Below are positions 1-64,000 of a stretch of DNA of 64,000 bases, in pieces. Position 1 is the first letter of the stretch. Each line of letters starts with the position of its first letter. The position numbers and the translations under genes were made by a program. The stretch lies in the NCBI GenBank assembly GCA_037965595.1, contig CP150183.1, positions 2,356,001 to 2,420,000 on the forward strand. The letters run 5' to 3'. The notes beneath the pieces were generated by a model that saw only the letters and a list, made by a program, of their open reading frames with translations, ran no database searches and had not been told where the DNA came from. The stretch comes from Alkalihalobacillus sp. FSL W8-0930. Its GTDB lineage: Bacteria > Bacillota > Bacilli > Bacillales > Bacillaceae_D.

Positions 1-11
1 ATATCTAACCT

Positions 12-75
12 CTCTCTTTCTTTTCATTTTACCGACCCTCGAGTCTCACGAAAGTCAATGAAATTTGAAAGAGAG
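12..75. repeat. Imperfect inverted repeat at window edge
   Basis: CTCTCTTTC at 12-20 is mirrored by GAAAGAGAG at 67-75, and the bases just inside (TTTTCATT against AATGAAAT) also pair partly, with about 28 bases between the arms. It could be a terminator for a gene left of the window or chance. No gene is seen in positions 1-266. Confidence 0.3.
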
Positions 76-157
76 TTTCCTTCTTCTCCGATTTTTACAC
101 AAGGTCTATTATAGGGCTTCTTTCGATTTGCGCAAGATCTTTTTATTTATTGAGGTA

Positions 158-187
158 TTGACATCATTTGGATAAAAGAGGTATGAA
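158..187 (+). promoter_or_regulatory. Putative sigma-A promoter for the 267-841 gene pair
   Basis: A perfect -35 TTGACA (158-163) is followed after 18 bp by TATGAA (182-187). It sits about 80 bp upstream of the small TTG-start gene and points the right way. The -10 is only a partial match, so this is a moderate call. Confidence 0.4.
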
Positions 188-266
188 TAAGCTAACACTA
201 GAAAAGTCGGCATCATCCTACTAGAATCATTTAACAATAAGAATGCAATCGAAAAGAGGAAATCTA

Positions 267-401
267 TTGATCTCAGTTCAAGTAAATCAGCTAGCTGAAG
301 AAGATAAAGGGATTGCGGAAATACATGGACCCTATCGTTGCTTTTCCATCTATCCGAATTCAGAGGATTATGTAACTGCAACAAGAGATGTATTCCAATG
401 A
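267..401 (+). CDS. Small 44-residue hypothetical protein, TTG start
   Basis: The reading frame begins at TTG 267, preceded by an AGAGGA ribosome-binding site about six bases upstream, and ends at TGA 399-401. The stop overlaps the ATG of the next gene in an ATGA arrangement, which suggests translational coupling. The predicted peptide is soluble and mixed in composition (it contains the stretch AEIHGPYRCFSIYPNSEDY) and has no signal or membrane segment. I do not recognise a family. Coding is inferred from the site, the coupling and the non-repetitive composition. It could instead be the remnant N-terminus of a longer protein joined to the next frame. Confidence 0.5.
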   Translation: MISVQVNQLAEEDKGIAEIHGPYRCFSIYPNSEDYVTATRDVFQ

Positions 402-841
402 AACTTATCTTTGCATTTTACGAGGGTTTAGAAAAAGAATACAGCGAGTGGTTTCAAAAGAGGAATATTTCTTTTAAGCTATTTTATTCGGTGATTGATG
501 AGAAAAAAGGTAAGACTACGTATAAATCTCCCTTAATAGAAGCTACAATCATGAATGCTCAAGACTTCTTATCAGTGCTCCATTTCACCTTTTGGCTCCC
601 TATGCAAAATGAGTTTTTTGTCCTTTCACTTAACGGAGAGGTTTCATTTGAAGAGAGATCTCCTTATTCGGACAGTAAAAGAAAACAGCTTGTTCCGATC
701 TTGGACATGCTACCTAACAACACATATATAACTATTGCTCATGACGCACAAGGGATTTTTCTTTTATCAAATCATGAGAGCTATCAGTCAACTACTGCAC
801 TCAAAAACTCCCTTCCTCCTTGTATTACGGTTGAAACATAA
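398..841 (+). CDS. Hypothetical protein, 147 residues
   Basis: I chose the ATG at 398, inside a longer open frame, because it overlaps the stop of the preceding small gene (ATGA) and because the protein from there looks natural (MKLIFAFYEGLEKEYSEW). It is soluble, with alternating hydrophobic stretches suggestive of a small alpha/beta fold, and has no signal peptide or membrane segment. No family is recognised. It ends only three bases from the convergent DinB-like gene, with no clear terminator between. It probably forms a two-gene unit with the small upstream frame. Confidence 0.6.
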   Translation: MKLIFAFYEGLEKEYSEWFQKRNISFKLFYSVIDEKKGKTTYKSPLIEATIMNAQDFLSVLHFTFWLPMQNEFFVLSLNGEVSFEERSPYSDSKRKQLVPILDMLPNNTYITIAHDAQGIFLLSNHESYQSTTALKNSLPPCITVET

Positions 842-844
842 ATG

Positions 845-1303
845 TTATAGCACTCGTCCAACTACATATGCAGGCACTGGCGTAAATCCCAGCTGCCTTG
901 CCCATACGGAAAGCTGACCAATGTGATGAATTTCATGCACAACGATATGGTGAATAATCTCATTTTCTGTGTAAGTTTCAGCCTCCCACGGAACGTTGAT
1001 TCTTTTTTCTAACTGTCGTTCAAAAGATGCGTCTAACCATTTCTCATTTTCTTTTCGCAGTTGTTCTGACAAAGAAATGACCTTCTCTAGCGATGCATAA
1101 TCCTCATATACATAAACAATATATTCTTTGCCTTGAATTCCACGTATCCAGCTATGCTCAACTTCAACAATATGAAATAGAGTATACAATATACTCCTGG
1201 CACCGCCACCTAACTCTTTTTTTAATAGATGTCGGGGAATTTGATCACACCATTCAAACCATTCATCACGAACCTGCCAGTTATAATTGAACAATATTTT
1301 CAT
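845..1303 (-). CDS. DinB / YfiT-like metal-dependent protein
   Basis: The 152-residue protein has the four-helix-bundle pattern of the DinB superfamily. A histidine pair near the end of helix 2 (H44, H50 in the segment HIVEVEH) and a His-rich helix (H118, H119, H123, H126, H127 in HHIVVHEIHHIG) match the three-histidine metal site. Bacterial members often act as bacillithiol- or mycothiol-dependent transferases, and Bacillaceae use bacillithiol, but the substrate here cannot be read from sequence. The ATG at 1303 has a good site (AAGGAAT). The gene is monocistronic and convergent with the hypothetical gene to its left. Confidence 0.75.
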   Translation of the reverse strand: MKILFNYNWQVRDEWFEWCDQIPRHLLKKELGGGARSILYTLFHIVEVEHSWIRGIQGKEYIVYVYEDYASLEKVISLSEQLRKENEKWLDASFERQLEKRINVPWEAETYTENEIIHHIVVHEIHHIGQLSVWARQLGFTPVPAYVVGRVL

Positions 1304-1350
1304 GTGATCATTCCTTCCTATTTAAAATTGAAGTCACATTGAAAGGAGGA

Positions 1351-1752
1351 CTATTCAGTCTCTTCCTCAAAGTAAATCGTCTCTTCTCCCTCACTCCAAG
1401 TGATCATTAACCCAAAGTTTCCTCCGTTCGCATAGGCACCCTCTAGTCCGTAGTTCCCATACCTTTTGTAAAAAACCCCGTCATCGTTCGGAGAAACATC
1501 ACCATATGTGTCAGGAATATTGTATTGTTTTATCGTCCTTACTTCTATCGTCTCTGGCTCCGCGCCTTCTCCTTGATATGTAAGCTCTACGTGTGCATCT
1601 TCATAAGTTGGCTCAATTGTAGGTTCTAACACAAGAAGAATCTCCCCAGTCCAACTTTCTGATTCTCCACTAAAGTAGCGATCATCAAGATCAGCACTGC
1701 CACAAGCAAATAAAAAGATCGTAAGCAAGATTACTAGAAATGACCACTTCAT
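1351..1752 (-). CDS. Small acidic lipoprotein, hypothetical
   Basis: The 133-residue product begins with a type II signal peptide: a hydrophobic stretch ending in the lipobox LFAC-G with Cys17 as the lipidated residue. The mature part is strongly acidic (many Glu and Asp, ending EEETE), as is common for proteins exposed to an alkaline medium. No enzymatic motif is visible. A hairpin terminator separates it from the membrane-protein gene upstream. Several unrelated-looking lipoproteins of similar build occur in this window. Function unknown. Confidence 0.7.
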   Translation of the reverse strand: MKWSFLVILLTIFLFACGSADLDDRYFSGESESWTGEILLVLEPTIEPTYEDAHVELTYQGEGAEPETIEVRTIKQYNIPDTYGDVSPNDDGVFYKRYGNYGLEGAYANGGNFGLMITWSEGEETIYFEEETE

Positions 1753-1790
1753 CGCTTCCCTCCTCTATTAATAATAGATTAATTTCATTC

Positions 1791-1817
1791 AAAAAAGAGG
1801 TTTCAATTGAAACCTCT
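1791..1817 (-). terminator. Rho-independent terminator after the 1803-2096 gene
   Basis: AGAGGTTTC (1796-1804) and GAAACCTCT (1809-1817) form a perfect 9-bp stem with an AATT loop. On the minus strand it is followed by a run of six T. The stem includes the stop codon region of the gene it ends. Confidence 0.8.
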
Positions 1818-2096
1818 CCCCTTCTTGTTCATGTTTTTTGAGTGTGGTAATAAAATGATCATTAATGGGATAACAGCTAGAAAGATCATGGTAAATCCAA
1901 GAATTGAATAAGGATTTGTGATATTTTCTTGGACAATTAACCCATAATAGATAAACCCAATCGCAGCAAATTCCATCATTAAAATTGGAATAAATTTAGT
2001 GATTAGAGGTAGATCTTTTTTACTAAGCATTAACGCTACCACGGTTACGCTTGCAACAAGAATGATAGCTAAACTAATAGGAACTAAAAAATCCAA
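1803..2096 (-). CDS. Small three-helix membrane protein, hypothetical
   Basis: About 97 residues with three hydrophobic segments separated by short charged loops and a basic tail (NKKGRG). I place the start at TTG 2096, which has AAGGGG nine bases upstream; an in-frame ATG at 2114 has no visible ribosome-binding site. No family is recognised. It lies downstream of the XRE/membrane pair, with a 64-nt gap to the YRY-ending protein, so it may share that transcript. Function unknown. Confidence 0.6.
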   Translation of the reverse strand: MDFLVPISLAIILVASVTVVALMLSKKDLPLITKFIPILMMEFAAIGFIYYGLIVQENITNPYSILGFTMIFLAVIPLMIILLPHSKNMNKKGRGFN

Positions 2097-2178
2097 ATGA
2101 TTCAACCCCTTCATATGATTTTATGCAAGCGACATAGCCTATAAACAATTTTTTAATCTTATACCCATTTTAGTGCAA

Positions 2179-2574
2179 TTAATAACGTTTAGAAAAGAAT
2201 ACAAATAAAAGAAAAACTGTACAAATAATTAAAGCAGTAAACATTCCTAATAGTTGTAGTGCAGTAAGATGAATCAGTTCGGTATAGAGCAAGGTCATAA
2301 GTATAAGAGAGTATCCCATATTAAAGAAATAACTAGTAGAAAAGGCTTTTTGCTTAATTAGTTTTACCCGCTCATCGTTCACAATAAATTGAGGCACAAG
2401 ATAAGCATTAGCAGCACACACTACCGCCATCGAAATAATCAAAAATTCATGCCCGTCTATCTTGCCATCAAGCGACACACTTAAGACGATTAACCCTACT
2501 CCAAGAATTAAAAAGAAAACAGAACTAAGTATAAAAAATACTCTGTACGACCTCACATTCATTTCATTCATCAT
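2179..2574 (-). CDS. Four-helix membrane protein paired with XRE regulator
   Basis: The 131-residue protein has about four transmembrane segments and short loops. Its start overlaps the stop of the upstream regulator gene by four bases (ATGA), so the two are translated together. Small XRE regulators of the COG1476 type are often encoded with a partner membrane protein of this size in Firmicutes. The partner is usually thought to sense something or to be the regulated product; that role is inferred from pairing only. No transport or enzyme motif is visible. Confidence 0.7.
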   Translation of the reverse strand: MMNEMNVRSYRVFFILSSVFFLILGVGLIVLSVSLDGKIDGHEFLIISMAVVCAANAYLVPQFIVNDERVKLIKQKAFSTSYFFNMGYSLILMTLLYTELIHLTALQLLGMFTALIICTVFLLFVFFSKRY

Positions 2575-2777
2575 TTCTCCTCCTCTTCGTCAAGATGAAA
2601 TACGTCCTCTACGGTCGAGTGGAAACATCTCGCTATTTGAATGGCAAGTGGTAATGAAGGATGATACTTTCCCTTTTCAATAGAGATAATGGTTTGCCTT
2701 GAAACGCCTAGCTTTTGTGCTAGTGCTTCCTGAGACCATAGGTGTTTTTTTCGCAGCTCTTTGATTGAATTTTTCAT
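2571..2777 (-). CDS. XRE-family (COG1476-like) transcriptional regulator
   Basis: The 68-residue protein is almost entirely one helix-turn-helix domain: RKKHLWSQEALAQKLGVSR starts the recognition region and QTIISIEKGKYHPSLPLA completes the classical XRE signature. Length and layout match the compact COG1476 regulators, which have no effector domain. The ATG at 2777 has a strong AGGAGG site. Upstream, two abutting palindromes overlap the promoter (see 2798-2839), so negative autoregulation is likely. It is translationally coupled to the membrane protein downstream. Confidence 0.85.
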   Translation of the reverse strand: MKNSIKELRKKHLWSQEALAQKLGVSRQTIISIEKGKYHPSLPLAIQIARCFHSTVEDVFHLDEEEEK

Positions 2778-2797
2778 ACACTAGCCTCCTATCGCCG

Positions 2798-2839
2798 ATT
2801 ATAAAGTAAAGCACCCTTTACGTAAAGGGTACTTTACTT
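2798..2839 (-). promoter_or_regulatory. Promoter with tandem GTAAAG-N4-CTTTAC operators
   Basis: On the minus strand TTTACG (2821-2826) and a perfect TATAAT (2798-2803) are 17 bp apart. Two identical-form palindromes, GTAAAG-N4-CTTTAC, lie directly end to end at 2806-2821 and 2822-2837, covering the -35 element and all but two bases of the spacer. Together they also make a 36-bp dyad (2804-2839) with one mismatch. This is the expected place for the XRE regulator of the same operon to bind. No T-run follows on either side, so a terminator is unlikely. Confidence 0.75.
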
Positions 2840-2852
2840 ATATCTAGTCTGC

Positions 2853-3395
2853 TTACTCATTTTCTTCATCTTCTTCATGAACATCATCTGGCATTCGTTC
2901 GACAAACAATCCCCTACTCTCCATTCTACGTTTAAACGAGTGGATGGGTTCGTCCGAGTATAGATACATGTAATAATCGAAGCCAAACGACACCATCATG
3001 CACTCTTCCATCTCCAACTGTGCCCATAATAGCTCTCGTAAAATTAATTTGGCGAACGACTCGATTTCAGGAATAGATAATTGATCTTTATCTTTTACAC
3101 TTGAAAAAAGCCTCTTCATCTCTGGTGTTGTACGTGAGTCAAAGTGTTGCACAAAATCTTCATACCTCTCTAGTTTCGTTACTCGAAGCGATTCGATTGA
3201 GTGCAGCTTCATAAATTGCACAATGGCCTCGACATAGAGTTGCTCGATATGTACATATTCTTCTTCAGATAATAACCCTGACTTCCCTTGTTTTTCCCCT
3301 ATATCATTGTATGAAATCCATTCCTCTTGATCTGTATAAATCCCATATTGATCACGGTTCGCTGGATTATACTTGGTTACTCGATACTTATTCAT
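2853..3395 (-). CDS. Hypothetical acidic protein, 180 residues
   Basis: Soluble protein with a basic-aromatic N-terminus (MNKYRVTKYNPANRDQYG), a helical middle and a very acidic tail (HEEDEENE). No signal peptide or catalytic motif is seen and I do not recognise the family, although the look is of a conserved Bacillaceae hypothetical. Its start overlaps the end of the GNAT gene by eight bases, so the two are probably co-transcribed. Function unknown. Confidence 0.65.
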   Translation of the reverse strand: MNKYRVTKYNPANRDQYGIYTDQEEWISYNDIGEKQGKSGLLSEEEYVHIEQLYVEAIVQFMKLHSIESLRVTKLERYEDFVQHFDSRTTPEMKRLFSSVKDKDQLSIPEIESFAKLILRELLWAQLEMEECMMVSFGFDYYMYLYSDEPIHSFKRRMESRGLFVERMPDDVHEEDEENE

Positions 3396-3909
3396 TCATA
3401 TTCTCCTTTAAATCAAGGACCATCATATCCTCATCTGCATATGTTTCATTGGTTCGTTTTAAAGCACGCTTATCTACTCCATAACATCTAAATCCAAGAG
3501 ACTCATATAGCCTTTTTGCTCGATCATTAGTAGAAACGACCGTTAAGTAAATTTGTTCAATTCCCTGCTTCTTTCTGGCAAACGTGATGGCATATTGAAG
3601 TAATTCTCTACCCATTCCTTTTCCTTGGTGATCGGGTTGAACGTACATCGCCACAAGCGTAGCTCGGTGCTTTAATTTCTGTTTCTGTTCAAATAGTAAA
3701 GTCACTACTCCTATTAAATCTTCAGAGTGGAACACTCCAAGTGTTGTCGCTCCTTCTGCCTTTAACCGTAACTGAAATACTTCAGCAGAAACTTGTTGTT
3801 CTTCTTCAAAACTTGTTGCGAATGATTCTGGTGATTTATTTAAAGCTTCTAACCGAATGTTTCTGTAGTTGTTTGCATCTTGATCGATTAATGGGCGATA
3901 CTTCAACAT
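3388..3909 (-). CDS. GNAT-family N-acetyltransferase
   Basis: From the ATG at 3909 the product is 173 residues and starts with the typical GNAT beginning (MLKYRPLIDQDANNYRNIRLE). Motif A, VQPDHQGKGMGREL, is the acetyl-CoA pyrophosphate loop, and the later VSTNDRAKRLYESLGF is motif B. A start at 4002 would add 31 residues but lacks a ribosome-binding site, while 3909 has GGAAGG ten bases upstream. The acceptor substrate cannot be predicted. The end overlaps the hypothetical gene at 2853-3395. Confidence 0.85.
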   Translation of the reverse strand: MLKYRPLIDQDANNYRNIRLEALNKSPESFATSFEEEQQVSAEVFQLRLKAEGATTLGVFHSEDLIGVVTLLFEQKQKLKHRATLVAMYVQPDHQGKGMGRELLQYAITFARKKQGIEQIYLTVVSTNDRAKRLYESLGFRCYGVDKRALKRTNETYADEDMMVLDLKENMNE

Positions 3910-4040
3910 CTTGCCACTACCTTCCTTTACAAATTCTTCACACAAACCCTCTTGTTTTAAGCGCATAAGCCCCTCATGATTAATTGTATATGAAGATTTC
4001 ATTGCGTTCAGTAAAATACGACAACTAGAGGATGAGGATT

Positions 4041-5108
4041 ATGAACATAACCAAAACCTACTATCATTCAATTGATGTCTTCAGGTTCATCTGTGCGATC
4101 TTCGTCGTTACCGTACACATCACTTCTCACATTCCAAGTCATGACATTGCGACTTGGACTAACTACTATAGCTATCGATACCTTCTAGATATCGGGAGTC
4201 CATTCTTTTTTATGGCTGCAGGATTTATCCTCTTTCACAAAAGTTCTGATCAAGGGCCATCTTATCTCATCACATATGGAAAGAAGATTCTTTCCTATTT
4301 TATCGTATTCTCCCTATTCTATATGATGGCAAGAGTCATTGTTGAAGCAATTAGCGCACTCGCACTAAGTGAGTCTGTGACAGAAGCGATTCGCGCTCAA
4401 CTTAGTCAGTGGAGTGCATTAAATGCCCTGAATGGATCGATTGGTTCCTTCCAGCTTTACTTTCTTGTTCTCTTACTCTATTCAGCGCTAGCCTTGTATG
4501 GATTACTTCGCTTACGCATGCACCCGCTCGGTATATTTGCAGTAGCCATAGCTCTGTACGGGCTTGAAAATATAGGATTCTTTGATTCTATTCAGCTGTT
4601 TCAATATAAAAGCTTTGCATTTGGTTTCCTTTATGTTGTGCTTGGTTACACATTAAGCTATACGAAAGATCATATAAGCTACCGAGCTCCGTGGCTTTAT
4701 ACGCTTCTTTTTGCAGCTGCTTACGTTGCAAATTATTATTACCAGTTAGGGCTTGCTTGGATCCTGCTACCTTTATTTACATTTTCATTAGGCTCACTAT
4801 GTGTTCAGTATCCGAATTTAGGTAAAGGTACAATTCTAACAAAGCTTTCCTCCTATTCATTAGCTATTTATATTTTGCATATCTTTGTTGAACTTCTTGT
4901 GTTAAAAGGTGTTCAACTGGCCGGGTGGACAACTTACTATACGAGTCCGCTCTATTACGTAGGAACAATTATTTTATGTATCGTCCTACCGATCTTTATT
5001 TTTCAGCCTATTTATCGCAGCGCCTTATGGATAAAGGAAAAATGGTTGTTTACTACTAAAATGAAGACGAGTAAAAAAGAAGCGTATCAGCAAGAACAAC
5101 TTGGTTAA
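4041..5108 (+). CDS. Acyltransferase 3 family integral membrane protein
   Basis: The roughly 355-residue protein has about ten transmembrane segments. The N-terminal part has the family signature: a helix with FRFICAIFVVTVHITSH, where the His is the presumed catalytic residue, and SPFFFMAAGFILF in the next helix. Members O-acetylate sugars or other extracytoplasmic molecules; the acceptor here is unknown. The ATG at 4041 is preferred over 4032 because of GAGG about nine bases upstream. The gene is alone and ends in a strong terminator. Confidence 0.85.
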   Translation: MNITKTYYHSIDVFRFICAIFVVTVHITSHIPSHDIATWTNYYSYRYLLDIGSPFFFMAAGFILFHKSSDQGPSYLITYGKKILSYFIVFSLFYMMARVIVEAISALALSESVTEAIRAQLSQWSALNALNGSIGSFQLYFLVLLLYSALALYGLLRLRMHPLGIFAVAIALYGLENIGFFDSIQLFQYKSFAFGFLYVVLGYTLSYTKDHISYRAPWLYTLLFAAAYVANYYYQLGLAWILLPLFTFSLGSLCVQYPNLGKGTILTKLSSYSLAIYILHIFVELLVLKGVQLAGWTTYYTSPLYYVGTIILCIVLPIFIFQPIYRSALWIKEKWLFTTKMKTSKKEAYQQEQLG

Positions 5109-5118
5109 TGATCGAGAA

Positions 5119-5155
5119 AGATTCGATACAGCTTATCGCTTATCGGATCTTTTTT
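5119..5155 (+). terminator. Rho-independent terminator after acyltransferase gene
   Basis: AGATTCGATA (5119-5128) pairs with TATCGGATCT (5141-5150), with one G-U pair in a 10-bp stem, followed by a T-run. Confidence 0.75.
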
Positions 5156-5165
5156 CATTTCATCC

Positions 5166-5223
5166 TTGCTTTTAGATCAGGGAATAAGATATACTATTTA
5201 CTATTAACAAATCGTTAATAGTA
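5166..5223 (+). promoter_or_regulatory. nrtR-pncA-pncB promoter and palindromic operator
   Basis: TTGCTT (5166-5171) and TATACT (5190-5195) are 18 bp apart. Immediately downstream, at the expected transcription start, lies a perfect inverted repeat: ACTATTAAC (5200-5208), five bases, GTTAATAGT (5214-5222), extendable by one more pair to 5199-5223. A site there would block initiation. Because the first gene of the operon encodes an NrtR-type regulator, this is the likely NrtR operator; binding is inferred. Confidence 0.75.
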
Positions 5224-5242
5224 TTTTGCGCAGGAGGTTTGA

Positions 5243-6034
5243 ATGTCTACAAATCATCAAGCTCTTAAACAGTATGATCGCAACAAGTACCGAACTCCTG
5301 ATGGATATACATCTGATATTGCTGTATTCACTATAGTCTCAACGGAACAACTTGCATATAAGCCTCCTAAAATGGAGCTTGCTCTCATGTTGATTCAGCG
5401 GGCTGCAACCAATGCAGAAGGCGATGCAAACATTGAAGCGAACAAATGGGCCTTGCCTGGTGGCTTTGTTCAAGAATCAGAGACGGCATTTGAAGCAGCA
5501 AAACGAGAACTCCATGAGGAAACAAACATTCGAGATATTCATCTAAAGCATTTTGGGGTATATGATCAACCAGGACGTGATCCCCGGGGATGGATTATCT
5601 CTAATGCTCATTATGCCATCGTTTCAGAGAACAAGGTCTCCATGCGAAAAGCAAATGATGATGCGGCCGAGGTGCAACTTTTCTCCATGGCTGAAGTGCA
5701 AAAGCTCTCTCAAGAGTCAAAATTAGCTTTTGATCATGATGAGATCATTCAAGCAGCAATTCAGCAAATAAAAATGGACTTGTTACAAACGACTGTAGCA
5801 AAAGAATTTTTACCGGATACCTTTACCTTTTCTGAGTTACAAGCAGTGCTACTTACTGTAACGGACGATCCTGCAATTACAAGCAACCAGTCATTTATTA
5901 GGAAAATTAAATCATTGCCTTTTCTTGAAGCCGTTCCTGGACAAACAACACAACGTACATCAAAGACCCCTACTCAGCTTTACACCTTTGTTGAAATGGA
6001 CGTGCTTAAACCCATTTACACGGCCAAATATTAA
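5243..6034 (+). CDS. nrtR: NrtR-type Nudix regulator of NAD metabolism
   Basis: 263 residues with an N-terminal Nudix domain and a C-terminal winged-helix-like region, the layout of NrtR. The Nudix box G74-x5-E80-x7-R88-E89-L-x-E92-E93 is complete except that the final Gly is Asn95. The NrtR-specific YDQPGRDPRGW, which contacts ADP-ribose, is at about 107-117. NrtR proteins repress NAD genes and release DNA on binding ADP-ribose. The intact acidic box means hydrolytic activity may be retained. AGGAGG precedes the ATG. It is the first gene of an operon with pncA and pncB. Confidence 0.85.
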   Translation: MSTNHQALKQYDRNKYRTPDGYTSDIAVFTIVSTEQLAYKPPKMELALMLIQRAATNAEGDANIEANKWALPGGFVQESETAFEAAKRELHEETNIRDIHLKHFGVYDQPGRDPRGWIISNAHYAIVSENKVSMRKANDDAAEVQLFSMAEVQKLSQESKLAFDHDEIIQAAIQQIKMDLLQTTVAKEFLPDTFTFSELQAVLLTVTDDPAITSNQSFIRKIKSLPFLEAVPGQTTQRTSKTPTQLYTFVEMDVLKPIYTAKY

Positions 6035-6050
6035 TGATGGAGGGATTTCT

Positions 6051-6596
6051 ATGAAAGCTTTGCTAAATATCGATTATACATTTGATTTTGTTGATACAGA
6101 TGGATTACTGACATGTGGAAAGCCTGGTCAAGACATTGAACAGAAGATCACAACTATTACCAATGAGTTTATAACGAATAACTACTATGTTGTATTTGCT
6201 GTTGATTTACATAAAGAAAAGGACCCACTACATCCTGAATCTTCACTTTTTCCTCCTCATAACATCGAAGGGACAAAAGGACGAGAGCTCTACGGGAAAT
6301 TAAATGATGTGTATCAATCAACTAAACATGAAGACAATGTATATTGGATGGATAAAACAAGATACAGTGCCTTTGCTGGTACGGATCTCGAACTACGATT
6401 ACGCGAACGCCAAATTACAGAGCTCCACTTAGTGGGAGTGTGTACGGATATATGTATCCTGCATACAGCCGTTGATGCCTACAACAAAGGATTTAAAATC
6501 GTCATTCATGAACACGCTGTTGCAAGCTTTAACGCTGCAGGACATACATGGGCACTTGAACATTTTAGGGGATCACTTGGCGCAACCATTGTATAA
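6051..6596 (+). CDS. pncA: Nicotinamidase PncA
   Basis: 181-residue cysteine hydrolase that converts nicotinamide to nicotinate plus ammonia in NAD salvage. The catalytic triad is visible as D8, K102 and C131 (in GVCTDICILHTA), with metal ligands D52, H54 (VDLH) and H70 (FPPHN). It closely resembles B. subtilis PncA by eye. The start at 6051 has GGAGGG upstream; a longer frame reaches back into nrtR but lacks support. Only 16 bases separate it from nrtR. Confidence 0.93.
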   Translation: MKALLNIDYTFDFVDTDGLLTCGKPGQDIEQKITTITNEFITNNYYVVFAVDLHKEKDPLHPESSLFPPHNIEGTKGRELYGKLNDVYQSTKHEDNVYWMDKTRYSAFAGTDLELRLRERQITELHLVGVCTDICILHTAVDAYNKGFKIVIHEHAVASFNAAGHTWALEHFRGSLGATIV

Positions 6597-6621
6597 ATGA
6601 GAACTTTAGGAGGTTTCATAT

Positions 6622-8079
6622 ATGAGCACAACCTATGCTGACGATAGCTTAATGCTTCACACAGACTTGTATCAAATTAACATGGCACAGACCTATTGGA
6701 AGGACGGCCTTGAAGATAAAAAAGCGGTATTTGAGCTTTATTTTCGTAAGCTCCCCTTTGGAAATGGATATGCCATTTTCGCTGGACTTGAACGTGTCAT
6801 CGAATTCTTAAATCAGTTTCAGTTTACAGAAAGTGACATTGAGTACCTTCGTGAGCTCGGGTACGAGGAAGCCTATCTCAATTTCTTAGCCAACTTAACA
6901 TTTACGGGTACAGTTAAAGGAATGAAAGAAGGAGAATTGGTATTTGGCAACGAACCTATTTTGCGGATCGAAGCCCCGCTCATTCAAGCACAATTAATAG
7001 AAACTCCTTTGTTAAACATTGTGAATTACCAAACATTAATTGCAACTAAAGCGGCAAGGATTAAACAATTGATTGGTAGCGATATTGCAATGGAATTTGG
7101 AACACGCCGTGCCCAGGAAATGGACGCAGCCATATGGGGAACAAGAGCCGCATATCTTGCTGGGTTTGATGCGACTTCAAACGTACGTGCCGGCAAAAAA
7201 TTTGGAATTCCTGTGGCTGGAACGCATGCCCACTCATTGGTTCAGGCGTACCGCGACGAATATACGGCCTTCAAAAAATATGCAGCATCACACAGAGATT
7301 GTACATTTTTAGTGGATACTTACGACACACTAAAATCCGGTGTTCCTAATGCAATCAAAGTGGCAGATGAAGATAAAGACAATATTACATTTAAGGCCAT
7401 TCGACTTGATAGTGGTGACCTTGCTTACCTCTCCAAAAAAGCGAGAAAAATGCTAGATGAGGCCGGTTACCATGACACAAAGATTGCCGCATCAAATGAT
7501 CTAGATGAAAAAACAATCATGAACCTGAAATCACAAGGTGCCGAGATCAACATTTGGGGAATTGGCACAAAGCTAATTACAGCCTACGATCAACCTGCTC
7601 TTGGTGCCGTGTATAAGCTCGTATCAATTGAAGAAGATGGTAAAATGGTCGACACCATTAAAATTAGTGCCAATCCAGAAAAAGTCTCTACACCTGGTCT
7701 GAAGCGCGTGTTCCGTATCATCAATACACTTACACGTAAGTCTGAGGGTGACTATATTGTGATGGAATCAGAAGAACCCAACTCAGAAGAGACACTCATT
7801 ATGTTCCACCCGGTTCATACCTACGTAAAAAAAGCGATCCGAACATTCGAAGCCATTGAGCTACACCAACCCATTTTTGTAAACGGCAAATGTGTCTACA
7901 AATTGCCAAGTCTAGCTGAAATCCGTTCATTTGTAGAAACAAACCTCGAGCTTCTATGGGATGAATACAAACGCCTGCATATGCCAGAAGAATATCCAGT
8001 CGATTTGAGCCAAGCATGCTGGGATAATAAAATGAAGCGAATTGCCGAAGTGAAGGAAAAGGTTGCAAGTCGGAAGTAG
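6622..8079 (+). CDS. pncB: Nicotinate phosphoribosyltransferase PncB
   Basis: 485 residues, normal length for the Firmicute form. It converts nicotinate and PRPP to nicotinate mononucleotide with ATP hydrolysis, the step after PncA. Signatures include the N-terminal TDLYQINMAQTYW, EFGTRRAQ (substrate loop around 160) and the phosphate-binding IRLDSGDLAYLSKKAR with the active-site Asp. AGGAGG lies before the ATG. It is the last gene of the nrtR operon; the hairpin in the repeat element just downstream may end the transcript. Confidence 0.93.
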   Translation: MSTTYADDSLMLHTDLYQINMAQTYWKDGLEDKKAVFELYFRKLPFGNGYAIFAGLERVIEFLNQFQFTESDIEYLRELGYEEAYLNFLANLTFTGTVKGMKEGELVFGNEPILRIEAPLIQAQLIETPLLNIVNYQTLIATKAARIKQLIGSDIAMEFGTRRAQEMDAAIWGTRAAYLAGFDATSNVRAGKKFGIPVAGTHAHSLVQAYRDEYTAFKKYAASHRDCTFLVDTYDTLKSGVPNAIKVADEDKDNITFKAIRLDSGDLAYLSKKARKMLDEAGYHDTKIAASNDLDEKTIMNLKSQGAEINIWGIGTKLITAYDQPALGAVYKLVSIEEDGKMVDTIKISANPEKVSTPGLKRVFRIINTLTRKSEGDYIVMESEEPNSEETLIMFHPVHTYVKKAIRTFEAIELHQPIFVNGKCVYKLPSLAEIRSFVETNLELLWDEYKRLHMPEEYPVDLSQACWDNKMKRIAEVKEKVASRK

Positions 8080-8087
8080 ACATGAGA

Positions 8088-8360
8088 AAGTGGGCGGGAC
8101 ATAACATTAATGTAGCAGGCAAAACACGAAAATAGCACAATATCCGCTACAGGAGAATCCCTCGCACCCACAAGGACGGCCTCAGCCCCTCCCGCGGGAA
8201 AAGCGCCGCTACAGTGTCTTCACCGCGTCCTATTCCGCAGGAGTCTCGGGTTCTCCTTTCGCTCGTCTTACTAAAAGTACAAACAACACAAATGACGAAT
8301 GATTCGATGGTAGAATTATTCGTCATTTTTCATTAGTTTCTAGTTATGTCCAGCCCTCTT
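8088..8360. repeat. Dispersed palindromic repeat element, copy 1
   Basis: The 273-bp element has inverted ends: GGGCGGGACATAAC (8092-8105) against GTTATGTCCAGCCC (8343-8356), one mismatch, extending to 18 bases with flanks. Inside are ATGTAGC and ATCCGCTACAGG segments, GC-rich CTCCCGCGGGA and CCGCAGGAGTCTCGG blocks, and near the right end a hairpin with 15-bp arms (8291-8305 and 8313-8327, 7-base loop). The same layout occurs at 51524-51686. It has no gene and fills the space between pncB and the lipoprotein. It may serve as terminator for both. Confidence 0.75.
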
Positions 8361-8393
8361 TTTGATAGAGTTAAATGCGAGGAACGATGTATA

Positions 8394-9068
8394 TTATCTT
8401 TTCTCTAATGCAATGAGTTCTCGTATGACGTTACCATTTTGTTCAGATTTAATTAAGCCAACCCCTTCAGCATAATACCCTGTAAAACCAAAATCTGTTT
8501 CGATTGTTATCACATTAGAAAACGTACCTGCCCCTGTTTGTATTGTGTCATTAACACTAGTAACTTTTCTAGTGCCATCTCCTTCATAACCAAGTTCCCA
8601 TTCTTGCTCTAGAGTGATAGGATACTGGATATCAATTTCGTAGTTAGAGTTCGGCCAACCTGTATAGACCCCTTCTTCATCTTCCCTATGCAAAAATTCA
8701 GTTTCTCCGTTCGTCCAAACTTCCCATTCAGAATCCTGATCCCATTGAGAAACATATAAAATATTCGTTTTTTCAATTCCATTTTCATAAATATATACTT
8801 TGCTCTTATCCTGTTTATATGATCCTTTTACCTCTTCTGAATTATCGATATCAGATTCCGAATCCTCTTCTATATTTGTATTATCTGAAGTAATATTCGT
8901 TTCAGTCTCAATTGAAGTTTCTGGTTCAGGTTCTTTTTCTGTTTCAGACTTATACTTTTCCTCAGGCTCATCGACCGAAGAGTGAATAGTAGTTTTTTGA
9001 TCGTTAATACACGCGGTTAAAGCTAACAAACAAACGAAAAATAGTATTGTAAGTAATTTCAGTTTCAT
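8394..9068 (-). CDS. Acidic lipoprotein, hypothetical
   Basis: 224 residues from the ATG at 9068, which has GAGGGGG upstream. The signal peptide ends in the lipobox LTAC, so it is anchored to the outer face of the membrane. Residues of about 25-85 are a low-complexity Glu/Ser/Thr/Asp linker, followed by a ~140-residue domain rich in Tyr, Trp and Gly, ending with a YYAEGVGLIKSEQNG segment that resembles the closing strands of small beta-rich lipoprotein domains. Function unknown. A plausible promoter lies at 9106-9134. Confidence 0.75.
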   Translation of the reverse strand: MKLKLLTILFFVCLLALTACINDQKTTIHSSVDEPEEKYKSETEKEPEPETSIETETNITSDNTNIEEDSESDIDNSEEVKGSYKQDKSKVYIYENGIEKTNILYVSQWDQDSEWEVWTNGETEFLHREDEEGVYTGWPNSNYEIDIQYPITLEQEWELGYEGDGTRKVTSVNDTIQTGAGTFSNVITIETDFGFTGYYAEGVGLIKSEQNGNVIRELIALEKR

Positions 9069-9105
9069 ATTTCCCCCTCTTTTTCTAATATATTGTACTA
9101 GATTC

Positions 9106-9134
9106 AGTTTATCTATTAATGTATAGGCTTGCAA
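9106..9134 (-). promoter_or_regulatory. Putative promoter of lipoprotein gene
   Basis: On the minus strand TTGCAA (9129-9134) and TAAACT (9106-9111) are 17 bp apart and about 40 bp upstream of the lipoprotein start. Both hexamers are partial matches. Nothing else is recognised between here and the tRNA at 9335. Confidence 0.4.
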
Positions 9135-9334
9135 GAGTCATGAAAATATAGGCACTTATCCCTACAAAGAATTTATCTATATATACTTTTATAACACTCT
9201 ACTTGGGAAAACCGTTTGAGAATGGTAACGATATACTATAAAAGCGCCACTTTATTGCCACTTACTTCTAAAGAATCTTTAAAAAATAGCACCTTTCCCA
9301 ATACGGAAAGATGCTATCAATCAAATTACTATGA

Positions 9335-9407
9335 TGACCCGTATTGGGCTCGAACCAATGACCTCCACCCTGTCAAGGTGGCGCTCTCCCAGCTGAGCTA
9401 ACGGATC
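9335..9407 (-). tRNA. tRNA-Val (anticodon GAC)
   Basis: The minus strand folds into a full cloverleaf: acceptor GATCCGT with ACGGGTC (one G-U), D arm beginning GCTC, anticodon stem CCACC/GGTGG with loop TTGACAG, and a T arm with GGTTCGAGCC. Loop positions 34-36 are GAC, reading Val codons GUC/GUU. The discriminator is A and the CCA end is not encoded. It stands alone, not in a tRNA cluster. Confidence 0.92.
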
Positions 9408-9476
9408 CTGTATGTACGTTCTTGCGACATCTATTAATATACCTTTATTTATGTTATAAGTCAATAGGATAGCTAT

Positions 9477-9506
9477 CAGCCAGCTCTATTTAAGTAGAGC
9501 TGGCTG
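9477..9506 (-). terminator. Hairpin at the end of the YrhK-like gene
   Basis: CAGCCAGCTCTA (9477-9488) and TAGAGCTGGCTG (9495-9506) form a perfect 12-bp stem with a 6-base loop that includes the stop codon of the gene at 9490-9819. The T-run after it on the minus strand is weak, so termination is likely but not certain. Confidence 0.55.
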
Positions 9507-9819
9507 TTTCTTGTTCTTCGTTCCCTTGACGTTTTGAAGGATTGTAGTTGCTTGAGTGCTTCATCTCATCTCTTAATGTAGTATCATGCATGATACGCAA
9601 AACTGGACGGCTTGCTAGAAGTAAACTACCACATAAGTATAGGGAATTTCCTACCGTTTGGAGAGCTGTGAAGAAGTTTAGTATACTTCCTACTACAAAA
9701 AAGAAACCGATTAATAGATCATTTACTGTTGTGATGAGTCGATAGCGTTTCCGGAAATAAATTCGAAATCGCCCTGCTCGCATGTCAATGTAGTCACTTT
9801 TTTCTTCTTTGGAGATCAT
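9490..9819 (-). CDS. YrhK-like small membrane protein
   Basis: 109 residues from ATG 9819 (AGGTGA five bases upstream). After a basic segment with FRIYFRKRYRLITTVNDLLIGFFFVVGS-like pattern there are two membrane helices and then SRPVLRIMHD, the arrangement of the YrhK domain. B. subtilis YrhK has no firmly established function. The C-terminal tail is polar (Asn, Ser, Glu). The gene is monocistronic between tRNA-Val and the protease gene. Confidence 0.65.
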   Translation of the reverse strand: MISKEEKSDYIDMRAGRFRIYFRKRYRLITTVNDLLIGFFFVVGSILNFFTALQTVGNSLYLCGSLLLASRPVLRIMHDTTLRDEMKHSSNYNPSKRQGNEEQETASST

Positions 9820-9880
9820 CTGTATCACCTATTTATGATTTTTTATTTTTCTAGTTCCCTTCTTTTGTGTACCTAAACGT

Positions 9881-9912
9881 CAAAAAAGAAGTGACGTGTT
9901 CGCCACTTCTTT
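9881..9912 (-). terminator. Terminator of the alkaline protease gene
   Basis: AAAGAAGTG (9885-9893) and CACTTCTTT (9904-9912) form the stem; on the minus strand the second arm runs into TTTTTT. Confidence 0.8.
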
Positions 9913-9925
9913 GTAGATTAACCTT

Positions 9926-11077
9926 TTAGCGCGTTGCTGCATCTGCATTAACTAGTCCACTACCAAATTGAGATGAGTTCCCTAGATTCGTCGCAGTATT
10001 TTTCAAATGATTACGAATTTGAGTCGCATTCCAAGATGGATTTTTTTGTTTAACAAGCGCAGCTACTCCAGCAACATGAGGTGTAGCCATTGATGTTCCA
10101 GGCATACTAGCATAGCTATTATTTAGGTATGTGCTTTGAATTCCAACACCAGGTGCAACAATATCAATTCCTGTGCCATATTGAGAAAAGCTCGCACGTC
10201 TGTTGTTTTGGTCAGTCGCTCCTACAGCCATTGCGTTTGCATAACGAGCTGGGTAGCCAATGGAACCAGTACCATTGTTACCAGTAGCTGCAATGACCAG
10301 AACTCCACGGCTTGTCGCGTAGTTAACTGCACGCTCTAATGTAGTGCTAGGTGCATCACTACCGAGACTCATGTTTGCAATATGCATGTTATTCGCTGCA
10401 GCCCACTCTAGACCTTGAGCAATCCCACTCACGCTTCCTCTACCATTTGCTCCTAGTACCTTTACAGCGTATAGGTCAGCACTTGGTGCCACACCGATCA
10501 CACCAATTGAATTATTAAGAGCGGCCACTGTTCCAGCAACGTGAGTACCATGACCATTTAGATCAGCCGTTGTTGACTCTCCTGGTACAAAGCTTGCTCC
10601 CCCACGAATGGTTAAATCACTATGCTGAGCTATACCTGTATCAAGTATAGCGACTTTTACTCCAGATCCTGTTATTCCACGATTATGCACAGTGGGAGCT
10701 TGTACACGTGTAATACCCCATGGTACGGTTTGTTGTATCGATAGTTCAAAGTCTTCTTCGATATAAGAAATACCTTCTTCCTCACTTAACGCATCTACAT
10801 CTTCCGGATCTAATTCTACAGATAACACATCAATATAATCATATTCATCAATAATGTCTACATCAATATCTAACGTATCCTCTACTAAACTTTGTTCTTC
10901 AACAGAAAACACGCCTACTTGGTCAACTTCCTCCGTGAAGGCTTCAAGCTCTGCTTCTTCTTCAAATCCTATTAAGTACTTTACCTTTTCTTCTGCTGCC
11001 GATGCAGAATCTGTCACTGCTACTAGAGCTGTCACACATACAAGCCCTATCACTAGCTTTCCTACTCTTCTTTTCAT
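9926..11077 (-). CDS. Secreted high-alkaline subtilisin protease
   Basis: 383-residue preproenzyme: Sec signal peptide to about Ala27 (DSASA), an unusually acidic I9-type propeptide (28-114), and a 269-residue mature serine protease starting QQTVPWGITRVQAP. The catalytic triad is in LDTG (mature Asp32), GHGTHVAG (His62) and GTSMATPHVAG (Ser215). Length and sequence match the high-alkaline subtilisins of the B. lentus / B. gibsonii type, four to six residues shorter than BPN'-like enzymes. A GGAGG site precedes the ATG and a good terminator follows. It degrades extracellular protein for nutrition. Confidence 0.95.
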   Translation of the reverse strand: MKRRVGKLVIGLVCVTALVAVTDSASAAEEKVKYLIGFEEEAELEAFTEEVDQVGVFSVEEQSLVEDTLDIDVDIIDEYDYIDVLSVELDPEDVDALSEEEGISYIEEDFELSIQQTVPWGITRVQAPTVHNRGITGSGVKVAILDTGIAQHSDLTIRGGASFVPGESTTADLNGHGTHVAGTVAALNNSIGVIGVAPSADLYAVKVLGANGRGSVSGIAQGLEWAAANNMHIANMSLGSDAPSTTLERAVNYATSRGVLVIAATGNNGTGSIGYPARYANAMAVGATDQNNRRASFSQYGTGIDIVAPGVGIQSTYLNNSYASMPGTSMATPHVAGVAALVKQKNPSWNATQIRNHLKNTATNLGNSSQFGSGLVNADAATR

Positions 11078-11179
11078 ATAGCCGCCTCCTTTTGTTTGGA
11101 CCAGTTCACCTGGTAATGATAGAGTAGCATGAAACGTTCGCCTTGATTATTGGGAAATCGACAGCCTCTTTTATCTAAC

Positions 11180-11214
11180 AAAAAAGCCTTGCTTCAAGAA
11201 AGAAGCAAGGCTTT
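11180..11214 (-). terminator. Terminator of the LCP-family gene
   Basis: AAAGCCTTGCTTC (11183-11195) and GAAGCAAGGCTTT (11202-11214) form a perfect 13-bp stem with a 6-base loop, followed on the minus strand by a T-run. Confidence 0.9.
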
Positions 11215-11225
11215 GATCTGTTTCG

Positions 11226-12212
11226 TTATTGTGGCACTGTTGAAGATTGTTGTAATCCTAAGTGCTCTTTTAATTGGTTTTGTATATTTGCAAGAGAAGT
11301 TTCATCCACACGAACATAGCTAACACCATCTGTCCCTCTAAATGGCTCTCCTTCAAGCTGAACTTGTTCAATATCAGAAATCGAACCAGCATATCCATGA
11401 AGTGCGACAAGATTTGCAAAAGTTAGATCGGTACGTAATGTATTACCTAAGCTATCAAATACACGTCCAAAATTATCAATGCTTTGGAACGATGCGGCTT
11501 TATCAATAATCGCTGCCATCACTTGTGCCTGTCGTTGGCCGCGACCAAAGTCGCCACCACTATTAGCACTTTTCCGTTCTCTTGTATAAGCCAGAGCATG
11601 TTCCCCGTCTAGCTCAGCAGGACCTTCTGTAAAGTTTAAAGTCTTACCACCTTCTGTAAAGTCAAACGTATACTTCACATCTACATCCACACCATCTAAC
11701 GCATCAACAATATCCTTAAAACCATCGAATTTAACTGTAGCATAGTAATCAATCGGTATCTCTAAGAAATTCTCAACTGTTGCAACAGTCATATCAATTC
11801 CACCAAAAGCATTTGCATGGTTAATCTTATCTTGTGTGCCCCGTCCAACAATCTCCACATAGGAGTCACGTGGAATACTCGTTAAAATAATTGAACGATC
11901 TGTCCGGTTAAACGTTGCGACTAGCATCGCATCTGTACGGGCATGGTCTTCACCTGGACGTGCATCATCTCCGAGTAGTAATACAGAGAAATTATGTTTT
12001 CCAACATCAACAGCTTCCGTACGAAGCTCGGATTTTTCACCACGATCTAATGTTTCGTGGAATTCTTTTTCTGCACCCATCGCTTTAACATATAAATAGG
12101 TTGCTCCACCTAAGACAACAAATAATACTAAAGTTGTTAACAATAGGAGTATTTTAAGGACTCGCCTTGACTTTTTCTTTCCCCGCCTTTGCTTTCGCGA
12201 ACTTGTTTCCAT
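11226..12212 (-). CDS. LytR-CpsA-Psr (LCP) family cell-wall glycopolymer ligase
   Basis: About 328 residues: a short Lys/Arg-rich cytoplasmic tail, one transmembrane helix (about 20-45) and an extracellular LCP domain. LCP signatures include NFSVLLLGDDARPGEDHARTD, SIPRDSYVEI (phosphate-binding Arg), NHANAFGG and YTRERKSANSGGDFGRGQRQ. These enzymes transfer teichoic acid or related polymers from undecaprenyl phosphate to peptidoglycan. The ATG at 12212 is preferred over an upstream TTG at 12218 on ribosome-site spacing. The gene is monocistronic. B. subtilis has several paralogues (TagT/U/V); the exact one cannot be named. Confidence 0.88.
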   Translation of the reverse strand: METSSRKQRRGKKKSRRVLKILLLLTTLVLFVVLGGATYLYVKAMGAEKEFHETLDRGEKSELRTEAVDVGKHNFSVLLLGDDARPGEDHARTDAMLVATFNRTDRSIILTSIPRDSYVEIVGRGTQDKINHANAFGGIDMTVATVENFLEIPIDYYATVKFDGFKDIVDALDGVDVDVKYTFDFTEGGKTLNFTEGPAELDGEHALAYTRERKSANSGGDFGRGQRQAQVMAAIIDKAASFQSIDNFGRVFDSLGNTLRTDLTFANLVALHGYAGSISDIEQVQLEGEPFRGTDGVSYVRVDETSLANIQNQLKEHLGLQQSSTVPQ

Positions 12213-12366
12213 ATTCAAACCTCACTTTTTTTACTTCTAACCATATTGTTCATACAATCGCATTCATTTAATTTTAATATTGTTCATTATTACCATTCAA
12301 TCATCATACATGATAACTTTCTAAACATAAAGATAATATCATAAATCTACACAAATCTACAACAAT

Positions 12367-12692
12367 CTATTTACGAAGTAGACTTAGATTAAGAGACTCG
12401 GATTCAATGACTAATGCACTCATACCAAGTGCTGAACGTGTTTGGTGCCACTCTCCAGATTTCCAGAAAACGGCATCGCCAACTTGTATCGGAAGTTCTT
12501 TTCCAGCGCTTTCAGCAACGCCACTTCCTGATGAACAATAGCTTGATGAGAACCAATAATTCCGTTTGTTTCTAATTGAATTAAACCTATGCGTGTTTCG
12601 GAGGTTGTACGACAGATTCGCGTAAGAAACGCACTAGAATCAAACTCTGTCAGTGGTTTTCTTAATTCTTCACATACATGGATTCGCTCCAT
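12367..12692 (-). pseudogene. Frameshifted cupin-domain protein
   Basis: The frame from ATG 12692 encodes MERIHVCEELRK... up to GSHQAIVHQ, a cupin start, then continues into an unrelated tail that stops at 12420. A second frame, entered at the same point, reads SGSGVAESAGKELPIQVGD then AVFWKSGEWHQT and on to a TAG at 12367, the expected second half of a small cupin. The strand normally lying between the halves is missing, so a deletion of roughly a dozen and a half bases that also shifts the frame is likely. A sequencing error alone would not explain the missing strand. Confidence 0.7.
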
Positions 12693-12794
12693 CGATTCCA
12701 CACCACCCGTTACAAGTCTTAAAGGCTATCATACCAAACGACCATTCATGAAGAAAGGGTATTTGTCAGAAAATGAACGAAACGAATAGCCAAG

Positions 12795-13586
12795 CTATCC
12801 GATTCGTTCTGGACAAGTGTACACATTAAATGATTGATTTCGAATAAATCCAACAGTTGTTATTCCCAATTGCTCTGCTAGCTCGATAGCTCTTTCAGTT
12901 GGCGCTGATTTCGATAACAATACCTCACAACCGATTTTTGCAGCTTTTAATAAAATTTCCGAAGAGATTCGGCCACTAAACACTAAAAAAGTTCCGGTTA
13001 ATGAAATTTGATTCCTAACACAATATCCATAAAGCTTATCTAATGCATTGTGCCTGCCGATATCCATTCGATTGATAAGCATACCCTGAGAGTTACATAA
13101 GGCTGTGTTATGGACGCCCCCTGTTTGCTTAAATGTGTCAGCACTGTCTTGAAGCTGATTCATAAAAGTCATACAGTCATCAGGCGTCAGGTGAACGGTA
13201 TGCTTTTTCATTTGTTTTGTTAAAAGTGCATCCTGCGCAAATACAAAGCCTTCTCTACTGCCTCCGCAACAGGAGGTAACATAGCGCTTTTGTTTGAGAT
13301 CAGAAAACAATGGATTTACACGATCTGATTCAACATAAGCAAACCCTTGCTTCCAATCTATTCGCATACGCAAGATATCAGAATAGTGCCGGATGATTCC
13401 TTCAGATAAGAGATAGCCTACAACGAGATCTTCGATATGGTCAGGAGTACAAACCATCGTTACAAGCTCCGTCCCATTCACTTTAATTGTAAGCGCATAT
13501 TCTGATACAATCAGATCCCGCACATGTTCTGGCTTCCCCTCTGTATATCGGACAATCGTTCGTGATGCTGTAATAGCTGGCTCCAT
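12795..13586 (-). CDS. fdhD: FdhD, sulfur carrier protein for formate dehydrogenase
   Basis: 263 residues. FdhD passes sulfur from a cysteine desulfurase to the molybdenum cofactor of formate dehydrogenase, making the enzyme active. The catalytic cysteine loop is visible in YVTSCCGGSREG, where the family has Cys-x(1-2)-Cys or a single conserved Cys. Other family blocks are MVCTPDHIEDLVVGYLLSEG and GRHNALDKLYG. It is the last gene after fdhA and the DUF1641 gene, matching its job. Confidence 0.93.
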   Translation of the reverse strand: MEPAITASRTIVRYTEGKPEHVRDLIVSEYALTIKVNGTELVTMVCTPDHIEDLVVGYLLSEGIIRHYSDILRMRIDWKQGFAYVESDRVNPLFSDLKQKRYVTSCCGGSREGFVFAQDALLTKQMKKHTVHLTPDDCMTFMNQLQDSADTFKQTGGVHNTALCNSQGMLINRMDIGRHNALDKLYGYCVRNQISLTGTFLVFSGRISSEILLKAAKIGCEVLLSKSAPTERAIELAEQLGITTVGFIRNQSFNVYTCPERIG

Positions 13587-13624
13587 TCAATTAACCCTAC
13601 TTTCGTACACGATAAGGCTACCTT

Positions 13625-14272
13625 TTATTTTTTTGTAGCGGTGAACACAAGTGTAGCAATGGAAAAACCCGCAACAGCCGCTGCCCATTTCCAGCTGCCG
13701 GAACCTGTTTTATTTTTGCTCTGGTTCGAGCGATTAGATTGCTCCGATTCCTCATCGCTCACTTGTTGTTTTGGACGTTTGGTGTTTCGTTCCTTATGAT
13801 CTTGATCTTCTCCGAGACCTTTCATAAACGCAACGCCAACGTGAAGGGCTTGACGAAATTCAGGATCCATTATCGCTTTTGCTAGACTAAGCGCATGCGG
13901 TTGTTCTCCGTTTTTCTCAAAGTCTGCCACACGTGCGATCCCTTGGTTTATCTTTAATACAAGAGGCTCAAGCTGCTCTACATTCAACCGGCCAAGCACA
14001 CCTGCCATAAGCAGCATGTTTTTTAAAGAGCTGGCCGTTTCCGGGTTGTCTATCGTCCTCATTAGAATGTCTAACACCTTATCGCCTTCGCTAAACAACG
14101 CAGTCAGCATAGGCAAGATCCTACGATCCTGCATATGCTGTATAATTTCAAACGTTTCGGAAATTGCATCTTTATGTTGAACTAAAAGCTGTTGAATCTC
14201 CTGAAGCTCCTGTTCCCTTAATTCTTCATCACTAATGGAACGGCGCTTAATTGTTGTGGTTGCTTTAGCCAT
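13625..14272 (-). CDS. DUF1641 protein (YrhD-like), formate dehydrogenase partner
   Basis: 215 residues: a helical DUF1641 core (roughly 25-150) followed by a Ser/Asn/Lys-rich linker and a C-terminal hydrophobic segment ([15 protein letters not shown]) that could anchor it in the membrane. B. subtilis YrhD lies beside the YrhE formate dehydrogenase in the same way. Its biochemical role is not established; an accessory or membrane-recruiting subunit is a fair inference. Its start overlaps the fdhA stop by eight bases. Confidence 0.8.
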
Positions 14273-17222
14273 GTTGGTTCGACTCCTTCTTCACGACATC
14301 TCCAGGGAAGGTATAGTCCTTCCTTCTCCATTTTCGCTCTACTTCTACCCCGCGCTGCGGATTAGGGTTTCCGTATCGATGGTTGACCCTTGGAAGCGGT
14401 GATTCCCCTTTTTCTCTTAAGATCTCAAGCTTAGCCGAAACCTCTTTATAGGCTGGAGTATCCGTGTCCTTATCTGCATGGCTGCTTGTTAAATAGTTAA
14501 TGGCACCTTCGCCGGAATCATTTAAAGGCAAGTAGACTTCTTTGCCCTTTACGCGATCCGTCACCAAACACTCAACTTTCACATGACCATATGGGCTTGT
14601 AAGTCGAACTAGGGTACCGTCACTTAAGCCTCGTTCTTCTGCTAGCTCTGGAGATACTTCTAAGAACACGTTTGGTGTTTTAGACTTAATTCCCTTCGAA
14701 CGATACGTCATATTACCTTCGTGGAAATGTTCAAGCAACCGTCCATTATTCACATGAAGATCATATTCGTCATCATAGGTTAATGGCTCTGTCCAATCTA
14801 CCGGGAAAAGTCTTGCTTTACCATCAGGGAATGGGAATTCATCCAAGAATAAAACTGGCTGATCCGTTCCATCGGCGGCTACTGGCCATTGCAAACTGTT
14901 GTATCCTTCCAATCGATCATAACTGACCCCAGCAAATAAAGGTGCAAGAGATGCTGCTTCCTCCATAATTTCACTTGGATGAGTATATGTCCACCCTGCG
15001 CCAAGTGAGTTGGCGATGTGTTGAATGATCTGCCAATCTGGTTTGGAATCCCCCATTGGTTCAAGCGCTTGATACAATCGTTGGAAACGTCTTTCTGTAT
15101 TTGTGAACGTTCCTTCTTTTTCGAGGCTTGGACTAGCCGGTAAGACAACATCTGCAAACTGAGCCGTTTTTGATAAGAAGATGTCCTGGACAATAAAGAA
15201 GTCTAGCTTTTCAAAGGCAGAGTGAACATAATTCAGGTTAGAATCTACCAGACCCATATCCTCGCCCTTTAAGTACATCATCTTTAAATTGCCTTCGTGA
15301 ATAGCTTCAATCATTTCATGATTGTTTAGACCTGGTTCCTTAGGGATCGATACGCCCCATTTCTTTTCATACTTAGCTCGAACCGCATCATCTGTTACTT
15401 TTTCATATCCAGGGAAACGATCTGGCATACTCCCGAAGTCACTTGCTCCTTGAACATTGTTATGTCCTCTTAGGGGATAGCTTCCTGCTCCAGGCTTTCC
15501 GTAGTTACCAGTAATTAATAGCAAATTTGAAATCGCTGTACTTGTGTCGCTACCACCAAGATGCTGTGTTACACCCATCGCCCATAAAATACAAACCGTT
15601 TTAGCACGCGCAATTTCCTCTGCCATGTGTATGAGTGTTTCCTGGGAAATGCCCGTAACTTTTTCAGCATACTCAAGTGTAAAAGGCTCTAAATGCTCAA
15701 TATACTCCTCAAGATGATTCACACGTCGTTCTAAGAAGTCTTGATCCTGCCAGCCTTGATCAACAATGTATTTTGTAATGGCTGACAGCCATACCAAATC
15801 GCTTCCTTGCGCGGGCTGAACAAACAGATCTGCTCGTTCTGCCATTTCATGCTTACGTAGATCAGCTACAAACAGGGTTTGGCCTTTTAGCTTTTGAGAA
15901 CGTTTTACACGTGTAGCAAGAACAGGATGAGATTCTGCAGTATTTGTACCAATTGCTAGCACAAGATCAGACTGCTCAATATCTGTTATTGAGCCAGAAT
16001 CGCCACCATAACCAACGGTTCTAAACAGCCCCATTGTTGCTGGAGTTTGACAGTATCTAGAGCAATTATCTATATTATTTGTACCAATTACACCTCGGCC
16101 TAGCTTCTGCATCAAGTATGATTCTTCATTCGTACATTTAGAAGAACTGATGAAAGCCATGGATTCTGGTCCATGCTCTTCTTTAATATGTGTCATTTTT
16201 GATTGGATCAACTCAAGTGCTTCTTCCCACTCCGCTTCACGGAAATGATCTCCTTCTCGAATAAGGGGCTTCGTCAGACGTTCTTCGCTATTTACAAAGT
16301 CCCAGCCGAATTTCCCCTTTATACAGGTTGAGATTCCATTAGCCGGCGCTTCTGCCTGCGGTTCTACCTTTAATATTTTTCGATCCTTAGTCCATACATC
16401 AAAGCTGCATCCCACTCCACAATAGGTACAAACGGTTTTTGTTTTTTCAATATGTTCATCACGCATTGCCGCTTCCATATCCGAAATGGCCAAGATAGAT
16501 CCGTATCCTGTTTCCACATTCTTAGTTGTCTCAATCATCGGACGCAGGGTGTTCTTAGCGATCGCTGTTAAGAAGCCAGCTTCTCCCTCCATCCCTGTTT
16601 CCATCATGGCATTACAAGGACAAACAGTTGAACAGTGACCACACGAAACACAGGAAGATTCATTAATTGGAGAATCCTTATCCCAAATCACACGCGGCTT
16701 CTCTCGTTCCCAGTCAATGGAAAGGGTCTCCGTCACCTGAACATTCTGACAGGCTTCCACACAACGACCACACAAGATACATTGATCAGGATCATAACGA
16801 TAAAAAGGGTTGGAACGATCGACTTCATATGGTTTTTCGGTAAATGGAACACTTTGATGATTAATCTTCATTTCTTTAACTGTATTATGTACTTCACACC
16901 CACCATTATTAAAATCACAGACGGTACAATACAACTCATGATTAACAAGTATTTTGTCCATTGCCATCGCCTGTGCTTTTTTTACATCGGTTGTTTCAGT
17001 TTGAACTCTGTCTCCACTTTGTAATGTTGTAGAACACGACCTCACATACTCACCATTTACTTGAATAATGCACGTATCACATGTTTCAATGGCTCCAAGA
17101 CTTGGATGATAACAAACCGTTGGCACTTCGACTTCATTTGCCTGCAAACATTCTAGAACTGTTTGTCCTTCTGATGCCTGTATCAACTGATCATTCACTT
17201 GAATGCTAATATGCTTCGACAT
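14265..17222 (-). CDS. fdhA: Molybdenum formate dehydrogenase, catalytic subunit (YrhE type)
   Basis: 985 residues. Domains in order: [2Fe-2S] ferredoxin (cysteines in [16 protein letters not shown]), His/Cys cluster ([14 protein letters not shown]), two [4Fe-4S] ferredoxin motifs ([22 protein letters not shown]), and the molybdopterin oxidoreductase with its own cluster at CTYCGVGC. The Mo ligand is cysteine (TGT codon) in NCSRYCQTP; no selenocysteine. The residue after it is Gln where E. coli FdhF has a catalytic His. It oxidises formate to CO2, probably with NAD or a quinone-linked partner. A possible cre site lies upstream. Confidence 0.92.
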
Positions 17223-17283
17223 CTGTACAACCCCTTTTTACACTCATTAACATAGTAAAATATGCCTTTTACCAATTTACCCT

Positions 17284-17321
17284 TGTCAATAAATGTTCAA
17301 ACCAAGTTGTATCCGCTTACA
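17284..17321 (-). promoter_or_regulatory. fdhA upstream region: -35-like TTGACA and possible cre site
   Basis: On the minus strand a perfect TTGACA (17284-17289) lies upstream of fdhA but no well-spaced -10 is clear. About 18 bp further upstream (17308-17321) the sequence TGTAAGCGGATACA matches the CcpA cre consensus TGWNANCGNTNWCA at all but one defined position. It could mediate carbon catabolite control. This is sequence resemblance only. Confidence 0.35.
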
Positions 17322-17349
17322 TTTATGTGAGTCAGGATTTCTCCCAACA

Positions 17350-17844
17350 TTATTTCTTAATTTCTTTTACGACATGACTAATTTGTGGGAGGATGAGATT
17401 CTCCATCGCTACCTTTACTGCGCCTGTTGAGCCAGGCATAGAAAAAATCGCGGTACCACGAGCTGTTCCAGCTATTGCTCTTGAAAGCATGGCTGCTGAA
17501 CCGATATCATGCGCATAGCTTACATACCGAAATAATTCACCAAACCCAGGTAATTCTTTCTCAAGTGTTGCTTCAACAACTTCGTAAGTTACGTCGCGTT
17601 TAGAAATACCGGTACCTCCATTTAAAAGGATCACTTCTACCTTTGATTGGTCTAACCCTTTATGAATTGCTGTTTTAATAACAGATTGATCATCTGTAAC
17701 GATCTGATAGTCAATCACTTGATGACCAGCGCTTTGTAGCATGTCTTTAATCGTGTGGCCACTCTTATCTGTTTCAGCTGTACGGGTATCACTTACCGTA
17801 ATTACACAACAAGTGACTGGCTGTTTAGCGATATGCTCTGACAT
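17350..17844 (-). CDS. moaB: MoaB/Mog-family molybdopterin adenylyltransferase
   Basis: 164 residues from ATG 17844 (AGGGAG upstream; an in-frame GTG at 17865 is less well placed). Family motifs are VSDTRTAETDKSGH at the N-terminus, LNGGTGISKRDVT for molybdopterin binding, and GSAAMLSRAIAGTARG. The MoaB/Mog fold adenylylates molybdopterin before molybdate insertion. It is the last gene of the molybdenum cofactor cluster, starting just 21 bases after the moaA stop. Confidence 0.9.
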   Translation of the reverse strand: MSEHIAKQPVTCCVITVSDTRTAETDKSGHTIKDMLQSAGHQVIDYQIVTDDQSVIKTAIHKGLDQSKVEVILLNGGTGISKRDVTYEVVEATLEKELPGFGELFRYVSYAHDIGSAAMLSRAIAGTARGTAIFSMPGSTGAVKVAMENLILPQISHVVKEIKK

Positions 17845-17865
17845 CTTTTCACTCCCTCTATCCAC

Positions 17866-18873
17866 TTATCCTCCGATATAGGACATCTCTATTTTAGGTC
17901 GATTGGCTGCTGCTTCCTCTGTTCGCTCATCGGAATAGCGGTCCTTGCGCGTTTGCCATACTTCTGTTAAAAGGTTTTCCAGTCCGTCATTTGATGTTTC
18001 TCTTACAAGCTGTTTGAGATCATGACCTTTTGAAGCAAATAAACACGTATAAAGCTTTCCATCTACAGATACTCTTGCTCTTGTACAAGATTGGCAAAAA
18101 GAGTGTGAAACCGATGAGATGACCCCAACTTCTCCTGGGCTATCTATAAATCCATACCGCGAAGCCACTTCACCATAATAAGCAGCCTCAATTGGTTTTA
18201 CTCCAAAATGCGAGTCTAACAGATTAATAATTTCAGCTTTTGTCACAACCGAATCGAACTTCCATCCATTTGTACAGCCAACATCCATGAACTCAATATA
18301 GCGAAGCGTCACATCTTTATCCTTAAAATAGGCAGCCATCGGAATAATTTGATGATCATTTACTCCTTTTTGAACGACCATATTAATTTTCACACCAAGT
18401 CCGGCTGACTGTGCAGCTTTTATTCCCTTAAGTACTGGTTTGATTCCCACTGATCGTCCGTTCATTTTCTTAAAGACATCTTCATCAATTGCATCCAGGC
18501 TAACATTCACACGTTTAAGTCCTGCTTTTTTTAATGCTTCTGCATGCTTAGGTAGAAAGACCGCATTTGTGGTAAGGGCTACATCTTTTATGCCTGAAAC
18601 GGTGGTAAGCCTTTCTATTAAAACGGGTAAGTCACGACGAAGAAGAGGTTCTCCTCCCGTGATTCGGACCTTCTCCACTCCAAGCGAAGCTGCCACTTCT
18701 ACGACCTTCACGATTTCATCAAACGTTAGGTATTCTTCCTTGGGTAAGAATGCGTAATCGGGTCCGAATATTTCTTGTGGCATACAGTAAGAACACCTAA
18801 AATTACACTGGTCTGTAACAGAAATGCGAATATCCCGAAGCGGTCGTCCTAACGTATCTTTTACGGAAGCCAT
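17866..18873 (-). CDS. moaA: GTP 3',8-cyclase MoaA (radical SAM)
   Basis: 335 residues. The radical SAM cluster motif is [10 protein letters not shown] near the N-terminus; a second [4Fe-4S] site is formed by CQSCTRARV plus a later Cys in KLYTCLF; and the protein ends in the conserved double glycine (YIGG). It converts GTP to 3',8-cyclo-GTP, the first step of molybdopterin synthesis together with MoaC. GGAGTG precedes the ATG. It lies between mobA and moaB on the same strand. Confidence 0.95.
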
Positions 18874-18887
18874 TTTCTCACTCCTTC

Positions 18888-19505
18888 CTAACCATTCAAT
18901 CCTTGCTTGAGCAATTGCTCATAGGTCGATCTGTCATTTACATTTTGAAAGGCTGCAGGTGAAACAGATAGATCTTCCTCTGACCACTGCTTTGTTTTTA
19001 CCTTTTGAAGCAAATCCGACATGCGGTAGTGCTTGTTTACTAATTGATGATAGATAAGCTCCTTGCACGATGCATGGTAAAGAGCTGAAAGTGGTTGAAT
19101 TCGTCCTTCTATCAATGGAATATGCGCATCATAGCCCTTATTCTTCGTACACTTGATTAATTGTTTAATAGTGTATGCATCCATAAGTGGCATATCAACA
19201 GCAAGCACCATATACCATTCTGCTTGTATCGCATTCATTGCTGAATACATTCCGGCGAGAGGTCCACACCCTGCGAATTCAGATTCATCTTCTAACACAG
19301 CAGTGCTTTTATTTACGATTATTTCCTCTTTTAATTCCGGTTTCACCACGATCGTCACCTGATTAACATAAGGCTCTATCATTGAAATGGCCCCTTGATA
19401 AAAGGGTTGTCCATTAAATTCAGCCAGAGCTTTTTGTCCATAGAATCTTGATGATGCACCTCCAGCTAAAATGACCCCTGCATAGGAATCAGATGTATCC
19501 ATCAT
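18888..19505 (-). CDS. mobA: Molybdenum cofactor guanylyltransferase MobA
   Basis: About 205 residues. GTP-binding signature [21 protein letters not shown] with the LAGGxSxRxG pattern (Phe-Tyr-Gly replacing the usual Met-Gly) and the metal-binding VLAVDMPLM. It links GMP to molybdopterin to make the guanine dinucleotide cofactor needed by formate dehydrogenases of this type. Three start codons overlap the moaD stop (GTG 19508, ATG 19505, ATG 19502); coupling makes any possible. Confidence 0.9.
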
Positions 19506-19735
19506 CACCCACCACTAACTGGAGGAATGAAGGCAATGACATCACCTGTTCTGACCTCTGTATCAACACTCGCGTATTCTTCATTTACAGCAATCATAAC
19601 GGAGTCTAAAGAGATGGTATAACGTTGTTTCATTGTATCAATAATTGTTGAGACAGTTGCTTTTTCATAGTCAAATTCTAGTGTATGCTTGCCAATTTGC
19701 TCTTCGACACTTGCAAAGCATTTAACGGTAATCAT
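19505..19735 (-). CDS. moaD: Molybdopterin synthase small subunit MoaD
   Basis: 76 residues, ubiquitin-like fold, ending in the essential PPVSGG tail whose last Gly is thiocarboxylated. It donates sulfur to the dithiolene of molybdopterin within the MoaD2-MoaE2 synthase. ATG 19735 has AGGAGGG eight bases upstream; the frame is open further upstream but lies inside moaE. It overlaps the moaE end by 14 bases and the mobA start by one, indicating tight coupling. Confidence 0.92.
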   Translation of the reverse strand: MITVKCFASVEEQIGKHTLEFDYEKATVSTIIDTMKQRYTISLDSVMIAVNEEYASVDTEVRTGDVIAFIPPVSGG

Positions 19736-20192
19736 CTTCTTTTCCCTCCTTTGGCATTCCGGAAACTGTTTCAAGCTGATTTCCGATCCATTCGCTTCCA
19801 TCTTCCCACTGTTCCTTTTTCCATATCGGTACAATTTGTTTGATTCGTTCAATTGCATATTCATTTGCTAAATAAGCGTCTTTGCGATGAGGAGTAGAGA
19901 CAGCAATGACAACGGCAATATCAGATATTTGAAGATGGCCCGTCCGATGCCAGATGGCGGTTGTTGCATCCGGCCACCGCTCTTTAATTTCGTCTCCAAT
20001 TCGTTGAAGCTGCTTTTCGGCCATTGTTTGATACGCTTGGTAGTGCAAGGAAATGGTTTTTCTTCCATATGTAAGTTCTCGTACAGTCCCTGTAAATGTC
20101 ACAATTGCACCAGCGTTTCGATTGATGACCATGTTAGAGACGGCTTCGATGCTTAATTCTTGATCAGTTACACAAAACAATGGTTCAGTCAT
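19722..20192 (-). CDS. moaE: Molybdopterin synthase catalytic subunit MoaE
   Basis: 156 residues. Typical blocks are GAIVTFTGTVRE, HYQAYQTMAEKQL, the conserved HRTGHLQI and VIAVSTPHRKDAYLANEYAIERIKQIVPIWKKE with active-site lysines. It makes molybdopterin from cyclic pyranopterin monophosphate, using sulfur from MoaD. AGGAGG precedes the ATG, and the gene overlaps both mobB (eight bases) and moaD. Confidence 0.94.
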   Translation of the reverse strand: MTEPLFCVTDQELSIEAVSNMVINRNAGAIVTFTGTVRELTYGRKTISLHYQAYQTMAEKQLQRIGDEIKERWPDATTAIWHRTGHLQISDIAVVIAVSTPHRKDAYLANEYAIERIKQIVPIWKKEQWEDGSEWIGNQLETVSGMPKEGKEDDYR

Positions 20193-20709
20193 TTAATTGC
20201 CTCCTTATATAATCCATCATCCACGGTATGTATGATGCTGTTTCGTCTCTTAAGAATGTCGGATAGGATCGCGTTGGTTGGAACCCATCTTCCGTTAAAA
20301 TGGCCATAATGTTCCTTAAATCTAACAGTGATTGATCGTCTTCACTTCGAAGTAGAACCATTTTCGGATATGGCCACTGCTTATAGCCCTCAACAAGGAT
20401 CAGATCAAGCGGCCAGTTTTCAAATACCCGTAAGGAAGAATTAAGATCTCCTCCAGGAACATTTGCTTGAAGATGCAATGAGCCAGCACCCTCTACAGCA
20501 CTAACTGTTGCTCCATGTGAAAAATGCTTGGCACTATCTTTCATTTCTAGGTTAGCATCCGGTACGCCACCATGACCATGATGTTTGATGGTTCCGACCT
20601 TTAACTTGTCATTTACCGCTTCTTTTATTAAATGATTCATTAAAGTGGTTTTTCCGCTATTTTTAAACCCGACAATTTGAATAATGACTGGCTTTATGCC
20701 CACGGCCAC
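20185..20709 (-). CDS. mobB: MobB, molybdopterin-guanine dinucleotide biosynthesis GTPase
   Basis: 174 residues with a Walker A loop GFKNSGKTT (about 14-22) and the MobB motif TIKHHGHGGV. MobB binds GTP and is thought to help MobA or to deliver the cofactor; it is not essential in E. coli. The GTG at 20709 has GGAGG six bases upstream and overlaps the moeA end by 16 bases. Confidence 0.9.
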   Translation of the reverse strand: MAVGIKPVIIQIVGFKNSGKTTLMNHLIKEAVNDKLKVGTIKHHGHGGVPDANLEMKDSAKHFSHGATVSAVEGAGSLHLQANVPGGDLNSSLRVFENWPLDLILVEGYKQWPYPKMVLLRSEDDQSLLDLRNIMAILTEDGFQPTRSYPTFLRDETASYIPWMMDYIRRQLND

Positions 20710-21962
20710 TCACTGCCTCCGTTTGTATCAAGTAACAGTACATCAACTGTATCTCCTGCCTTAAACCCTCTTGTTCCCCCAGGCAGTACCATAAACGCAT
20801 CTGTTTTAGCCAGGCTACTAACAGCACTCGACTTATTAAAGCCACTTGGCGCTATGTGGATTCGATCTTTATTATACTGAATCGTACTTCGTACAAACCG
20901 TGTAAATGGGTTAGGCTTTGGCACATCTTCCGTTAAAGTCGCTTTAACCTTTGGCAAATGTGGAAATACATCATCCATCATCGTTCGGATGATAGGACGG
21001 ACAAATAACTCAAAACCTACATAACATGCTGAGGGATTGCCTGAAAGTCCGTAGAGTAAGGTGTCCTCCCAAACGGCTACCGTCGTTACGCTGCCAGGTC
21101 TCATCGCAATTTTGTTAAACAATACGTTTGCGCAAAGCTTCTCATATACATCAGGCAAAAGGTCAAAATCACCGACCGACACGCCACCTGTTGTTAGAAG
21201 CATATCAACCTGACTGGCCGCATGTTTAACCTGTTCATAACAAAGCTCAAAATCGTCAGGCAAACTTCCAAAATAATGAGGGATCGCACCAGCTCGTTCG
21301 ATTTGAGCTAGCAGCATATGCGTATTACTATTCCGAATTTTTCCGGGTTCAAGCGAATCTCCAAGTTCTAGTAATTCAGAACCTGTTGCAAATACACCAA
21401 CTGTTGGACGTTTGGCCACTTTCACTCGTTCATAACCAAATGTCGCCAACAGTGCAATCGTTCCCGGGTTAATCGTTGTTCCTTTTTTAATGAGGACAGT
21501 CCCCTCTGTGACGTCTTCTCCTTTGTAGGAAATGTTATGTCCAGATGGAAAGCTTCGTTTAATGGTCATAAAAGACCCTTCTTCATTCGAATACGTTTGA
21601 GCCAATTCAAGCATGACAATCGCATCACATTCCTTAGGCATCTGCGCACCAGTCATAATACGAACCGCTTGATTTGATTGGACTTCTTTTGAACAAACAG
21701 AACCTGCTCCAACCGTTTCAATGACTTCAAATGTAATAGGGTTATCTTTGCTTGCCTCTAATGAATCGTTTGAGATTATCGCAAATCCATCGTAAGGCGA
21801 GCGATCGAATGGAGGCACCGGATGTGTAGCTACAAGATCTTCGGCTAACGTTCGTCCATATGCTTCGTGCAAATGCACGTCTTCTTTTTGTTGCTCTATC
21901 GGAACACTCATTACTTTTCGAACGGCTTCTTGAACCGGAATCGGTGTACGTTTTTCTATCAT
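20694..21962 (-). CDS. moeA: Molybdopterin molybdenumtransferase MoeA
   Basis: About 422 residues from ATG 21962 (AGGAGTG upstream). Motifs include PPFDRSPYDGFAI, RIMTGAQMPKECDAIVMLE, the MPT-binding LLTTGGVSVGDFD and GLSGNPSACYVGFELFVRP. It inserts molybdate into adenylylated molybdopterin. It is the first gene of the minus-strand cluster moeA-mobB-moaE-moaD-mobA-moaA-moaB and is divergent from moaC. Confidence 0.94.
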   Translation of the reverse strand: MIEKRTPIPVQEAVRKVMSVPIEQQKEDVHLHEAYGRTLAEDLVATHPVPPFDRSPYDGFAIISNDSLEASKDNPITFEVIETVGAGSVCSKEVQSNQAVRIMTGAQMPKECDAIVMLELAQTYSNEEGSFMTIKRSFPSGHNISYKGEDVTEGTVLIKKGTTINPGTIALLATFGYERVKVAKRPTVGVFATGSELLELGDSLEPGKIRNSNTHMLLAQIERAGAIPHYFGSLPDDFELCYEQVKHAASQVDMLLTTGGVSVGDFDLLPDVYEKLCANVLFNKIAMRPGSVTTVAVWEDTLLYGLSGNPSACYVGFELFVRPIIRTMMDDVFPHLPKVKATLTEDVPKPNPFTRFVRSTIQYNKDRIHIAPSGFNKSSAVSSLAKTDAFMVLPGGTRGFKAGDTVDVLLLDTNGGSEWPWA

Positions 21963-21987
21963 CTTTCTCACTCCTGACATTCTTACT

Positions 21988-22019
21988 ACAGATTCTATCT
22001 GTGATACAATAACTTGCAA
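21988..22019. promoter_or_regulatory. Divergent moeA/moaC promoter region with small dyad
   Basis: A palindrome ACAGAT-TCT-ATCTGT (21988-22002) lies between the divergent genes. For moaC (plus) TACAAT (22005-22010) could be the -10. For moeA (minus) TTGCAA (22014-22019) and TAGAAT (21992-21997) are 16 bp apart, so the dyad overlaps the moeA -10. It may be an operator shared by both transcripts; weak evidence. Confidence 0.4.
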
Positions 22020-22048
22020 ACAAAAAACGAATGAGGTGTCTAGTCAAC

Positions 22049-22540
22049 ATGTCTGAATTTACACATTTTAACCATCAAGGTCGTGCCAAAATGGTCGATA
22101 TAACTAGTAAGGAAGAAAGCTCAAGACGTGCAATTGCCGAGTCTAGCATTACAGTTAATCAAGCAATCTATGAGGGAATTACCTCGAATCAAATGAAAAA
22201 AGGAGATGTATTAGCAGTCGCTCAAGTAGCTGGCATTATGGCAGCCAAACAAACATCAACGATGATTCCAATGTGTCACCCCATACCCATTAGTGGTGTA
22301 GATATCCAATTTGAATGGATAGAGAAAGACTCGTCCTTTCAATTAAACATTCAAGTCACCGTTAAAACAAAAGGAAGTACAGGTGTTGAAATGGAGGCAC
22401 TAACCGCTGCGAGCGTTTGTGCGCTTACCGTTTATGATATGTGTAAGGCCTTAGATAAAGGAATGATTATTGGCCAAACCTATCTCATACATAAATCTGG
22501 TGGAAAAACGGGAGACTTCGACCGCTCATCAATTGATTAA
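22049..22540 (+). CDS. moaC: Cyclic pyranopterin monophosphate synthase MoaC
   Basis: 163 residues from ATG 22049 (TGAGGTG upstream). Motifs are [24 protein letters not shown] at the N-terminus (given here only as landmarks FNHQG, MVDIT and SRRAIA), [39 protein letters not shown] and the ending [10 protein letters not shown]. It finishes conversion of cyclo-GTP to cyclic pyranopterin monophosphate. It is alone on the plus strand, divergent from the rest of the pathway. Confidence 0.94.
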
Positions 22541-22675
22541 ACCTTTTTACTAGTTTCGCACAGATTAGTGCAGGAAGAAACGAAAAACCATTGCCTCCAT
22601 GCAGACATTTGATTCTAATCTATTTTTACTATGACTTTTGATGTATGATAAAAGAAGGACAAAGGAGGTTTTTAC

Positions 22676-23380
22676 ATGAAATATATGATGACTCTTGTAT
22701 CCATGTCAATTCTCTTACTCGCCGCTTGCGGTCAAACAACAGCTGAGACAAATGCAACGGATGACAAATCTATTGAACAAGTGAGTGAGCAAGAAGCTGA
22801 CAACCAACAAGATACTGAAGATGAAACAGATGACGCTAAAAAAGATGAAGTAGATCAAGATGAAGTAGAAGATACTAGTGTTGCTAATGCATCCGAAGAA
22901 GCTTCAACTGAGGAAACAGAAGCAGAATTAACGACTACTGAAACCGAATCTAGTGTAACTGCTGCAACTGAAACCTCTGATGCAGACGAAGAAACTGAAA
23001 CGGAAACAGACAAAGAGCAAGTAAGCACTGAATCGGAACAAGGCGTTGATGAGATCGCTGATCCATCGTATACCGAAGCAGTAAATAATGAATACGAGGA
23101 GCAGATTGCGTCACTCAAGAATCAATTCCAAAACCAGCTACTATCAATTGAACTTGAAAATGGTGAAGATTGGGGCTATGTGTATGCGCTTGTAACGGAT
23201 GGCTTAAAGCTGCCTTCAGATGAAGAGCGCGAATTTCATATGCTACAAATGGCAGAAGCGATTACAGAACAGCTTGACCTTAAGGCACAGGCACCAGGTG
23301 GAACCATTACATTTGTGTACGAGGATCAATCCGTACTTGGGATCTACCATACAGAGGATGGATCGATTGGTTATCCTTAA
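22676..23380 (+). CDS. Highly acidic lipoprotein with low-complexity linker
   Basis: 234 residues. The signal peptide ends in the lipobox LLAAC-G (Cys18). Residues from about 22 to 125 are almost only Glu, Asp, Thr, Ser, Gln and Ala, a long unstructured negatively charged spacer. The last ~95 residues form a small mixed domain that starts EYEEQIASLKNQFQNQL and ends near HTEDGSIGYP. No enzyme motif. AGGAGG precedes the ATG. Function unknown; a cell-surface role in a high-pH medium is a guess. Confidence 0.75.
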   Translation: MKYMMTLVSMSILLLAACGQTTAETNATDDKSIEQVSEQEADNQQDTEDETDDAKKDEVDQDEVEDTSVANASEEASTEETEAELTTTETESSVTAATETSDADEETETETDKEQVSTESEQGVDEIADPSYTEAVNNEYEEQIASLKNQFQNQLLSIELENGEDWGYVYALVTDGLKLPSDEEREFHMLQMAEAITEQLDLKAQAPGGTITFVYEDQSVLGIYHTEDGSIGYP

Positions 23381-23385
23381 ACGTA

Positions 23386-23421
23386 AAAAGGAGCGAGACA
23401 TACAGTCTGTTCGCTCCTTTT
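23386..23421. terminator. Bidirectional terminator between lipoprotein and csoR
   Basis: AAAAGGAGCGA (23386-23396) and TCGCTCCTTTT (23411-23421) form a perfect 11-bp stem with a further AGAC/GTCT pair inside. A/T runs flank both sides, so it can end both convergent genes. Confidence 0.85.
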
Positions 23422-23423
23422 CT

Positions 23424-23723
23424 CTATGACTTCGAAAAGCGTTCTACAACGCTCATTAGTTCTTCAATTGCTTGGTCACCGTTACCTTCTTTAATCGCAT
23501 CGGCCACACAGTGCTTAGAATGATCCTCAAGCAGCTGCAAGCTTACCTTTTTCATTGCTGCGTTTACCGCTGAAATTTGCGTTAAAATATCCACGCAATA
23601 TCGATCGTCTTCAACCATCTTTTGAATGCCGCGTACCTGACCCTCAATGCGCTTTAACCGATTAGATAACTGTTCCTTGCTCATCGATGTACGATGATGA
23701 ACTGTTTTATGATTATGCTCCAA
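23424..23723 (-). CDS. csoR: CsoR-family copper-sensing repressor
   Basis: 99 residues, all-helical DUF156 fold with RLKRIEGQVRGIQKMVEDDRY. The Cu(I) ligands Cys43, His68 and Cys72 (RYC, EDH, HC) are in the canonical CsoR positions, and the protein resembles B. subtilis CsoR along its length by eye. Copper binding releases it from copZA-type promoters. The start is a TTG (23723) with GAGGTGA upstream. No copZ or copA neighbours it here, unlike many Bacilli, so its targets lie elsewhere. Confidence 0.9.
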   Translation of the reverse strand: MEHNHKTVHHRTSMSKEQLSNRLKRIEGQVRGIQKMVEDDRYCVDILTQISAVNAAMKKVSLQLLEDHSKHCVADAIKEGNGDQAIEELMSVVERFSKS

Positions 23724-23766
23724 ACCATCACCTCGTTTTACCCTTTACAACCCTTTTTGTTGTCAT

Positions 23767-23796
23767 AGTATACCACGATTTTAATTGCCACGTCAG
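23767..23796 (-). promoter_or_regulatory. Putative csoR promoter
   Basis: Minus-strand CTGACG (23791-23796) and TATACT (23767-23772, preceded by TGG) are 18 bp apart, about 45 bp upstream of the TTG start. Confidence 0.45.
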
Positions 23797-23821
23797 CTTA
23801 AGGATTGCTTTTGATCCTAGA

Positions 23822-23850
23822 TTGACACTCATGCCCTGCTATAATAAAGT
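23822..23850 (+). promoter_or_regulatory. Putative promoter of HAD phosphatase gene
   Basis: A perfect TTGACA (23822-23827) is followed after 17 bp by TAAAGT (23845-23850). The -10 is imperfect; an overlapping TATAAT lies too close to the -35. Confidence 0.4.
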
Positions 23851-23891
23851 TAGTATGAGAGAAGAAAAAAGTAGATAAAGAGAGTGATACG

Positions 23892-24668
23892 ATGGAAAAA
23901 GCAATGATTTTCTTTGATATTGATGGTACGTTATACAACCATGAGAAAGAATTACCCGCTTCAACAAAGAGATCGATTCAAGCGCTGCAGCAAGCAGGAC
24001 ACGAGGTAGCCATTGCTACAGGGCGTTCTCCATTTTTCTTTAAGGAATTACGCGAGGAGCTCGGTATCGATTCATTCGTTAGCTTTAACGGACAATATGT
24101 CGTTTATAAGGGTGAAACCATTTACGCTAATCCGCTAGACCCTGCGGCTGTTGAAAGATTAACAGCATTTGCGGCAACACGTAATCACCCTCTTGTCTAT
24201 ATGAATCATGAGACAATGCGCTCAAATATAGCTGATCATCCAGCGGTTGAAGAGAGTTTAAATAGCTTGAAATTTCTCCCACCAGAAAACGACCCACACT
24301 TCTATAAAGAAAGAGATCTATTCCAGACATTATTATTCTGTACCGAGGGTGAAGAACAAGAGTATAGTGAAGCATTTGATACCATTCGATTTGTTCGCTG
24401 GCATCCGTCCTCTGTTGATGTCATCCCAGCCGAAGGTTCAAAAGCAATTGGAATTAAACATCTAATTGAGAAGCTTGGCTTCACAATGGATCAGGTCTAT
24501 GCGTTTGGAGATGAGCGCAATGATCTTGAAATGTTGAGTGAGGTTGGTCACGGCGTAGCAATGGGGAACGCACCTCAAGTGGTGAAAGATGCCGCTCGCT
24601 ACGTGACAAAAGCCGTAGATGAAGACGGAATTGAGCATGGCTTGAAGATGGTTGGATTGTTGGATTAA
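23892..24668 (+). CDS. Cof-type HAD-superfamily phosphatase
   Basis: 258 residues. HAD motif I is FFDIDGTLYN with nucleophile Asp9 and Asp11; motif II lies in IATGRSPFF; motif III Lys is in AEGSKAIGIKHL; motif IV is FGDERNDLEML. A type IIB cap lies between motifs II and III, as in B. subtilis YkrA-like Cof proteins, which dephosphorylate various sugar phosphates or cofactors. Substrate not predictable. GAGTGATACG precedes the ATG, and a strong terminator follows. Confidence 0.88.
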   Translation: MEKAMIFFDIDGTLYNHEKELPASTKRSIQALQQAGHEVAIATGRSPFFFKELREELGIDSFVSFNGQYVVYKGETIYANPLDPAAVERLTAFAATRNHPLVYMNHETMRSNIADHPAVEESLNSLKFLPPENDPHFYKERDLFQTLLFCTEGEEQEYSEAFDTIRFVRWHPSSVDVIPAEGSKAIGIKHLIEKLGFTMDQVYAFGDERNDLEMLSEVGHGVAMGNAPQVVKDAARYVTKAVDEDGIEHGLKMVGLLD

Positions 24669-24677
24669 TAGATTGGG

Positions 24678-24706
24678 AAAAGCCTCTTTTGAAGAGGCTT
24701 TTTTGT
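24678..24706 (+). terminator. Terminator of HAD phosphatase gene
   Basis: AAAAGCCTCTT (24678-24688) and AAGAGGCTTTT (24692-24702) form an 11-bp stem with a very short loop, followed by T residues. Confidence 0.9.
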
Positions 24707-24732
24707 TTGGGCATATGATTAGGATGGTTGGT

Positions 24733-25580
24733 GGTTCTTGATTGTGAGCTGGTTCTTCTTGGTCCCTACTGAGCCCGGCTTGGTATCGGGCTCTTTCTTC
24801 TTAGTATTGAGGGGAGCTCCTTGGTACAGGCGCCGCGCTTCTTGCTATCAGCCCTCTCTTCTTGATTGGTCCCCCGCTTTTTCTTAATAGGAATAGCGTT
24901 CTCCTTAGTAAGTGCCTCTGGTTCTTGGTCTTTCTGCCCTTCTCCTTGGTTCCGTTCCAAACGTTCTTACTAAAAATCAAAAATGTTCATTTTTTTCCTT
25001 ATTTCATTGAAGGTTCTTGGTTGTGGCCTGGTTCTTCTTGGTACGCGTTGAGCCCGACTTGGTATCGGGCTCTTTCTTCTTAGTATCGAAGGCTGGTTCT
25101 TGTTAATTGCGCCGCGCTTCTTACTATCGGCCCTCTCTTCTTGATTGGTCCCCCGCTTTTTCTTGATAGGAATAGCGTTCTCCTTAGTAAGGGCCTCTGG
25201 TTCTTTGTCTTTCTGACCTTCTCCTTGGTTCCGTCCCAAACGTTCTTACTAAAAATCAAAAATATTCATTTTTTTCCTTATGTCAGTGAAGGTTCTTGGT
25301 TTTGAGCTGGTTCTTCTTGGTCCCTGTTGCCCCCGTCTTGGTATCAGGCTCTTTCTTCTTAGTATCGAAGGCTGGTTCTTGTTAATTGCGCCGCGCTTCT
25401 TGCTATAGACCCTCTCTTCTTAGTAGGACCCCCGCTTTTTCTTGATAGAAACAGCGTTCTTATTGGTAATGCTCCTCAAATCTTGGTTGTTCTGCCCTTC
25501 TCCTTGGTACCGCCCCTAACGTTCTTACTAAAATCACCTTTTCCTCTTCTCAGTGAAGGTTCTTGATTTTTGAGGGGATC
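24733..25580. repeat. Nested tandem repeat array: ~279-bp units of 21-bp motifs
   Basis: Units start at 24733, 25012 and 25291 (279 bp apart), with a third unit of 268 bp and a partial fourth from 25559. Units 1 and 2 are nearly identical by eye; unit 3 is more diverged. Inside each unit a CTTNNT motif, usually preceded by TTCTT or TTCTC, recurs about twelve times with spacing of 20, 21 or 22 bp (unit 2: 25016, 25037, 25058, 25079, 25099, 25120, 25140, 25162, 25183, 25203, 25224, 25245). Each of the first two ends in an AT-rich stretch of about 40 bp. A GAGCCCG...CGGGCTC stem occurs in units 1 and 2. The array is framed by convergent terminators and appears non-coding. Confidence 0.9.
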
Positions 25581-25611
25581 TTCATTCTTCCAAACTCGCT
25601 CCTCCAGACAC

Positions 25612-25653
25612 AAAAACGCTCCACTCCTCCTTAACCGGAAGAGTGGAGCGTTT
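25612..25653 (-). terminator. Terminator downstream of tRNA-Arg
   Basis: AACGCTCCACTC (25615-25626) and GAGTGGAGCGTT (25641-25652) form a perfect 12-bp stem; the minus strand continues into TTTTTG. Confidence 0.88.
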
Positions 25654-25659
25654 ATCGAA

Positions 25660-25731
25660 CGCGCCTAGTAGGACTCGAACCTACAACGCAAGAATCGGAA
25701 TCTTGAATGATATCCCTTTCACCATAGGCGC
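25660..25731 (-). tRNA. tRNA-Arg (anticodon CCG)
   Basis: Minus-strand cloverleaf: acceptor GCGCCTA/TAGGCGC, D stem GTGA/TCAT with a GG-containing loop, anticodon stem CAAGA/TCTTG with loop TTCCGAT, T arm GTAGG-TTCGAGT-CCTAC. Anticodon CCG reads Arg CGG. Discriminator G; CCA is not encoded. Single gene followed by its own terminator. Confidence 0.92.
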
Positions 25732-25805
25732 ATGGTAGTTTTTGCGACATGAATAAGTATAGCTTAAAGGGAGGATTCAGTCAATCATTTCCTCCCATCG
25801 CATCA

Positions 25806-26165
25806 TTATGAGTGTTGCTTTTCGCCTTCTGCAAACATTTCGCTGAAGCGTTCGTTGATGTCATCTTCAGTGTAACCAGCTGTACCTAAACGCGCACCAA
25901 AGTTCTTTGCCCATAGTTGAAGTCTGCTAGCCATTTTGGCATATTTCTTAGACTCACTACCTTTTGTATCGTTCGCACGGCCTTCTGCATTGGAAATCAC
26001 GTTTTCTACAACAAAAAGCACTTTCCATAGAGATTCTTCTTCGAGATCATTTCCTTCAGCCGCTAGACGATCTAGAACTTTCTTGTAGAAATCTTGAAAT
26101 TCCTTAAAGGAAATTTCTTCGTCCATATTTAAATACACTTGAATTTGATCATATAAATCCTGCAT
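25806..26165 (-). CDS. Hypothetical soluble helical protein, 119 residues
   Basis: Predominantly helical, acidic protein with no signal or membrane segment and no recognised domain. A central SLWKVLFVVENVISNAEGRAND stretch (landmarks SLWKVLF and NAEGRAND) and a C-terminal GYTEDDINERF helix look conserved-protein-like. GGAGTG lies upstream of the ATG at 26165. It lies between tRNA-Arg and brxB on the same strand, separated from brxB by a weak terminator. Function unknown. Confidence 0.7.
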   Translation of the reverse strand: MQDLYDQIQVYLNMDEEISFKEFQDFYKKVLDRLAAEGNDLEEESLWKVLFVVENVISNAEGRANDTKGSESKKYAKMASRLQLWAKNFGARLGTAGYTEDDINERFSEMFAEGEKQHS

Positions 26166-26250
26166 GTTTACCTACACTCCTTTAATTCTATCGGGCTTAT
26201 TATAGCATATTTTTCGCTTGGTGGTTAGCCTGTCCTGTTACGCTAAAAAC

Positions 26251-26281
26251 AAAGGCAGTGAACAGTTGGTGTCCACCGCCT
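26251..26281 (-). terminator. Probable terminator of brxB / bkd transcript
   Basis: GGCAGTG (26255-26261) pairs with CACCGCC (26275-26281), one wobble, and the minus strand runs into TTTGTTTTT. A weak stem but well placed. Confidence 0.5.
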
Positions 26282-26291
26282 CGAGTGTTTG

Positions 26292-26726
26292 TTAGTTTGT
26301 TGTTTTGCAGTATTCATCAAAGGCTTTTTCAAGCTTTTGTACGACTTGAATTGGCTCATGACCTTCAATTTCATGGCGCTCCACCATCATTTGGATCTCG
26401 CCATCTTTAAGTAATGCAAAAGATGGAGAAGACGGAGCATAGCCTTTGAAGTATTCACGTGCTTTTGCCGTAGCTTCTTTATCCTGGCCTGCAAAAACCG
26501 TTAGAAAACGGTCAGGTCTTGTTTCGTAGTTTTTCATGTAAGCAGCTGTAGGTCTTGCAATCCCACCAGCACAACCACATACAGAGTTAACCATAACAAG
26601 AGCTGTTCCTTTTTCTTGAAGAGCTGTATCTACATCTTCAGGAGTTGTTAGCTCTTTGTAACCTGATTCAACCATTTCTTGTCTAGCACCTTGAACTACA
26701 TCATTAATAAAGAAATTAAAATCCAT
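26292..26726 (-). CDS. brxB: Bacilliredoxin BrxB (YqiW-like)
   Basis: 144 residues, thioredoxin-like fold with the bacilliredoxin CGC active site (Cys50-Gly-Cys52 in [13 protein letters not shown]). Bacilliredoxins remove bacillithiol from proteins S-bacillithiolated under oxidative stress. In B. subtilis yqiW (brxB) also follows bkdB, so position supports BrxB rather than BrxA (YphP). AGGAGAG precedes the ATG; the gap to bkdB is 82 bp. Confidence 0.88.
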
Positions 26727-26808
26727 GAACGCTCTCTCCTTTTTGCCTTGCTTTGACTATTATTTTACATGGTCATACGGCAAAAACCAATAGAAATGCT
26801 TGAAGTTA

Positions 26809-28068
26809 TTAGATTGATTCGTCTGAGAACTGTTCAAGCTTCTTCTTAATTGAAGCAAGGAATCGTCCGCAAACGAGACCATCAAGGATACGGTGATCAA
26901 GGGACAGACACAAATTAACCATATGACGGATCGCAATGGAGTCTCCCTCCGGTTGCTCAATCACAACTGGACGCTTCACAATCGATTCGATTGAAAGGAT
27001 TGCGGCTTGTGGATAGTTAATAATTGGTGCTGATTGAATGGAACCAAAGGAACCTGTGTTATTAACAGTAAACGTTCCACCTTGAGAGTCAGCGCCGCTC
27101 AACGCGCCTGAACGAACTTTTCCGGCAAGCTCATGAATGCTCTTAGCCAACCCTTTAATTGATTTATCGTCCGCATGATGGATGACAGGAACGTATAATG
27201 CATCCTCCGTTGACACCGCCATTGATAGGTTAATGTCTTTTTTACGAATGATTTTATCTCCTGCCCAAACGGAATTAACTTCTGGAAATTCTTGCAACGC
27301 CTCAGTTACAGCCTTCATAAAGAATGGAAGGAAGGTTAAGTTATACCCTTCTCTTTCTTTAAATGCTGCTTTATGCTTTTGTCTGAACTGAACGAGTCGA
27401 GTGACGTCTACTTCAACCATTGTCCACGCATGAGGAATTTCATGCTTACTACGAACCATGTTTGAAGCAATTGCTTTACGTATTCCAGATACAGGAATTT
27501 CTACGTCACCAGTTGATGTTGTCACTTCTTGAGGGGTTTCAACCTTCGCTCTCTCAGGTGCTGGTGTATGTTGAACTGAATCCGCAGCCGGTTTACTTTG
27601 TTGCTGTTGCCCACCAGAGGAAATGATCTTCTCAAGATCCTTACGAGTGATACGGCCAGACTTGCCTGTCCCTTCAACCTGAGTTAAATCAATCTCGTTT
27701 TCTTGAGCGAGTTTAAGTACAGCAGGGGAGTAACGAGTTCGACTAGACGTGTCTTTCTCTTCTACTTCAGGCTCTGCCTGCTCATCAGATTTCTCCTGTT
27801 TTGTAGCGTTTGTTTGCTCAGCAGAGACTTCATCAGTCTCAACTGAACAAATAACCGTGCCCACGCTTACCGTTTCATCCTCTTTAACATGAAGCTCTTT
27901 CACAACGCCATTGTAAGAAGATGGTACTTCTGCACTTACCTTATCTGTCATCACTTCTGCAATCGGTTCATACTTTTTGATCGTATCTCCAGGTTGCACT
28001 AACCACTTGGTAATCGTCCCTTCTGTTACACTTTCACCAAGCTGTGGCATCTTCATTTCTGTTGCCAT
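26809..28068 (-). CDS. bkdB: Branched-chain 2-oxoacid dehydrogenase E2 (lipoyl transacylase)
   Basis: 419 residues: lipoyl domain (about 1-80, lipoyl Lys in VMTDKVSAEVPS), a charged linker, peripheral E1/E3-binding domain (about 113-150, SPAVLKLAQENEIDLTQV as landmark), a second Gln/Pro linker, and the catalytic acyltransferase domain from about 195 with active-site SLDHRILDG near the C-terminus. It transfers branched acyl groups to CoA. AAGGAG precedes the ATG and the gene is 18 bp from bkdAB. Confidence 0.94.
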   Translation of the reverse strand: MATEMKMPQLGESVTEGTITKWLVQPGDTIKKYEPIAEVMTDKVSAEVPSSYNGVVKELHVKEDETVSVGTVICSVETDEVSAEQTNATKQEKSDEQAEPEVEEKDTSSRTRYSPAVLKLAQENEIDLTQVEGTGKSGRITRKDLEKIISSGGQQQQSKPAADSVQHTPAPERAKVETPQEVTTSTGDVEIPVSGIRKAIASNMVRSKHEIPHAWTMVEVDVTRLVQFRQKHKAAFKEREGYNLTFLPFFMKAVTEALQEFPEVNSVWAGDKIIRKKDINLSMAVSTEDALYVPVIHHADDKSIKGLAKSIHELAGKVRSGALSGADSQGGTFTVNNTGSFGSIQSAPIINYPQAAILSIESIVKRPVVIEQPEGDSIAIRHMVNLCLSLDHRILDGLVCGRFLASIKKKLEQFSDESI

Positions 28069-28086
28069 GCGACCAACTCCTTTGCA

Positions 28087-29070
28087 TTAAAACTCAGCAA
28101 GCTCTCTCATTGCTTTTTCCACTTTATCTGGGTTAATCATAAATTCTTTTTCCATGGTTGGAGCATATGGCATGGCTGGTGTATCTGGTCCAGCTAGACG
28201 CTTAATTGGGGCATCTAGGTCAAACAGACAGTTCTCAGCAATGATTGCTGCTACCTCACCAATGATACTTCCTTCTAAGTTATCTTCAGTCACAAGGAGC
28301 ACTTTCCCTGTTTTAGAAGCTGCTTCAATAATCGCTTCCTTGTCCAGAGGATAAACGGTACGAAGATCTAGGATATGAGTAGAATACCCATCTTTTTCTA
28401 AGCGTTCAGCCGCTTGCATCGCAAAATGAACAGCTAGTCCGTACGTGATAACAGTTAGATCTTCTCCTTCGCGCTTCACATCCGCCTTACCAATTGGCAG
28501 TGTATAATCGCCCTCTGGAACCTCACCCTTAATTAAACGATAGGCACGCTTATGCTCAAAGAATAGTACAGGATCGTTTGAACGAATCGCAGCTTTTAAA
28601 AGTCCTTTAGCATCGTATGGTGTAGATGGCATGACAATCTTCAAACCTGGCGTCCCAGCAAACATTTTCTCTACACTTTGAGAGTGATAAAGCGCTCCGT
28701 GAACACCACCACCGTATGGGGCGCGGATCGTGATTGGACTTTGCCAATCATTGTTTGAACGATAGCGAATTTTTGCAGCTTCTGAGACGATTTGGTTCAC
28801 TGCAGGCATAATGAAGTCAGCGAACTGAATTTCAGCAACCGGACGCATCCCGTACATCGCTGCTCCAATTCCTACACCAACGATTGCTGATTCTGCAAGC
28901 GGTGTATCTAGCACTCGATCCTCGCCGAATTGTTCATACAGTCCAGCTGTAGCTCGGAATACACCGCCACGCGCGCCAACGTCTTCGCCTAGGACAAACA
29001 CTTTTTCGTCGCGTTCCATTTCTTCTTTTAATGCTTGAGTAATTGATTCAATGTAAGATATCACCGTCAT
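28087..29070 (-). CDS. bkdAB: Branched-chain 2-oxoacid dehydrogenase E1 beta subunit
   Basis: 327 residues, transketolase-like pyrimidine-binding and C-terminal domains. Landmarks are FVLGEDVGARGGVFRAT, DTPLAESAIVGVGIGAAMYG, APYGGGVHGALYHSQS and VTEDNLEGSIIGEV. With E1 alpha it decarboxylates 2-oxo acids from Val, Leu and Ile in a ThDP-dependent way. Its start overlaps the bkdAA stop by four bases. Confidence 0.95.
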   Translation of the reverse strand: MTVISYIESITQALKEEMERDEKVFVLGEDVGARGGVFRATAGLYEQFGEDRVLDTPLAESAIVGVGIGAAMYGMRPVAEIQFADFIMPAVNQIVSEAAKIRYRSNNDWQSPITIRAPYGGGVHGALYHSQSVEKMFAGTPGLKIVMPSTPYDAKGLLKAAIRSNDPVLFFEHKRAYRLIKGEVPEGDYTLPIGKADVKREGEDLTVITYGLAVHFAMQAAERLEKDGYSTHILDLRTVYPLDKEAIIEAASKTGKVLLVTEDNLEGSIIGEVAAIIAENCLFDLDAPIKRLAGPDTPAMPYAPTMEKEFMINPDKVEKAMRELAEF

Positions 29071-30074
29071 AATGAACCCTCCTGCTCTTCATACACATGT
29101 AAATGCAAGCTCTCAGGATCAGCGTAAGGCGCCTGTTCTGCATATTCGGTTGCCTCATCAATGATTTGTGCAATACGGTCTTCCATTTCTTGTTCAGCCT
29201 GCTCTTCAAGCAAGCCTTCCTTAACTAAATACTCTCGGAACGTAAGAAGCGCATCCTTACTCTTTGCTTCCTCAACTTCTTCTCTTGTTCTGTAAGCACG
29301 ATCATCATCATCACTTGAATGAGGTGTTAAACGGTACGAAACCGTCTCAATTAAAGTAGCACCTTCCCCGCGACGACCACGATCTGCAGCTTCTTTAACA
29401 GCCGCATAAACAGCAATTGGGTCATTTCCATCCACTGTTATACCAGGCATGCCATAACCGATGGCACGATCAGATACACGCGCACATCCTAGTTGCTTTT
29501 CTACTGGTACAGAGATCGCATATTGGTTGTTTTCACACATTAAAATAACTGGAAGCTTATGCACACCCGCAAAGTTTGCTCCTTCGTGGAAATCTCCCTG
29601 ATTTGAAGATCCTTCCCCAAACGTAGTAAACACAACAAGGTCCTTTTTCTCCATTTTTGCGGCTAATGCCATTCCAACAGCATGTGGTACCTGTGTTGTT
29701 ACAGGAGACGATCCGGTCACAATCCGCTTTACACGGTGACCGAAATGTCCGGGCATTTGGCGTCCACCTGAGTTTGGATCCTCAGCTTTTGCAAAGGCTG
29801 ACAGCATCAATTCTTTTGTTGTCATGCCAAACGTTAGAACAACGCCTAGATCACGATAATATGGCAGGATATAGTCCTTTTGTTGGTCAAGCGCAAAAGC
29901 TGCTCCAATCTGCGCTGCCTCCTGCCCCTGACATGAGATCGTGAACGGAATTTTTCCTGCGCGGTTTAATAACCAAAGACGCTCATCCAGTCTTCTTGAA
30001 TGCAGCATATATTCATACATATCAATGACGGTTTCGTCGATTAAACCAAGTGAATGGTGTTTATTCGTAATCAT
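29067..30074 (-). CDS. bkdAA: Branched-chain 2-oxoacid dehydrogenase E1 alpha subunit
   Basis: 335 residues. The ThDP/Mg-binding motif is seen as GEGSSNQGDFHEG followed by CENNQYAISVP. The phosphorylation-loop region appears as YRLTPHSSDDDDRAYRT, conserved in the family though not used for phosphorylation in bacteria. AAGGAGGAG precedes the ATG. It lies 23 bp after lpdV and is coupled to bkdAB. Confidence 0.95.
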   Translation of the reverse strand: MITNKHHSLGLIDETVIDMYEYMLHSRRLDERLWLLNRAGKIPFTISCQGQEAAQIGAAFALDQQKDYILPYYRDLGVVLTFGMTTKELMLSAFAKAEDPNSGGRQMPGHFGHRVKRIVTGSSPVTTQVPHAVGMALAAKMEKKDLVVFTTFGEGSSNQGDFHEGANFAGVHKLPVILMCENNQYAISVPVEKQLGCARVSDRAIGYGMPGITVDGNDPIAVYAAVKEAADRGRRGEGATLIETVSYRLTPHSSDDDDRAYRTREEVEEAKSKDALLTFREYLVKEGLLEEQAEQEMEDRIAQIIDEATEYAEQAPYADPESLHLHVYEEQEGSL

Positions 30075-30097
30075 AACTCTCCTCCTTAACGTACTGC

Positions 30098-31519
30098 TTA
30101 TCCATGAATGGCACGACCATTTGCCGCTAGTGCTGCCTCACCTATAGCCTCCGACAATGTTGGATGTGGGTGAATCGTATGAGCCACTTCCCAGCTTGCC
30201 GCATCAAGCACTTTTGCAATGGCAGCCTCTGAAATTAAGTCAGTTGCATGTGGTCCTATGATATGGACCCCAATCAAATCATCATTTTCTTTATTAGCAA
30301 TGAGTTTAACAAAGCCATTTGTTTCGCCTTGGACAAGTGCTTTTCCGATGGCTTGGAAAGAGAACGTCCCCACTTTTAATGGTAGGTTACGCTTCTTCGC
30401 CTCGTCCTCTGTTAAGCCAACAGAAGCCATTTCAGGATAGCTATAAATGCAGCTTGGCACTGTTTCATACTTAATCGGTTCTGGATTTGCTCCTATAATG
30501 TGCTCTACAGCAAGAATTCCTTCATGTGAGGCCACATGAGCAAGCTGCATCCCGCCGATCACATCTCCGATCGCATAGATATGTGATTCTTTTGTTTGAC
30601 CGAATTCATTGACTTGAATGAAGCCACTTTGTACGTCAATCTCTGTATTGTGTAAACCGATGTCTGATGTATTACCAGCCCGTCCGACGCAAACTAGGAT
30701 TTTTTCTGCTTCAAACGTGAGCTTTTCATCACCCACCATACCTGTGATTTTCACATGATTTTCTTCTTTCACAAGTTGATCTGTTTGTACGTTCACATTG
30801 GTTTGAATCTTGATGCCTCTAGCTTGAAGCTGTTTCGCTGCTTCTTTTGCAATGTCAGCATCTTCTGTTGGTAGAATTCGTTCTCCGTATTCAACGATAG
30901 TGATATCTACACCAAAATCGTTTAACATTGATGCCCATTCCACGCCAATAACTCCTCCCCCTACAATAAGCATAGAAGCTGGGAGATACTCGAGTGTAAG
31001 GGCATGATCTGATGTGAGTATGTGGGTTCCATCAATTTCGAGCCCTGGAAGTGAACGAGGCGTTGAACCTGTTGCAACAATGACATTTTTGCCGATAAGC
31101 ATTAAGTTCTCATCATTACTTCTCTCAACTGAGATGGTTCCAGGAGTTGGTGAAAAGATAGAAGGGCCCAGAATTCGACCCTTTCCTTCATATACATCAA
31201 TTTTGCCGCGTTCCATTAAATACTTAACGCCTTTATGGAGCTGATCGACCACTTTTTGTTTTCTTCTTTGTGCAGCTTTAAAGTCAAAGGAGACACCTGT
31301 GGTTGTTACTCCAAATTCCTCTGCTTCTTTTGCGGTTCTAAGAACCTCCGCACTTTTTAGCAGTGCTTTACTTGGAATACATCCTTTGTGAAGACACGTT
31401 CCACCAATCTTCTCTTGTTCTACGATTGCTGTTTTGAGCCCTTCTTGAGCTGCTCTAATTGCGGCTACATAACCGCCTGTTCCACCGCCTAGAATGACTA
31501 GATCATAATCTTCCGCCAT
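30098..31519 (-). CDS. lpdV: Dihydrolipoamide dehydrogenase E3 of the branched-chain complex
   Basis: 473-residue FAD flavoprotein disulfide reductase. N-terminal GGGTGGYVAA binds FAD; the redox pair is Cys42 and Cys47 (GGTCLHKGCIPSKAL); the NAD site is in LIVGGGVIGVEWASML; the C-terminal dimer domain carries the catalytic HPHPTLSEA His. It reoxidises lipoyl groups of BkdB. GGAGGAG precedes the ATG. B. subtilis has the same lpdV-bkdAA-bkdAB-bkdB order. Confidence 0.95.
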   Translation of the reverse strand: MAEDYDLVILGGGTGGYVAAIRAAQEGLKTAIVEQEKIGGTCLHKGCIPSKALLKSAEVLRTAKEAEEFGVTTTGVSFDFKAAQRRKQKVVDQLHKGVKYLMERGKIDVYEGKGRILGPSIFSPTPGTISVERSNDENLMLIGKNVIVATGSTPRSLPGLEIDGTHILTSDHALTLEYLPASMLIVGGGVIGVEWASMLNDFGVDITIVEYGERILPTEDADIAKEAAKQLQARGIKIQTNVNVQTDQLVKEENHVKITGMVGDEKLTFEAEKILVCVGRAGNTSDIGLHNTEIDVQSGFIQVNEFGQTKESHIYAIGDVIGGMQLAHVASHEGILAVEHIIGANPEPIKYETVPSCIYSYPEMASVGLTEDEAKKRNLPLKVGTFSFQAIGKALVQGETNGFVKLIANKENDDLIGVHIIGPHATDLISEAAIAKVLDAASWEVAHTIHPHPTLSEAIGEAALAANGRAIHG

Positions 31520-31542
31520 GGTGTCTCCTCCTTTAAAACCTT

Positions 31543-32655
31543 TTACTTTTGCTGTCCGATTCTTGAACGTGATAATAAATGATGTCCATCGCGAACAAAT
31601 TGCTTACGAGAACGACGTAAGTTTTCAATACGCTCTTCAGCCATACGATCTGCAGCAACATTTGTAGATAACCCATCACGTCTGGCAATCTCAAATACTT
31701 TCGCCACATTATCGTAAATGCCTTCTACTTTTTTCATCGCACGATCACGATTATAGCCTTTTAATTCATCTGCTACGTTTATCACACCGCCCGCGTTAAT
31801 GACGTAGTCAGGAGCGTAGGCTATACCCATCTCTTTTAAACGCTCGCCGTGGCGCTCTTCTTTTAATTGATTGTTTGCTGCTCCTGCAATCACAGTTGCT
31901 TTAATATGAGCTAGCGTATCGTCATTTATAATGGCTCCAAGTGCGTTAGGCGAGAAAATATCGCAGGCAACACTATAGATTTCGTCTGGAGTGACATATG
32001 CCGCACCAAAATCTTCAACCGCACGCTTAGCAGAAGCTTCATAGATATCCGTTACAATCAGCTCTGCACCTTCTTCATGCAAATACTTACACAGTTGATA
32101 GGATACATTTCCCACACCCTGTACGGCAATCTTCTTGCCTGCAAGATTCTCATCTCCGTACGCGGCTTTGGCGGCAGCTTTCATTCCGACAAAAACACCG
32201 TATGCTGTGACAGGGGAAGGATTCCCAGAAGCTCCAAATGCAGGAGAGATCCCTGTTACATAATCTGTTTCCTCATGAATGATGTCCATATCAGCCACTG
32301 TTGTTCCAACATCTTCTGCGGTAATATAACGACCATTTAATCCTTGTATGTAGCGTCCAAACGCACGAAACATTTCTTCGTTTTTATCTTTTCTGGGGTC
32401 ACCAATGATGACTGTTTTTCCCCCACCTAAATTGAGTCCAGCTGCTGCATTCTTGTATGTCATTCCTCTTGAAAGTCTGAGGGCATCTTCAAATGCTTCC
32501 TCTTCACTTGCATAATTCCACATTCTTGTTCCACCTAAAGCGGGGCCAAGGGTCGTGTCATGAATAGCAATGATAGCCTTAAGTCCGGATGTTTTATCCT
32601 GACATACAACCACCTGTTCATAATCATATGTTTCCATTGTTGAGAAAAGATTCAT
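31543..32655 (-). CDS. bcd: Leucine (branched-chain amino acid) dehydrogenase
   Basis: 370 residues from ATG 32655 (AAGGAGG upstream; a longer frame to 32688 lacks support). Landmarks are ALGGTRMW, the catalytic-Lys block [25 protein letters not shown] and the Rossmann motif [15 protein letters not shown]. It oxidatively deaminates Leu, Val and Ile to the oxo acids used by the Bkd complex. It heads the operon. In B. subtilis ptb precedes and buk follows bcd; both are absent here. Confidence 0.93.
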
Positions 32656-33024
32656 CGCGATTCCTCCTTTAGTCTTTTGGAAGGTCAAAATGTGTGTAGC
32701 ATGTTCTCTATTTCTTCATGCTTACTCGCAAAATGTCTCTCAAATTATAATGAATTATTAGCTCTATATACCGATTCATCATAAAACTCCCATAGCAAAA
32801 TGCGCCATTCAAGTATATCACGCAGGTTGCTTAAATCCTATGGCTACGCGATTTCACAGATAATTTGAACATTTATTGAACAGAATTTACTCTGTTTTAT
32901 GACTAGGTCCTAAAACTTACTCTTATATTATTACTCAAAATTAAAAATCATGCAACATTCAGGCATATACTTCTTGTCTTTTTTTCGCTACAATATGATA
33001 AGAACGTTTTCAAGGAGGCTTTTT
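32656..33024. other. Intergenic region upstream of the bcd-bkd operon
   Basis: 369 bp between divergent bcd and the DUF2627 gene. On the minus strand a perfect TATAAT (32744-32749) could be a bcd -10, but no good -35 is spaced from it. I looked for a sigma-54 (TGGCAC-N5-TTGCW) site, used by B. subtilis bkd, and found none. A short AACAGA...TCTGTT dyad lies around 32879-32896. No further gene is seen. Confidence 0.4.
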
Positions 33025-33267
33025 ATGGGACGCTTTTTAGCATTAATTATTCTTCTAATCCCTATCTTTTTGGCTGGTTTCGGAATCAAGTTAATGAGAG
33101 ATGCATTTTTTCATATTATCCAACCCCCTTTCTCTTCCATCTCACTACAATTTCTAGCCGGAATTATATTATTTTTTATTGGTTTTGCATTTATCGGAGG
33201 GTTTATTCTTCATCGCGACCGCAAAAATGGGAAGGTTGCCCCGCGTTTTGTAAAAAAAGAAGGATAG
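33025..33267 (+). CDS. DUF2627 membrane protein (YqzF-like)
   Basis: 80 residues from ATG 33025 (AAGGAGG upstream). Two membrane helices: the first in MGRFLALIILLIPIFLAGFG, followed by IKLMRDAFF, and the second before FILHRDRKNGKVAPRF, the typical DUF2627 ending. Function unknown; it is a conserved small membrane protein of Bacillaceae found near the bkd/spo0A region. Confidence 0.82.
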   Translation: MGRFLALIILLIPIFLAGFGIKLMRDAFFHIIQPPFSSISLQFLAGIILFFIGFAFIGGFILHRDRKNGKVAPRFVKKEG

Positions 33268-33274
33268 GAGAGGG

Positions 33275-34072
33275 TCATTCTTTCTTCATGACCCCAATCC
33301 CATCCATCCATCTAAAAAACGGTCGCTCCGCAATCCAAATTGAAAATGATACTCGTTCTGCTGCAAGCAATAACAGAAACAAAATGGTTACGCTAAAATA
33401 TTGTAATTCCATAGATCCTTCATGCGTAAGCCAAACAGCTAGAATCGCTCCAGTAGCTGTAGCACCGTTATCACCAAGTACTGCCTTTCTCTCCCCCTCC
33501 ATCACATACACCAAATAGAAAATGGTCAGTACATAGACCAGGGTTGAAAACCTTGGAATCGGCATAAAGGCAACAATGACAGCTGATACCATTAAGGAAA
33601 TTTTCCACACTCGTAAAGGGCGGGTATCAAATAAGTTCATGATGTGCGGAAACAGGCATAGAAGCATAAACATCATAATACTTGTGATTGCTGATTGAGG
33701 TTGGCTTAAAAAGGTATAAACCCCGGCTAGTAAAATCGTCCCTACCGCTTTAATTAACCCAGTTGTCCATCTCCGATCATTTAAAAAGACACCGATATGA
33801 CCACGAATGCCTTTGGGTTCACCATCACCGTACCGGTCATCAATAAATCCAATAATCCATATACCAATAACATAACCTAAAGACGTATAAGTAAAAACAG
33901 CCGATTCATTAGGTGGAAAGGCACACATGACCGCATAGCTATAAACAACAAATACCCCTAGGCTGTATGGAACAATTGTTTGTTCATAATTACGTACTGT
34001 CCATCTTGCTTCATAAAAAGCACACATACTCGTAAAGGCGATAATGGGTAACGTCAGCATTAACAATATCAT
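33275..34072 (-). CDS. MraY/WecA-like membrane glycosyltransferase-family protein
   Basis: 265 residues, about eight transmembrane segments. Cytoplasmic-loop motifs recall the polyprenyl-phosphate N-acetylhexosamine-1-phosphate transferases: IIGFIDDRYGD (the DD pair), MNLFDTRPLRVWK and LGDNGATATGA. Length is shorter than MraY (about 320), so it may be a specialised or divergent member. It is the third gene of a minus-strand cluster with a GT2 enzyme and SteA, overlapping GT2 by four bases (ATGA). Possibly it primes a lipid-linked glycan; inferred. Confidence 0.65.
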   Translation of the reverse strand: MILLMLTLPIIAFTSMCAFYEARWTVRNYEQTIVPYSLGVFVVYSYAVMCAFPPNESAVFTYTSLGYVIGIWIIGFIDDRYGDGEPKGIRGHIGVFLNDRRWTTGLIKAVGTILLAGVYTFLSQPQSAITSIMMFMLLCLFPHIMNLFDTRPLRVWKISLMVSAVIVAFMPIPRFSTLVYVLTIFYLVYVMEGERKAVLGDNGATATGAILAVWLTHEGSMELQYFSVTILFLLLLAAERVSFSIWIAERPFFRWMDGIGVMKKE

Positions 34073-34734
34073 TGTGACTCACCTTTTAACTGTTTTCTAA
34101 TCTGACGCCACTGATTATATCGATGCATAACGCCTGTTAGATTACGCCCCATTTCACGATGCCGCATGTCTGACTCAATCTCGAGTAGCCTTGCTCCTCC
34201 ATGAATCATGTGTAAACACATCATCGTTTCAATTCCATAACCAATATAGTTTTTACTTAGTAGCAGCCTGAGCCATCTTCTTTGAAAAGCCCTCTGACCA
34301 GATAAGGGGGCATCTAACCAGACCCCAGTTTGATCATGTATCAAGCGCTGAACCTTTGATTTCACAAACCCGTTTCCTCCACGTCCAAGGTGCGGAACCT
34401 TTGAAATAGTTAGATCCGCTTCTTTTTTCATTAGTGGGTCTAGCAAGTGATGCGCTTGGCTTGCTGAGTCTGCTAGATCAGCATCTAAACAAATGATATA
34501 AGAACCTTTTGCACGCATCCAGCCTGTTTGTAACGCATGTCCCTTTCCTTTATTCTGAGGAAGAAGAATATGCAGGTCAGCTAACTCTTCAGCAATTTCA
34601 GCAGTTAAATCTATACTTCCATCATTCACACAAATGATTTCATGTTCATAGGGAATGGCTCTTGCCGCCTGAATGGTCGCAGCTAACCGCTCTTGCTCGT
34701 TGTAAGCAGGAATGACAATCGAAACTCTAGTCAT
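34069..34734 (-). CDS. Family 2 glycosyltransferase
   Basis: 221 residues from ATG 34734 (AAGGGTG upstream). GT-A fold signature: MTRVSIVIPAYNEQERL, VNDGSIDLTAEIA and the metal-binding CLDADLAD; acceptor-side motif SGQRAFQRRWL. No membrane helices, unlike DPM-type enzymes with C-terminal anchors. Its overlap with steA and with the MraY-like gene suggests one transcript and shared substrate. Sugar and acceptor unknown. Confidence 0.82.
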   Translation of the reverse strand: MTRVSIVIPAYNEQERLAATIQAARAIPYEHEIICVNDGSIDLTAEIAEELADLHILLPQNKGKGHALQTGWMRAKGSYIICLDADLADSASQAHHLLDPLMKKEADLTISKVPHLGRGGNGFVKSKVQRLIHDQTGVWLDAPLSGQRAFQRRWLRLLLSKNYIGYGIETMMCLHMIHGGARLLEIESDMRHREMGRNLTGVMHRYNQWRQIRKQLKGESQ

Positions 34735-35854
34735 GTCTGAATTCACCCTTTCTAACAAACAACCTATATCCACGACCGACCATTTTTTGCAGTTCTTTTG
34801 CTTCTGCCCTGAGCTCGTGACGCATACGTTTGACCTGAGATACAAAGGACGTCCCTTCAAACAGGCGATGAATTCCTTTTAAGTCCGTCATACGATCACC
34901 TGATTCCATCCGTGCTAAAATGGTAGACCCCATGCCTTGTCTTTGTTTCTCCATAAACTCCTTTATTCCAAAGCGGCACCCAATTAAATACATATGCTCC
35001 ACCCCGGCTTCATGCATCGCTCGAATGGCTACATCTTCACTCGTACCTATAAAATCCACACAATGAGATTCCAGTCCTAGTGAGCTGACACGTGCACGTC
35101 CCGGCGACTCACCGTTCGTAAAAGAATGACAGATCAGACTTGCTCCACACTGAAGCGCAGATGTTGAAATTGAATCCATATCACCTATAATAAAATGGGG
35201 TACGAGTCCTAGGTCAAGCAATCCATCTGCTGCCCCATCAATCGCTACAATGAATGGATTCGTTAAAAGAATCCATCGTTTCATCGCTTTCACATCATGC
35301 TTGTATTTTCCATTACGTGCGACAATAAATACTTGCTGATGTTTGAGCTCTTGAAACGCAGCAGGAAGCTTCATTGGATCTAAAAAGTCAGCTAGATTGC
35401 TTTTCGCATGATGAAGTGTATTTTCAATAAATGCTTCAAACATGCTCGGAAAATATGCTTTTGCTTTTTCATTTAGTAGGTGAACTTTCTCAAGCGTGTA
35501 GAAATCAACCTTTGCTAGTTCCTTATACTCGTTTTGATGTTTTAAGAGTAAGTTATGATCTCTAATGCAAATCGTCGCTCCATTTAACACGCCTTCCCAT
35601 TCACTCCACTCTGTTACATCACAAACAGTAACGCCTGCACTTAAAAGACGAATGATATTATCATGTTCATAGGTACCAGTCATTGACTGTCTACGATTAA
35701 CAACAGCCTTTACTTTTTTCTCGAGTATGGCATCCGTTGTGACTGAGTCCAGATCCTCATGCCACAATAGGAGAACGGCATGATCAGGAACTCTATGAAG
35801 AAGCTCTTTTGTTCGTTTACCTTCAAACGCTTGCCCTTGTATGGTTTGAGTCAT
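34727..35854 (-). CDS. SteA-like protein (thiamin pyrophosphokinase-like fold)
   Basis: About 375 residues from ATG 35854 (GGAGG nine bases upstream; ATG 35860 is too close). The core resembles the TPK-like SteA family, with IVAIDGAADGLLDLGLVPHF, IIGDMDSIS, a DFIGTSEDVAIRAM block and a basic C-terminal helix region. SteA was described in Corynebacteria as a cytokinetic-ring protein affecting envelope integrity; Firmicute members are uncharacterised. It lacks an evident C-terminal membrane helix. First gene of the SteA-GT2-MraY-like cluster. Confidence 0.72.
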   Translation of the reverse strand: MTQTIQGQAFEGKRTKELLHRVPDHAVLLLWHEDLDSVTTDAILEKKVKAVVNRRQSMTGTYEHDNIIRLLSAGVTVCDVTEWSEWEGVLNGATICIRDHNLLLKHQNEYKELAKVDFYTLEKVHLLNEKAKAYFPSMFEAFIENTLHHAKSNLADFLDPMKLPAAFQELKHQQVFIVARNGKYKHDVKAMKRWILLTNPFIVAIDGAADGLLDLGLVPHFIIGDMDSISTSALQCGASLICHSFTNGESPGRARVSSLGLESHCVDFIGTSEDVAIRAMHEAGVEHMYLIGCRFGIKEFMEKQRQGMGSTILARMESGDRMTDLKGIHRLFEGTSFVSQVKRMRHELRAEAKELQKMVGRGYRLFVRKGEFRHD

Positions 35855-35920
35855 TGCCATAAACCTCCACGAGACATCTTTTCGTCTAGTATGCGCAGAC
35901 AGTACATAAACATTCTTCGT

Positions 35921-35948
35921 TTGTTTAATTGGTAAAGTACGATATACT
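35921..35948 (+). promoter_or_regulatory. Putative promoter of the 35981 gene
   Basis: TTGTTT (35921-35926) and TATACT (35943-35948) are 16 bp apart, about 30 bp before the TTG start codon. Confidence 0.5.
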
Positions 35949-35980
35949 AAGCGTATTCCGTTAAGAAGGAGCGAATTTGC

Positions 35981-36184
35981 TTGTCCAAACGATTATTACT
36001 TACGTTTCATAGCTTCATTTTAATATTTGCGATCGGTGTGATTTCAGCGTATTTTATTTCAACTTCCTCGTCCGGACGTGATACGTTGTATCTAATCCTT
36101 GGAATCGGTATTGCCTTATCTAGTGTCTTTAACTTAATCCGACTGTCACGCCCTCAAAGAGAAGCAACGTCTACAAAAAAATAG
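35981..36184 (+). CDS. Small two-helix membrane protein, hypothetical
   Basis: 67 residues beginning at TTG 35981, with AAGGAG seven bases upstream. Two hydrophobic segments (about 7-27 and 36-54), the second followed by a basic tail (RLSRPQREATSTKK). No family recognised. Divergent from steA and ended by a strong hairpin shared with the convergent lipoprotein gene. Confidence 0.7.
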   Translation: MSKRLLLTFHSFILIFAIGVISAYFISTSSSGRDTLYLILGIGIALSSVFNLIRLSRPQREATSTKK

Positions 36185-36195
36185 GGTTAACCATA

Positions 36196-36228
36196 AAGAG
36201 CCAGCTGATCATTAGTCAGCTGGCTCTT
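36196..36228. terminator. Bidirectional terminator
   Basis: AAGAGCCAGCTGA (36196-36208) and TCAGCTGGCTCTT (36216-36228) form a perfect 13-bp stem with a 7-base loop; the loop contains the stop codon of the minus-strand lipoprotein gene. Confidence 0.8.
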
Positions 36229-36655
36229 CTTGATAAAACGGATAGAATTCCCACTGTTCCATTTGATCCTTGTCCCAGAATACTTCCCAAATCCCTGGTG
36301 TTATCCGGTCGTAGATGTACCCGTCCTCCGCAAAATATGCCGACGTTGGTAACGTTCCAGGCTCTAAACATAACCACGCTCCACAAATAACACCTTCCTG
36401 CAACGGACCGTATCGACCACTATAGTCATCCATCCATATTACCTCGCGACCATCTTTAACTGTTTTTAAGGTCTCGTCCACTACAGACTCAAAGTGAAAC
36501 GGGTCGCTTAAGCCTGAATACGATAAAAAATCCTTATCTTCTGGTTTAGGTGCTTCAAAATAAGCTTCTGTCACATTAGCTGATTGTCCACAGGACATAA
36601 GAATGACGACTACACCTACTAAGGTGAACCACATGCTTTTTCTCTTTGGCATCAT
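36212..36655 (-). CDS. Small lipoprotein, hypothetical
   Basis: 147 residues from ATG 36655 (GGAGGAG ten bases upstream; an ATG at 36682 is also open). After a basic start the signal peptide ends in LMSC-G. The mature part is acidic and aromatic-rich with two Cys in VICGAWLCLEPG that could form a disulfide. Similar in size and acidity to the lipoprotein at 1351-1752, but no clear sequence match. Function unknown. Confidence 0.7.
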   Translation of the reverse strand: MMPKRKSMWFTLVGVVVILMSCGQSANVTEAYFEAPKPEDKDFLSYSGLSDPFHFESVVDETLKTVKDGREVIWMDDYSGRYGPLQEGVICGAWLCLEPGTLPTSAYFAEDGYIYDRITPGIWEVFWDKDQMEQWEFYPFYQEEPAD

Positions 36656-36750
36656 ACTCACTATGCTCCTCCATAAGTTCATTCATTTATCTATATATAT
36701 AAACGTGGAGTGAGAAATAGTTCTGTCATTTTGAAAATAATGTCTAAATA

Positions 36751-36791
36751 AAAAAGCCTTCAATGGTATGTCCTACTACGCATCGAAAGCT
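36751..36791 (-). terminator. Probable terminator of spo0A
   Basis: AGCCTTCAATG (36756-36766 region) pairs imperfectly with CATCGAAAGCT (36781-36791); the minus strand continues into TTTTTTATTT. Confidence 0.55.
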
Positions 36792-36840
36792 ACTTTTATT
36801 GTACAAATGTAAGATGTCTTAGATCAGAATAATTAAATGT

Positions 36841-37635
36841 TTAGCCAACCTTATGCTCAATACGTAACTTATCTGCTACCATCGCAATAAACTCACTGTT
36901 AGTCGGTTTTGCTTTTGATTGACTAACGGTATATCCAAACAAACTAGAAATGGATTCAATGTTCCCACGGCTCCAAGCTACTTCAATCGCATGACGAATC
37001 GCACGTTCCACACGACTCGATGTAGTATTGAATTTTTTTCCGATATCCGGATAAAGAACCTTTGTGATTGATCCTAATAACTCGATGTCATTGTAAACCA
37101 TTGTGATTGCTTCTCTAAGGTACATGTATCCTTTAATGTGTGCCGGAACACCAATTTCATGGATAATTGCTGTGATGCTTGCATCCAAGTTAAATCTCTT
37201 ATCTGATCTCGAAGGAGCGTGATTCATCGTAAAGGTTGATGTTTTTTGCGTAATGCCTGCTTTCTTGCCGCCAATTTCTCGAACTTTAGAGACAAGGATT
37301 TCCATATCAAATGGTTTAAGTACATAATAAGAAGCACCAAGATCTACCGCTTTTTTTGTCACATCTTCTTGACCAAAAGCTGTAAGCATAATGATGTTAG
37401 GCTTATGTCCGCTACCAGAATTGATGCGCTCGAGTACCGCAAGTCCATCTAAATGAGGCATAATGATGTCTAATAATAAAACATCTGGTTGCTTATCTTC
37501 AACCAAACTTAAGCACTCTTGCCCATTATATGCTACACCGGCTATTGTCATATCTTCTTGAGCCGAAATATATTCACTAAGTAAATTAACCAATTCCCTA
37601 TTATCATCCACAACACATACTTTTATTTTATCCAC
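36841..37635 (-). CDS. spo0A: Sporulation master response regulator Spo0A
   Basis: 264 residues. Receiver domain (1-125) with acidic pocket Asp10/Asp11 and phosphoacceptor Asp56 (LLLDIIMP), then the Spo0A C-terminal DNA-binding domain including [29 protein letters not shown] (landmarks only: [39 protein letters not shown]). Phosphorylated through the phosphorelay, it starts sporulation and represses abrB. The start codon is GTG with AGGAGG seven bases upstream, as in B. subtilis. Confidence 0.96.
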
Positions 37636-37681
37636 AAAACATCCTCCTTGAGTTCAATTGTAAGTTTACTGTATGTAATCA

Positions 37682-37708
37682 ATTCGACAGTTTGATTCTA
37701 AGTCCTTT
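37682..37708 (-). promoter_or_regulatory. Sigma-H promoter of spo0A with overlapping 0A box
   Basis: On the minus strand AAAGGACTT (37700-37708) and GAAT (37682-37685) are exactly 14 bp apart, matching the sigma-H consensus RWAGGAWWT-N14-GAAT closely. A perfect 0A box TGTCGAA (plus-strand TTCGACA at 37683-37689) overlaps the -10. This mirrors the Ps promoter of B. subtilis spo0A. Confidence 0.8.
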
Positions 37709-37797
37709 ATTTTTTAAAAATAATCCTTATTCTTTTACAAATACTTAATTTTTCTTCGTTATTCGCTTCAATTCGATTAATTAAATAAGATATTATA

Positions 37798-37810
37798 TAA
37801 ATTTGTCGAA
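37798..37810. promoter_or_regulatory. Upstream 0A box near possible vegetative spo0A promoter
   Basis: A second perfect TGTCGAA (37804-37810, plus orientation) lies about 120 bp upstream of the first. It sits close to a minus-strand TATAAT that could be the -10 of a vegetative promoter, so Spo0A-P binding here could repress Pv, as in B. subtilis. Confidence 0.55.
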
Positions 37811-37846
37811 TAATCTTTAGTAAGAAGATACCTATATGAAAATAAT

Positions 37847-37882
37847 AAACAGGCTAACGAGTTAACTCGCTTTAGCCTGTTT
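37847..37882 (-). terminator. Terminator of spoIVB
   Basis: AAACAGGCTAA (37847-37857) and TTTAGCCTGTTT (37871-37882) form the stem, closed by CGAG/CTCG; the minus strand runs into TTTATTATTTTC. The right arm lies within the last codons of spoIVB. Confidence 0.8.
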
Positions 37883-39154
37883 AAGATCATTTGTTACTCC
37901 TGCTTCTTCAAGCATCCACCCAATATGACAGCCATAACCCGACGTTGGATCATTCACAAACACATGAGTTACCGCACCAACCAATTTTCCGTCTTGTATG
38001 ATTGGACTTCCACTCATCCCTTGAACAATGCCACCTGTTGCTTCAAGCAGCTTAGGATCCGTTACTTTTAAAACAAGTCCTTTAGTAGCTGGTTGCTTTT
38101 GTTGAATGGCATTTACAATTTCAATATCAAATTCTTCTACTTTTTCCCCACTGACCACAGTTAAGATCTTAGCAGGTCCTTCTTTTATCTGATTAGACAA
38201 GGCAATTGGTAGTTCCTTATCCATAATATCATTTTTTAAGTCCGCTTTGTTAAGTGTACCAAAAATTCCAAACGAACTATTTTTATTAATTTGTCCTAGA
38301 ATTTCTCGGTTCTTAGAAAAACTCGCTAGCTTTTCTCCAGGATCCCCATGACTTCCTTTTTCAATCGATGTGACAGATGATCGCAACACTTCTCCATCAT
38401 GCACTGCAATTGGTTTATGTGTGTCTGAATCAGAAATGACATGCCCTAATGCACCAAATTTCTTAGACTGGGGATCATAAAAGGTCATGGTACCTACTCC
38501 TGCTGCCGAATCTCTAATAAATAAACCCATACGATAGGACTTTTCACCATTTGCTTTAATCGGCTGCAGCGTTGTATTTACTGGGTGTTGATTCCGTTTT
38601 AATTCAATGTTTAACTCCTGGTTTTTCTCTCCTGCCTGTTGTACAACTTGTGTGACTTGGCTCATTTTTTCAATAGAGACACCATTAATTTTTGTAATCA
38701 TGTCGCCTACTTCAATGCCTGCTGTTTCACCGGGTGATACTTCCCCTGTATTCGTTTTTATTAAATGATGTCCTACAACTAATACACCTTTTGTATTCAG
38801 TTTTACTCCAATCGACTGACCGCCAGCAATGACTTTTTGCTCGGGTAGTACATCTACCGTTGTTGATTTCACGGGAAATCCACCAGCTGTACTAAACACA
38901 ACTTTTTCTGTACCTGCACTCATCGCTGCAATCGATTCAGTGTCTTGGATGTGTAGCGTAGAATCATCATGAGTCGGGTCAACCGTTAAGAGTTTTGGTG
39001 CTTTTAGCGTTACTAACTCCCCTTTAAACACAGATATAGATGTTGGGATATGTGCCCATTCCTTGATCGGGCTCCAAAAACCAATGCACAGCATTCCTGC
39101 AAGAAGCAAGATGCCGATTACCATACGCACTCCTTCTACCTTCAAATTCTTCAC
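37862..39154 (-). CDS. spoIVB: SpoIVB peptidase (PDZ serine protease)
   Basis: About 430 residues: one N-terminal membrane helix, a PDZ domain ([19 protein letters not shown] at its core) and an SpoIVB-type serine protease domain with Ser in [16 protein letters not shown]. Made in the forespore, it is secreted into the intermembrane space and triggers SpoIVFB-dependent activation of sigma-K by cleaving SpoIVFA. The exact start is unclear: GTG 39154, TTG 39145 and ATG 39124 each have a plausible ribosome site. Downstream of recN, as in B. subtilis. Confidence 0.93.
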
Positions 39155-39191
39155 TCTCCTAGCTCCCAACCCACACCTCATGTGGCTGTAC

Positions 39192-39220
39192 TATTAATGT
39201 TGCCTCCAAATAGCACATTT
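39192..39220 (-). promoter_or_regulatory. Possible sigma-G/F-type promoter of spoIVB
   Basis: Minus-strand AAATG (39216-39220) and CATTAATA (39192-39199) are 16 bp apart, resembling the sigma-G pattern GMATR / CATNNTA. B. subtilis spoIVB is transcribed by sigma-F and sigma-G, which fits. Confidence 0.35.
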
Positions 39221-39238
39221 ATAACTGGAACCATCAGA

Positions 39239-39266
39239 AAAAGCTACCCTTAAATGGGTAGCTTTT
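39239..39266 (-). terminator. Terminator of ahrC-recN
   Basis: AAAAGCTACCC (39239-39249) and GGGTAGCTTTT (39256-39266) form a perfect 11-bp stem; the minus strand then reads TTTTTC. Confidence 0.88.
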
Positions 39267-39279
39267 GTATGAATAACCT

Positions 39280-40983
39280 TTAAGCGTGTTTATGCTGGCT
39301 AGCAAGATCAAGTAATTCGTGAGCGTGCTGCTTCGTTAATTCAGTAACCTCTACACCTGAGATCATTCTGGCGAGCTCTTCCACCTTAGATTGCTCTCTC
39401 AACCCAGTTACAGATGTAGATACACGATCTTTTGATTCATGCTTCGATATATATAGATGTTGATCAGCCATTGCAGCTACCTGAGGTAGATGCGTGATGA
39501 CCAGCACCTGCGAGCCAGAAGCAATGGTATAAATCTTCTCAGCAATTGCTTGGGCAACTCGTCCACTTACACCGGTATCTACTTCATCAAAAATAACTGA
39601 AGTGACTCCTTGATGTGTAGAGAAGATGGATTTGATTGCGAGCATGATTCGAGAAATTTCCCCGCCTGAAGCCACTTTAGCCAGAGGTTTAACCGGTTCT
39701 CCAGGGTTGGTTGAAATGAAGAATTCAACTTGGTCTACCCCATTTGCTGAAAAAGCGGACATTCCCTTGTGTTCATCCAATGTCGAGCTTTGAATATTGA
39801 TTTCAAATATTGTTTTCTCCATATAAAGGGCACGAAGCTGTTTATGAATCGCTTCTGTCAGCTCCAAAGCGGCTTTTTTACGTATTGCTGTGAGCGCTTT
39901 GGCTTCAACTGTCAAATCAAGAAGAACACCTGCAAGTTCCTGATGCATGGCATGGAGCCGATCATCCTTATTAAGCTTTGTATCAAGCTCTTCTTCAATT
40001 CTTGAAGCATATTCTAAAATTTCTTCTACCGTTGTTCCATATTTGCGCTTGAGCTGCTGAATTTCAGCAAGACGGTTCTCAATTAACTCTAAGCGGTCAG
40101 GATCAAATTCAATTTGCTCCAACTGTTCTCTTATTGAGAAGGCTGCTTCCTCCATCATGTAATAGCTGCTGCTTACACTTTCATGAAGAGCCTTTAAATT
40201 AGGATCTAAATCACTTGCTGTTTCAAGATTAGCTGCACTGTCGTTCATCGCATCAAGTGCCTGCCCATCACCATAAAGACGTTCATAGCTATCTCTAAGC
40301 AATGTGTAAAGCTTTTCACTATTTGCTAAACGTTTGCGATCTTCCTCGAGCTGATCGTCTTCTTTCGGTTTAAGCTCAGCTTTCTCAATTTCTTCTAATT
40401 GATACCTAAGCAAATCAATGCGCTGAGCGGTTTCTTGTTCATTTTCACTTAATGCTGATATTTGTTTATTGATTTTTTGAGCCCGTTCATATAACTCACG
40501 ATATTCTTGAAATGTGGTTTTCAGCTTATTTGTCGCATACTGGTCCAAAAATCGTAGATGCTTGTCCGGCTGCATTAATGATTGATGCTCATGCTGGCCA
40601 TGAACATCCACTAAAGATTGTCCAATTTCACGAAGAATGCCAAGTGTGACCAGCTTCCCATTAATTCGACAGATGCTTTTCCCCTGGCTCGTAATTTCTC
40701 TACGCAAGATAAGCTCTTCATTCGCTTCAATTCCAAGTTCAACAGCTTTTAAAACCGCTTGATGTTTCGTATCCACTGCAAATAATCCTTCAATCTCTGC
40801 TCTTGTTTCTCCATGACGAACAAATTCTGCAGAACCACGACCGCCCAGCAATAAACCAATCGCGTCGATGATGATGGATTTCCCTGCACCAGTTTCCCCT
40901 GTTAAAACGGTTAGACCACTTTCAAAAGGAATGGTCAGTTCTTCAATTATGGCAAAATGCCTCACTGACAGTTCAATTAACAT
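39280..40983 (-). CDS. recN: DNA repair protein RecN
   Basis: 567-residue SMC-like ATPase. Walker A GETGAGKSIIIDAIGLLLGG is near residue 30; a long coiled coil fills the middle; the signature KVASGGEISRIMLAIKSI and Walker B VIFDEVDTGVSG are near the C-terminus. RecN tethers ends at double-strand breaks in RecA-dependent repair. It starts 12 bp after ahrC, a conserved Bacillus pair. Confidence 0.95.
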   Translation of the reverse strand: MLIELSVRHFAIIEELTIPFESGLTVLTGETGAGKSIIIDAIGLLLGGRGSAEFVRHGETRAEIEGLFAVDTKHQAVLKAVELGIEANEELILRREITSQGKSICRINGKLVTLGILREIGQSLVDVHGQHEHQSLMQPDKHLRFLDQYATNKLKTTFQEYRELYERAQKINKQISALSENEQETAQRIDLLRYQLEEIEKAELKPKEDDQLEEDRKRLANSEKLYTLLRDSYERLYGDGQALDAMNDSAANLETASDLDPNLKALHESVSSSYYMMEEAAFSIREQLEQIEFDPDRLELIENRLAEIQQLKRKYGTTVEEILEYASRIEEELDTKLNKDDRLHAMHQELAGVLLDLTVEAKALTAIRKKAALELTEAIHKQLRALYMEKTIFEINIQSSTLDEHKGMSAFSANGVDQVEFFISTNPGEPVKPLAKVASGGEISRIMLAIKSIFSTHQGVTSVIFDEVDTGVSGRVAQAIAEKIYTIASGSQVLVITHLPQVAAMADQHLYISKHESKDRVSTSVTGLREQSKVEELARMISGVEVTELTKQHAHELLDLASQHKHA

Positions 40984-40995
40984 CGATTCCCCACC

Positions 40996-41445
40996 TTATA
41001 GCATGTCTAAGAATCGAGAACTAATGAGCTCTCCATCCTTTTTATTCTTACAGATAATTAATAAGGTATCATCTCCACAAATCGTTCCCATCAATTCTTC
41101 CCAATCAAGATTATCGATTAATGCTCCAATGGCATTTGCGTTACCCGGTAGGCATTTCATCACAATGAGGTTGTCCGTACTGTCGATACTGATAAAGCTA
41201 TCTGTAAGGCTACGTTTTAGCTTCTGCAAAGGATTAAACCGTTGATCTGCAGGTAGGCTATACTTGTAGCGCCCATCCTGCATTGGCACCTTTACAAGAT
41301 GCAATTCTTTTATGTCTCTTGATACCGTTGCTTGAGTTACGTTATAACCTAATCCTTTTAAATAATCAACTAAGTCCTCTTGCGTCTCAATGGCTTGATT
41401 AGCGATGACTTCTCTTATCTTAATATGTCGTTGACCTTTATTCAA
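40996..41445 (-). CDS. ahrC: Arginine repressor AhrC/ArgR
   Basis: From TTG 41445 the product is 149 residues starting [14 protein letters not shown], the same length and N-terminus as B. subtilis AhrC; AAGGTGAG precedes the TTG. An ATG at 41463 would add six residues. The winged helix includes [19 protein letters not shown], and the hexamer/arginine-binding domain [13 protein letters not shown]. It represses arginine synthesis and activates catabolism. The AT-rich region upstream may contain ARG boxes but none is clear. Confidence 0.93.
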
Positions 41446-41618
41446 TAAACTCACCTTTTTCATATGATTTCCTTATCACCCATTATGATATGAAATGCCT
41501 GTTAAAACAATAGCTGAAGCCATTTCATCAAAAAAGAAACGAAAAGATCAAATCATAAAAATAAAGAAATATACACAATTTATACATTCTTATACGTTCA
41601 ACCGCACTAAAACAAAAA

Positions 41619-41653
41619 GGGACTAACGATTCCAATACAGAATCATTAATCCC
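41619..41653 (-). terminator. Terminator of tlyA
   Basis: GGGACTAACGATTC (41619-41632) pairs with GAATCATTAATCCC (41640-41653), two wobble pairs, and the minus strand ends in CCCTTTTTG. The remaining bases to ahrC (41446-41618) are AT-rich without a clear feature. Confidence 0.8.
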
Positions 41654-41659
41654 CTCTCA

Positions 41660-42502
41660 TCATGTCTGATCTACCTCAGATCCTTTTGCATTCAGCTGCT
41701 GTGCTTGTTTCACAACGTCCTGAACGGTTGCCGGATCTAACTTACGTACTGTTTCACTTTCATCCAATGGCAAGGTGAGATGCATGAGAAACTCAATGTT
41801 GCCTTCTCCACCTGTAATCGGTGAAAAGTCCAAAGCACGCACGTGAAACCCTTCGTGATTCGCCATTTTACTAACGTTAGTTAACACTTGCTCATGTATG
41901 GCAGGATCTCGTACGATTCCTTTTTTCCCTACTTGCTCTCTGCCAGCTTCAAATTGAGGCTTAACTAAAGCTAGAACGTCGCCACCTGCACATAACACAG
42001 TCTTTAATGTTGGCAGGATTAGTTTTAGAGATATAAAGGAAACATCAATGCTCGCAAATTCAGGCAAGCCTTCCTGTAAGTCTTCAGGCTTTACATAACG
42101 GAAATTCGTACGTTCCATCACAACAACCTGCTCGTGCTGTCTGATTTTCCAAGCAAGCTGATTATACCCAACGTCAAGCGCATAGACAAGTGATGCTCCA
42201 TTTTGCAGGGCACAATCTGTGAAACCACCAGTCGATGCACCGATATCAATCATAATCTTGTCTCGTACATCTACATCAAACACCTTCAAAGCTTTCTCTA
42301 GCTTATAACCACCGCGACTGACGTACGGCATAAGCTGACCTTTTACTTCAAGAGGTGCCTCCTGATCAATTTTCATTCCTGGTTTATCTAAGCGTTCCGT
42401 ACCAGAGTAAACCAAGCCTGCCATCACAGCACGCTTGGCTTTTTCTCGTGAATCGAGTAGCCCCCGATCCACTAATAATGTATCAATGCGTTCTTTTTTC
42501 AC
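41660..42502 (-). CDS. tlyA: TlyA-family 2'-O-methyltransferase (YqxC)
   Basis: 280 residues: N-terminal S4 RNA-binding domain (about 1-60, DTLLVDRGLLDSREKAKRAV) and an FtsJ-like Rossmann methyltransferase with IDIGASTGGFTDCALQNGA as the SAM site. TlyA homologues methylate 16S and/or 23S rRNA ribose. The start codon is GTG, three bases after the dxs stop, so the pair is co-transcribed as in B. subtilis. Confidence 0.88.
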   Translation of the reverse strand: MKKERIDTLLVDRGLLDSREKAKRAVMAGLVYSGTERLDKPGMKIDQEAPLEVKGQLMPYVSRGGYKLEKALKVFDVDVRDKIMIDIGASTGGFTDCALQNGASLVYALDVGYNQLAWKIRQHEQVVVMERTNFRYVKPEDLQEGLPEFASIDVSFISLKLILPTLKTVLCAGGDVLALVKPQFEAGREQVGKKGIVRDPAIHEQVLTNVSKMANHEGFHVRALDFSPITGGEGNIEFLMHLTLPLDESETVRKLDPATVQDVVKQAQQLNAKGSEVDQT

Positions 42503-42505
42503 AGG

Positions 42506-44395
42506 TTATGCTCTTTTCTGTTTCGCAGGAATGAACTCAACTAGCTGGCTCATCACGTTCTTAGATGTTAATCCAATCTCTTCAAGTAGTTGCGGAACAT
42601 CTCCGTGCTCAATGTATTCATCAGGGATACCCAGTCGTCTTACTTGGACATGATGATAGCCGTGTTCGTTAAAATGCTCAAGAACGGCACTTCCGAAACC
42701 ACCTTGAAGAGCTGTTTCTTCAATCGTCATCACTGGAATCTCTTCTTCTGCTAATTTATTTAGAAGCTCAATGTCTAGTGGCTTCACTGAGTTCGCATTT
42801 ACAACACGAATTGATAAGCCTTCTGCTTCAAGCGCTTTTGCAGCTTCTTGGGCTACAGGAATCATTGTACTAAATGTGAGGATACAGCCATCTGTTCCTT
42901 CACGAAGCGTTTCCCATTTCCCAATTGGAAGGGTCTTGAACTCTTCATCCATTGGTACCCCGTACCCATTACCACGAGGATATCTAACCGCGATCGGGCC
43001 ATCGTTGTATTCTAAAGCTGTATGAAGCATGTTCTGCAGTTCATTTTCATCCTTAGGATTCAAAATGGTCATGTTTGGCAAATGTCTTAAATACGCGATG
43101 TCAAATACACCTTGGTGTGTTTCTCCATCAGCCCCTACAAGTCCTGCACGGTCAATTGCAAACACTACGTTAAGATTCTGACGACAAATATCATGTACTA
43201 ATTGATCATACCCTCTTTGAAGGAAGGTTGAATAAACAGCAAATACAGGCTTTAATCCTTGAGTAGCTAATCCACCAGCCATCGTTGTTGCATGCTGCTC
43301 AGCAATTCCTACATCAAACATTCTGTCTGGGAAAACTTGCCCAAATGCGTCGAGTTTTGTTCCGCCAGGCATAGCTGCTGTAATTCCAACAATACGCTCA
43401 TCTGTTTTGGCTTTCTTAATGAGAGTATTTGCAAATACACCACTATAACTTGGTGGGCCTGGTTTAGAAACGACTTCTCCAGACTCAATTTTGTATGGTC
43501 CAAGACCATGCCATGTTCCTTTTGCGTCATTTTCAGCAGGCTCGTAGCCCTTACCCTTTTTCGTTAGAAGGTGAATTAATACAGGACCTTTTGTTTTCTT
43601 AGCATACTTAAGGTTGTCCATTAAATCATCAAGATCATGACCATCAACCGGTCCAAGATACGTAAAACCAAGCTCCTCAAAGAAAACACCAGGAATCATC
43701 ATGTACTTCATACTATCTTTGAATTTCTCCGCTGTTGAAGCAAGTTTACCGCCGACTGCAGGAATCTTTTTAATAAAGCTCTCAATCTCATCCTTCGCAC
43801 GATTGTACTTCCCGCCCGTACGTAATCGACCAAGCACACTGTGTAAGGCCCCAACGTTTGGTGCGATGGACATTTCGTTGTCATTTAAAATGACAATTAG
43901 ATCTGTTTGTTCATGTCCAATATGGTTAAGTGCTTCAAATGCCATTCCGCCTGTTAATGCACCATCACCTATTACCGCAATCACACTCTCATCTGTTCCT
44001 TTTATATCGCGAGCTGTCGCCATTCCCATGGCAGCAGAGAGAGAAGTTGAACTATGACCTGTTTCCCACACGTCATGCTCACTTTCATTACGCTTCGGAA
44101 AACCGCATAGACCTTTATATTTGCGCAATGTTTCAAATTGTCCCGCTCTACCAGTTAAAATCTTATGAACATAGGCTTGATGCCCCACATCCCAAATAAA
44201 TTTATCCTTTGGACTATCAAATAAATAATGCATAGCAATTGTTAACTCAACAACCCCAAGATTTGGTCCTAGGTGTCCACCCGTAACTGATAACTGTTGA
44301 ACTAAAAAGTCCCGGATATCTTGAGACAATTCTTGAAGCTCTTTTTTGGAATAGCCTTTAATGGCTGCCGGATGTTGAAGGTCCTCTAACCTCAT
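42506..44395 (-). CDS. dxs: 1-deoxy-D-xylulose-5-phosphate synthase
   Basis: About 629 residues from ATG 44395 (GGGG nine bases upstream; upstream in-frame codons lack a site). ThDP enzyme condensing pyruvate and glyceraldehyde 3-phosphate in the MEP isoprenoid pathway. Landmarks are [15 protein letters not shown]-like [29 protein letters not shown], the ThDP motif [14 protein letters not shown]...NDNEMSI and [15 protein letters not shown]. It follows ispA, with a terminator between, so it may have its own promoter. Confidence 0.95.
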
Positions 44396-44531
44396 ATACA
44401 TTTTCCCCACTTTCGTCAATCTTATCGACCCGTAATCTGTATCTAATCTCATATTGTGATCTTAGTATATCAAAAATTGAAGCGTTACCCCAAATGTAAT
44501 CCTTTAGCATTTCTTGAGAGCCAAGAAAAAA

Positions 44532-44556
44532 GGCGATCCAGCAAAGTGGAATCGCC
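44532..44556 (-). terminator. Terminator between ispA and dxs
   Basis: GGCGAT (44532-44537) and ATCGCC (44551-44556), extended by CCA/TGG with a bulge; the minus strand continues into TTTTTT. Confidence 0.7.
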
Positions 44557-44571
44557 CGAGACCAACAACTA

Positions 44572-45453
44572 TTAGTGATTACGATATGCGACGTACTTTG
44601 TCAAATCCTCAAGTAAAGAATGATCCATTTGTACGTTTCGAAGAGAAGCCAGTGCTGCTTCAAGGTGGTAGGTTAGTTTTTCTTTAGCCCCATCCATACC
44701 TAGCATGCTTGGGTATGTTCCTTTATTGTTGGTTATATCGCTTCCAACTGGTTTTCCGATCGTATCCGCATCGCCCTCAATATCTAAAATATCATCTTTA
44801 ATTTGGAACAACAGTCCTAATTCCCTTCCAAATTGTCTAAGATGCAAGATATCTTCTTCAGTCGCATCGGCAAGAATGGCTCCAGCAATAAGCGATCCAA
44901 TAATTAAATCACCGGTTTTATGATGGTGGATATGCTCTAATTCTTCAATAGATAGCTCCTTGTTTTCACCTTCCATATCAGAAACCTGTCCCCCAACCAT
45001 ACCTTGCGCCCCAGCTGCCCTGGAAATTTCGCGAATGAGAGAGACAATACGAGCAGGATCTTCATCTACGTTTGAAATTAGTTGAAAACTGTAGGTAAGT
45101 AACGCATCACCAGCGAGGATAGCCGTTGCTTCTCCAAACACTTTATGATTTGTAGGCTTCCCGCGACGAAGATCATCATCATCCATTGCTGGAAGATCAT
45201 CGTGAATTAAAGAGTATGTGTGAATCATTTCAATGGCGCAGGCTACGTCCATCCCTTTTTTAATTGGCTTACCATATCCTCTAAGAACAGCCATTAACAG
45301 AACAGGTCTGATGCGCTTACCACCTGCTTGCAAGGAGTAGATCATCGATTTTTTTAATGAATCAGGTGTTTGCAATGCATCGATTGTTCGGATCAGTTGA
45401 GCTTCAATTTCTACTTTAGATGATTCGATAAAGCGTTCTAGTTCTGCTGTCAC
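44572..45453 (-). CDS. ispA: Farnesyl diphosphate synthase
   Basis: 293 residues. First Asp-rich motif [14 protein letters not shown] and second DDILDIEGD bind Mg-diphosphate; [12 protein letters not shown] is the conserved N-terminal block. It makes the C15 precursor for quinones and undecaprenyl phosphate. The GTG start overlaps the xseB stop (GTGA), with GGGAGG seven bases upstream. Confidence 0.94.
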
Positions 45454-45692
45454 TCCTGGTCCTCCCCACTTAGGTCAAGCTCTTCAATTTCACCATCTTC
45501 ATGTAAAATTTGATCCATTTGTTTTTCTATTTGCTCAAGTTTCACATGGCACTGTTTGGATAGGTCCATGCCTTGTTGGAACATCTCAATGGCTTGTTCA
45601 AGAGGCACATCTCCTTGTTCAAGCTTGTCTACAACCTCTTCTAGCTGCTCCATTGCTTCTTCAAAGCTAATGGTTTCTTCTTTATTTGCCAT
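45450..45692 (-). CDS. xseB: Exodeoxyribonuclease VII small subunit
   Basis: 80 residues from ATG 45692 (GAGGAGTG upstream). Two-helix coiled protein with the typical [20 protein letters not shown] start and [18 protein letters not shown]. It binds XseA to form ExoVII. It overlaps both xseA and ispA. Confidence 0.94.
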
Positions 45693-47052
45693 GTGATTCA
45701 CTCCTCGGTATCTTTTTTTCTTTCCCGGTAATCTGACAGAAGTACGTTCCATCCGTCACTTGTAATTCCAACACTTCATCTGGATCTGCTTGATCAACAG
45801 ATTTAATAAGCTCACCGGTAATCTGTTGATATGCAAGACTGTAGCCTCGACTCATTACTTGAAGAGGGCTAAGAAGCTGAAGCTGTTGCAGTGCGTGTTG
45901 GAATTGCTGTTGCTTCGCAGTTACCAATTGTGAGGTTTCTCGCTTTAAGGAGAGTTCCTGACGCATAAGCTTATCTTGCAATTGTTTAATTCGTTCTTTC
46001 GGATGAGCTTGAAGTACACTTTTCGCAAGTAGCTCGTGTTGTCCTTTTTTCTTTTCAACTAAACGTTGAATCGTTCGTTTAAGCTGATCCATTCGCGTGT
46101 CGAGCTCCTGTTCCTTCTGGCGGATCAGTTGCGCAGGATACTTGAATGCATAGGACTTTTGCAAGCGATCAAGCTGTCTTCTTTCCTGCTTGACTCTCTC
46201 ACGCATACCAACTAAAAGACGTTGCTTATGGCTTAAGGTTCTATGTAACAAATCTAAGCGGTTGGGTACTGCAAGTTCCGCTGCAGCAGTTGGAGTTGGC
46301 GCTCGTAAGTCAGACACAAAATCACTGATGGTAAAATCCGTTTCATGTCCTACTGCGGAAATAATTGGAACCGTAGCCTCAGCAATTGTTCGAACAACCT
46401 GTTCGTCATTAAATGCCCAAAGCTCTTCGATTGAACCACCGCCTCGCCCTGCGATTAGTACATCAAACACACCTGCTGCATCGGCCTGCATGATGGCACG
46501 AACGATAGAGGATGGAGCCTGGTCTCCTTGCACCAAGGCCGGAAGCAGAGTGATTTGAGCGATAGGATAACGCCTTTTTAACGTTGTGAGAATATCTCGC
46601 ACGGCCGCACCTGTAGGAGACGTAACAACAGCAATTCGCTTCGGATAAACAGGGATAGGCTTTTTTCGTTCGTCGGAAAATAAGCCTTCTTCTTCAAGCG
46701 TTTCTTTTAGCTTTTCATACGCTAAATATAAATTCCCAATTCCATCAGGTTGCATCTCTTTTGCATAGAGCTGATATTGACCATATGGCTCATATACATT
46801 GATCTCTCCACGAATTAAGACCTTCATTCCATTCTCAGGCTTAAACGCTAAGTAGCGATTATGACCTGCAAACATGACGGCTTGAATCCGTGAATTTTCG
46901 TCCTTAACGGAAAAATACATATGCCCGCGACTATGCTGTTTAAAGTTTGAAAGTTCTCCTCGAATCCATACGTCAGGAAGGAGCTTGTCTGTTTCGAGTA
47001 ACCCTTTAATATACCGTGTTAATTCTGAAACGGAAACAATCGATTCAGACAT
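45682..47052 (-). CDS. xseA: Exodeoxyribonuclease VII large subunit
   Basis: 456 residues: N-terminal OB-fold domain (about 1-100), the catalytic domain with [20 protein letters not shown] and [18 protein letters not shown], then a long coiled coil that binds XseB. It degrades single-stranded DNA to large oligonucleotides. AGGAGG precedes the ATG; eleven bases after folD. Confidence 0.95.
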
Positions 47053-47063
47053 GTCATTCCTCC

Positions 47064-47912
47064 TTACGAGCGATTAATTGCTGATTCGATCGTGTTTTCA
47101 AGAAGCATCGTGATCGTCATTGGCCCCACTCCACCAGGAACTGGTGTTAAATGAGATGCAACGGTCTCTACATCCGCAAAGTCTACATCACCACAAAGCT
47201 TTCCATTTTCATCACGATTCATCCCAACATCAACAACAACTGCGCCGGGTTTCACGTCTTCTTTTTTAATTAATTTTGCTATACCAACCGCAACAACCAG
47301 TATATCTGCTTGCTTTGTGATGGCATTTAAGTCAGGAGTTCGTGAATGACAATACGTAACAGTTGCATGTTCATTCAACAATAACTGCCCGACAGGTTTT
47401 CCAACAATGTTACTTCTACCTACTACAACGGCGTGTTTACCTGCAATGTCTACGTTTGAAGCTCTAAGTAGCTCGATAATGCCATGTGGCGTACAAGGTA
47501 AGAATGTTTTCTCACCTGTCATCATCTTACCTATGCTGATTGGATGAAACCCATCTACATCCTTAGTAGGACTAATGGCTTCAATGACAGCTTGTTCAGA
47601 GATTTGTTTTGGCAACGGCAATTGCACAAGTATTCCATCAATCGTTGGATCCTCGTTTAACTCACGAATGTGATTAAGTAGCTCTTCTTCTGTTGTCTCA
47701 TCAGAAAGGTGTCTAAGCTCTGAATGAATACCTGCTTTTTCGCACGAACGTTGCTTGGAACGCACATAAGTTTGTGATGCTTGGTTGTCTCCAACTAAAA
47801 TCACAGCTAGGCCTGGAACAATCCCTTGTTCTGTCAGGGCTTGAACACGTTCTTTCATTTCTGCTTGTTTAGAGGCTGCTAGTTCTTTTCCATTCATTAA
47901 TTCCGCTGTCAT
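47064..47912 (-). CDS. folD: Methylenetetrahydrofolate dehydrogenase/cyclohydrolase FolD
   Basis: 282 residues from ATG 47912 (ATG 47915 equally possible; GGAG upstream). Landmarks are [20 protein letters not shown] with the catalytic Tyr/Lys, [12 protein letters not shown] and the NADP block [16 protein letters not shown], ending [16 protein letters not shown]. It interconverts one-carbon tetrahydrofolates for purines and formyl-Met. Confidence 0.95.
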
Positions 47913-47988
47913 CATGATCACTCCGTTGTAGTTAATTTGCAGACAAAAGACACCCATAAACTAGGGTGGATAAACGATACACTTAGTC

Positions 47989-48396
47989 TTACTCGTTTAA
48001 TTCGCTATTCATCATATCAACTGAGTTTGATAAAACTCCATTCATAAATCGACCGGCTTCTTCCCCGCCAAAAGCCTTTGACAGTTCAATGGCCTCGTTA
48101 AATGTTACATTCGCTGGGATGTCGTCTATATATTTCATTTCAAACAGTGCCATGCGTGCAATAGCTCTGTCAACATGACCCATTCGCTCAATGGTATATC
48201 CTTGAAGATTACTTGAAATCCATCCGTCCAGTTGTTCTTTATGTTCTAACGTGCCATGCACAAGCTGATGAAAGAATTCGCTAGGCTGTTCATCATCATT
48301 TAGTACACTTTCCATCGCTTGGTCTGGTTCTGTTTTTGTTACATCAATTTGGTATAGAGCTTGTGCAGCTCTCAGTCTTGCTACCCGTCGATTCAT
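47989..48396 (-). CDS. nusB: Transcription antitermination factor NusB
   Basis: 135-residue helical protein with MNRRVARLRAAQALYQIDV, the boxA-RNA-binding arginine-rich start, and NVTFNEAIELSKAFGGEEAGRFMNGVL. It acts with NusE/S10 in rRNA transcription antitermination. AAGGAG precedes the ATG. A terminator lies between it and yqhY upstream. Confidence 0.94.
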   Translation of the reverse strand: MNRRVARLRAAQALYQIDVTKTEPDQAMESVLNDDEQPSEFFHQLVHGTLEHKEQLDGWISSNLQGYTIERMGHVDRAIARMALFEMKYIDDIPANVTFNEAIELSKAFGGEEAGRFMNGVLSNSVDMMNSELNE

Positions 48397-48511
48397 AGAT
48401 ATGAACTCCTTATCATTTAAAAAAATTCTAATGAACGTCTAGTATAACGCACTTTTTTGTCTGTGGAAAATCGTTTTGTCGACGTTCGTGTACTTTTCAC
48501 GAAATTTGTAC

Positions 48512-48560
48512 AAAAATAGTCTGGATACATGCTTTCCAACATGCAGCCAGACTATTTTTA
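48512..48560 (-). terminator. Terminator between yqhY and nusB
   Basis: AAAAATAGTCTGG (48512-48524) and CCAGACTATTTTT (48547-48559) form a perfect 13-bp stem with an inner GCATG-type pairing; T-rich on both sides. Confidence 0.88.
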
Positions 48561-48583
48561 CACGTAGGTGTTAGATAACCCTC

Positions 48584-48979
48584 TTATTCGTCTTTTGCTG
48601 GTTCTGTTGATTCAAATTGCACCCCAACAACATGGACATTAATCGCCTCAAGCTGAATAGCAGTCATCGTAAGTAAGGTTTGCTTAATATTCATCTGAAC
48701 AAGATTGGCCACCTCAGGAACAGAAGCTCCATAGACAATCACAACAGAGACATCTACAATAATGCCACTTTCATCCAGATCAACTTTTACACCCTTGCCA
48801 TGATTCTTGCGTCCTAAACGTTCAGCTACATCAGTGGCAAAACTACCACGTAAGGTTGCAATTCCTTCGACCTCTTGAGCTGCAATCCCTGCAATCACTT
48901 CAATGACTTCAGGAGAAATCTCAACTTTTCCTAGGCCAGACTTTTTTTCCTCTAGTTCCAAAATTTGATTATCTTCCAT
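48584..48979 (-). CDS. yqhY: Asp23/Gls24 family protein YqhY
   Basis: 131 residues with the Asp23 fold: KVEISPEVIEVIAGIAAQEVEGIATLRG and later VSVVIVYGASVPEVANLVQMNI (landmarks EISPEVIEVIAG, VIVYGASVPEVA). In B. subtilis YqhY sits after accBC and loss of it disturbs acetyl-CoA carboxylase control. Same position here, 21 bp after accC. AAGGAGG precedes the ATG. Confidence 0.92.
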   Translation of the reverse strand: MEDNQILELEEKKSGLGKVEISPEVIEVIAGIAAQEVEGIATLRGSFATDVAERLGRKNHGKGVKVDLDESGIIVDVSVVIVYGASVPEVANLVQMNIKQTLLTMTAIQLEAINVHVVGVQFESTEPAKDE

Positions 48980-49000
48980 AATAGCCTCCTTGTATGAACA

Positions 49001-50368
49001 TTATTGTTTTTCTTTTTCGGATGGCATTACTTCATATTGCTCAATGAATTTTGTGTTAAATTCTCCAGAGCGGAAAACTTCATGATCAAATAATCGAAGG
49101 TGGAACGGAATGGTCGTATCCACTCCTTCAATATCAAATTCTTGGAGTGCACGCTTCATACGTTCAACCGCTTCAATACGAGTTGGCGCATGCACGATTA
49201 CTTTAGCGATCATGGAGTCATAAAAAGGCGTAATCTTATAGCCTTGATATGCAGCTGAATCAATTCGTACACCAAAGCCTCCTGGAACTAAATATTGCGT
49301 AATTAATCCTGGAGATGGCATAAAGTTCTTTGAAGGGTTCTCAGCATTAATTCGACACTCAATTGCTACACCCTGGAATGTTACATCTTCTTGTGAAAAT
49401 GAAAGCGGCTGTCCATTAGCTACGCGAATTTGTTCTTTAATTAGATCAATTCCCGTTACCATTTCAGTTACTGGATGCTCAACTTGAATACGAGTATTCA
49501 TTTCCATAAAGAAAAAAGTTCCATCGTTATGGTCATAGATAAATTCTACCGTACCAGCTCCAACATATTCAACAGCCTGTGCAGCTGCAACAGCAGCTTG
49601 CCCCATTTCGGCACGCTTTTCAGGAGTTAAAGCTGGAGATGGTGTTTCTTCTACAAGCTTCTGAAGACGACGTTGAATGGAACAGTCACGCTCACCTAAA
49701 TGAACCGTGTTACCTAACGTATCAGCCATCACTTGAATTTCAACATGACGGAAATCTTCAATAAATTTCTCAAGATATACTCCTGGATTTCCAAAGGCTG
49801 TTGCTGCCTCTTGTTGCGTAATATTAATCCCCTTACGGAGCTCTTCAGGATTTCTTGCTACACGAATTCCTTTTCCGCCACCACCGGCTGTTGCTTTAAT
49901 GATAACTGGATACCCAATTTCTTCAGCAACCTCAAGGCCAGCTTCAGGGCTTTGAATAATCCCATTTGAGCCTGGTACAACTGGAACGCCAGCTCTTTTC
50001 ATTGTTTCACGAGCCACGTCTTTTGTACCCATTTGATTAATAGCAGAAGGACTAGGTCCGATGAACGTAATATTACACGCTGCACAAATTTCAGCAAAGT
50101 CAGCGTTCTCAGCTAAAAACCCATATCCTGGGTGAATCGCATCTGACTCTGTTAATGTGGCTACGCTCATGATATTTGTAAAGTTTAAGTAGCTTTGACC
50201 AGAAGCTGTTGGTCCAATACAAAATGCTTGATCAGCAAGCTTTACATGTAATGCATCAACATCAGCTTCAGAATAAACGGCTACCGTCTCAATTCCAAGC
50301 TCTTGGCACGCTCGAATAATTCGAACCGCAATTTCTCCGCGATTAGCAATTAGTATTTTTTTTATCAT
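49001..50368 (-). CDS. accC: Biotin carboxylase AccC
   Basis: 455 residues: N-terminal preATP domain ([18 protein letters not shown]), ATP-grasp with the glycine-rich [14 protein letters not shown], the catalytic [16 protein letters not shown], and the C-terminal domain. It carboxylates biotin on AccB, the first half of acetyl-CoA carboxylase for fatty-acid synthesis. AGGAG precedes the ATG; 19 bp after accB. Confidence 0.96.
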
Positions 50369-50387
50369 CTTTAACCCAGCTCCTAGA

Positions 50388-50864
50388 TTATTTCAGTTCC
50401 ACAACAAATAGAGGTTGTCCGTATTCAACTAATTCCCCGTTTTGCGCCAGAACTTCAACAATTTTGCCATTCACATCTGCTTCTATTTCATTCATAAGCT
50501 TCATTGCTTCAACGATACAAACGATTGAGTCTTCTTTCACATCATCGCCAGCACTTACATATGGACCGTCCTCTGGTGATGGTGATGAATAAAATGTTCC
50601 TACCATTGGTGAAGTTACAGTGTGCAGGTTCTCTTTCTTTTCAGGCTGCGCTTGACTAGCCTCTTGAGGTGCATCGCTAACCTTGGGGGCAACTGGCTGT
50701 TGTGCCTCTACCTGGCGAACTGGCTGGTACGCCTCAGCCTGTACCACCGTTTCTGCTTTAACCTTTTTGAGGACAAGCTTATTTCCATTTTGCTCATATT
50801 CTAATTCATCAATATCCGATTGATTGACTGCTTCTATTAATTCTTTAATCTCTTGAACGTTCAT
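50388..50864 (-). CDS. accB: Biotin carboxyl carrier protein AccB
   Basis: 158 residues from ATG 50864: a short N-terminal helix-strand region, an Ala/Pro/Gln-rich flexible linker (about 40-85), and the biotinyl domain with the biotinylated Lys in [10 protein letters not shown]. The AAGGAG site is rather far (15 bases) from this ATG; an upstream TTG (50879) directly abuts it and is too close. Confidence 0.94.
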
Positions 50865-50980
50865 AGTTATTATGTACAACTCCTTCTTCGTTGGTTAACA
50901 CTTGCAACAATTATAACATGGCCCCTGCACTCAAAGTAGCAAGAAAAACTGACTGCATTAGACAAGTTCTTTTCTTGTTA

Positions 50981-51010
50981 TAAAAAATCCTTCATTCAAT
51001 GAATAAAGGA
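50981..51010 (-). terminator. Terminator of the 51020 gene
   Basis: ATCCTTCATTC (50986-50996) pairs with GAATAAAGGAT (51000-51010), one mismatch, and the minus strand runs into TTTTTT. Confidence 0.8.
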
Positions 51011-51019
51011 TCCAACCAC

Positions 51020-51391
51020 TTATTCTTGCTCTTCGTTTACTTGCTCTGACTCTATCTGCTCTTTAATTAGAGCATCTTTTTTGTATTGGCGAAACACAGG
51101 AAATTCAGAAAGATTATCAGGAATCTTACCGTTTTCGAGTAAGATAATCTTCACGATATCTTTGTTTCGAGCCATATGGTATTTCTCATCGTATTCGTTT
51201 TCTTTTGTATACCTTTTTAAGTTCTCGTAATCTTCTTCTTGAATGGAGACTGTATAGGTATCCTCATCTTGCTCTTCAAATTGTTCCTCAAACCCTACTT
51301 CAAATTCAACGATTTGAATATGATCATTCTTGATATTACGAGTTTGCTCTAATACTGCTTTAGCGCCCTCGGTTAGGTCTGTCCATTCCAT
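51020..51391 (-). CDS. Hypothetical acidic protein between spoIIIAH and accB
   Basis: 123 residues, about a third Glu/Asp, soluble, with no recognised domain. It begins MEWTDLTEGAKAVLEQTRN and ends in an acidic QVNEEQE tail. AGGAG precedes the ATG. It is an insertion relative to B. subtilis, where accB follows spoIIIAH directly, and it is flanked on its upstream side by the dispersed repeat. Function unknown. Confidence 0.7.
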   Translation of the reverse strand: MEWTDLTEGAKAVLEQTRNIKNDHIQIVEFEVGFEEQFEEQDEDTYTVSIQEEDYENLKRYTKENEYDEKYHMARNKDIVKIILLENGKIPDNLSEFPVFRQYKKDALIKEQIESEQVNEEQE

Positions 51392-51523
51392 ACTTATCGC
51401 TCCTCGTAAACAAATTGCACCTAAAGTATTATAACATGACTCGTTAATGAATGCATTAATGCATCTATCCAGTCTTCACAGTCTAACCAACAAGCAGGTG
51501 AATTAAAAGAAGGCAAAGGGACT

Positions 51524-51686
51524 GAGGCTGGGAGATAACATGAATGTAGCGAGTCAAACTTGAATTGAGCAACACATCCGCTACGGGGGAACCCTCGCTT
51601 GTTCAAATAAAACCACGAATGGCGAATGATTCTGCAATCGAATCATTCGCCATTATCAAATTGATTTTTAGTTATGTCTCAGACTT
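51524..51686. repeat. Dispersed palindromic repeat element, copy 2
   Basis: 163-bp relative of the element at 8088-8360. Left end GGCTGGGAGATAAC (51526-51539) and right end GTTATGTCTCAGAC (51671-51684) are imperfect inverted copies. Shared internal blocks are ATGAATGTAGC, ATCCGCTACGG, CCCTCGC and a hairpin of two perfect 15-base arms (51618-51632, 51640-51654) with a 7-base loop. It lacks the GC-rich middle of copy 1. It separates spoIIIAH from the 51020 gene; no coding capacity seen. Confidence 0.72.
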
Positions 51687-51700
51687 TGAACGCTAAACAA

Positions 51701-52282
51701 TTAATTACTTCCGCCTGTATTATGGGTAACTGAAACGTTATTTGCTTGACCAAGCTGTTCTTTGGCTAGCAGGATAATATCGTTTGCTTCTGCTGATGTT
51801 AACTCATCTGCGTCAACCATAATTTGAACTTTTGAATCCTCACTTACTACAAGCACATGATCATAGCCTTTTGCTTTAACTAGTGACTCAAGCGTTTCTT
51901 CACTTTGAGTTAGGTTTAAAATAGCCATGCTCTTATCTCGAGCTTCAACTTTTTCTTCAGCCGTTGCATCTGGAGCAGCAGATTTTTCCATGTACTGCTC
52001 TGCTTGCTTTGCACGTGATACTTCTAGTTGCATGCGTGCTTCAGTAAAGTAATTAGCCACATTATCTTCACCAGTTACTTCAAGAATTCCTTCTACATCA
52101 CCGTCTTGAGTGACCTGTACTTCAATTTGGTTCTCATCATCTGTTGCTGCATTTTCCTCAGTCTTAGGTTCTTCGTCCGTTAGAGCTAAATTTGTATTAC
52201 CTGAAGATACATAATAAACGGAAAGAACAATAATCAAACTTAACATTGTTAAAAGCCAAACTGTTTGTTTTTTAAGAGCCAT
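51701..52282 (-). CDS. spoIIIAH: Stage III sporulation protein AH
   Basis: 193 residues: N-terminal membrane helix (about 8-25), an acidic linker, and an extracellular ring-forming YscJ/FliF-like domain including NYFTEARMQLEVSRAKQAEQ and DELTSAEANDIILLAKEQLG. In the mother cell membrane it binds forespore SpoIIQ, forming the intercellular channel. Last gene of the operon; the dispersed repeat follows. Confidence 0.93.
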   Translation of the reverse strand: MALKKQTVWLLTMLSLIIVLSVYYVSSGNTNLALTDEEPKTEENAATDDENQIEVQVTQDGDVEGILEVTGEDNVANYFTEARMQLEVSRAKQAEQYMEKSAAPDATAEEKVEARDKSMAILNLTQSEETLESLVKAKGYDHVLVVSEDSKVQIMVDADELTSAEANDIILLAKEQLGQANNVSVTHNTGGSN

Positions 52283-52285
52283 ATT

Positions 52286-52951
52286 TTATTCCTCCTTAGT
52301 TTTCTTAGGCATTACTGAAATACGATGGGCAGGTACATCTAGTACTCTGCTTACGGCTTCAACCACCCAAGCTTTAACTTGTACATTTTCTACTCCCTCA
52401 GCTACCACTAGCACACCCTTGATGTCCGGTTTCTCTGTTTGAATAAGTAACGGCTCTTCTTTGTCGCCGCTACGAACAATGACCGTCTGTTCATCAATGG
52501 TTTGATCGGTTACTTCGCGCGTTCCACCTTCACGGTCTGTTTCACTTGTTTGCTGGTTTTTAGAACTCGAATTTTTTTCATAGACTTGTTTTTCCGTTTC
52601 AGCAAGGTTGATCATGACTGATACCTCACTTAGGCCAACAATTTCTTCTAGCGTTTCTCTTAACTGATTCTCGTAGCGGTCCTCATAGTCCGTCATGCTG
52701 ACTGGTTCTGTTGAGTCTTGTTTAAAGACTTCAACATCTCCACCTTCTCCCTCGTCTTCCTTGGATTGAAAAGTAGGCATAACGGATTGACTTTGTTCTG
52801 GTGGCGCTCCTTGAAAGACTTGGTTTGCAACCATTAACAGAATCCCAACAACACCTAAGACCAAGATGTATTTATAGTTTTTCTTTTTGCCTTGCTCCTG
52901 GCTTCCAAGTTTCTTTAACCACCCGAAGCCTTTAGGATGCTCTTCACCCAT
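52286..52951 (-). CDS. spoIIIAG: Stage III sporulation protein AG
   Basis: 221 residues with one membrane helix (about 26-46) and a ring-building extracellular domain typical of SpoIIIAG (landmarks YENQLRETLEEIVGLSEVSV, VVAEGVENVQVKAWVVEAV). It forms a large ring in the feeding-tube complex. GGAGG upstream of the ATG; overlaps spoIIIAF by eight bases. Confidence 0.92.
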   Translation of the reverse strand: MGEEHPKGFGWLKKLGSQEQGKKKNYKYILVLGVVGILLMVANQVFQGAPPEQSQSVMPTFQSKEDEGEGGDVEVFKQDSTEPVSMTDYEDRYENQLRETLEEIVGLSEVSVMINLAETEKQVYEKNSSSKNQQTSETDREGGTREVTDQTIDEQTVIVRSGDKEEPLLIQTEKPDIKGVLVVAEGVENVQVKAWVVEAVSRVLDVPAHRISVMPKKTKEE

Positions 52952-53576
52952 CGACCTGTTCTCCTCCCTCCAAGTAAAGCATGATCTTACTTTCTGGAAT
53001 CTCCCAGCTCTCTGAGAGATATTTTTTTACCGGAAGCAGATCGACAGTTTCTTCTTCGGTAGGTTGTTTGGAGAGGTCAACTCGGACCGTTTGAATCTCA
53101 CGTGTAGTCGTTTGCTCTTCCGTTTGCTCCTCTGATTCTCGAACAACCGCATGTACCTCTACTGCCTCCTCATCTTCCTGACCTCCCTGTCCCGTTTCTT
53201 GCAATACTTCTACACTTGCAAATTCGAGTGAGTAGGTGTCTCGCATTGTTTCTTCTGCTTGTTCTACTAGTTGGTCAGCCACCTGTTCAGAAATATATGC
53301 AGCTCGTACCTCTTCTAACCCACTTTTCTGCAAATTTATTTGACTTTCTATTGAATTTGTTTGGTAAGGGTCACTTACTTGGAGGTTGCGGACCCATTCA
53401 TCTGAATCCATTGTAAATAAGGAGAGCACGGGCTTTAGCATCGCAACCAGGATGAGCAAACTGATGACCATCTTAACGTACCCTCTCATTGATGAATTCG
53501 GAAGTAGCATCTCAAGGATGATTGCAAGCATAATCAACAATACAAGTCCTGTAATCCAACCTGTCAGCAATCCCAA
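52944..53576 (-). CDS. spoIIIAF: Stage III sporulation protein AF
   Basis: 210 residues with two N-terminal membrane helices and a soluble RBM-like domain, ending in a SWEIPESKIMLYLEGG strand. The start is TTG 53576 with GGGGTG upstream. Part of the SpoIIIA secretion-like complex. Confidence 0.9.
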   Translation of the reverse strand: MGLLTGWITGLVLLIMLAIILEMLLPNSSMRGYVKMVISLLILVAMLKPVLSLFTMDSDEWVRNLQVSDPYQTNSIESQINLQKSGLEEVRAAYISEQVADQLVEQAEETMRDTYSLEFASVEVLQETGQGGQEDEEAVEVHAVVRESEEQTEEQTTTREIQTVRVDLSKQPTEEETVDLLPVKKYLSESWEIPESKIMLYLEGGEQVDG

Positions 53577-53588
53577 TTCTCAACACCC

Positions 53589-54788
53589 CTAACGCATCAT
53601 AAACGAAAGATTACTTGCTGCAACCATCAGTGTGACAGCTAAGAAAAACATCAAGCTTACAAGCGCCAAGGCAGCGAATACATACATCACTGCTTTCCCA
53701 ATAATAGATAGGCATTCTATAATTGGTCCGCCTCCAAGTGGTTGCAAAATAGCAGCTGATAGATTAAAGATAATCCCGAGTGATAGAACCTTTAGTAATG
53801 GGAACACACAGATCATGAATAAAATCCCAAGGCCAGTTACTCCTACTGTGTTTTTTAGAAGCACCGATGCACTCATGACAGTATCTGTAGCGTCGGTAAA
53901 CATCTTCCCTACAACTGGTATAAAGTTCCCCGCTATAAACTTTGCGGTACGAATCGTTAAGCCATCCGTTGCTGCAGTAGAAGCGCCTTGAACGGAAATC
54001 ACTCCTAAAAATACAGTCATGAAAATGCCTAACAACCCAACAGCAATATTACGAAAGAAATCAGCCAGTTTCGAAACTTTATAATGATCACTCAATGTGC
54101 TGACCATACCGAGTACAGCCGAGAAAAAAAGTAGAGGGAGCACAAACTGATTCACTAAAATTCCACTTGTATTTACTAGAAAAATAATCAGTGGATGAAA
54201 CAAAGCTGACGAAGCAATGCTTCCCATCGAAGCCATTAAGGCTAAAAGTAACGGGAGTAATGCAATCATAAAGTGAATCATACTGTTAATGGCATCGGTT
54301 GCGTACGTGATCGCTACATGAAAGCTATTAATAGCCAGGATCATCAGTACAAGGTATGTGACCCCGTAAGCCGCTTTGCTTACATTTTGACTTTCAAAAG
54401 CATTCTGGATGGTTTGCATGATTTGACTAAACAACGTCAACAAAATCAACATTCCAAGTAGCTTACTATTTACGATGAGCTCATGAAGTAAAAACTTCAC
54501 AAGTCCCATTCCCCATTCCTTAATCTGAAACTGTTTCTCTCCTGTAATAAATTCTCTAAAAGAACCCTTTTGGCTTTCTGGTAAAAATCCACCGTACTCT
54601 GTGGAAACCTGCTCCCAGTATTGTTGAATCTCGTCTAACTGAAGACGTTCTATTTGTCTATCTATAAAAGTTTGGTCTTCTGTAAGACTGTCTTCATCTG
54701 GCGGGTTCACTTCATCTACAGCTTGTACCATGCTCGGATTCATGAAAAAGAGAATGGTCATCACGACAATCAGGATCCAATGACGCAA
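53589..54788 (-). CDS. spoIIIAE: Stage III sporulation protein AE
   Basis: 399 residues: cleavable signal-like N-terminus (to about Ala24), an extracellular segment, then about eight membrane helices. It is the largest membrane component of the SpoIIIA complex. Landmarks are LTLFSQIMQTIQNAFESQNV and TAKFIAGNFIPVVGKMFTDA. Confidence 0.93.
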   Translation of the reverse strand: MRHWILIVVMTILFFMNPSMVQAVDEVNPPDEDSLTEDQTFIDRQIERLQLDEIQQYWEQVSTEYGGFLPESQKGSFREFITGEKQFQIKEWGMGLVKFLLHELIVNSKLLGMLILLTLFSQIMQTIQNAFESQNVSKAAYGVTYLVLMILAINSFHVAITYATDAINSMIHFMIALLPLLLALMASMGSIASSALFHPLIIFLVNTSGILVNQFVLPLLFFSAVLGMVSTLSDHYKVSKLADFFRNIAVGLLGIFMTVFLGVISVQGASTAATDGLTIRTAKFIAGNFIPVVGKMFTDATDTVMSASVLLKNTVGVTGLGILFMICVFPLLKVLSLGIIFNLSAAILQPLGGGPIIECLSIIGKAVMYVFAALALVSLMFFLAVTLMVAASNLSFMMR

Positions 54789-54808
54789 GCGCTACTCCCT
54801 CCCCTCAC

Positions 54809-55210
54809 CTAACCTGGTAGCAACGATAAGATCATTTCAATAACCGCTTTAATGATAGGAATGGCTAATACGAGAATTAAGATCTTCCCAGCTAGCTCAA
54901 TTTTAGAGGCCATTGATGCTTGTCCTGCATCCTTTGCAATTTGTGCTCCGAACTCAGCGATGTAGGCGATCCCGATAATCTTTAGGATCGTTTGCAAGTA
55001 CATGATGTGAACATTCGCGTCTTTTGCTATTCCTTCAAGTAGGTGGATAATCTTGATTAATTCATCTACAACAAACAAGAAGATCATGACGCCAGCAAAC
55101 AATGTAATTAAGAATGCAAAAATCGGTTTTTGTTCACGAACAACAAGCGCTAAAAACGTTGCGATCAGACCGATTCCAACAATTTGAATAATGTCCATCG
55201 CAACGTTCAC
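54809..55210 (-). CDS. spoIIIAD: Stage III sporulation protein AD
   Basis: 133 residues, about four membrane helices, with the family segment YLQTILKIIGIAYIAEFGAQ followed by KDAGQ. Two bases after spoIIIAC. Confidence 0.93.
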   Translation of the reverse strand: MNVAMDIIQIVGIGLIATFLALVVREQKPIFAFLITLFAGVMIFLFVVDELIKIIHLLEGIAKDANVHIMYLQTILKIIGIAYIAEFGAQIAKDAGQASMASKIELAGKILILVLAIPIIKAVIEMILSLLPG

Positions 55211-55212
55211 CT

Positions 55213-55419
55213 CTATCCTTGAAAGAGGAATACACCTCTAATTTTTTGAAACAAATCATCAACAATAGTCGCTACCATATAAAGTACAACGACAAATCCA
55301 ATTAACGTGACCCAGTGGGCCCAGTCTTCTTTCCCCATTTGTTTGAGTACCGTGTGAATCATCGCTACAACGATACCGATCCCAGCAATTTGGAAAATGG
55401 TATTCACGTCATAAGCCAA
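55213..55419 (-). CDS. spoIIIAC: Stage III sporulation protein AC
   Basis: 68 residues with two membrane helices and the typical IFQIAGIGIVVAMIHTVLKQ block and GKEDWAHWVTLIGFVV. AGGAGGG precedes the ATG. Confidence 0.94.
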   Translation of the reverse strand: MAYDVNTIFQIAGIGIVVAMIHTVLKQMGKEDWAHWVTLIGFVVVLYMVATIVDDLFQKIRGVFLFQG

Positions 55420-55441
55420 CTGTCATCCCTCCTTTTTTCTA

Positions 55442-55954
55442 CTAAATCATCAGAATGACAATCAGCAGACCAAATAGAAAACCAAGGCTTTTCACCATTT
55501 TTTCGTACCGAATCTGATTGTCCCTCGCTTCAGCCTCTTCGCGCTCAAGATGAACCATGGTTAATTTAATTTGTTTTTGTTGCTGATCCCGGTCATGCTG
55601 ACCTAGTGTTTGACCAAATTGGCGTAAGATTTCACGCTCACTTTTTAATAAGCTTGTTAACGTCCACGTTTCTTCTAAGCTCTGCTCCCACGCTACATGG
55701 GCTGATTCTCCCTTTAATTCAAGCTTATGGGCAAAGCGTTCAAATAACAGATTCACTGGGTAACCCAGCTGCTTCGACAGTCTGAGACTCGCCTCAGCAA
55801 GTGGCGTAAGTCCATATACCATCTCAGCTTCAAGTGCCTGAATGCCAACTTTCAGCTGCCTTAACTGTTTAGGTCTGTTACTAATTCGTTTTGCAAGTTC
55901 AAACCCAATCCATGTACATGTCACAATAATGAGGATAGCCCCCAGCCATTTCAT
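55442..55954 (-). CDS. spoIIIAB: Stage III sporulation protein AB
   Basis: 170 residues from ATG 55954, close to the B. subtilis length; the open frame extends upstream inside spoIIIAA. N-terminal and C-terminal membrane helices frame a long helical, coiled domain (RQLKVGIQALEAEMVYGLTP as landmark). Proposed to resemble a secretion platform protein. Overlaps spoIIIAA by four bases (ATGA). Confidence 0.92.
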   Translation of the reverse strand: MKWLGAILIIVTCTWIGFELAKRISNRPKQLRQLKVGIQALEAEMVYGLTPLAEASLRLSKQLGYPVNLLFERFAHKLELKGESAHVAWEQSLEETWTLTSLLKSEREILRQFGQTLGQHDRDQQQKQIKLTMVHLEREEAEARDNQIRYEKMVKSLGFLFGLLIVILMI

Positions 55955-56883
55955 AGCCCTTTCACCGTACGAATGTGATTTAAGCTTTTCACTCGTCGGA
56001 TTTGTCCTGGTTTTTTTCCGCGAGTAAGCTCTACACATTTATCGAAGGCTTTTTCTGCAAATAACGCTCGCAAGGCCGGTCTTGAAGCCACTTCTTCAAG
56101 CGAAGACCCGTGTGCGGTTGAGATCACTCTTACACCCGCGTGGATCGCTTCTTGAACGGCTAAACAGTCTTCAGGACGACCGATTTCATCAACAATTAAG
56201 ACATCCGGACTCATGGAACGAATCATCATCATCATTCCTTCTGCCTTTGGACACCCATCTAGCACATCTACCCTGCGTCCAAGCTGGTGCTGCGGAACGC
56301 CCTTTATACTTGCTGCAATCTCTGAGCGTTCATCAACAATTCCAATCTTTAATGGCCGGATACCAGCTGAAGCAACCCCCGTGCTAATAATGCGGGCTAA
56401 GTCTCTAAGTAATGTGGTTTTACCACTTTGAGGCGGACCAATTAGTAAGCTATTCTTCCATCCACCTTCATAAAGGCTTGGCACAAGTGAGTTAGCAGAG
56501 CCAATGGTTTGTCTAGCAACCCGAATGTTAAAGGAACTAATATCTCTGATCGTTTTCACTTCGCCTTTTTCGAGTGTTACCTTACCTGCGAGCCCTACTC
56601 GATGTCCTCCCTTTATTGTGATAAACCCTCGCTTCAACTCTTCCTCAAAGGCATACATGGAGTACTGACTTAACTGGTTTAAAATAAATTGCGCATCACT
56701 TGGTTGCACAATCCATTCCTCTTCACCAAGTTCACTTGGATACATGGGCGTTCCCGCCGAAATCACTTCGAGAGGTCTCAGGACACGTACCCGAATCTCC
56801 TCCATACTTTTAATCATGTCATTCGGAAGTTTCGTCAGTCGTTCGCGAATGGCAGGTGGCAACACAGCTAAGATCTCTTCCAT
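55951..56883 (-). CDS. spoIIIAA: Stage III sporulation protein AA (ATPase)
   Basis: 310 residues from ATG 56883 (AGGAGGAG upstream). Walker A is GPPQSGKTT at about 149-157 and Walker B DVLIVDEIGRPED follows, in a secretion-ATPase-like fold. It is the motor of the SpoIIIA-SpoIIQ channel needed for late forespore gene expression. First gene of the eight-gene operon, 11 bp after yqhV. Confidence 0.94.
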   Translation of the reverse strand: MEEILAVLPPAIRERLTKLPNDMIKSMEEIRVRVLRPLEVISAGTPMYPSELGEEEWIVQPSDAQFILNQLSQYSMYAFEEELKRGFITIKGGHRVGLAGKVTLEKGEVKTIRDISSFNIRVARQTIGSANSLVPSLYEGGWKNSLLIGPPQSGKTTLLRDLARIISTGVASAGIRPLKIGIVDERSEIAASIKGVPQHQLGRRVDVLDGCPKAEGMMMMIRSMSPDVLIVDEIGRPEDCLAVQEAIHAGVRVISTAHGSSLEEVASRPALRALFAEKAFDKCVELTRGKKPGQIRRVKSLNHIRTVKGL

Positions 56884-56894
56884 CCTGACTCCTC

Positions 56895-57176
56895 CTACAT
56901 CTTCGCACCAATTAAAATACAAGCAGCCCCCGTACCTATTAACATAAACTTCGGAATGGATAGCTTGTCTGATAAACCAACTAATCCAATGACGATCGAT
57001 AAAATAAAAATAGTTGGCCCAATCAATGCGAGAACGCCATTTAAAAAGATTGCTTTCTCTACACTATTAAATCGAAGGATGAGCCCTGCTACAGTGATCT
57101 CAATTAATCCTGAAAGTACTCTTAGAAGGACCATAACGAGCAGGGTCCATTCAACGGCAACAAACCATTTCAACAT
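56895..57176 (-). CDS. yqhV: Membrane protein YqhV (DUF2619)
   Basis: 93 residues with three membrane helices. Landmarks are LLRVLSGLIEITVAGLILRF and NGVLALIGPTIFI. The B. subtilis yqhV gene precedes spoIIIAA in the same way. Function unknown. GGAGGG lies upstream of the ATG. Confidence 0.9.
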   Translation of the reverse strand: MLKWFVAVEWTLLVMVLLRVLSGLIEITVAGLILRFNSVEKAIFLNGVLALIGPTIFILSIVIGLVGLSDKLSIPKFMLIGTGAACILIGAKM

Positions 57177-57335
57177 ACATCCCTCCAGAATCCACGTTCT
57201 TTAAAAAGGTATGCAGGGTTGGACGAGTTCAGAACATGATCTGCGCTTCTTGTAAGACAGACTTCTAAGCTAGACATCCTTTTGCTATACTGAGATCGAG
57301 ACTAAGAAGACGTATTTTAGAAAAGGGGAACACAT

Positions 57336-57860
57336 ATGAGTAATGTAGAGAGAAATATTGTTCTCATAGGATTTATGGGGGCTGGTAAAACCACGGTCGG
57401 TAAGGAGCTTTCGCGACTTCTTGATTTGCGCTTTGTCGATTTGGATCAAGCCATTGAAGAAGAAGCAAATCAAAGTATCCAATCAATTTTTAAGACAGAA
57501 GGAGAAACAGGCTTCCGCAGGCGGGAGCGGGCACTGTTTCATACGCTCTCAAAGCAAACTAACATGATTTTTTCACTCGGAGGAGGGGCATTCTTACAGG
57601 AAGACATTCAACATGCCTGCTTACGTGACAGTTTAGTCATCTTCCTTGATATTGACTTTTCTATTTGGGCGGAACGAATTCCGTTGTTACAAAAGGATCG
57701 ACCACTTCTTCAAGAAAAATCGCTTGAAGACATGAAGGAACTATACACATCAAGAAAACAATCGTACTCAAAAGCACATCTTATTATCCAAACAGGACGG
57801 CTAACCCCTCCTCAAACCGCAGAAAAAATAGCAAAAACCATCCATCATGCGAAAGCATAA
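57336..57860 (+). CDS. aroK: Shikimate kinase
   Basis: 174 residues. Walker A GFMGAGKTT (12-20), Mg-binding Asp and DLDQAIEEEANQSIQ, the shikimate-binding FRRRE with GGGAFLQE, and the lid Arg in QKDRPLL. It phosphorylates shikimate in aromatic amino-acid synthesis. AAGGGGAAC precedes the ATG. It is convergent with aroD, two consecutive-pathway enzymes side by side. Confidence 0.92.
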   Translation: MSNVERNIVLIGFMGAGKTTVGKELSRLLDLRFVDLDQAIEEEANQSIQSIFKTEGETGFRRRERALFHTLSKQTNMIFSLGGGAFLQEDIQHACLRDSLVIFLDIDFSIWAERIPLLQKDRPLLQEKSLEDMKELYTSRKQSYSKAHLIIQTGRLTPPQTAEKIAKTIHHAKA

Positions 57861-57871
57861 AGGATGGTTTT
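57834..57871. terminator. Bidirectional terminator between aroK and aroD
   Basis: AAAACCATCC (57834-57843) and GGATGGTTTT (57862-57871) with an inner ATGC-GAAA-GCAT hairpin. It includes the end of the aroK frame and has A/T runs on both sides. Confidence 0.88.
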
Positions 57872-57874
57872 TCT

Positions 57875-58636
57875 TTATTCGGTATACGCTTGAATGTCTC
57901 TAATAAGTTCTAAGGGAGCTTGACCAGGAGCAGAAGCTTGATGACCAACAGCGAAAGTCATGACTGACCCGAATTGATCACCTACTAATCGAGTAGAGAC
58001 CCCCATACTGCCCATCGCAATGGTGATAACGGGCACAGTAAGTGCTTCCGTTGCTTCATTCGTCAATGTGAATAAGGAGAGCACATCTTCTCTTGAATGA
58101 GGCATCACAGCCAGTTTCACTAGATCTGCTCCAAGAGCCTCTCCCCTTTTAAGGTATGTAAGCATCTGTTCACGAGTTGGGGTTTTCTCAAAGTCATGTG
58201 TTGATCCGATCCATTTAATCTTAAAATCTTTGCAAAGTGTTTTTAAATCTTCATCCTCTGCAAATGGAGAAGCAACTTCAAAGTCGATCATTTGAATTAG
58301 TCCACTCTTAAGTACATGTTGAATCAATTCTTTTTGTTCAAACGTGGTTAATGAGACAGGTTGCCCACCCTCCTGATCTGAGCGGATGGTGAACAGCAAA
58401 GGAGTCTCTCCTGTTATCTCATGTAATGATTTTAGGACGTCTAGTACCGCGTTCGGATCGTCTAGCTCGGTTAAAAAGTCCGCTCTCCATTCAATGACAT
58501 CTGGCTTTTTTAGTTGGATAAGCTTTATCTCATCTACTAATTGAGCCTTCGTTGCACCAACCAACGAGCAACAGATTGCAGCTTTGTGCCCCGCTCCAAA
58601 TGTTACATGATTTACTTTTACTTTCTTCGCACACAA
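57875..58636 (-). CDS. aroD: Type I 3-dehydroquinate dehydratase
   Basis: 253 residues. TIM-barrel class I enzyme: PDVIEWRADFL at the start, catalytic His in STHDFEKTP and the Schiff-base Lys in DLVKLAVMP, ending in SMGVSTRLVGDQFGSVMTF. It dehydrates 3-dehydroquinate to 3-dehydroshikimate. B. subtilis uses a type II enzyme (AroQ/YqhS) encoded between yqhR and yqhT; here that position is empty and a type I gene lies nearby. Confidence 0.93.
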   Translation of the reverse strand: MCAKKVKVNHVTFGAGHKAAICCSLVGATKAQLVDEIKLIQLKKPDVIEWRADFLTELDDPNAVLDVLKSLHEITGETPLLFTIRSDQEGGQPVSLTTFEQKELIQHVLKSGLIQMIDFEVASPFAEDEDLKTLCKDFKIKWIGSTHDFEKTPTREQMLTYLKRGEALGADLVKLAVMPHSREDVLSLFTLTNEATEALTVPVITIAMGSMGVSTRLVGDQFGSVMTFAVGHQASAPGQAPLELIRDIQAYTE

Positions 58637-58679
58637 TGTAACTCACCTCTTCTCATCATTTGCTAGAAAACCAAACGAA

Positions 58680-58711
58680 AGGCGGCGATCCATTTATGTG
58701 ATCGCACGCCT
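58680..58711 (-). terminator. Terminator of efp
   Basis: AGGCGGCGATC (58680-58690) pairs with GATCGCACGCCT (58700-58711) with one bulge; T-richness after it is modest. Confidence 0.6.
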
Positions 58712-58750
58712 CTCTGTTCTAGACCCATTTATGTAGGATCTGGTTATGTT

Positions 58751-59308
58751 TTACGCTCTTGACATATAAGACGTATTTCTCGTATCAATTAGAAGACGGT
58801 CGCCTTGGTTTACGAAGAATGGTACTTGAACCGTGATGCCTGTTTCAAGTGTAGCTGGTTTTGTACCACCTGAAGCCGTGTCACCTTTAATACCAGGCTC
58901 TGTTTCAACCACTTCAAGTTCAACCGTGTTCGGAACCTCAACGCCTAGCGTTTCAGCCTGATAGCTGATGACTTGAACATCCATATTCTCTTTAAGGAAT
59001 TTCAGTTCATGTTCAATTTGATTGGTTTGTAATTCAAGCTGCTCATACGATTCTGTATCCATGAATGTGTGCGTATCTCCACTCGCATAAAGATATTGCA
59101 TACGTCTGTTTTCAATGTGAGCTTTTTCAACTTTTTCACCGGCACGAAATGTTTTTTCTTGAATGTTACCATTTCGAAGATTACGAAGCTTAGAGCGAAC
59201 AAAGGCCGCGCCTTTTCCTGGCTTAACATGTTGGAAATCCAATACCTGCCAAAGACCATTATCCACTACAATCGTTAATCCTGTTTTAAAATCATTTACT
59301 GAAATCAT
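58751..59308 (-). CDS. efp: Translation elongation factor P
   Basis: 185 residues from ATG 59308 (GGAGGAC upstream). Three beta-barrel domains; the tip loop [10 protein letters not shown] carries Lys32, the residue modified with 5-aminopentanol in B. subtilis. EF-P rescues ribosomes stalled at polyproline. Downstream of yqhT, as usual in Bacilli. Confidence 0.95.
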
Positions 59309-59403
59309 GTTTTGTCCTCCGTATTCCCTGCATAGTTTGCGGAATGTTTCCATCCATTACTATACCACAGCTTTGTGGCAAGGTGGATATGTATTAGACC
59401 TGA

Positions 59404-60477
59404 TTATTCTCCTACGTGAATTAATTCCTTTGGAGATGAAGTAAACGAACGGTTTCCACCAGCTGTAATCAAGATATCATCCTCAATTCTTGTTCCACCT
59501 ACACCTTGAATGTAAATTCCCGGTTCAACCGTTACAACCATGCCCGGTTTAAGAATTGTGTCTGATTTAAATGATAATCCTGGCCCTTCGTGAACCTCCA
59601 TTCCTAAACCGTGACCCGTAGAATGACCAAAGTATTCTCCGTACCCTTTTTCTGTAATATAATCCCTTGTTAGAGCATCAGCTTGCTTGCCCGTAATTCC
59701 TGCTTTAATTCCATTCATGCCGCGTAGTTGCGCTTCAAGAACTGTTTGATAGATGGTGGTTAGTTCTTCGTTCACTTCTCCGACCGCAAGAGTACGCGTT
59801 ATGTCTGAGCAATACCCATTATAGTAAGCACCATAATCTAACGTAACAAGCTCTCCTGACTCAATCAATTTTCCACTCGCTACTCCGTGAGGAAGCGCAG
59901 AACGGTAGCCAGAAGCGACAATGGTATCAAAGGATGAACTTTGTGCTCCTTGTTTACGCATAAAGAATTCAAGCTCATTTGAGACTTCTATTTCTGTTAA
60001 GCCGGGGCGAATAAATGTAGTAATGTGTGTAAAGGCCGCATCAGCAATATCTGCTGCATCTTGGATTAGCTGAATTTCACTCTCATCCTTAATCATACGT
60101 ACGCCTTCAACTAAACCACTTACAGGGACACACTCAATGCTCTCCACTGCAGCTTGTAATTGCTGATGCTGTTCATATGTAACATAGCTTTGTTCAAATC
60201 CTAATTTCTTAACCTTAAGTTTTGATGCTTGCTTTCCAACTTCCTCAAGAATCGCCGCTTTATGTTGAACTATTGTAAAGCCTTTTGCTTGTTCTTTCGC
60301 TTGCTCAACATATCTAAAATCTGTTATGAAAAGCGCTTCCGTTCCTGTCAGAAGTATGACTCCTGCACTACCTGTAAACCCAGAAACATATCTACGATTG
60401 TATGGACTCATAATTAGTAGTCCGTCAATCCCATGCTCTTTTAATTCACTGCGTATCGCTTCTAATCTACTCATCAT
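59404..60477 (-). CDS. yqhT: M24-family Xaa-Pro aminopeptidase (YqhT)
   Basis: About 358 residues from ATG 60477 (AAGGAG six bases upstream; ATG 60474 also possible). N-terminal creatinase-like domain and a pita-bread peptidase domain with metal ligands in LDYGAYYNGYCSDITRT (two Asp), GHSTGHGLGMEVHE (His), TVEPGIYI (Glu) and GTRIEDD (Glu). It removes N-terminal residues before proline. The upstream yqhS (aroQ) of B. subtilis is absent. Confidence 0.93.
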   Translation of the reverse strand: MMSRLEAIRSELKEHGIDGLLIMSPYNRRYVSGFTGSAGVILLTGTEALFITDFRYVEQAKEQAKGFTIVQHKAAILEEVGKQASKLKVKKLGFEQSYVTYEQHQQLQAAVESIECVPVSGLVEGVRMIKDESEIQLIQDAADIADAAFTHITTFIRPGLTEIEVSNELEFFMRKQGAQSSSFDTIVASGYRSALPHGVASGKLIESGELVTLDYGAYYNGYCSDITRTLAVGEVNEELTTIYQTVLEAQLRGMNGIKAGITGKQADALTRDYITEKGYGEYFGHSTGHGLGMEVHEGPGLSFKSDTILKPGMVVTVEPGIYIQGVGGTRIEDDILITAGGNRSFTSSPKELIHVGE

Positions 60478-60566
60478 TCCACGCTCCTTCTTAAATTGAT
60501 CCACAAGGTTAGTATCCAAACCTAGTGTACCATACAGTGCATGGAGACTTGCAGTGAAATGTTTTC

Positions 60567-61049
60567 TTACTGTGGCTGTTGTTGCTGTTGATATTCGTAA
60601 GAAATGGAGTATCCAATAAATAGCCCATAGAGAATAAACAGACTAAATGATGTGACGAGTGAGTGAATCCCCATCTGTTGTACACTTTTTAACCCAGGTA
60701 TAAATGGATTACAAATATAAAAGACAATTATCCATAATAAAGCTCCGAAACCTACACCTGCCCACATCGTATTCACTTTCTGAAGCAGCCACTTATAAAT
60801 AAATGCAATGAAAATGGATGCGACAGCAATTACTGCTACACCTACTCCCTGCCCTATGTACGTTGTTTTCCAGTCACCTAAAGCCCAAGGCATAAGGATG
60901 AGCGCCGGTCCAAAGGTCATAAAATGAAAATAGAAACTGAAAAGCCCAAGAAGAGAGCTGAGTAACCCACCAAAAAAACCAATTAAAACGACCTTAGTAT
61001 GATATTTCATTGGCTGCTCTGTTTTATTTTGTTCATATGCTTGATTCAT
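60567..61049 (-). CDS. yqhR: Conserved membrane protein YqhR
   Basis: 160 residues with about five membrane segments after a soluble start, and a poly-Gln tail. Landmarks are LIGFFGGLLSSLLGLFSFYF and YICNPFIPGL. It matches B. subtilis YqhR in length and position (divergent from yqhQ). Function unknown. Confidence 0.88.
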   Translation of the reverse strand: MNQAYEQNKTEQPMKYHTKVVLIGFFGGLLSSLLGLFSFYFHFMTFGPALILMPWALGDWKTTYIGQGVGVAVIAVASIFIAFIYKWLLQKVNTMWAGVGFGALLWIIVFYICNPFIPGLKSVQQMGIHSLVTSFSLFILYGLFIGYSISYEYQQQQQPQ

Positions 61050-61196
61050 AAAATCACCTCATTTCAGTATATCCCTAACTCAATATGTTTCATTCAGATA
61101 GACCTAACTTCGGGTACTAATGATTTGTAATAGAGGAATTGTTTTGTTTCATGTAGAATAGTGAATATACAACACAGAAGAATAGGTTGGTGACTT

Positions 61197-62141
61197 ATGG
61201 AAAAGTCTTCAAAACCAGCATATGGCGGTCAAGCCATTGTTGAGGGAGTTATGTTCGGAGGAAAACACACCACTGTCTCCATGATAAGACGTAAAGATGG
61301 AAGCTTGGATTCCTTTGAAGTTGAGCGACACTCTCCCGCTTGGGTAACAAAAGCAAAAAAAATTCCCTTTGTTCGAGGCATTGCGGGAATTATTGAAGCA
61401 AGTATAAACGGATCTAAGCATCTCAACTTCTCATCAGATCGTTATGATGTTGATCCCACAGAGGATGAGTCAATTAAACCGACTGAAAAGTCTTCTAAAT
61501 TAAATTTAATTCTTGGGGTAGCAGCGGTTGCTGTGTTATCCTTCCTGTTTAGCAAGTTAGTGTTTACACTTGTTCCAGCATTTTTAGCTAATTTATTTAC
61601 TCCCATACTCCCTGGCCACGTTGCACAGAATTTACTCGAGGGTGGATTTAAATTAATCTTATTACTTGGATACCTGTACTTGTTGTCTTTCACCCCATTG
61701 ATTCGTCGAGTGTTTCAATATCACGGGGCTGAACATAAGGTAATTAACGCGTATGAATCAGGTCAACCTCTTACTGTCGAATCGGTCCAGTCGAGTTCAA
61801 GACTTCACTACCGTTGTGGAAGTAGCTTTATTTTATTTACAGTCATCGTTGGTGTAGGATTATATCTATTTCTTCCATTCGATTCATTATGGGAACGAAT
61901 CTTACAGCGTATCGTATTAATACCGGTTGTATTAGGAATCTCTTATGAGGTCTTACAGCTAACCAATCGCTTCCGTGATATTCCAGTTTTGAAGTGGTTA
62001 GGATATCCTGGTCTCGCTCTTCAATTATTAACAACAAAGGAACCAAACGATGAACAAACAGAAGTAGCAATCGCATCCTTTAACGAGTTGCTCACGCGGG
62101 AGCAATCCTACACAAGTTCTGCAAAAGCAGACATTGTATAG
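61197..62141 (+). CDS. yqhQ: DUF1385 membrane protein YqhQ
   Basis: 314 residues. N-terminal YGGQAIVEGVMFGGKHTTV and KKIPFVRGIAGIIEA, then four membrane helices and the conserved FQYHGAEHKVINAYESG with SSRLHYRCGSSFI, defining DUF1385. These motifs (His, Cys, Glu) hint at metal or nucleophile chemistry but function is unknown. Divergent from yqhR. Confidence 0.92.
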   Translation: MEKSSKPAYGGQAIVEGVMFGGKHTTVSMIRRKDGSLDSFEVERHSPAWVTKAKKIPFVRGIAGIIEASINGSKHLNFSSDRYDVDPTEDESIKPTEKSSKLNLILGVAAVAVLSFLFSKLVFTLVPAFLANLFTPILPGHVAQNLLEGGFKLILLLGYLYLLSFTPLIRRVFQYHGAEHKVINAYESGQPLTVESVQSSSRLHYRCGSSFILFTVIVGVGLYLFLPFDSLWERILQRIVLIPVVLGISYEVLQLTNRFRDIPVLKWLGYPGLALQLLTTKEPNDEQTEVAIASFNELLTREQSYTSSAKADIV

Positions 62142-62168
62142 CTAGATGACATCATGGAGGTGAGTAGA

Positions 62169-62597
62169 ATGCGCAAATTCTTTAACGTGGCCTTTCCATT
62201 TATCATTGTGTTAGCTGTTATTGGATTTGTTTTTACTGTTATTAATAATCCGATGCAAATTGTGCAATCTATTTTATTCATTGTCGGTTTTATTGCATTG
62301 TTCTACTTTGGTTATCGTTTCTACTTATCAAGGAAGTATGGCACGCCGTTTTTACGATCCGGTTCTAAGGATGGCCCTACTAGAGCTCAGCTAAAAAAAG
62401 CAAAACGAACTAGCACAGTTCGTGCTACCGGTCCAACCAATCAATCAAAATTGAAACCAAATAGTACAGTTCAAATGAAACGAAATCAAAAACCCTTTAA
62501 GAAAACACCTAAGCGAAGATCTGGCCCTACATTGACAGTTATTGAGGGCAAGAAAAATAGAGCGAAACCAAAGAAAAAGAATCGTGCTTCCTTTTAG
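62169..62597 (+). CDS. yqhP: SA1362-type membrane protein YqhP
   Basis: 142 residues from ATG 62169 (GGAGGTG upstream). Two N-terminal membrane helices (to about residue 52) and a very basic Lys/Arg/Asn-rich cytoplasmic tail. B. subtilis YqhP is similar and in the same place. Function unknown; the tail could touch nucleic acid or anionic lipids. Confidence 0.88.
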   Translation: MRKFFNVAFPFIIVLAVIGFVFTVINNPMQIVQSILFIVGFIALFYFGYRFYLSRKYGTPFLRSGSKDGPTRAQLKKAKRTSTVRATGPTNQSKLKPNSTVQMKRNQKPFKKTPKRRSGPTLTVIEGKKNRAKPKKKNRASF

Positions 62598-62611
62598 CAC
62601 GATTCTTTTTT
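62577..62611. terminator. Bidirectional terminator between yqhP and yqhO
   Basis: AAGAATCGTGCT (62577-62588) and AGCACGATTCTT (62596-62607) form a perfect 12-bp stem including the last yqhP codons, with T/A runs on both sides. Confidence 0.9.
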
Positions 62612-62616
62612 GCTTA

Positions 62617-63507
62617 TTAAAATGACCATCGACTTAGAAACTTTGTTGTTTTTGCTTCACCTAGCTTAATGAGTTCTTCTTTTTCAACGGGTGTTAAATC
62701 AAAATCTGTTGCTTTAATGTCAGTTACAGGAATAAAAATGACATTTTGTGCATCCTCTTCTTCAATGTGCCTTGCATCATGTGCGGCCGTCATTGTATCA
62801 AATACTGCTTTATAAAGATCAATTGCATTTTTGATGCGATGAGGAGGCTGATCCTCTATTTTGGGTTTAAGCTGTAACCCGATAACAGGGCGCCTCCACG
62901 TATTTTTTTCGCCATCACGAAACAACCAGATTGGGAAGTTACTTAATAAGCCTCCGTCTACAATATACGAATAATGTCCAGAGCGATCATAGAGTTTAAC
63001 TGGCTCAAAGAAATAAGGAATGCTACAGCTCATACGTATGGCTTTAGCCACAGAAAACGACTCAGCTCGTATGCCATACTTATCCAGATCATCTGGCAGA
63101 ACAACCATTTGCCCCCTCGAAAGATCAGATACGACCACGCGTAATGATTGCTCAGGCAAATCACCAAATGTTACAATGCCTTTCGCTTTTAATAAATCTC
63201 GAATCCAGGCCTCAAGTGCATCGCCTTTATACAATCCCAGCTTCATATAAACATTGATCCATTTAAGAACGGTGAATGGCAGGAAGGATATTCGATCATC
63301 CTTAAACGAATCAATATCAATCTGATCAAGAATCGTCATCATTTCCTCACTTGTGTAGCCTGCTTTGACCAAAGCCGCAACAATTGAACCCGCACTTGTT
63401 CCGGCTACGCGCTCAAATTCATACCCTCTTTCCTCAAGCACCTTTAAGGAACCAAGAAAGGCAAACGCTTTAACTCCCCCACCAGCAAAGACCGCATCAA
63501 TTTTCAA
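62617..63507 (-). CDS. yqhO: Patatin-like phospholipase YqhO
   Basis: 296 residues from TTG 63507, which has AGGAGG seven bases upstream and gives the expected family start (MKIDAVFAGGGVKAF). The oxyanion loop is GGGVKAF, nucleophile Ser38 is in GTSAGS and the catalytic Asp is in VDGGLLSN. It is a serine hydrolase; substrate unproven. Between mntR and yqhP as in B. subtilis. Confidence 0.92.
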   Translation of the reverse strand: MKIDAVFAGGGVKAFAFLGSLKVLEERGYEFERVAGTSAGSIVAALVKAGYTSEEMMTILDQIDIDSFKDDRISFLPFTVLKWINVYMKLGLYKGDALEAWIRDLLKAKGIVTFGDLPEQSLRVVVSDLSRGQMVVLPDDLDKYGIRAESFSVAKAIRMSCSIPYFFEPVKLYDRSGHYSYIVDGGLLSNFPIWLFRDGEKNTWRRPVIGLQLKPKIEDQPPHRIKNAIDLYKAVFDTMTAAHDARHIEEEDAQNVIFIPVTDIKATDFDLTPVEKEELIKLGEAKTTKFLSRWSF

Positions 63508-63581
63508 GTGGAATCTCCTCCTATACACATCGTATGTATCCCATATCAATCGTATGTAGGTCATAAACCGATTCAACGCAA

Positions 63582-63619
63582 AAACAGCATCAAAAAGTGT
63601 CCGCTTTTTGATGCTGTTT
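63582..63619 (-). terminator. Terminator of mntR
   Basis: AAACAGCATCAAAAAG (63582-63597) and CTTTTTGATGCTGTTT (63604-63619) form a perfect 16-bp stem with a 6-base loop, followed on the minus strand by T residues. Confidence 0.93.
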
Positions 63620-63620
63620 C

Positions 63621-64000
63621 TTAGTTTTGATTGGTTTCTTCTTCATTTTTCCGTTGCACTTCACGTAACTCTGTTACACGCTCTTCTTTCTCCGTGAAGA
63701 ATTGCACGACATCCCCAATACGATCGATGGCATCCCAGCTAATATGATGCTCAATTCCCTCTACGTCCTGGTAGATATGCTCCTTGTCAACGCCGATAAT
63801 TGTCATAAATTCCTCTAACAGTTCATGACGATAAACAAGTCTTTTCCCAATTTTATTTCCTTTTGCCGTTAAAATTAATCCTCTATAACGCTCATAGACA
63901 AGGTACTCACTTTTATCTAGCTTTTGGACCATCTTTGTGACGGAAGAAGGATGCACCTCAAGCGCCTCAGCAATATCCGATACTCTGGCATAGCCTTTCT
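63621..64000 (-). CDS. mntR: Manganese-responsive regulator MntR (5' end outside window)
   Basis: The window ends inside this gene; the frame is open to 64000 and reads [20 protein letters not shown], the winged-helix region of MntR/DtxR. Later residues [28 protein letters not shown] (landmarks [22 protein letters not shown]) and [18 protein letters not shown] supply the Mn ligands Glu and His. It represses manganese uptake genes when Mn is plentiful. About 15-20 N-terminal residues are missing. A 16-bp terminator follows. Confidence 0.93.

Follow-up and report, generated by a model that had tools for sequence, protein, structure and literature searches.

A helically phased array of direct repeats, located in a 64,000-nucleotide stretch (the window) of the chromosome of Alkalihalobacillus sp. 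FSL W8-0930, is best read, with a probability of roughly 0.6 and on the basis of sequence comparisons, as a stand-alone member of a set of dispersed tracks that would act as cognate binding sites for NERD-A, a chromosomally encoded protein carrying the NERD domain. At least 26 loci built on the same CTTGSTA motif (motif A), the window array being one of them, are present in this genome (G000, genus Alkalicoccobacillus). Arrays and NERD genes together point to an unrecognised two-part chromosome system.

The window array is composed of three tandem units (Table 1), for which Tandem Repeats Finder (TRF) gives a period of 279, 2.9 copies and 87% matches, in agreement with the ~279-bp units proposed in an earlier, sequence-only reading of this DNA. 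A PSSM/DP chain scan follows the motifs of each unit at intervals of 21, 21, 21, 20, 21, 20, 22, 21, 20, 21 and 21 bp, identical in all three units; the twelve CTTNNT positions that the sequence-only reading had listed for the first unit are exactly those of the chain, and its estimate of approximately 36 motifs on one face of the helix corresponds to the 3 x 12 phased sites found. The 21-bp spacing that it had put forward was correct to a first approximation, lag 21 being the top autocorrelation peak over 24733-25580 (z 6.7), followed by lags 83 and 41, from which a lattice of ~20.75-20.8 bp, not exactly 21, is derived. Within the same interval CTTNNT occurs 58 times, only 36 of which fall on the lattice. 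At the flanks, the proposed tRNA-Arg is recovered by tRNA prediction, while the two proposed terminators are terminator-like hairpins as read by eye. A boundary element, AAAAATG-NN-CATTTTT beside CCTTAT, which gives a ribosome site followed by ATG when read on the opposite strand, recurs in the genus (L026, L027, L034, L037, L042), yet is missing from many arrays.

Table 1. Features of the phased array and its surroundings (window positions), and copies of the array-associated insertion element (genome positions).
Feature	Position	Strand	Details and source
Whole phased array	24733..25533	+	3 tandem 279-bp units, 36 CTTGSTA-like motifs; TRF, autocorrelation, motif chains
Unit 1	24737..24972	+	12 motifs; motif chains
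Boundary inverted repeat AAAAATGTTCATTTTT, then CCTTAT	24979..24994	.	minus strand = AATAAGGA..ATG; sequence, recurs at other array loci
Unit 2	25016..25251	+	12 motifs; motif chains
Boundary inverted repeat, imperfect variant AAAAATATTCATTTTT	25258..25273	.	read from sequence
Unit 3	25295..25530	+	12 motifs, without boundary palindrome behind; motif chains
Terminator-like hairpin past upstream HAD-like gene (named by eye)	24680..24704	+	left edge; read by eye
Terminator-like hairpin past minus-strand tRNA-Arg	25614..25651	-	right edge; read by eye
tRNA-Arg	25659-25732	-	tRNA prediction in window
IS3-like copies in G000	318742-320125, 371012-372396, 2907321-2908705, 3387563-3388770, 3768268-3769652		L029, L030, L199, L028, L214

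There is next to no likelihood that the arrays represent a coding remnant, a structured RNA or an assembly artefact. A structured RNA, one of the roles initially considered, finds no fold signal in 24 units (mean z -0.47 for one strand and +0.17 for the other; the alignment folds with an energy of ~0), and the Rfam matches in the window are tRNAs only. The idea of a decayed 7-residue coding repeat meets with frames that are closed in nearly all units: none of the 15 units of one spacing class is open in any frame, of the nine units of a second class a single one is open, with one open frame per strand, and indels between orthologous arrays of G000 and G001 are mostly of 1-2 nt. What can be said for coding is the short ORF preceded by a ribosome-binding site (RBS) that begins with ATG at unit boundaries of some loci; in the window, AAGGA precedes an ATG on the minus strand of units 1 and 2, so that the statement that open frames here lack ribosome sites has to be amended, and the frame stops after six codons. 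As for an artefact, orthologous arrays are present in the assembly of another species. A 61-aa boundary ORF from another array has no relative in viral contigs, and the array sequence has no plasmid match; the motif pattern is matched in 66 viral-contig stretches, most with a single match.

When the window array is compared by BLASTN with its own genome (3,885,014 bp, one contig), a check that the sequence-only reading had advised, clear paralogs are found at ~3.34 and 3.36 Mb, plus weak ones at other places. A motif-pair pattern yields 64 forward and 38 reverse matches (100 of the 102 places listed), while the reversed control gives 1 and 2. A PSSM chain scan yields 34 chains grouped into 26 loci, a minimum, as arrays without a perfect motif pair would be missed; a few isolated pairs are not arrays or lie outside the chain-scanned stretches. 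Summed over chains, motif-A arrays occupy ~9.2 kb (0.24%) of the genome, and 25 of the 26 loci are not beside NERD-A. Their distribution is far from uniform: the half of the chromosome nearer to ori holds 23 of 26 (one-sided p=4e-5), and 22 of 26 share a common replichore polarity (p=5e-4), with 9/10 loci on the minus strand in the right arm and 13/16 on the plus strand in the left arm (Fisher p=7.8e-4). The origin side was assigned from a DnaA-like ORF at the contig start, recognised by eye, and the terminus side from the GC skew, which flips sign from the sample at 1.850-1.854 Mb to the one at 1.900-1.904 Mb; in the left arm, one sample (3.315-3.335 Mb) departs from the pattern. For 56 arrays defined by chains (54 of them from the genus), the flanking ORFs are, as judged by eye, of mixed orientation; since ORFs inside arrays were masked, this orientation alone is no proof that the arrays are intergenic.

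Constraint on the motifs is visible in nine hand-chosen orthologous pairs of arrays from G000 and G001, in which motif columns are 89.2% identical (1021/1145) versus 76.8% for spacers (1750/2280; p=2e-19), the flanks, genes included, being 89.8% identical (3900/4342). One spacing template is fitted by 15 units of G000, against a mean of 2.1 and a maximum of 15 for 30 permuted orders, and a second, one base different, by nine; the first and second templates are fitted by 8 and 9 units in G001, 5 and 0 in G003, 1 and 0 in G004, and by none in G002. Spacers of distant G000 units are 36.8% identical in register versus 28.4% out of register, and this excess, together with the common template, suggests that the units are old relatives whose spacing was kept while their letters drifted. 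The initial notion of an older short repeat, the whole unit of which was duplicated later, is supported, and inheritance alone, without selection, could explain part of the common spacing pattern. A test for phase memory within chains came out against it, the n-step variance exceeding that of shuffles (z up to 5.6, five genomes pooled), with the caveat that this test was contaminated by chains crossing unit boundaries.

Three in-phase motifs are found in all five genomes of the genus (15 to 520 matches, reversed control 0) and in none of 36 other family members. Among 397 genomes of the order, strong exceptions are G074 and G267, from one other genus (124 and 186 matches); two further genomes have 1-2 matches, and the reversed control gives 1-4 matches in each of seven genomes. 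Named contigs with the motif pattern include those of A. gibsonii and A. porphyridii. In the latter (G003), which holds the 520 three-motif matches, several arrays stop at contig ends (L039, L044, L048), and for this reason arrays probably break assemblies and are undercounted in drafts. Outside the genus, among the matches listed (80 loci of at least 117 stretches), spacing is mostly exactly 21 bp; CTTGGTA at exact 21/63-bp spacing occurs in Bacteroidetes and spirochaetes (L145, L154, L104 and others), and such exact-spacing matches are probably coding repeats.

The association of arrays with NERD genes is evident in this genome. The NERD-A gene (3342866-3343861, 331 aa) has a large sister array directly 5' of it, and at least five NERD paralogs adjoin arrays, with five different motifs. 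Two paralogs near 3.32-3.39 Mb (35-40% identity to NERD-A) have arrays with TATCGCAT and TTTTGMGCAY, and two at 1.23 and 1.31 Mb have arrays with CTTCGTCGATTCC and GTTGTATT, the motif-B and motif-C arrays resting on reading and pattern counts. Across the whole genome, TATCGCAT occurs as an array twice, next to NERD-B and, solo, at 3179 kb, on the plus strand in both cases. In the 12% of the genome that was searched for solo arrays of paralogs C, D and E, GTCGATTCC-type arrays lie beside their gene at 1234 kb, apart from it at 3337 kb and, for a further one, at 371 kb. Solo arrays thus amount to one for B and 1-2 for D, with none seen for C and E in that 12%, and since they are so few for the other four paralogs, motif A is the only one for which a role across the chromosome is evident. 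A comparable arrangement exists in G085, from another family: a NERD gene there adjoins a GCGAGCATAA array, of which a single sister is located at 781 kb, in the same orientation. Two array families share one locus in L030 (5700-5985; G000 ~370.7-371.0 kb), where a GTCGATTCC-type array abuts CTTGGTA-type motifs. In L026, two adjacent small membrane proteins (6251-6601 and 5950-6264) lie opposite NERD-A across the sister array, and look by eye like members of the small multidrug resistance type.

Of 298 genomes sampled from the order, 228 have NERD-A homologs (E<=1e-10). The surroundings of NERD genes were surveyed in a non-random sample, composed of the best homolog of 30 genomes plus 20 chosen stretches, that contains 51 genes (47 distinct, orthologs included) and spans 31 genomes and 15 families. 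A 20-21-bp periodic stretch lies within 450 bp of 44 of the 47 distinct genes versus 10 of 62 far blocks, located at least 0.9 kb away (score >6, p=4e-17); with a stricter score of >8 the figures are 40/47 and 4/62, and three distinct genes score 6 or less. The strongest lag, of any between 8 and 61, is 20, 21, 40, 41 or 42 in 41 of 49 flanks (the 47 distinct genes plus L392 and L393) and 61 in three more; far blocks peak at those lags in 12 of 62 cases and otherwise mainly at multiples of three, the period of coding DNA, which explains why some of them score high. The array is 5' of the gene in 39 of 51 cases (35 of 47 distinct) and 3' in 12.

Array motifs mostly differ from one gene to the next, as seen in eleven flanks that were compared: nearly the same motif accompanies L307 and L314 (proteins 89% identical), and the motifs of L328 and L335 (53%) are partly alike. 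Over 44 proteins, array similarity is no more than weakly correlated with protein identity (rho 0.07) in a rough comparison whose flanks took in genes, and strong flank likeness is seen only among close relatives. G074 and G267 provide a prediction that held. Both were first picked by CTTGCTA alone, at listed places away from their NERD loci, so that CTTGCTA was expected at the NERD loci themselves; a protein search finds a single NERD homolog in each (E<=1e-4), 26% identical to NERD-A, and CTTGCTA repeats adjoin both (26 copies in L392, only 3 in L393). Along with G000, these genomes indicate that, in two families, the genome-dispersed motif is also the NERD-adjacent motif.

All eight proteins scanned, including the five G000 paralogs, match PF08378 (NERD) with 62.6-83.8 bits versus a cut-off of 22.1. 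In a set of 44 proteins, from which seven of the 51 had first been left out (four duplicates and three with internal stops), E47, D81 and K96 are conserved in 44/44 and E94 in 43/44, residues that we take to be catalytic and of the PD-(D/E)XK type; in the G074 and G267 proteins, D-x-K replaces E-x-K as judged by eye. Cysteines 240, 243, 259 and 262, kept in 43 or 44 of the 44 proteins, and weak Pfam matches indicate a putative zinc ribbon, while a weak HTH_17 match in one protein and reading of the sequences suggest a C-terminus that may be HTH-like. The search of solved structures with the NERD family profile gave no convincing match (best E 0.073). Searches with NERD-A by tblastn were negative for both plasmids (72,556 records, E<=1e-8) and phages (50,697 records, E<=1e-5), and viral contigs likewise yielded no relative. 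Five proteins compared with anti-phage defence models (PADLOC/NCBIfam) give no full-length match, but weak and partial ones to PglW, MAD6 and unnamed candidates, those of NCBIfam falling far below cut-offs.

Also found at the arrays is a 1.4-kb IS3-like element (family assigned by eye), whose five G000 copies at E<=1e-10 are all situated inside phased arrays or abut them, even though motif-A arrays take up only 0.24% of the genome. Homologous IS loci across the order have a strong phased flank (>8) at 8/30 versus 1/142 control blocks, in a test that took the better of two sides against one-sided controls; the sole G000 locus among the 30, which is located in a known array, reaches no more than 6.7. 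In G109 (C1:1148815-1150851; L384), a homologous IS lies ~200 bp from a NERD gene, where an array would be expected.

The conserved PD-(D/E)XK-type residues, the zinc ligands and the paralog-specific motifs make the NERD protein the natural reader of the arrays. As the repeats are direct and asymmetric and recur every two turns, their sites should follow one another head to tail along one side of the helix. The C-terminal zinc-ribbon/HTH-like part would read CTTGSTA, and head-to-tail sites every two helical turns would put all protein copies on one face, so that a polar filament could form on each 12-site unit and bring the nuclease-fold NERD domain to the array's place in the chromosome; the paralogs would act likewise on their own motifs. 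We infer binding of NERD proteins to array motifs, filament formation, nuclease activity and role alike. The initial guess that the array binds proteins or organises the chromosome has gained in weight, the arrays being dispersed, ori-proximal and polarised, with motifs better conserved than spacers and a link to a nuclease-fold family. The most likely role lies at the level of the chromosome, and would consist of anchoring, marking or processing ori-proximal DNA in a replication-polarised manner.

Different explanations have to be weighed against NERD-read chromosomal tracks. NERD and array could constitute a selfish pair of no benefit to the host, in which nuclease action at the arrays or close by would help them to be copied, to expand and to spread, and such a pair would be in keeping with motifs that differ between paralogs, solo copies in G000 and G085, conserved nuclease-type residues, IS elements also present in arrays, and a variable unit number that reaches 520 three-motif matches in one species. 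This is nevertheless unlikely, in view of the absence of NERD-A matches in the plasmid and phage collections, the syntenic retention of arrays between species with motif conservation, and the replichore polarity and ori bias. It is distinctly doubtful, too, that the adjacent array is an autoregulatory operator through which the NERD protein represses its own gene, with solo arrays as titrating decoys: the 5' position of most adjacent arrays and the suitability of phased direct repeats for cooperative repression agree with it, but 12 adjacent arrays are on the 3' side, and ~25 solo loci, many with 12 sites and with a common polarity, are more than an operator needs. For motif A, ori bias and polarity favour chromosome anchoring or marking over both autoregulation and a selfish pair.

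The large distance that separates most solo arrays from NERD genes could also mean that an unrelated nucleoid protein binds them and that NERD genes are merely near; this is highly improbable given adjacency for 44 of 47 genes from 15 families with motifs that differ between paralogs, and CTTGCTA beside the NERD genes of G074 and G267. Returning to the NERD-read tracks, a wider form of this proposal stands at about even odds. It holds that orthogonal NERD-array pairs would exist order-wide, several per genome and each with its own motif, and that Alkalicoccobacillus would have expanded one of them genome-wide into ori-proximal, replication-polarised, 12-site filament-nucleation tracks comparable to a dispersed centromere or self-mark.

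Known systems share some of these traits. Plasmid-origin iterons are direct repeats at approximately two helical turns beside the gene for their binding protein, as NERD arrays are; unlike iterons, NERD arrays occupy many loci of one chromosome, and the eight NERD proteins scanned have no Rep domain. In ParR-parC, one superhelical turn corresponds to ~12 dimers. RacA is not known to us to be a nuclease or to have an array of its own sites next to its gene. ParR-parC, the type II plasmid partition system of, for example, pSK41, is similar in that a protein sits on directly repeated 20-bp sites (PMC9426499), and its repeats, which vary from one family to another, determine incompatibility. The NERD system differs in being chromosomal, with no NERD-A match in the plasmid records and arrays at many loci, and its proteins, unlike ParR, have no ribbon-helix-helix Pfam match (eight scanned). 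In B. subtilis, RacA is described in the available text as an HTH protein that anchors the chromosome via ram sites, which, like the arrays, are numerous, dense near the origin and also present elsewhere; unlike for NERD arrays, no helically phased 12-site arrays are described there for ram sites (PMC6593407).

The NERD domain itself (PF08378) is common to NERD-A, SmdA, PglW/MAD6 and a NERD protein of pXO1. Unlike NERD-A, SmdA is a membrane cell-division factor without several conserved NERD residues, and its authors state that to their knowledge the importance of the NERD domain had until then gone unstudied in any bacterial protein (PMC9040797). PglW and MAD6 differ from NERD-A as long kinases, matched over part of their length only. 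NERD is listed among putative CRISPR auxiliary genes in a figure legend (PMC10910872). In the open-access literature, no link between NERD genes and phased arrays was found by titles and the starts of abstracts, nor was a paper on the function or DNA partner of NERD-A homologs.

If the proposal is true, the partner has escaped notice since an array, taken singly, could pass for a private tandem repeat. The arrays would then provide a target for NERD proteins and explain a class of intergenic repeats of Bacillales, and the order would supply many orthogonal protein-motif pairs.
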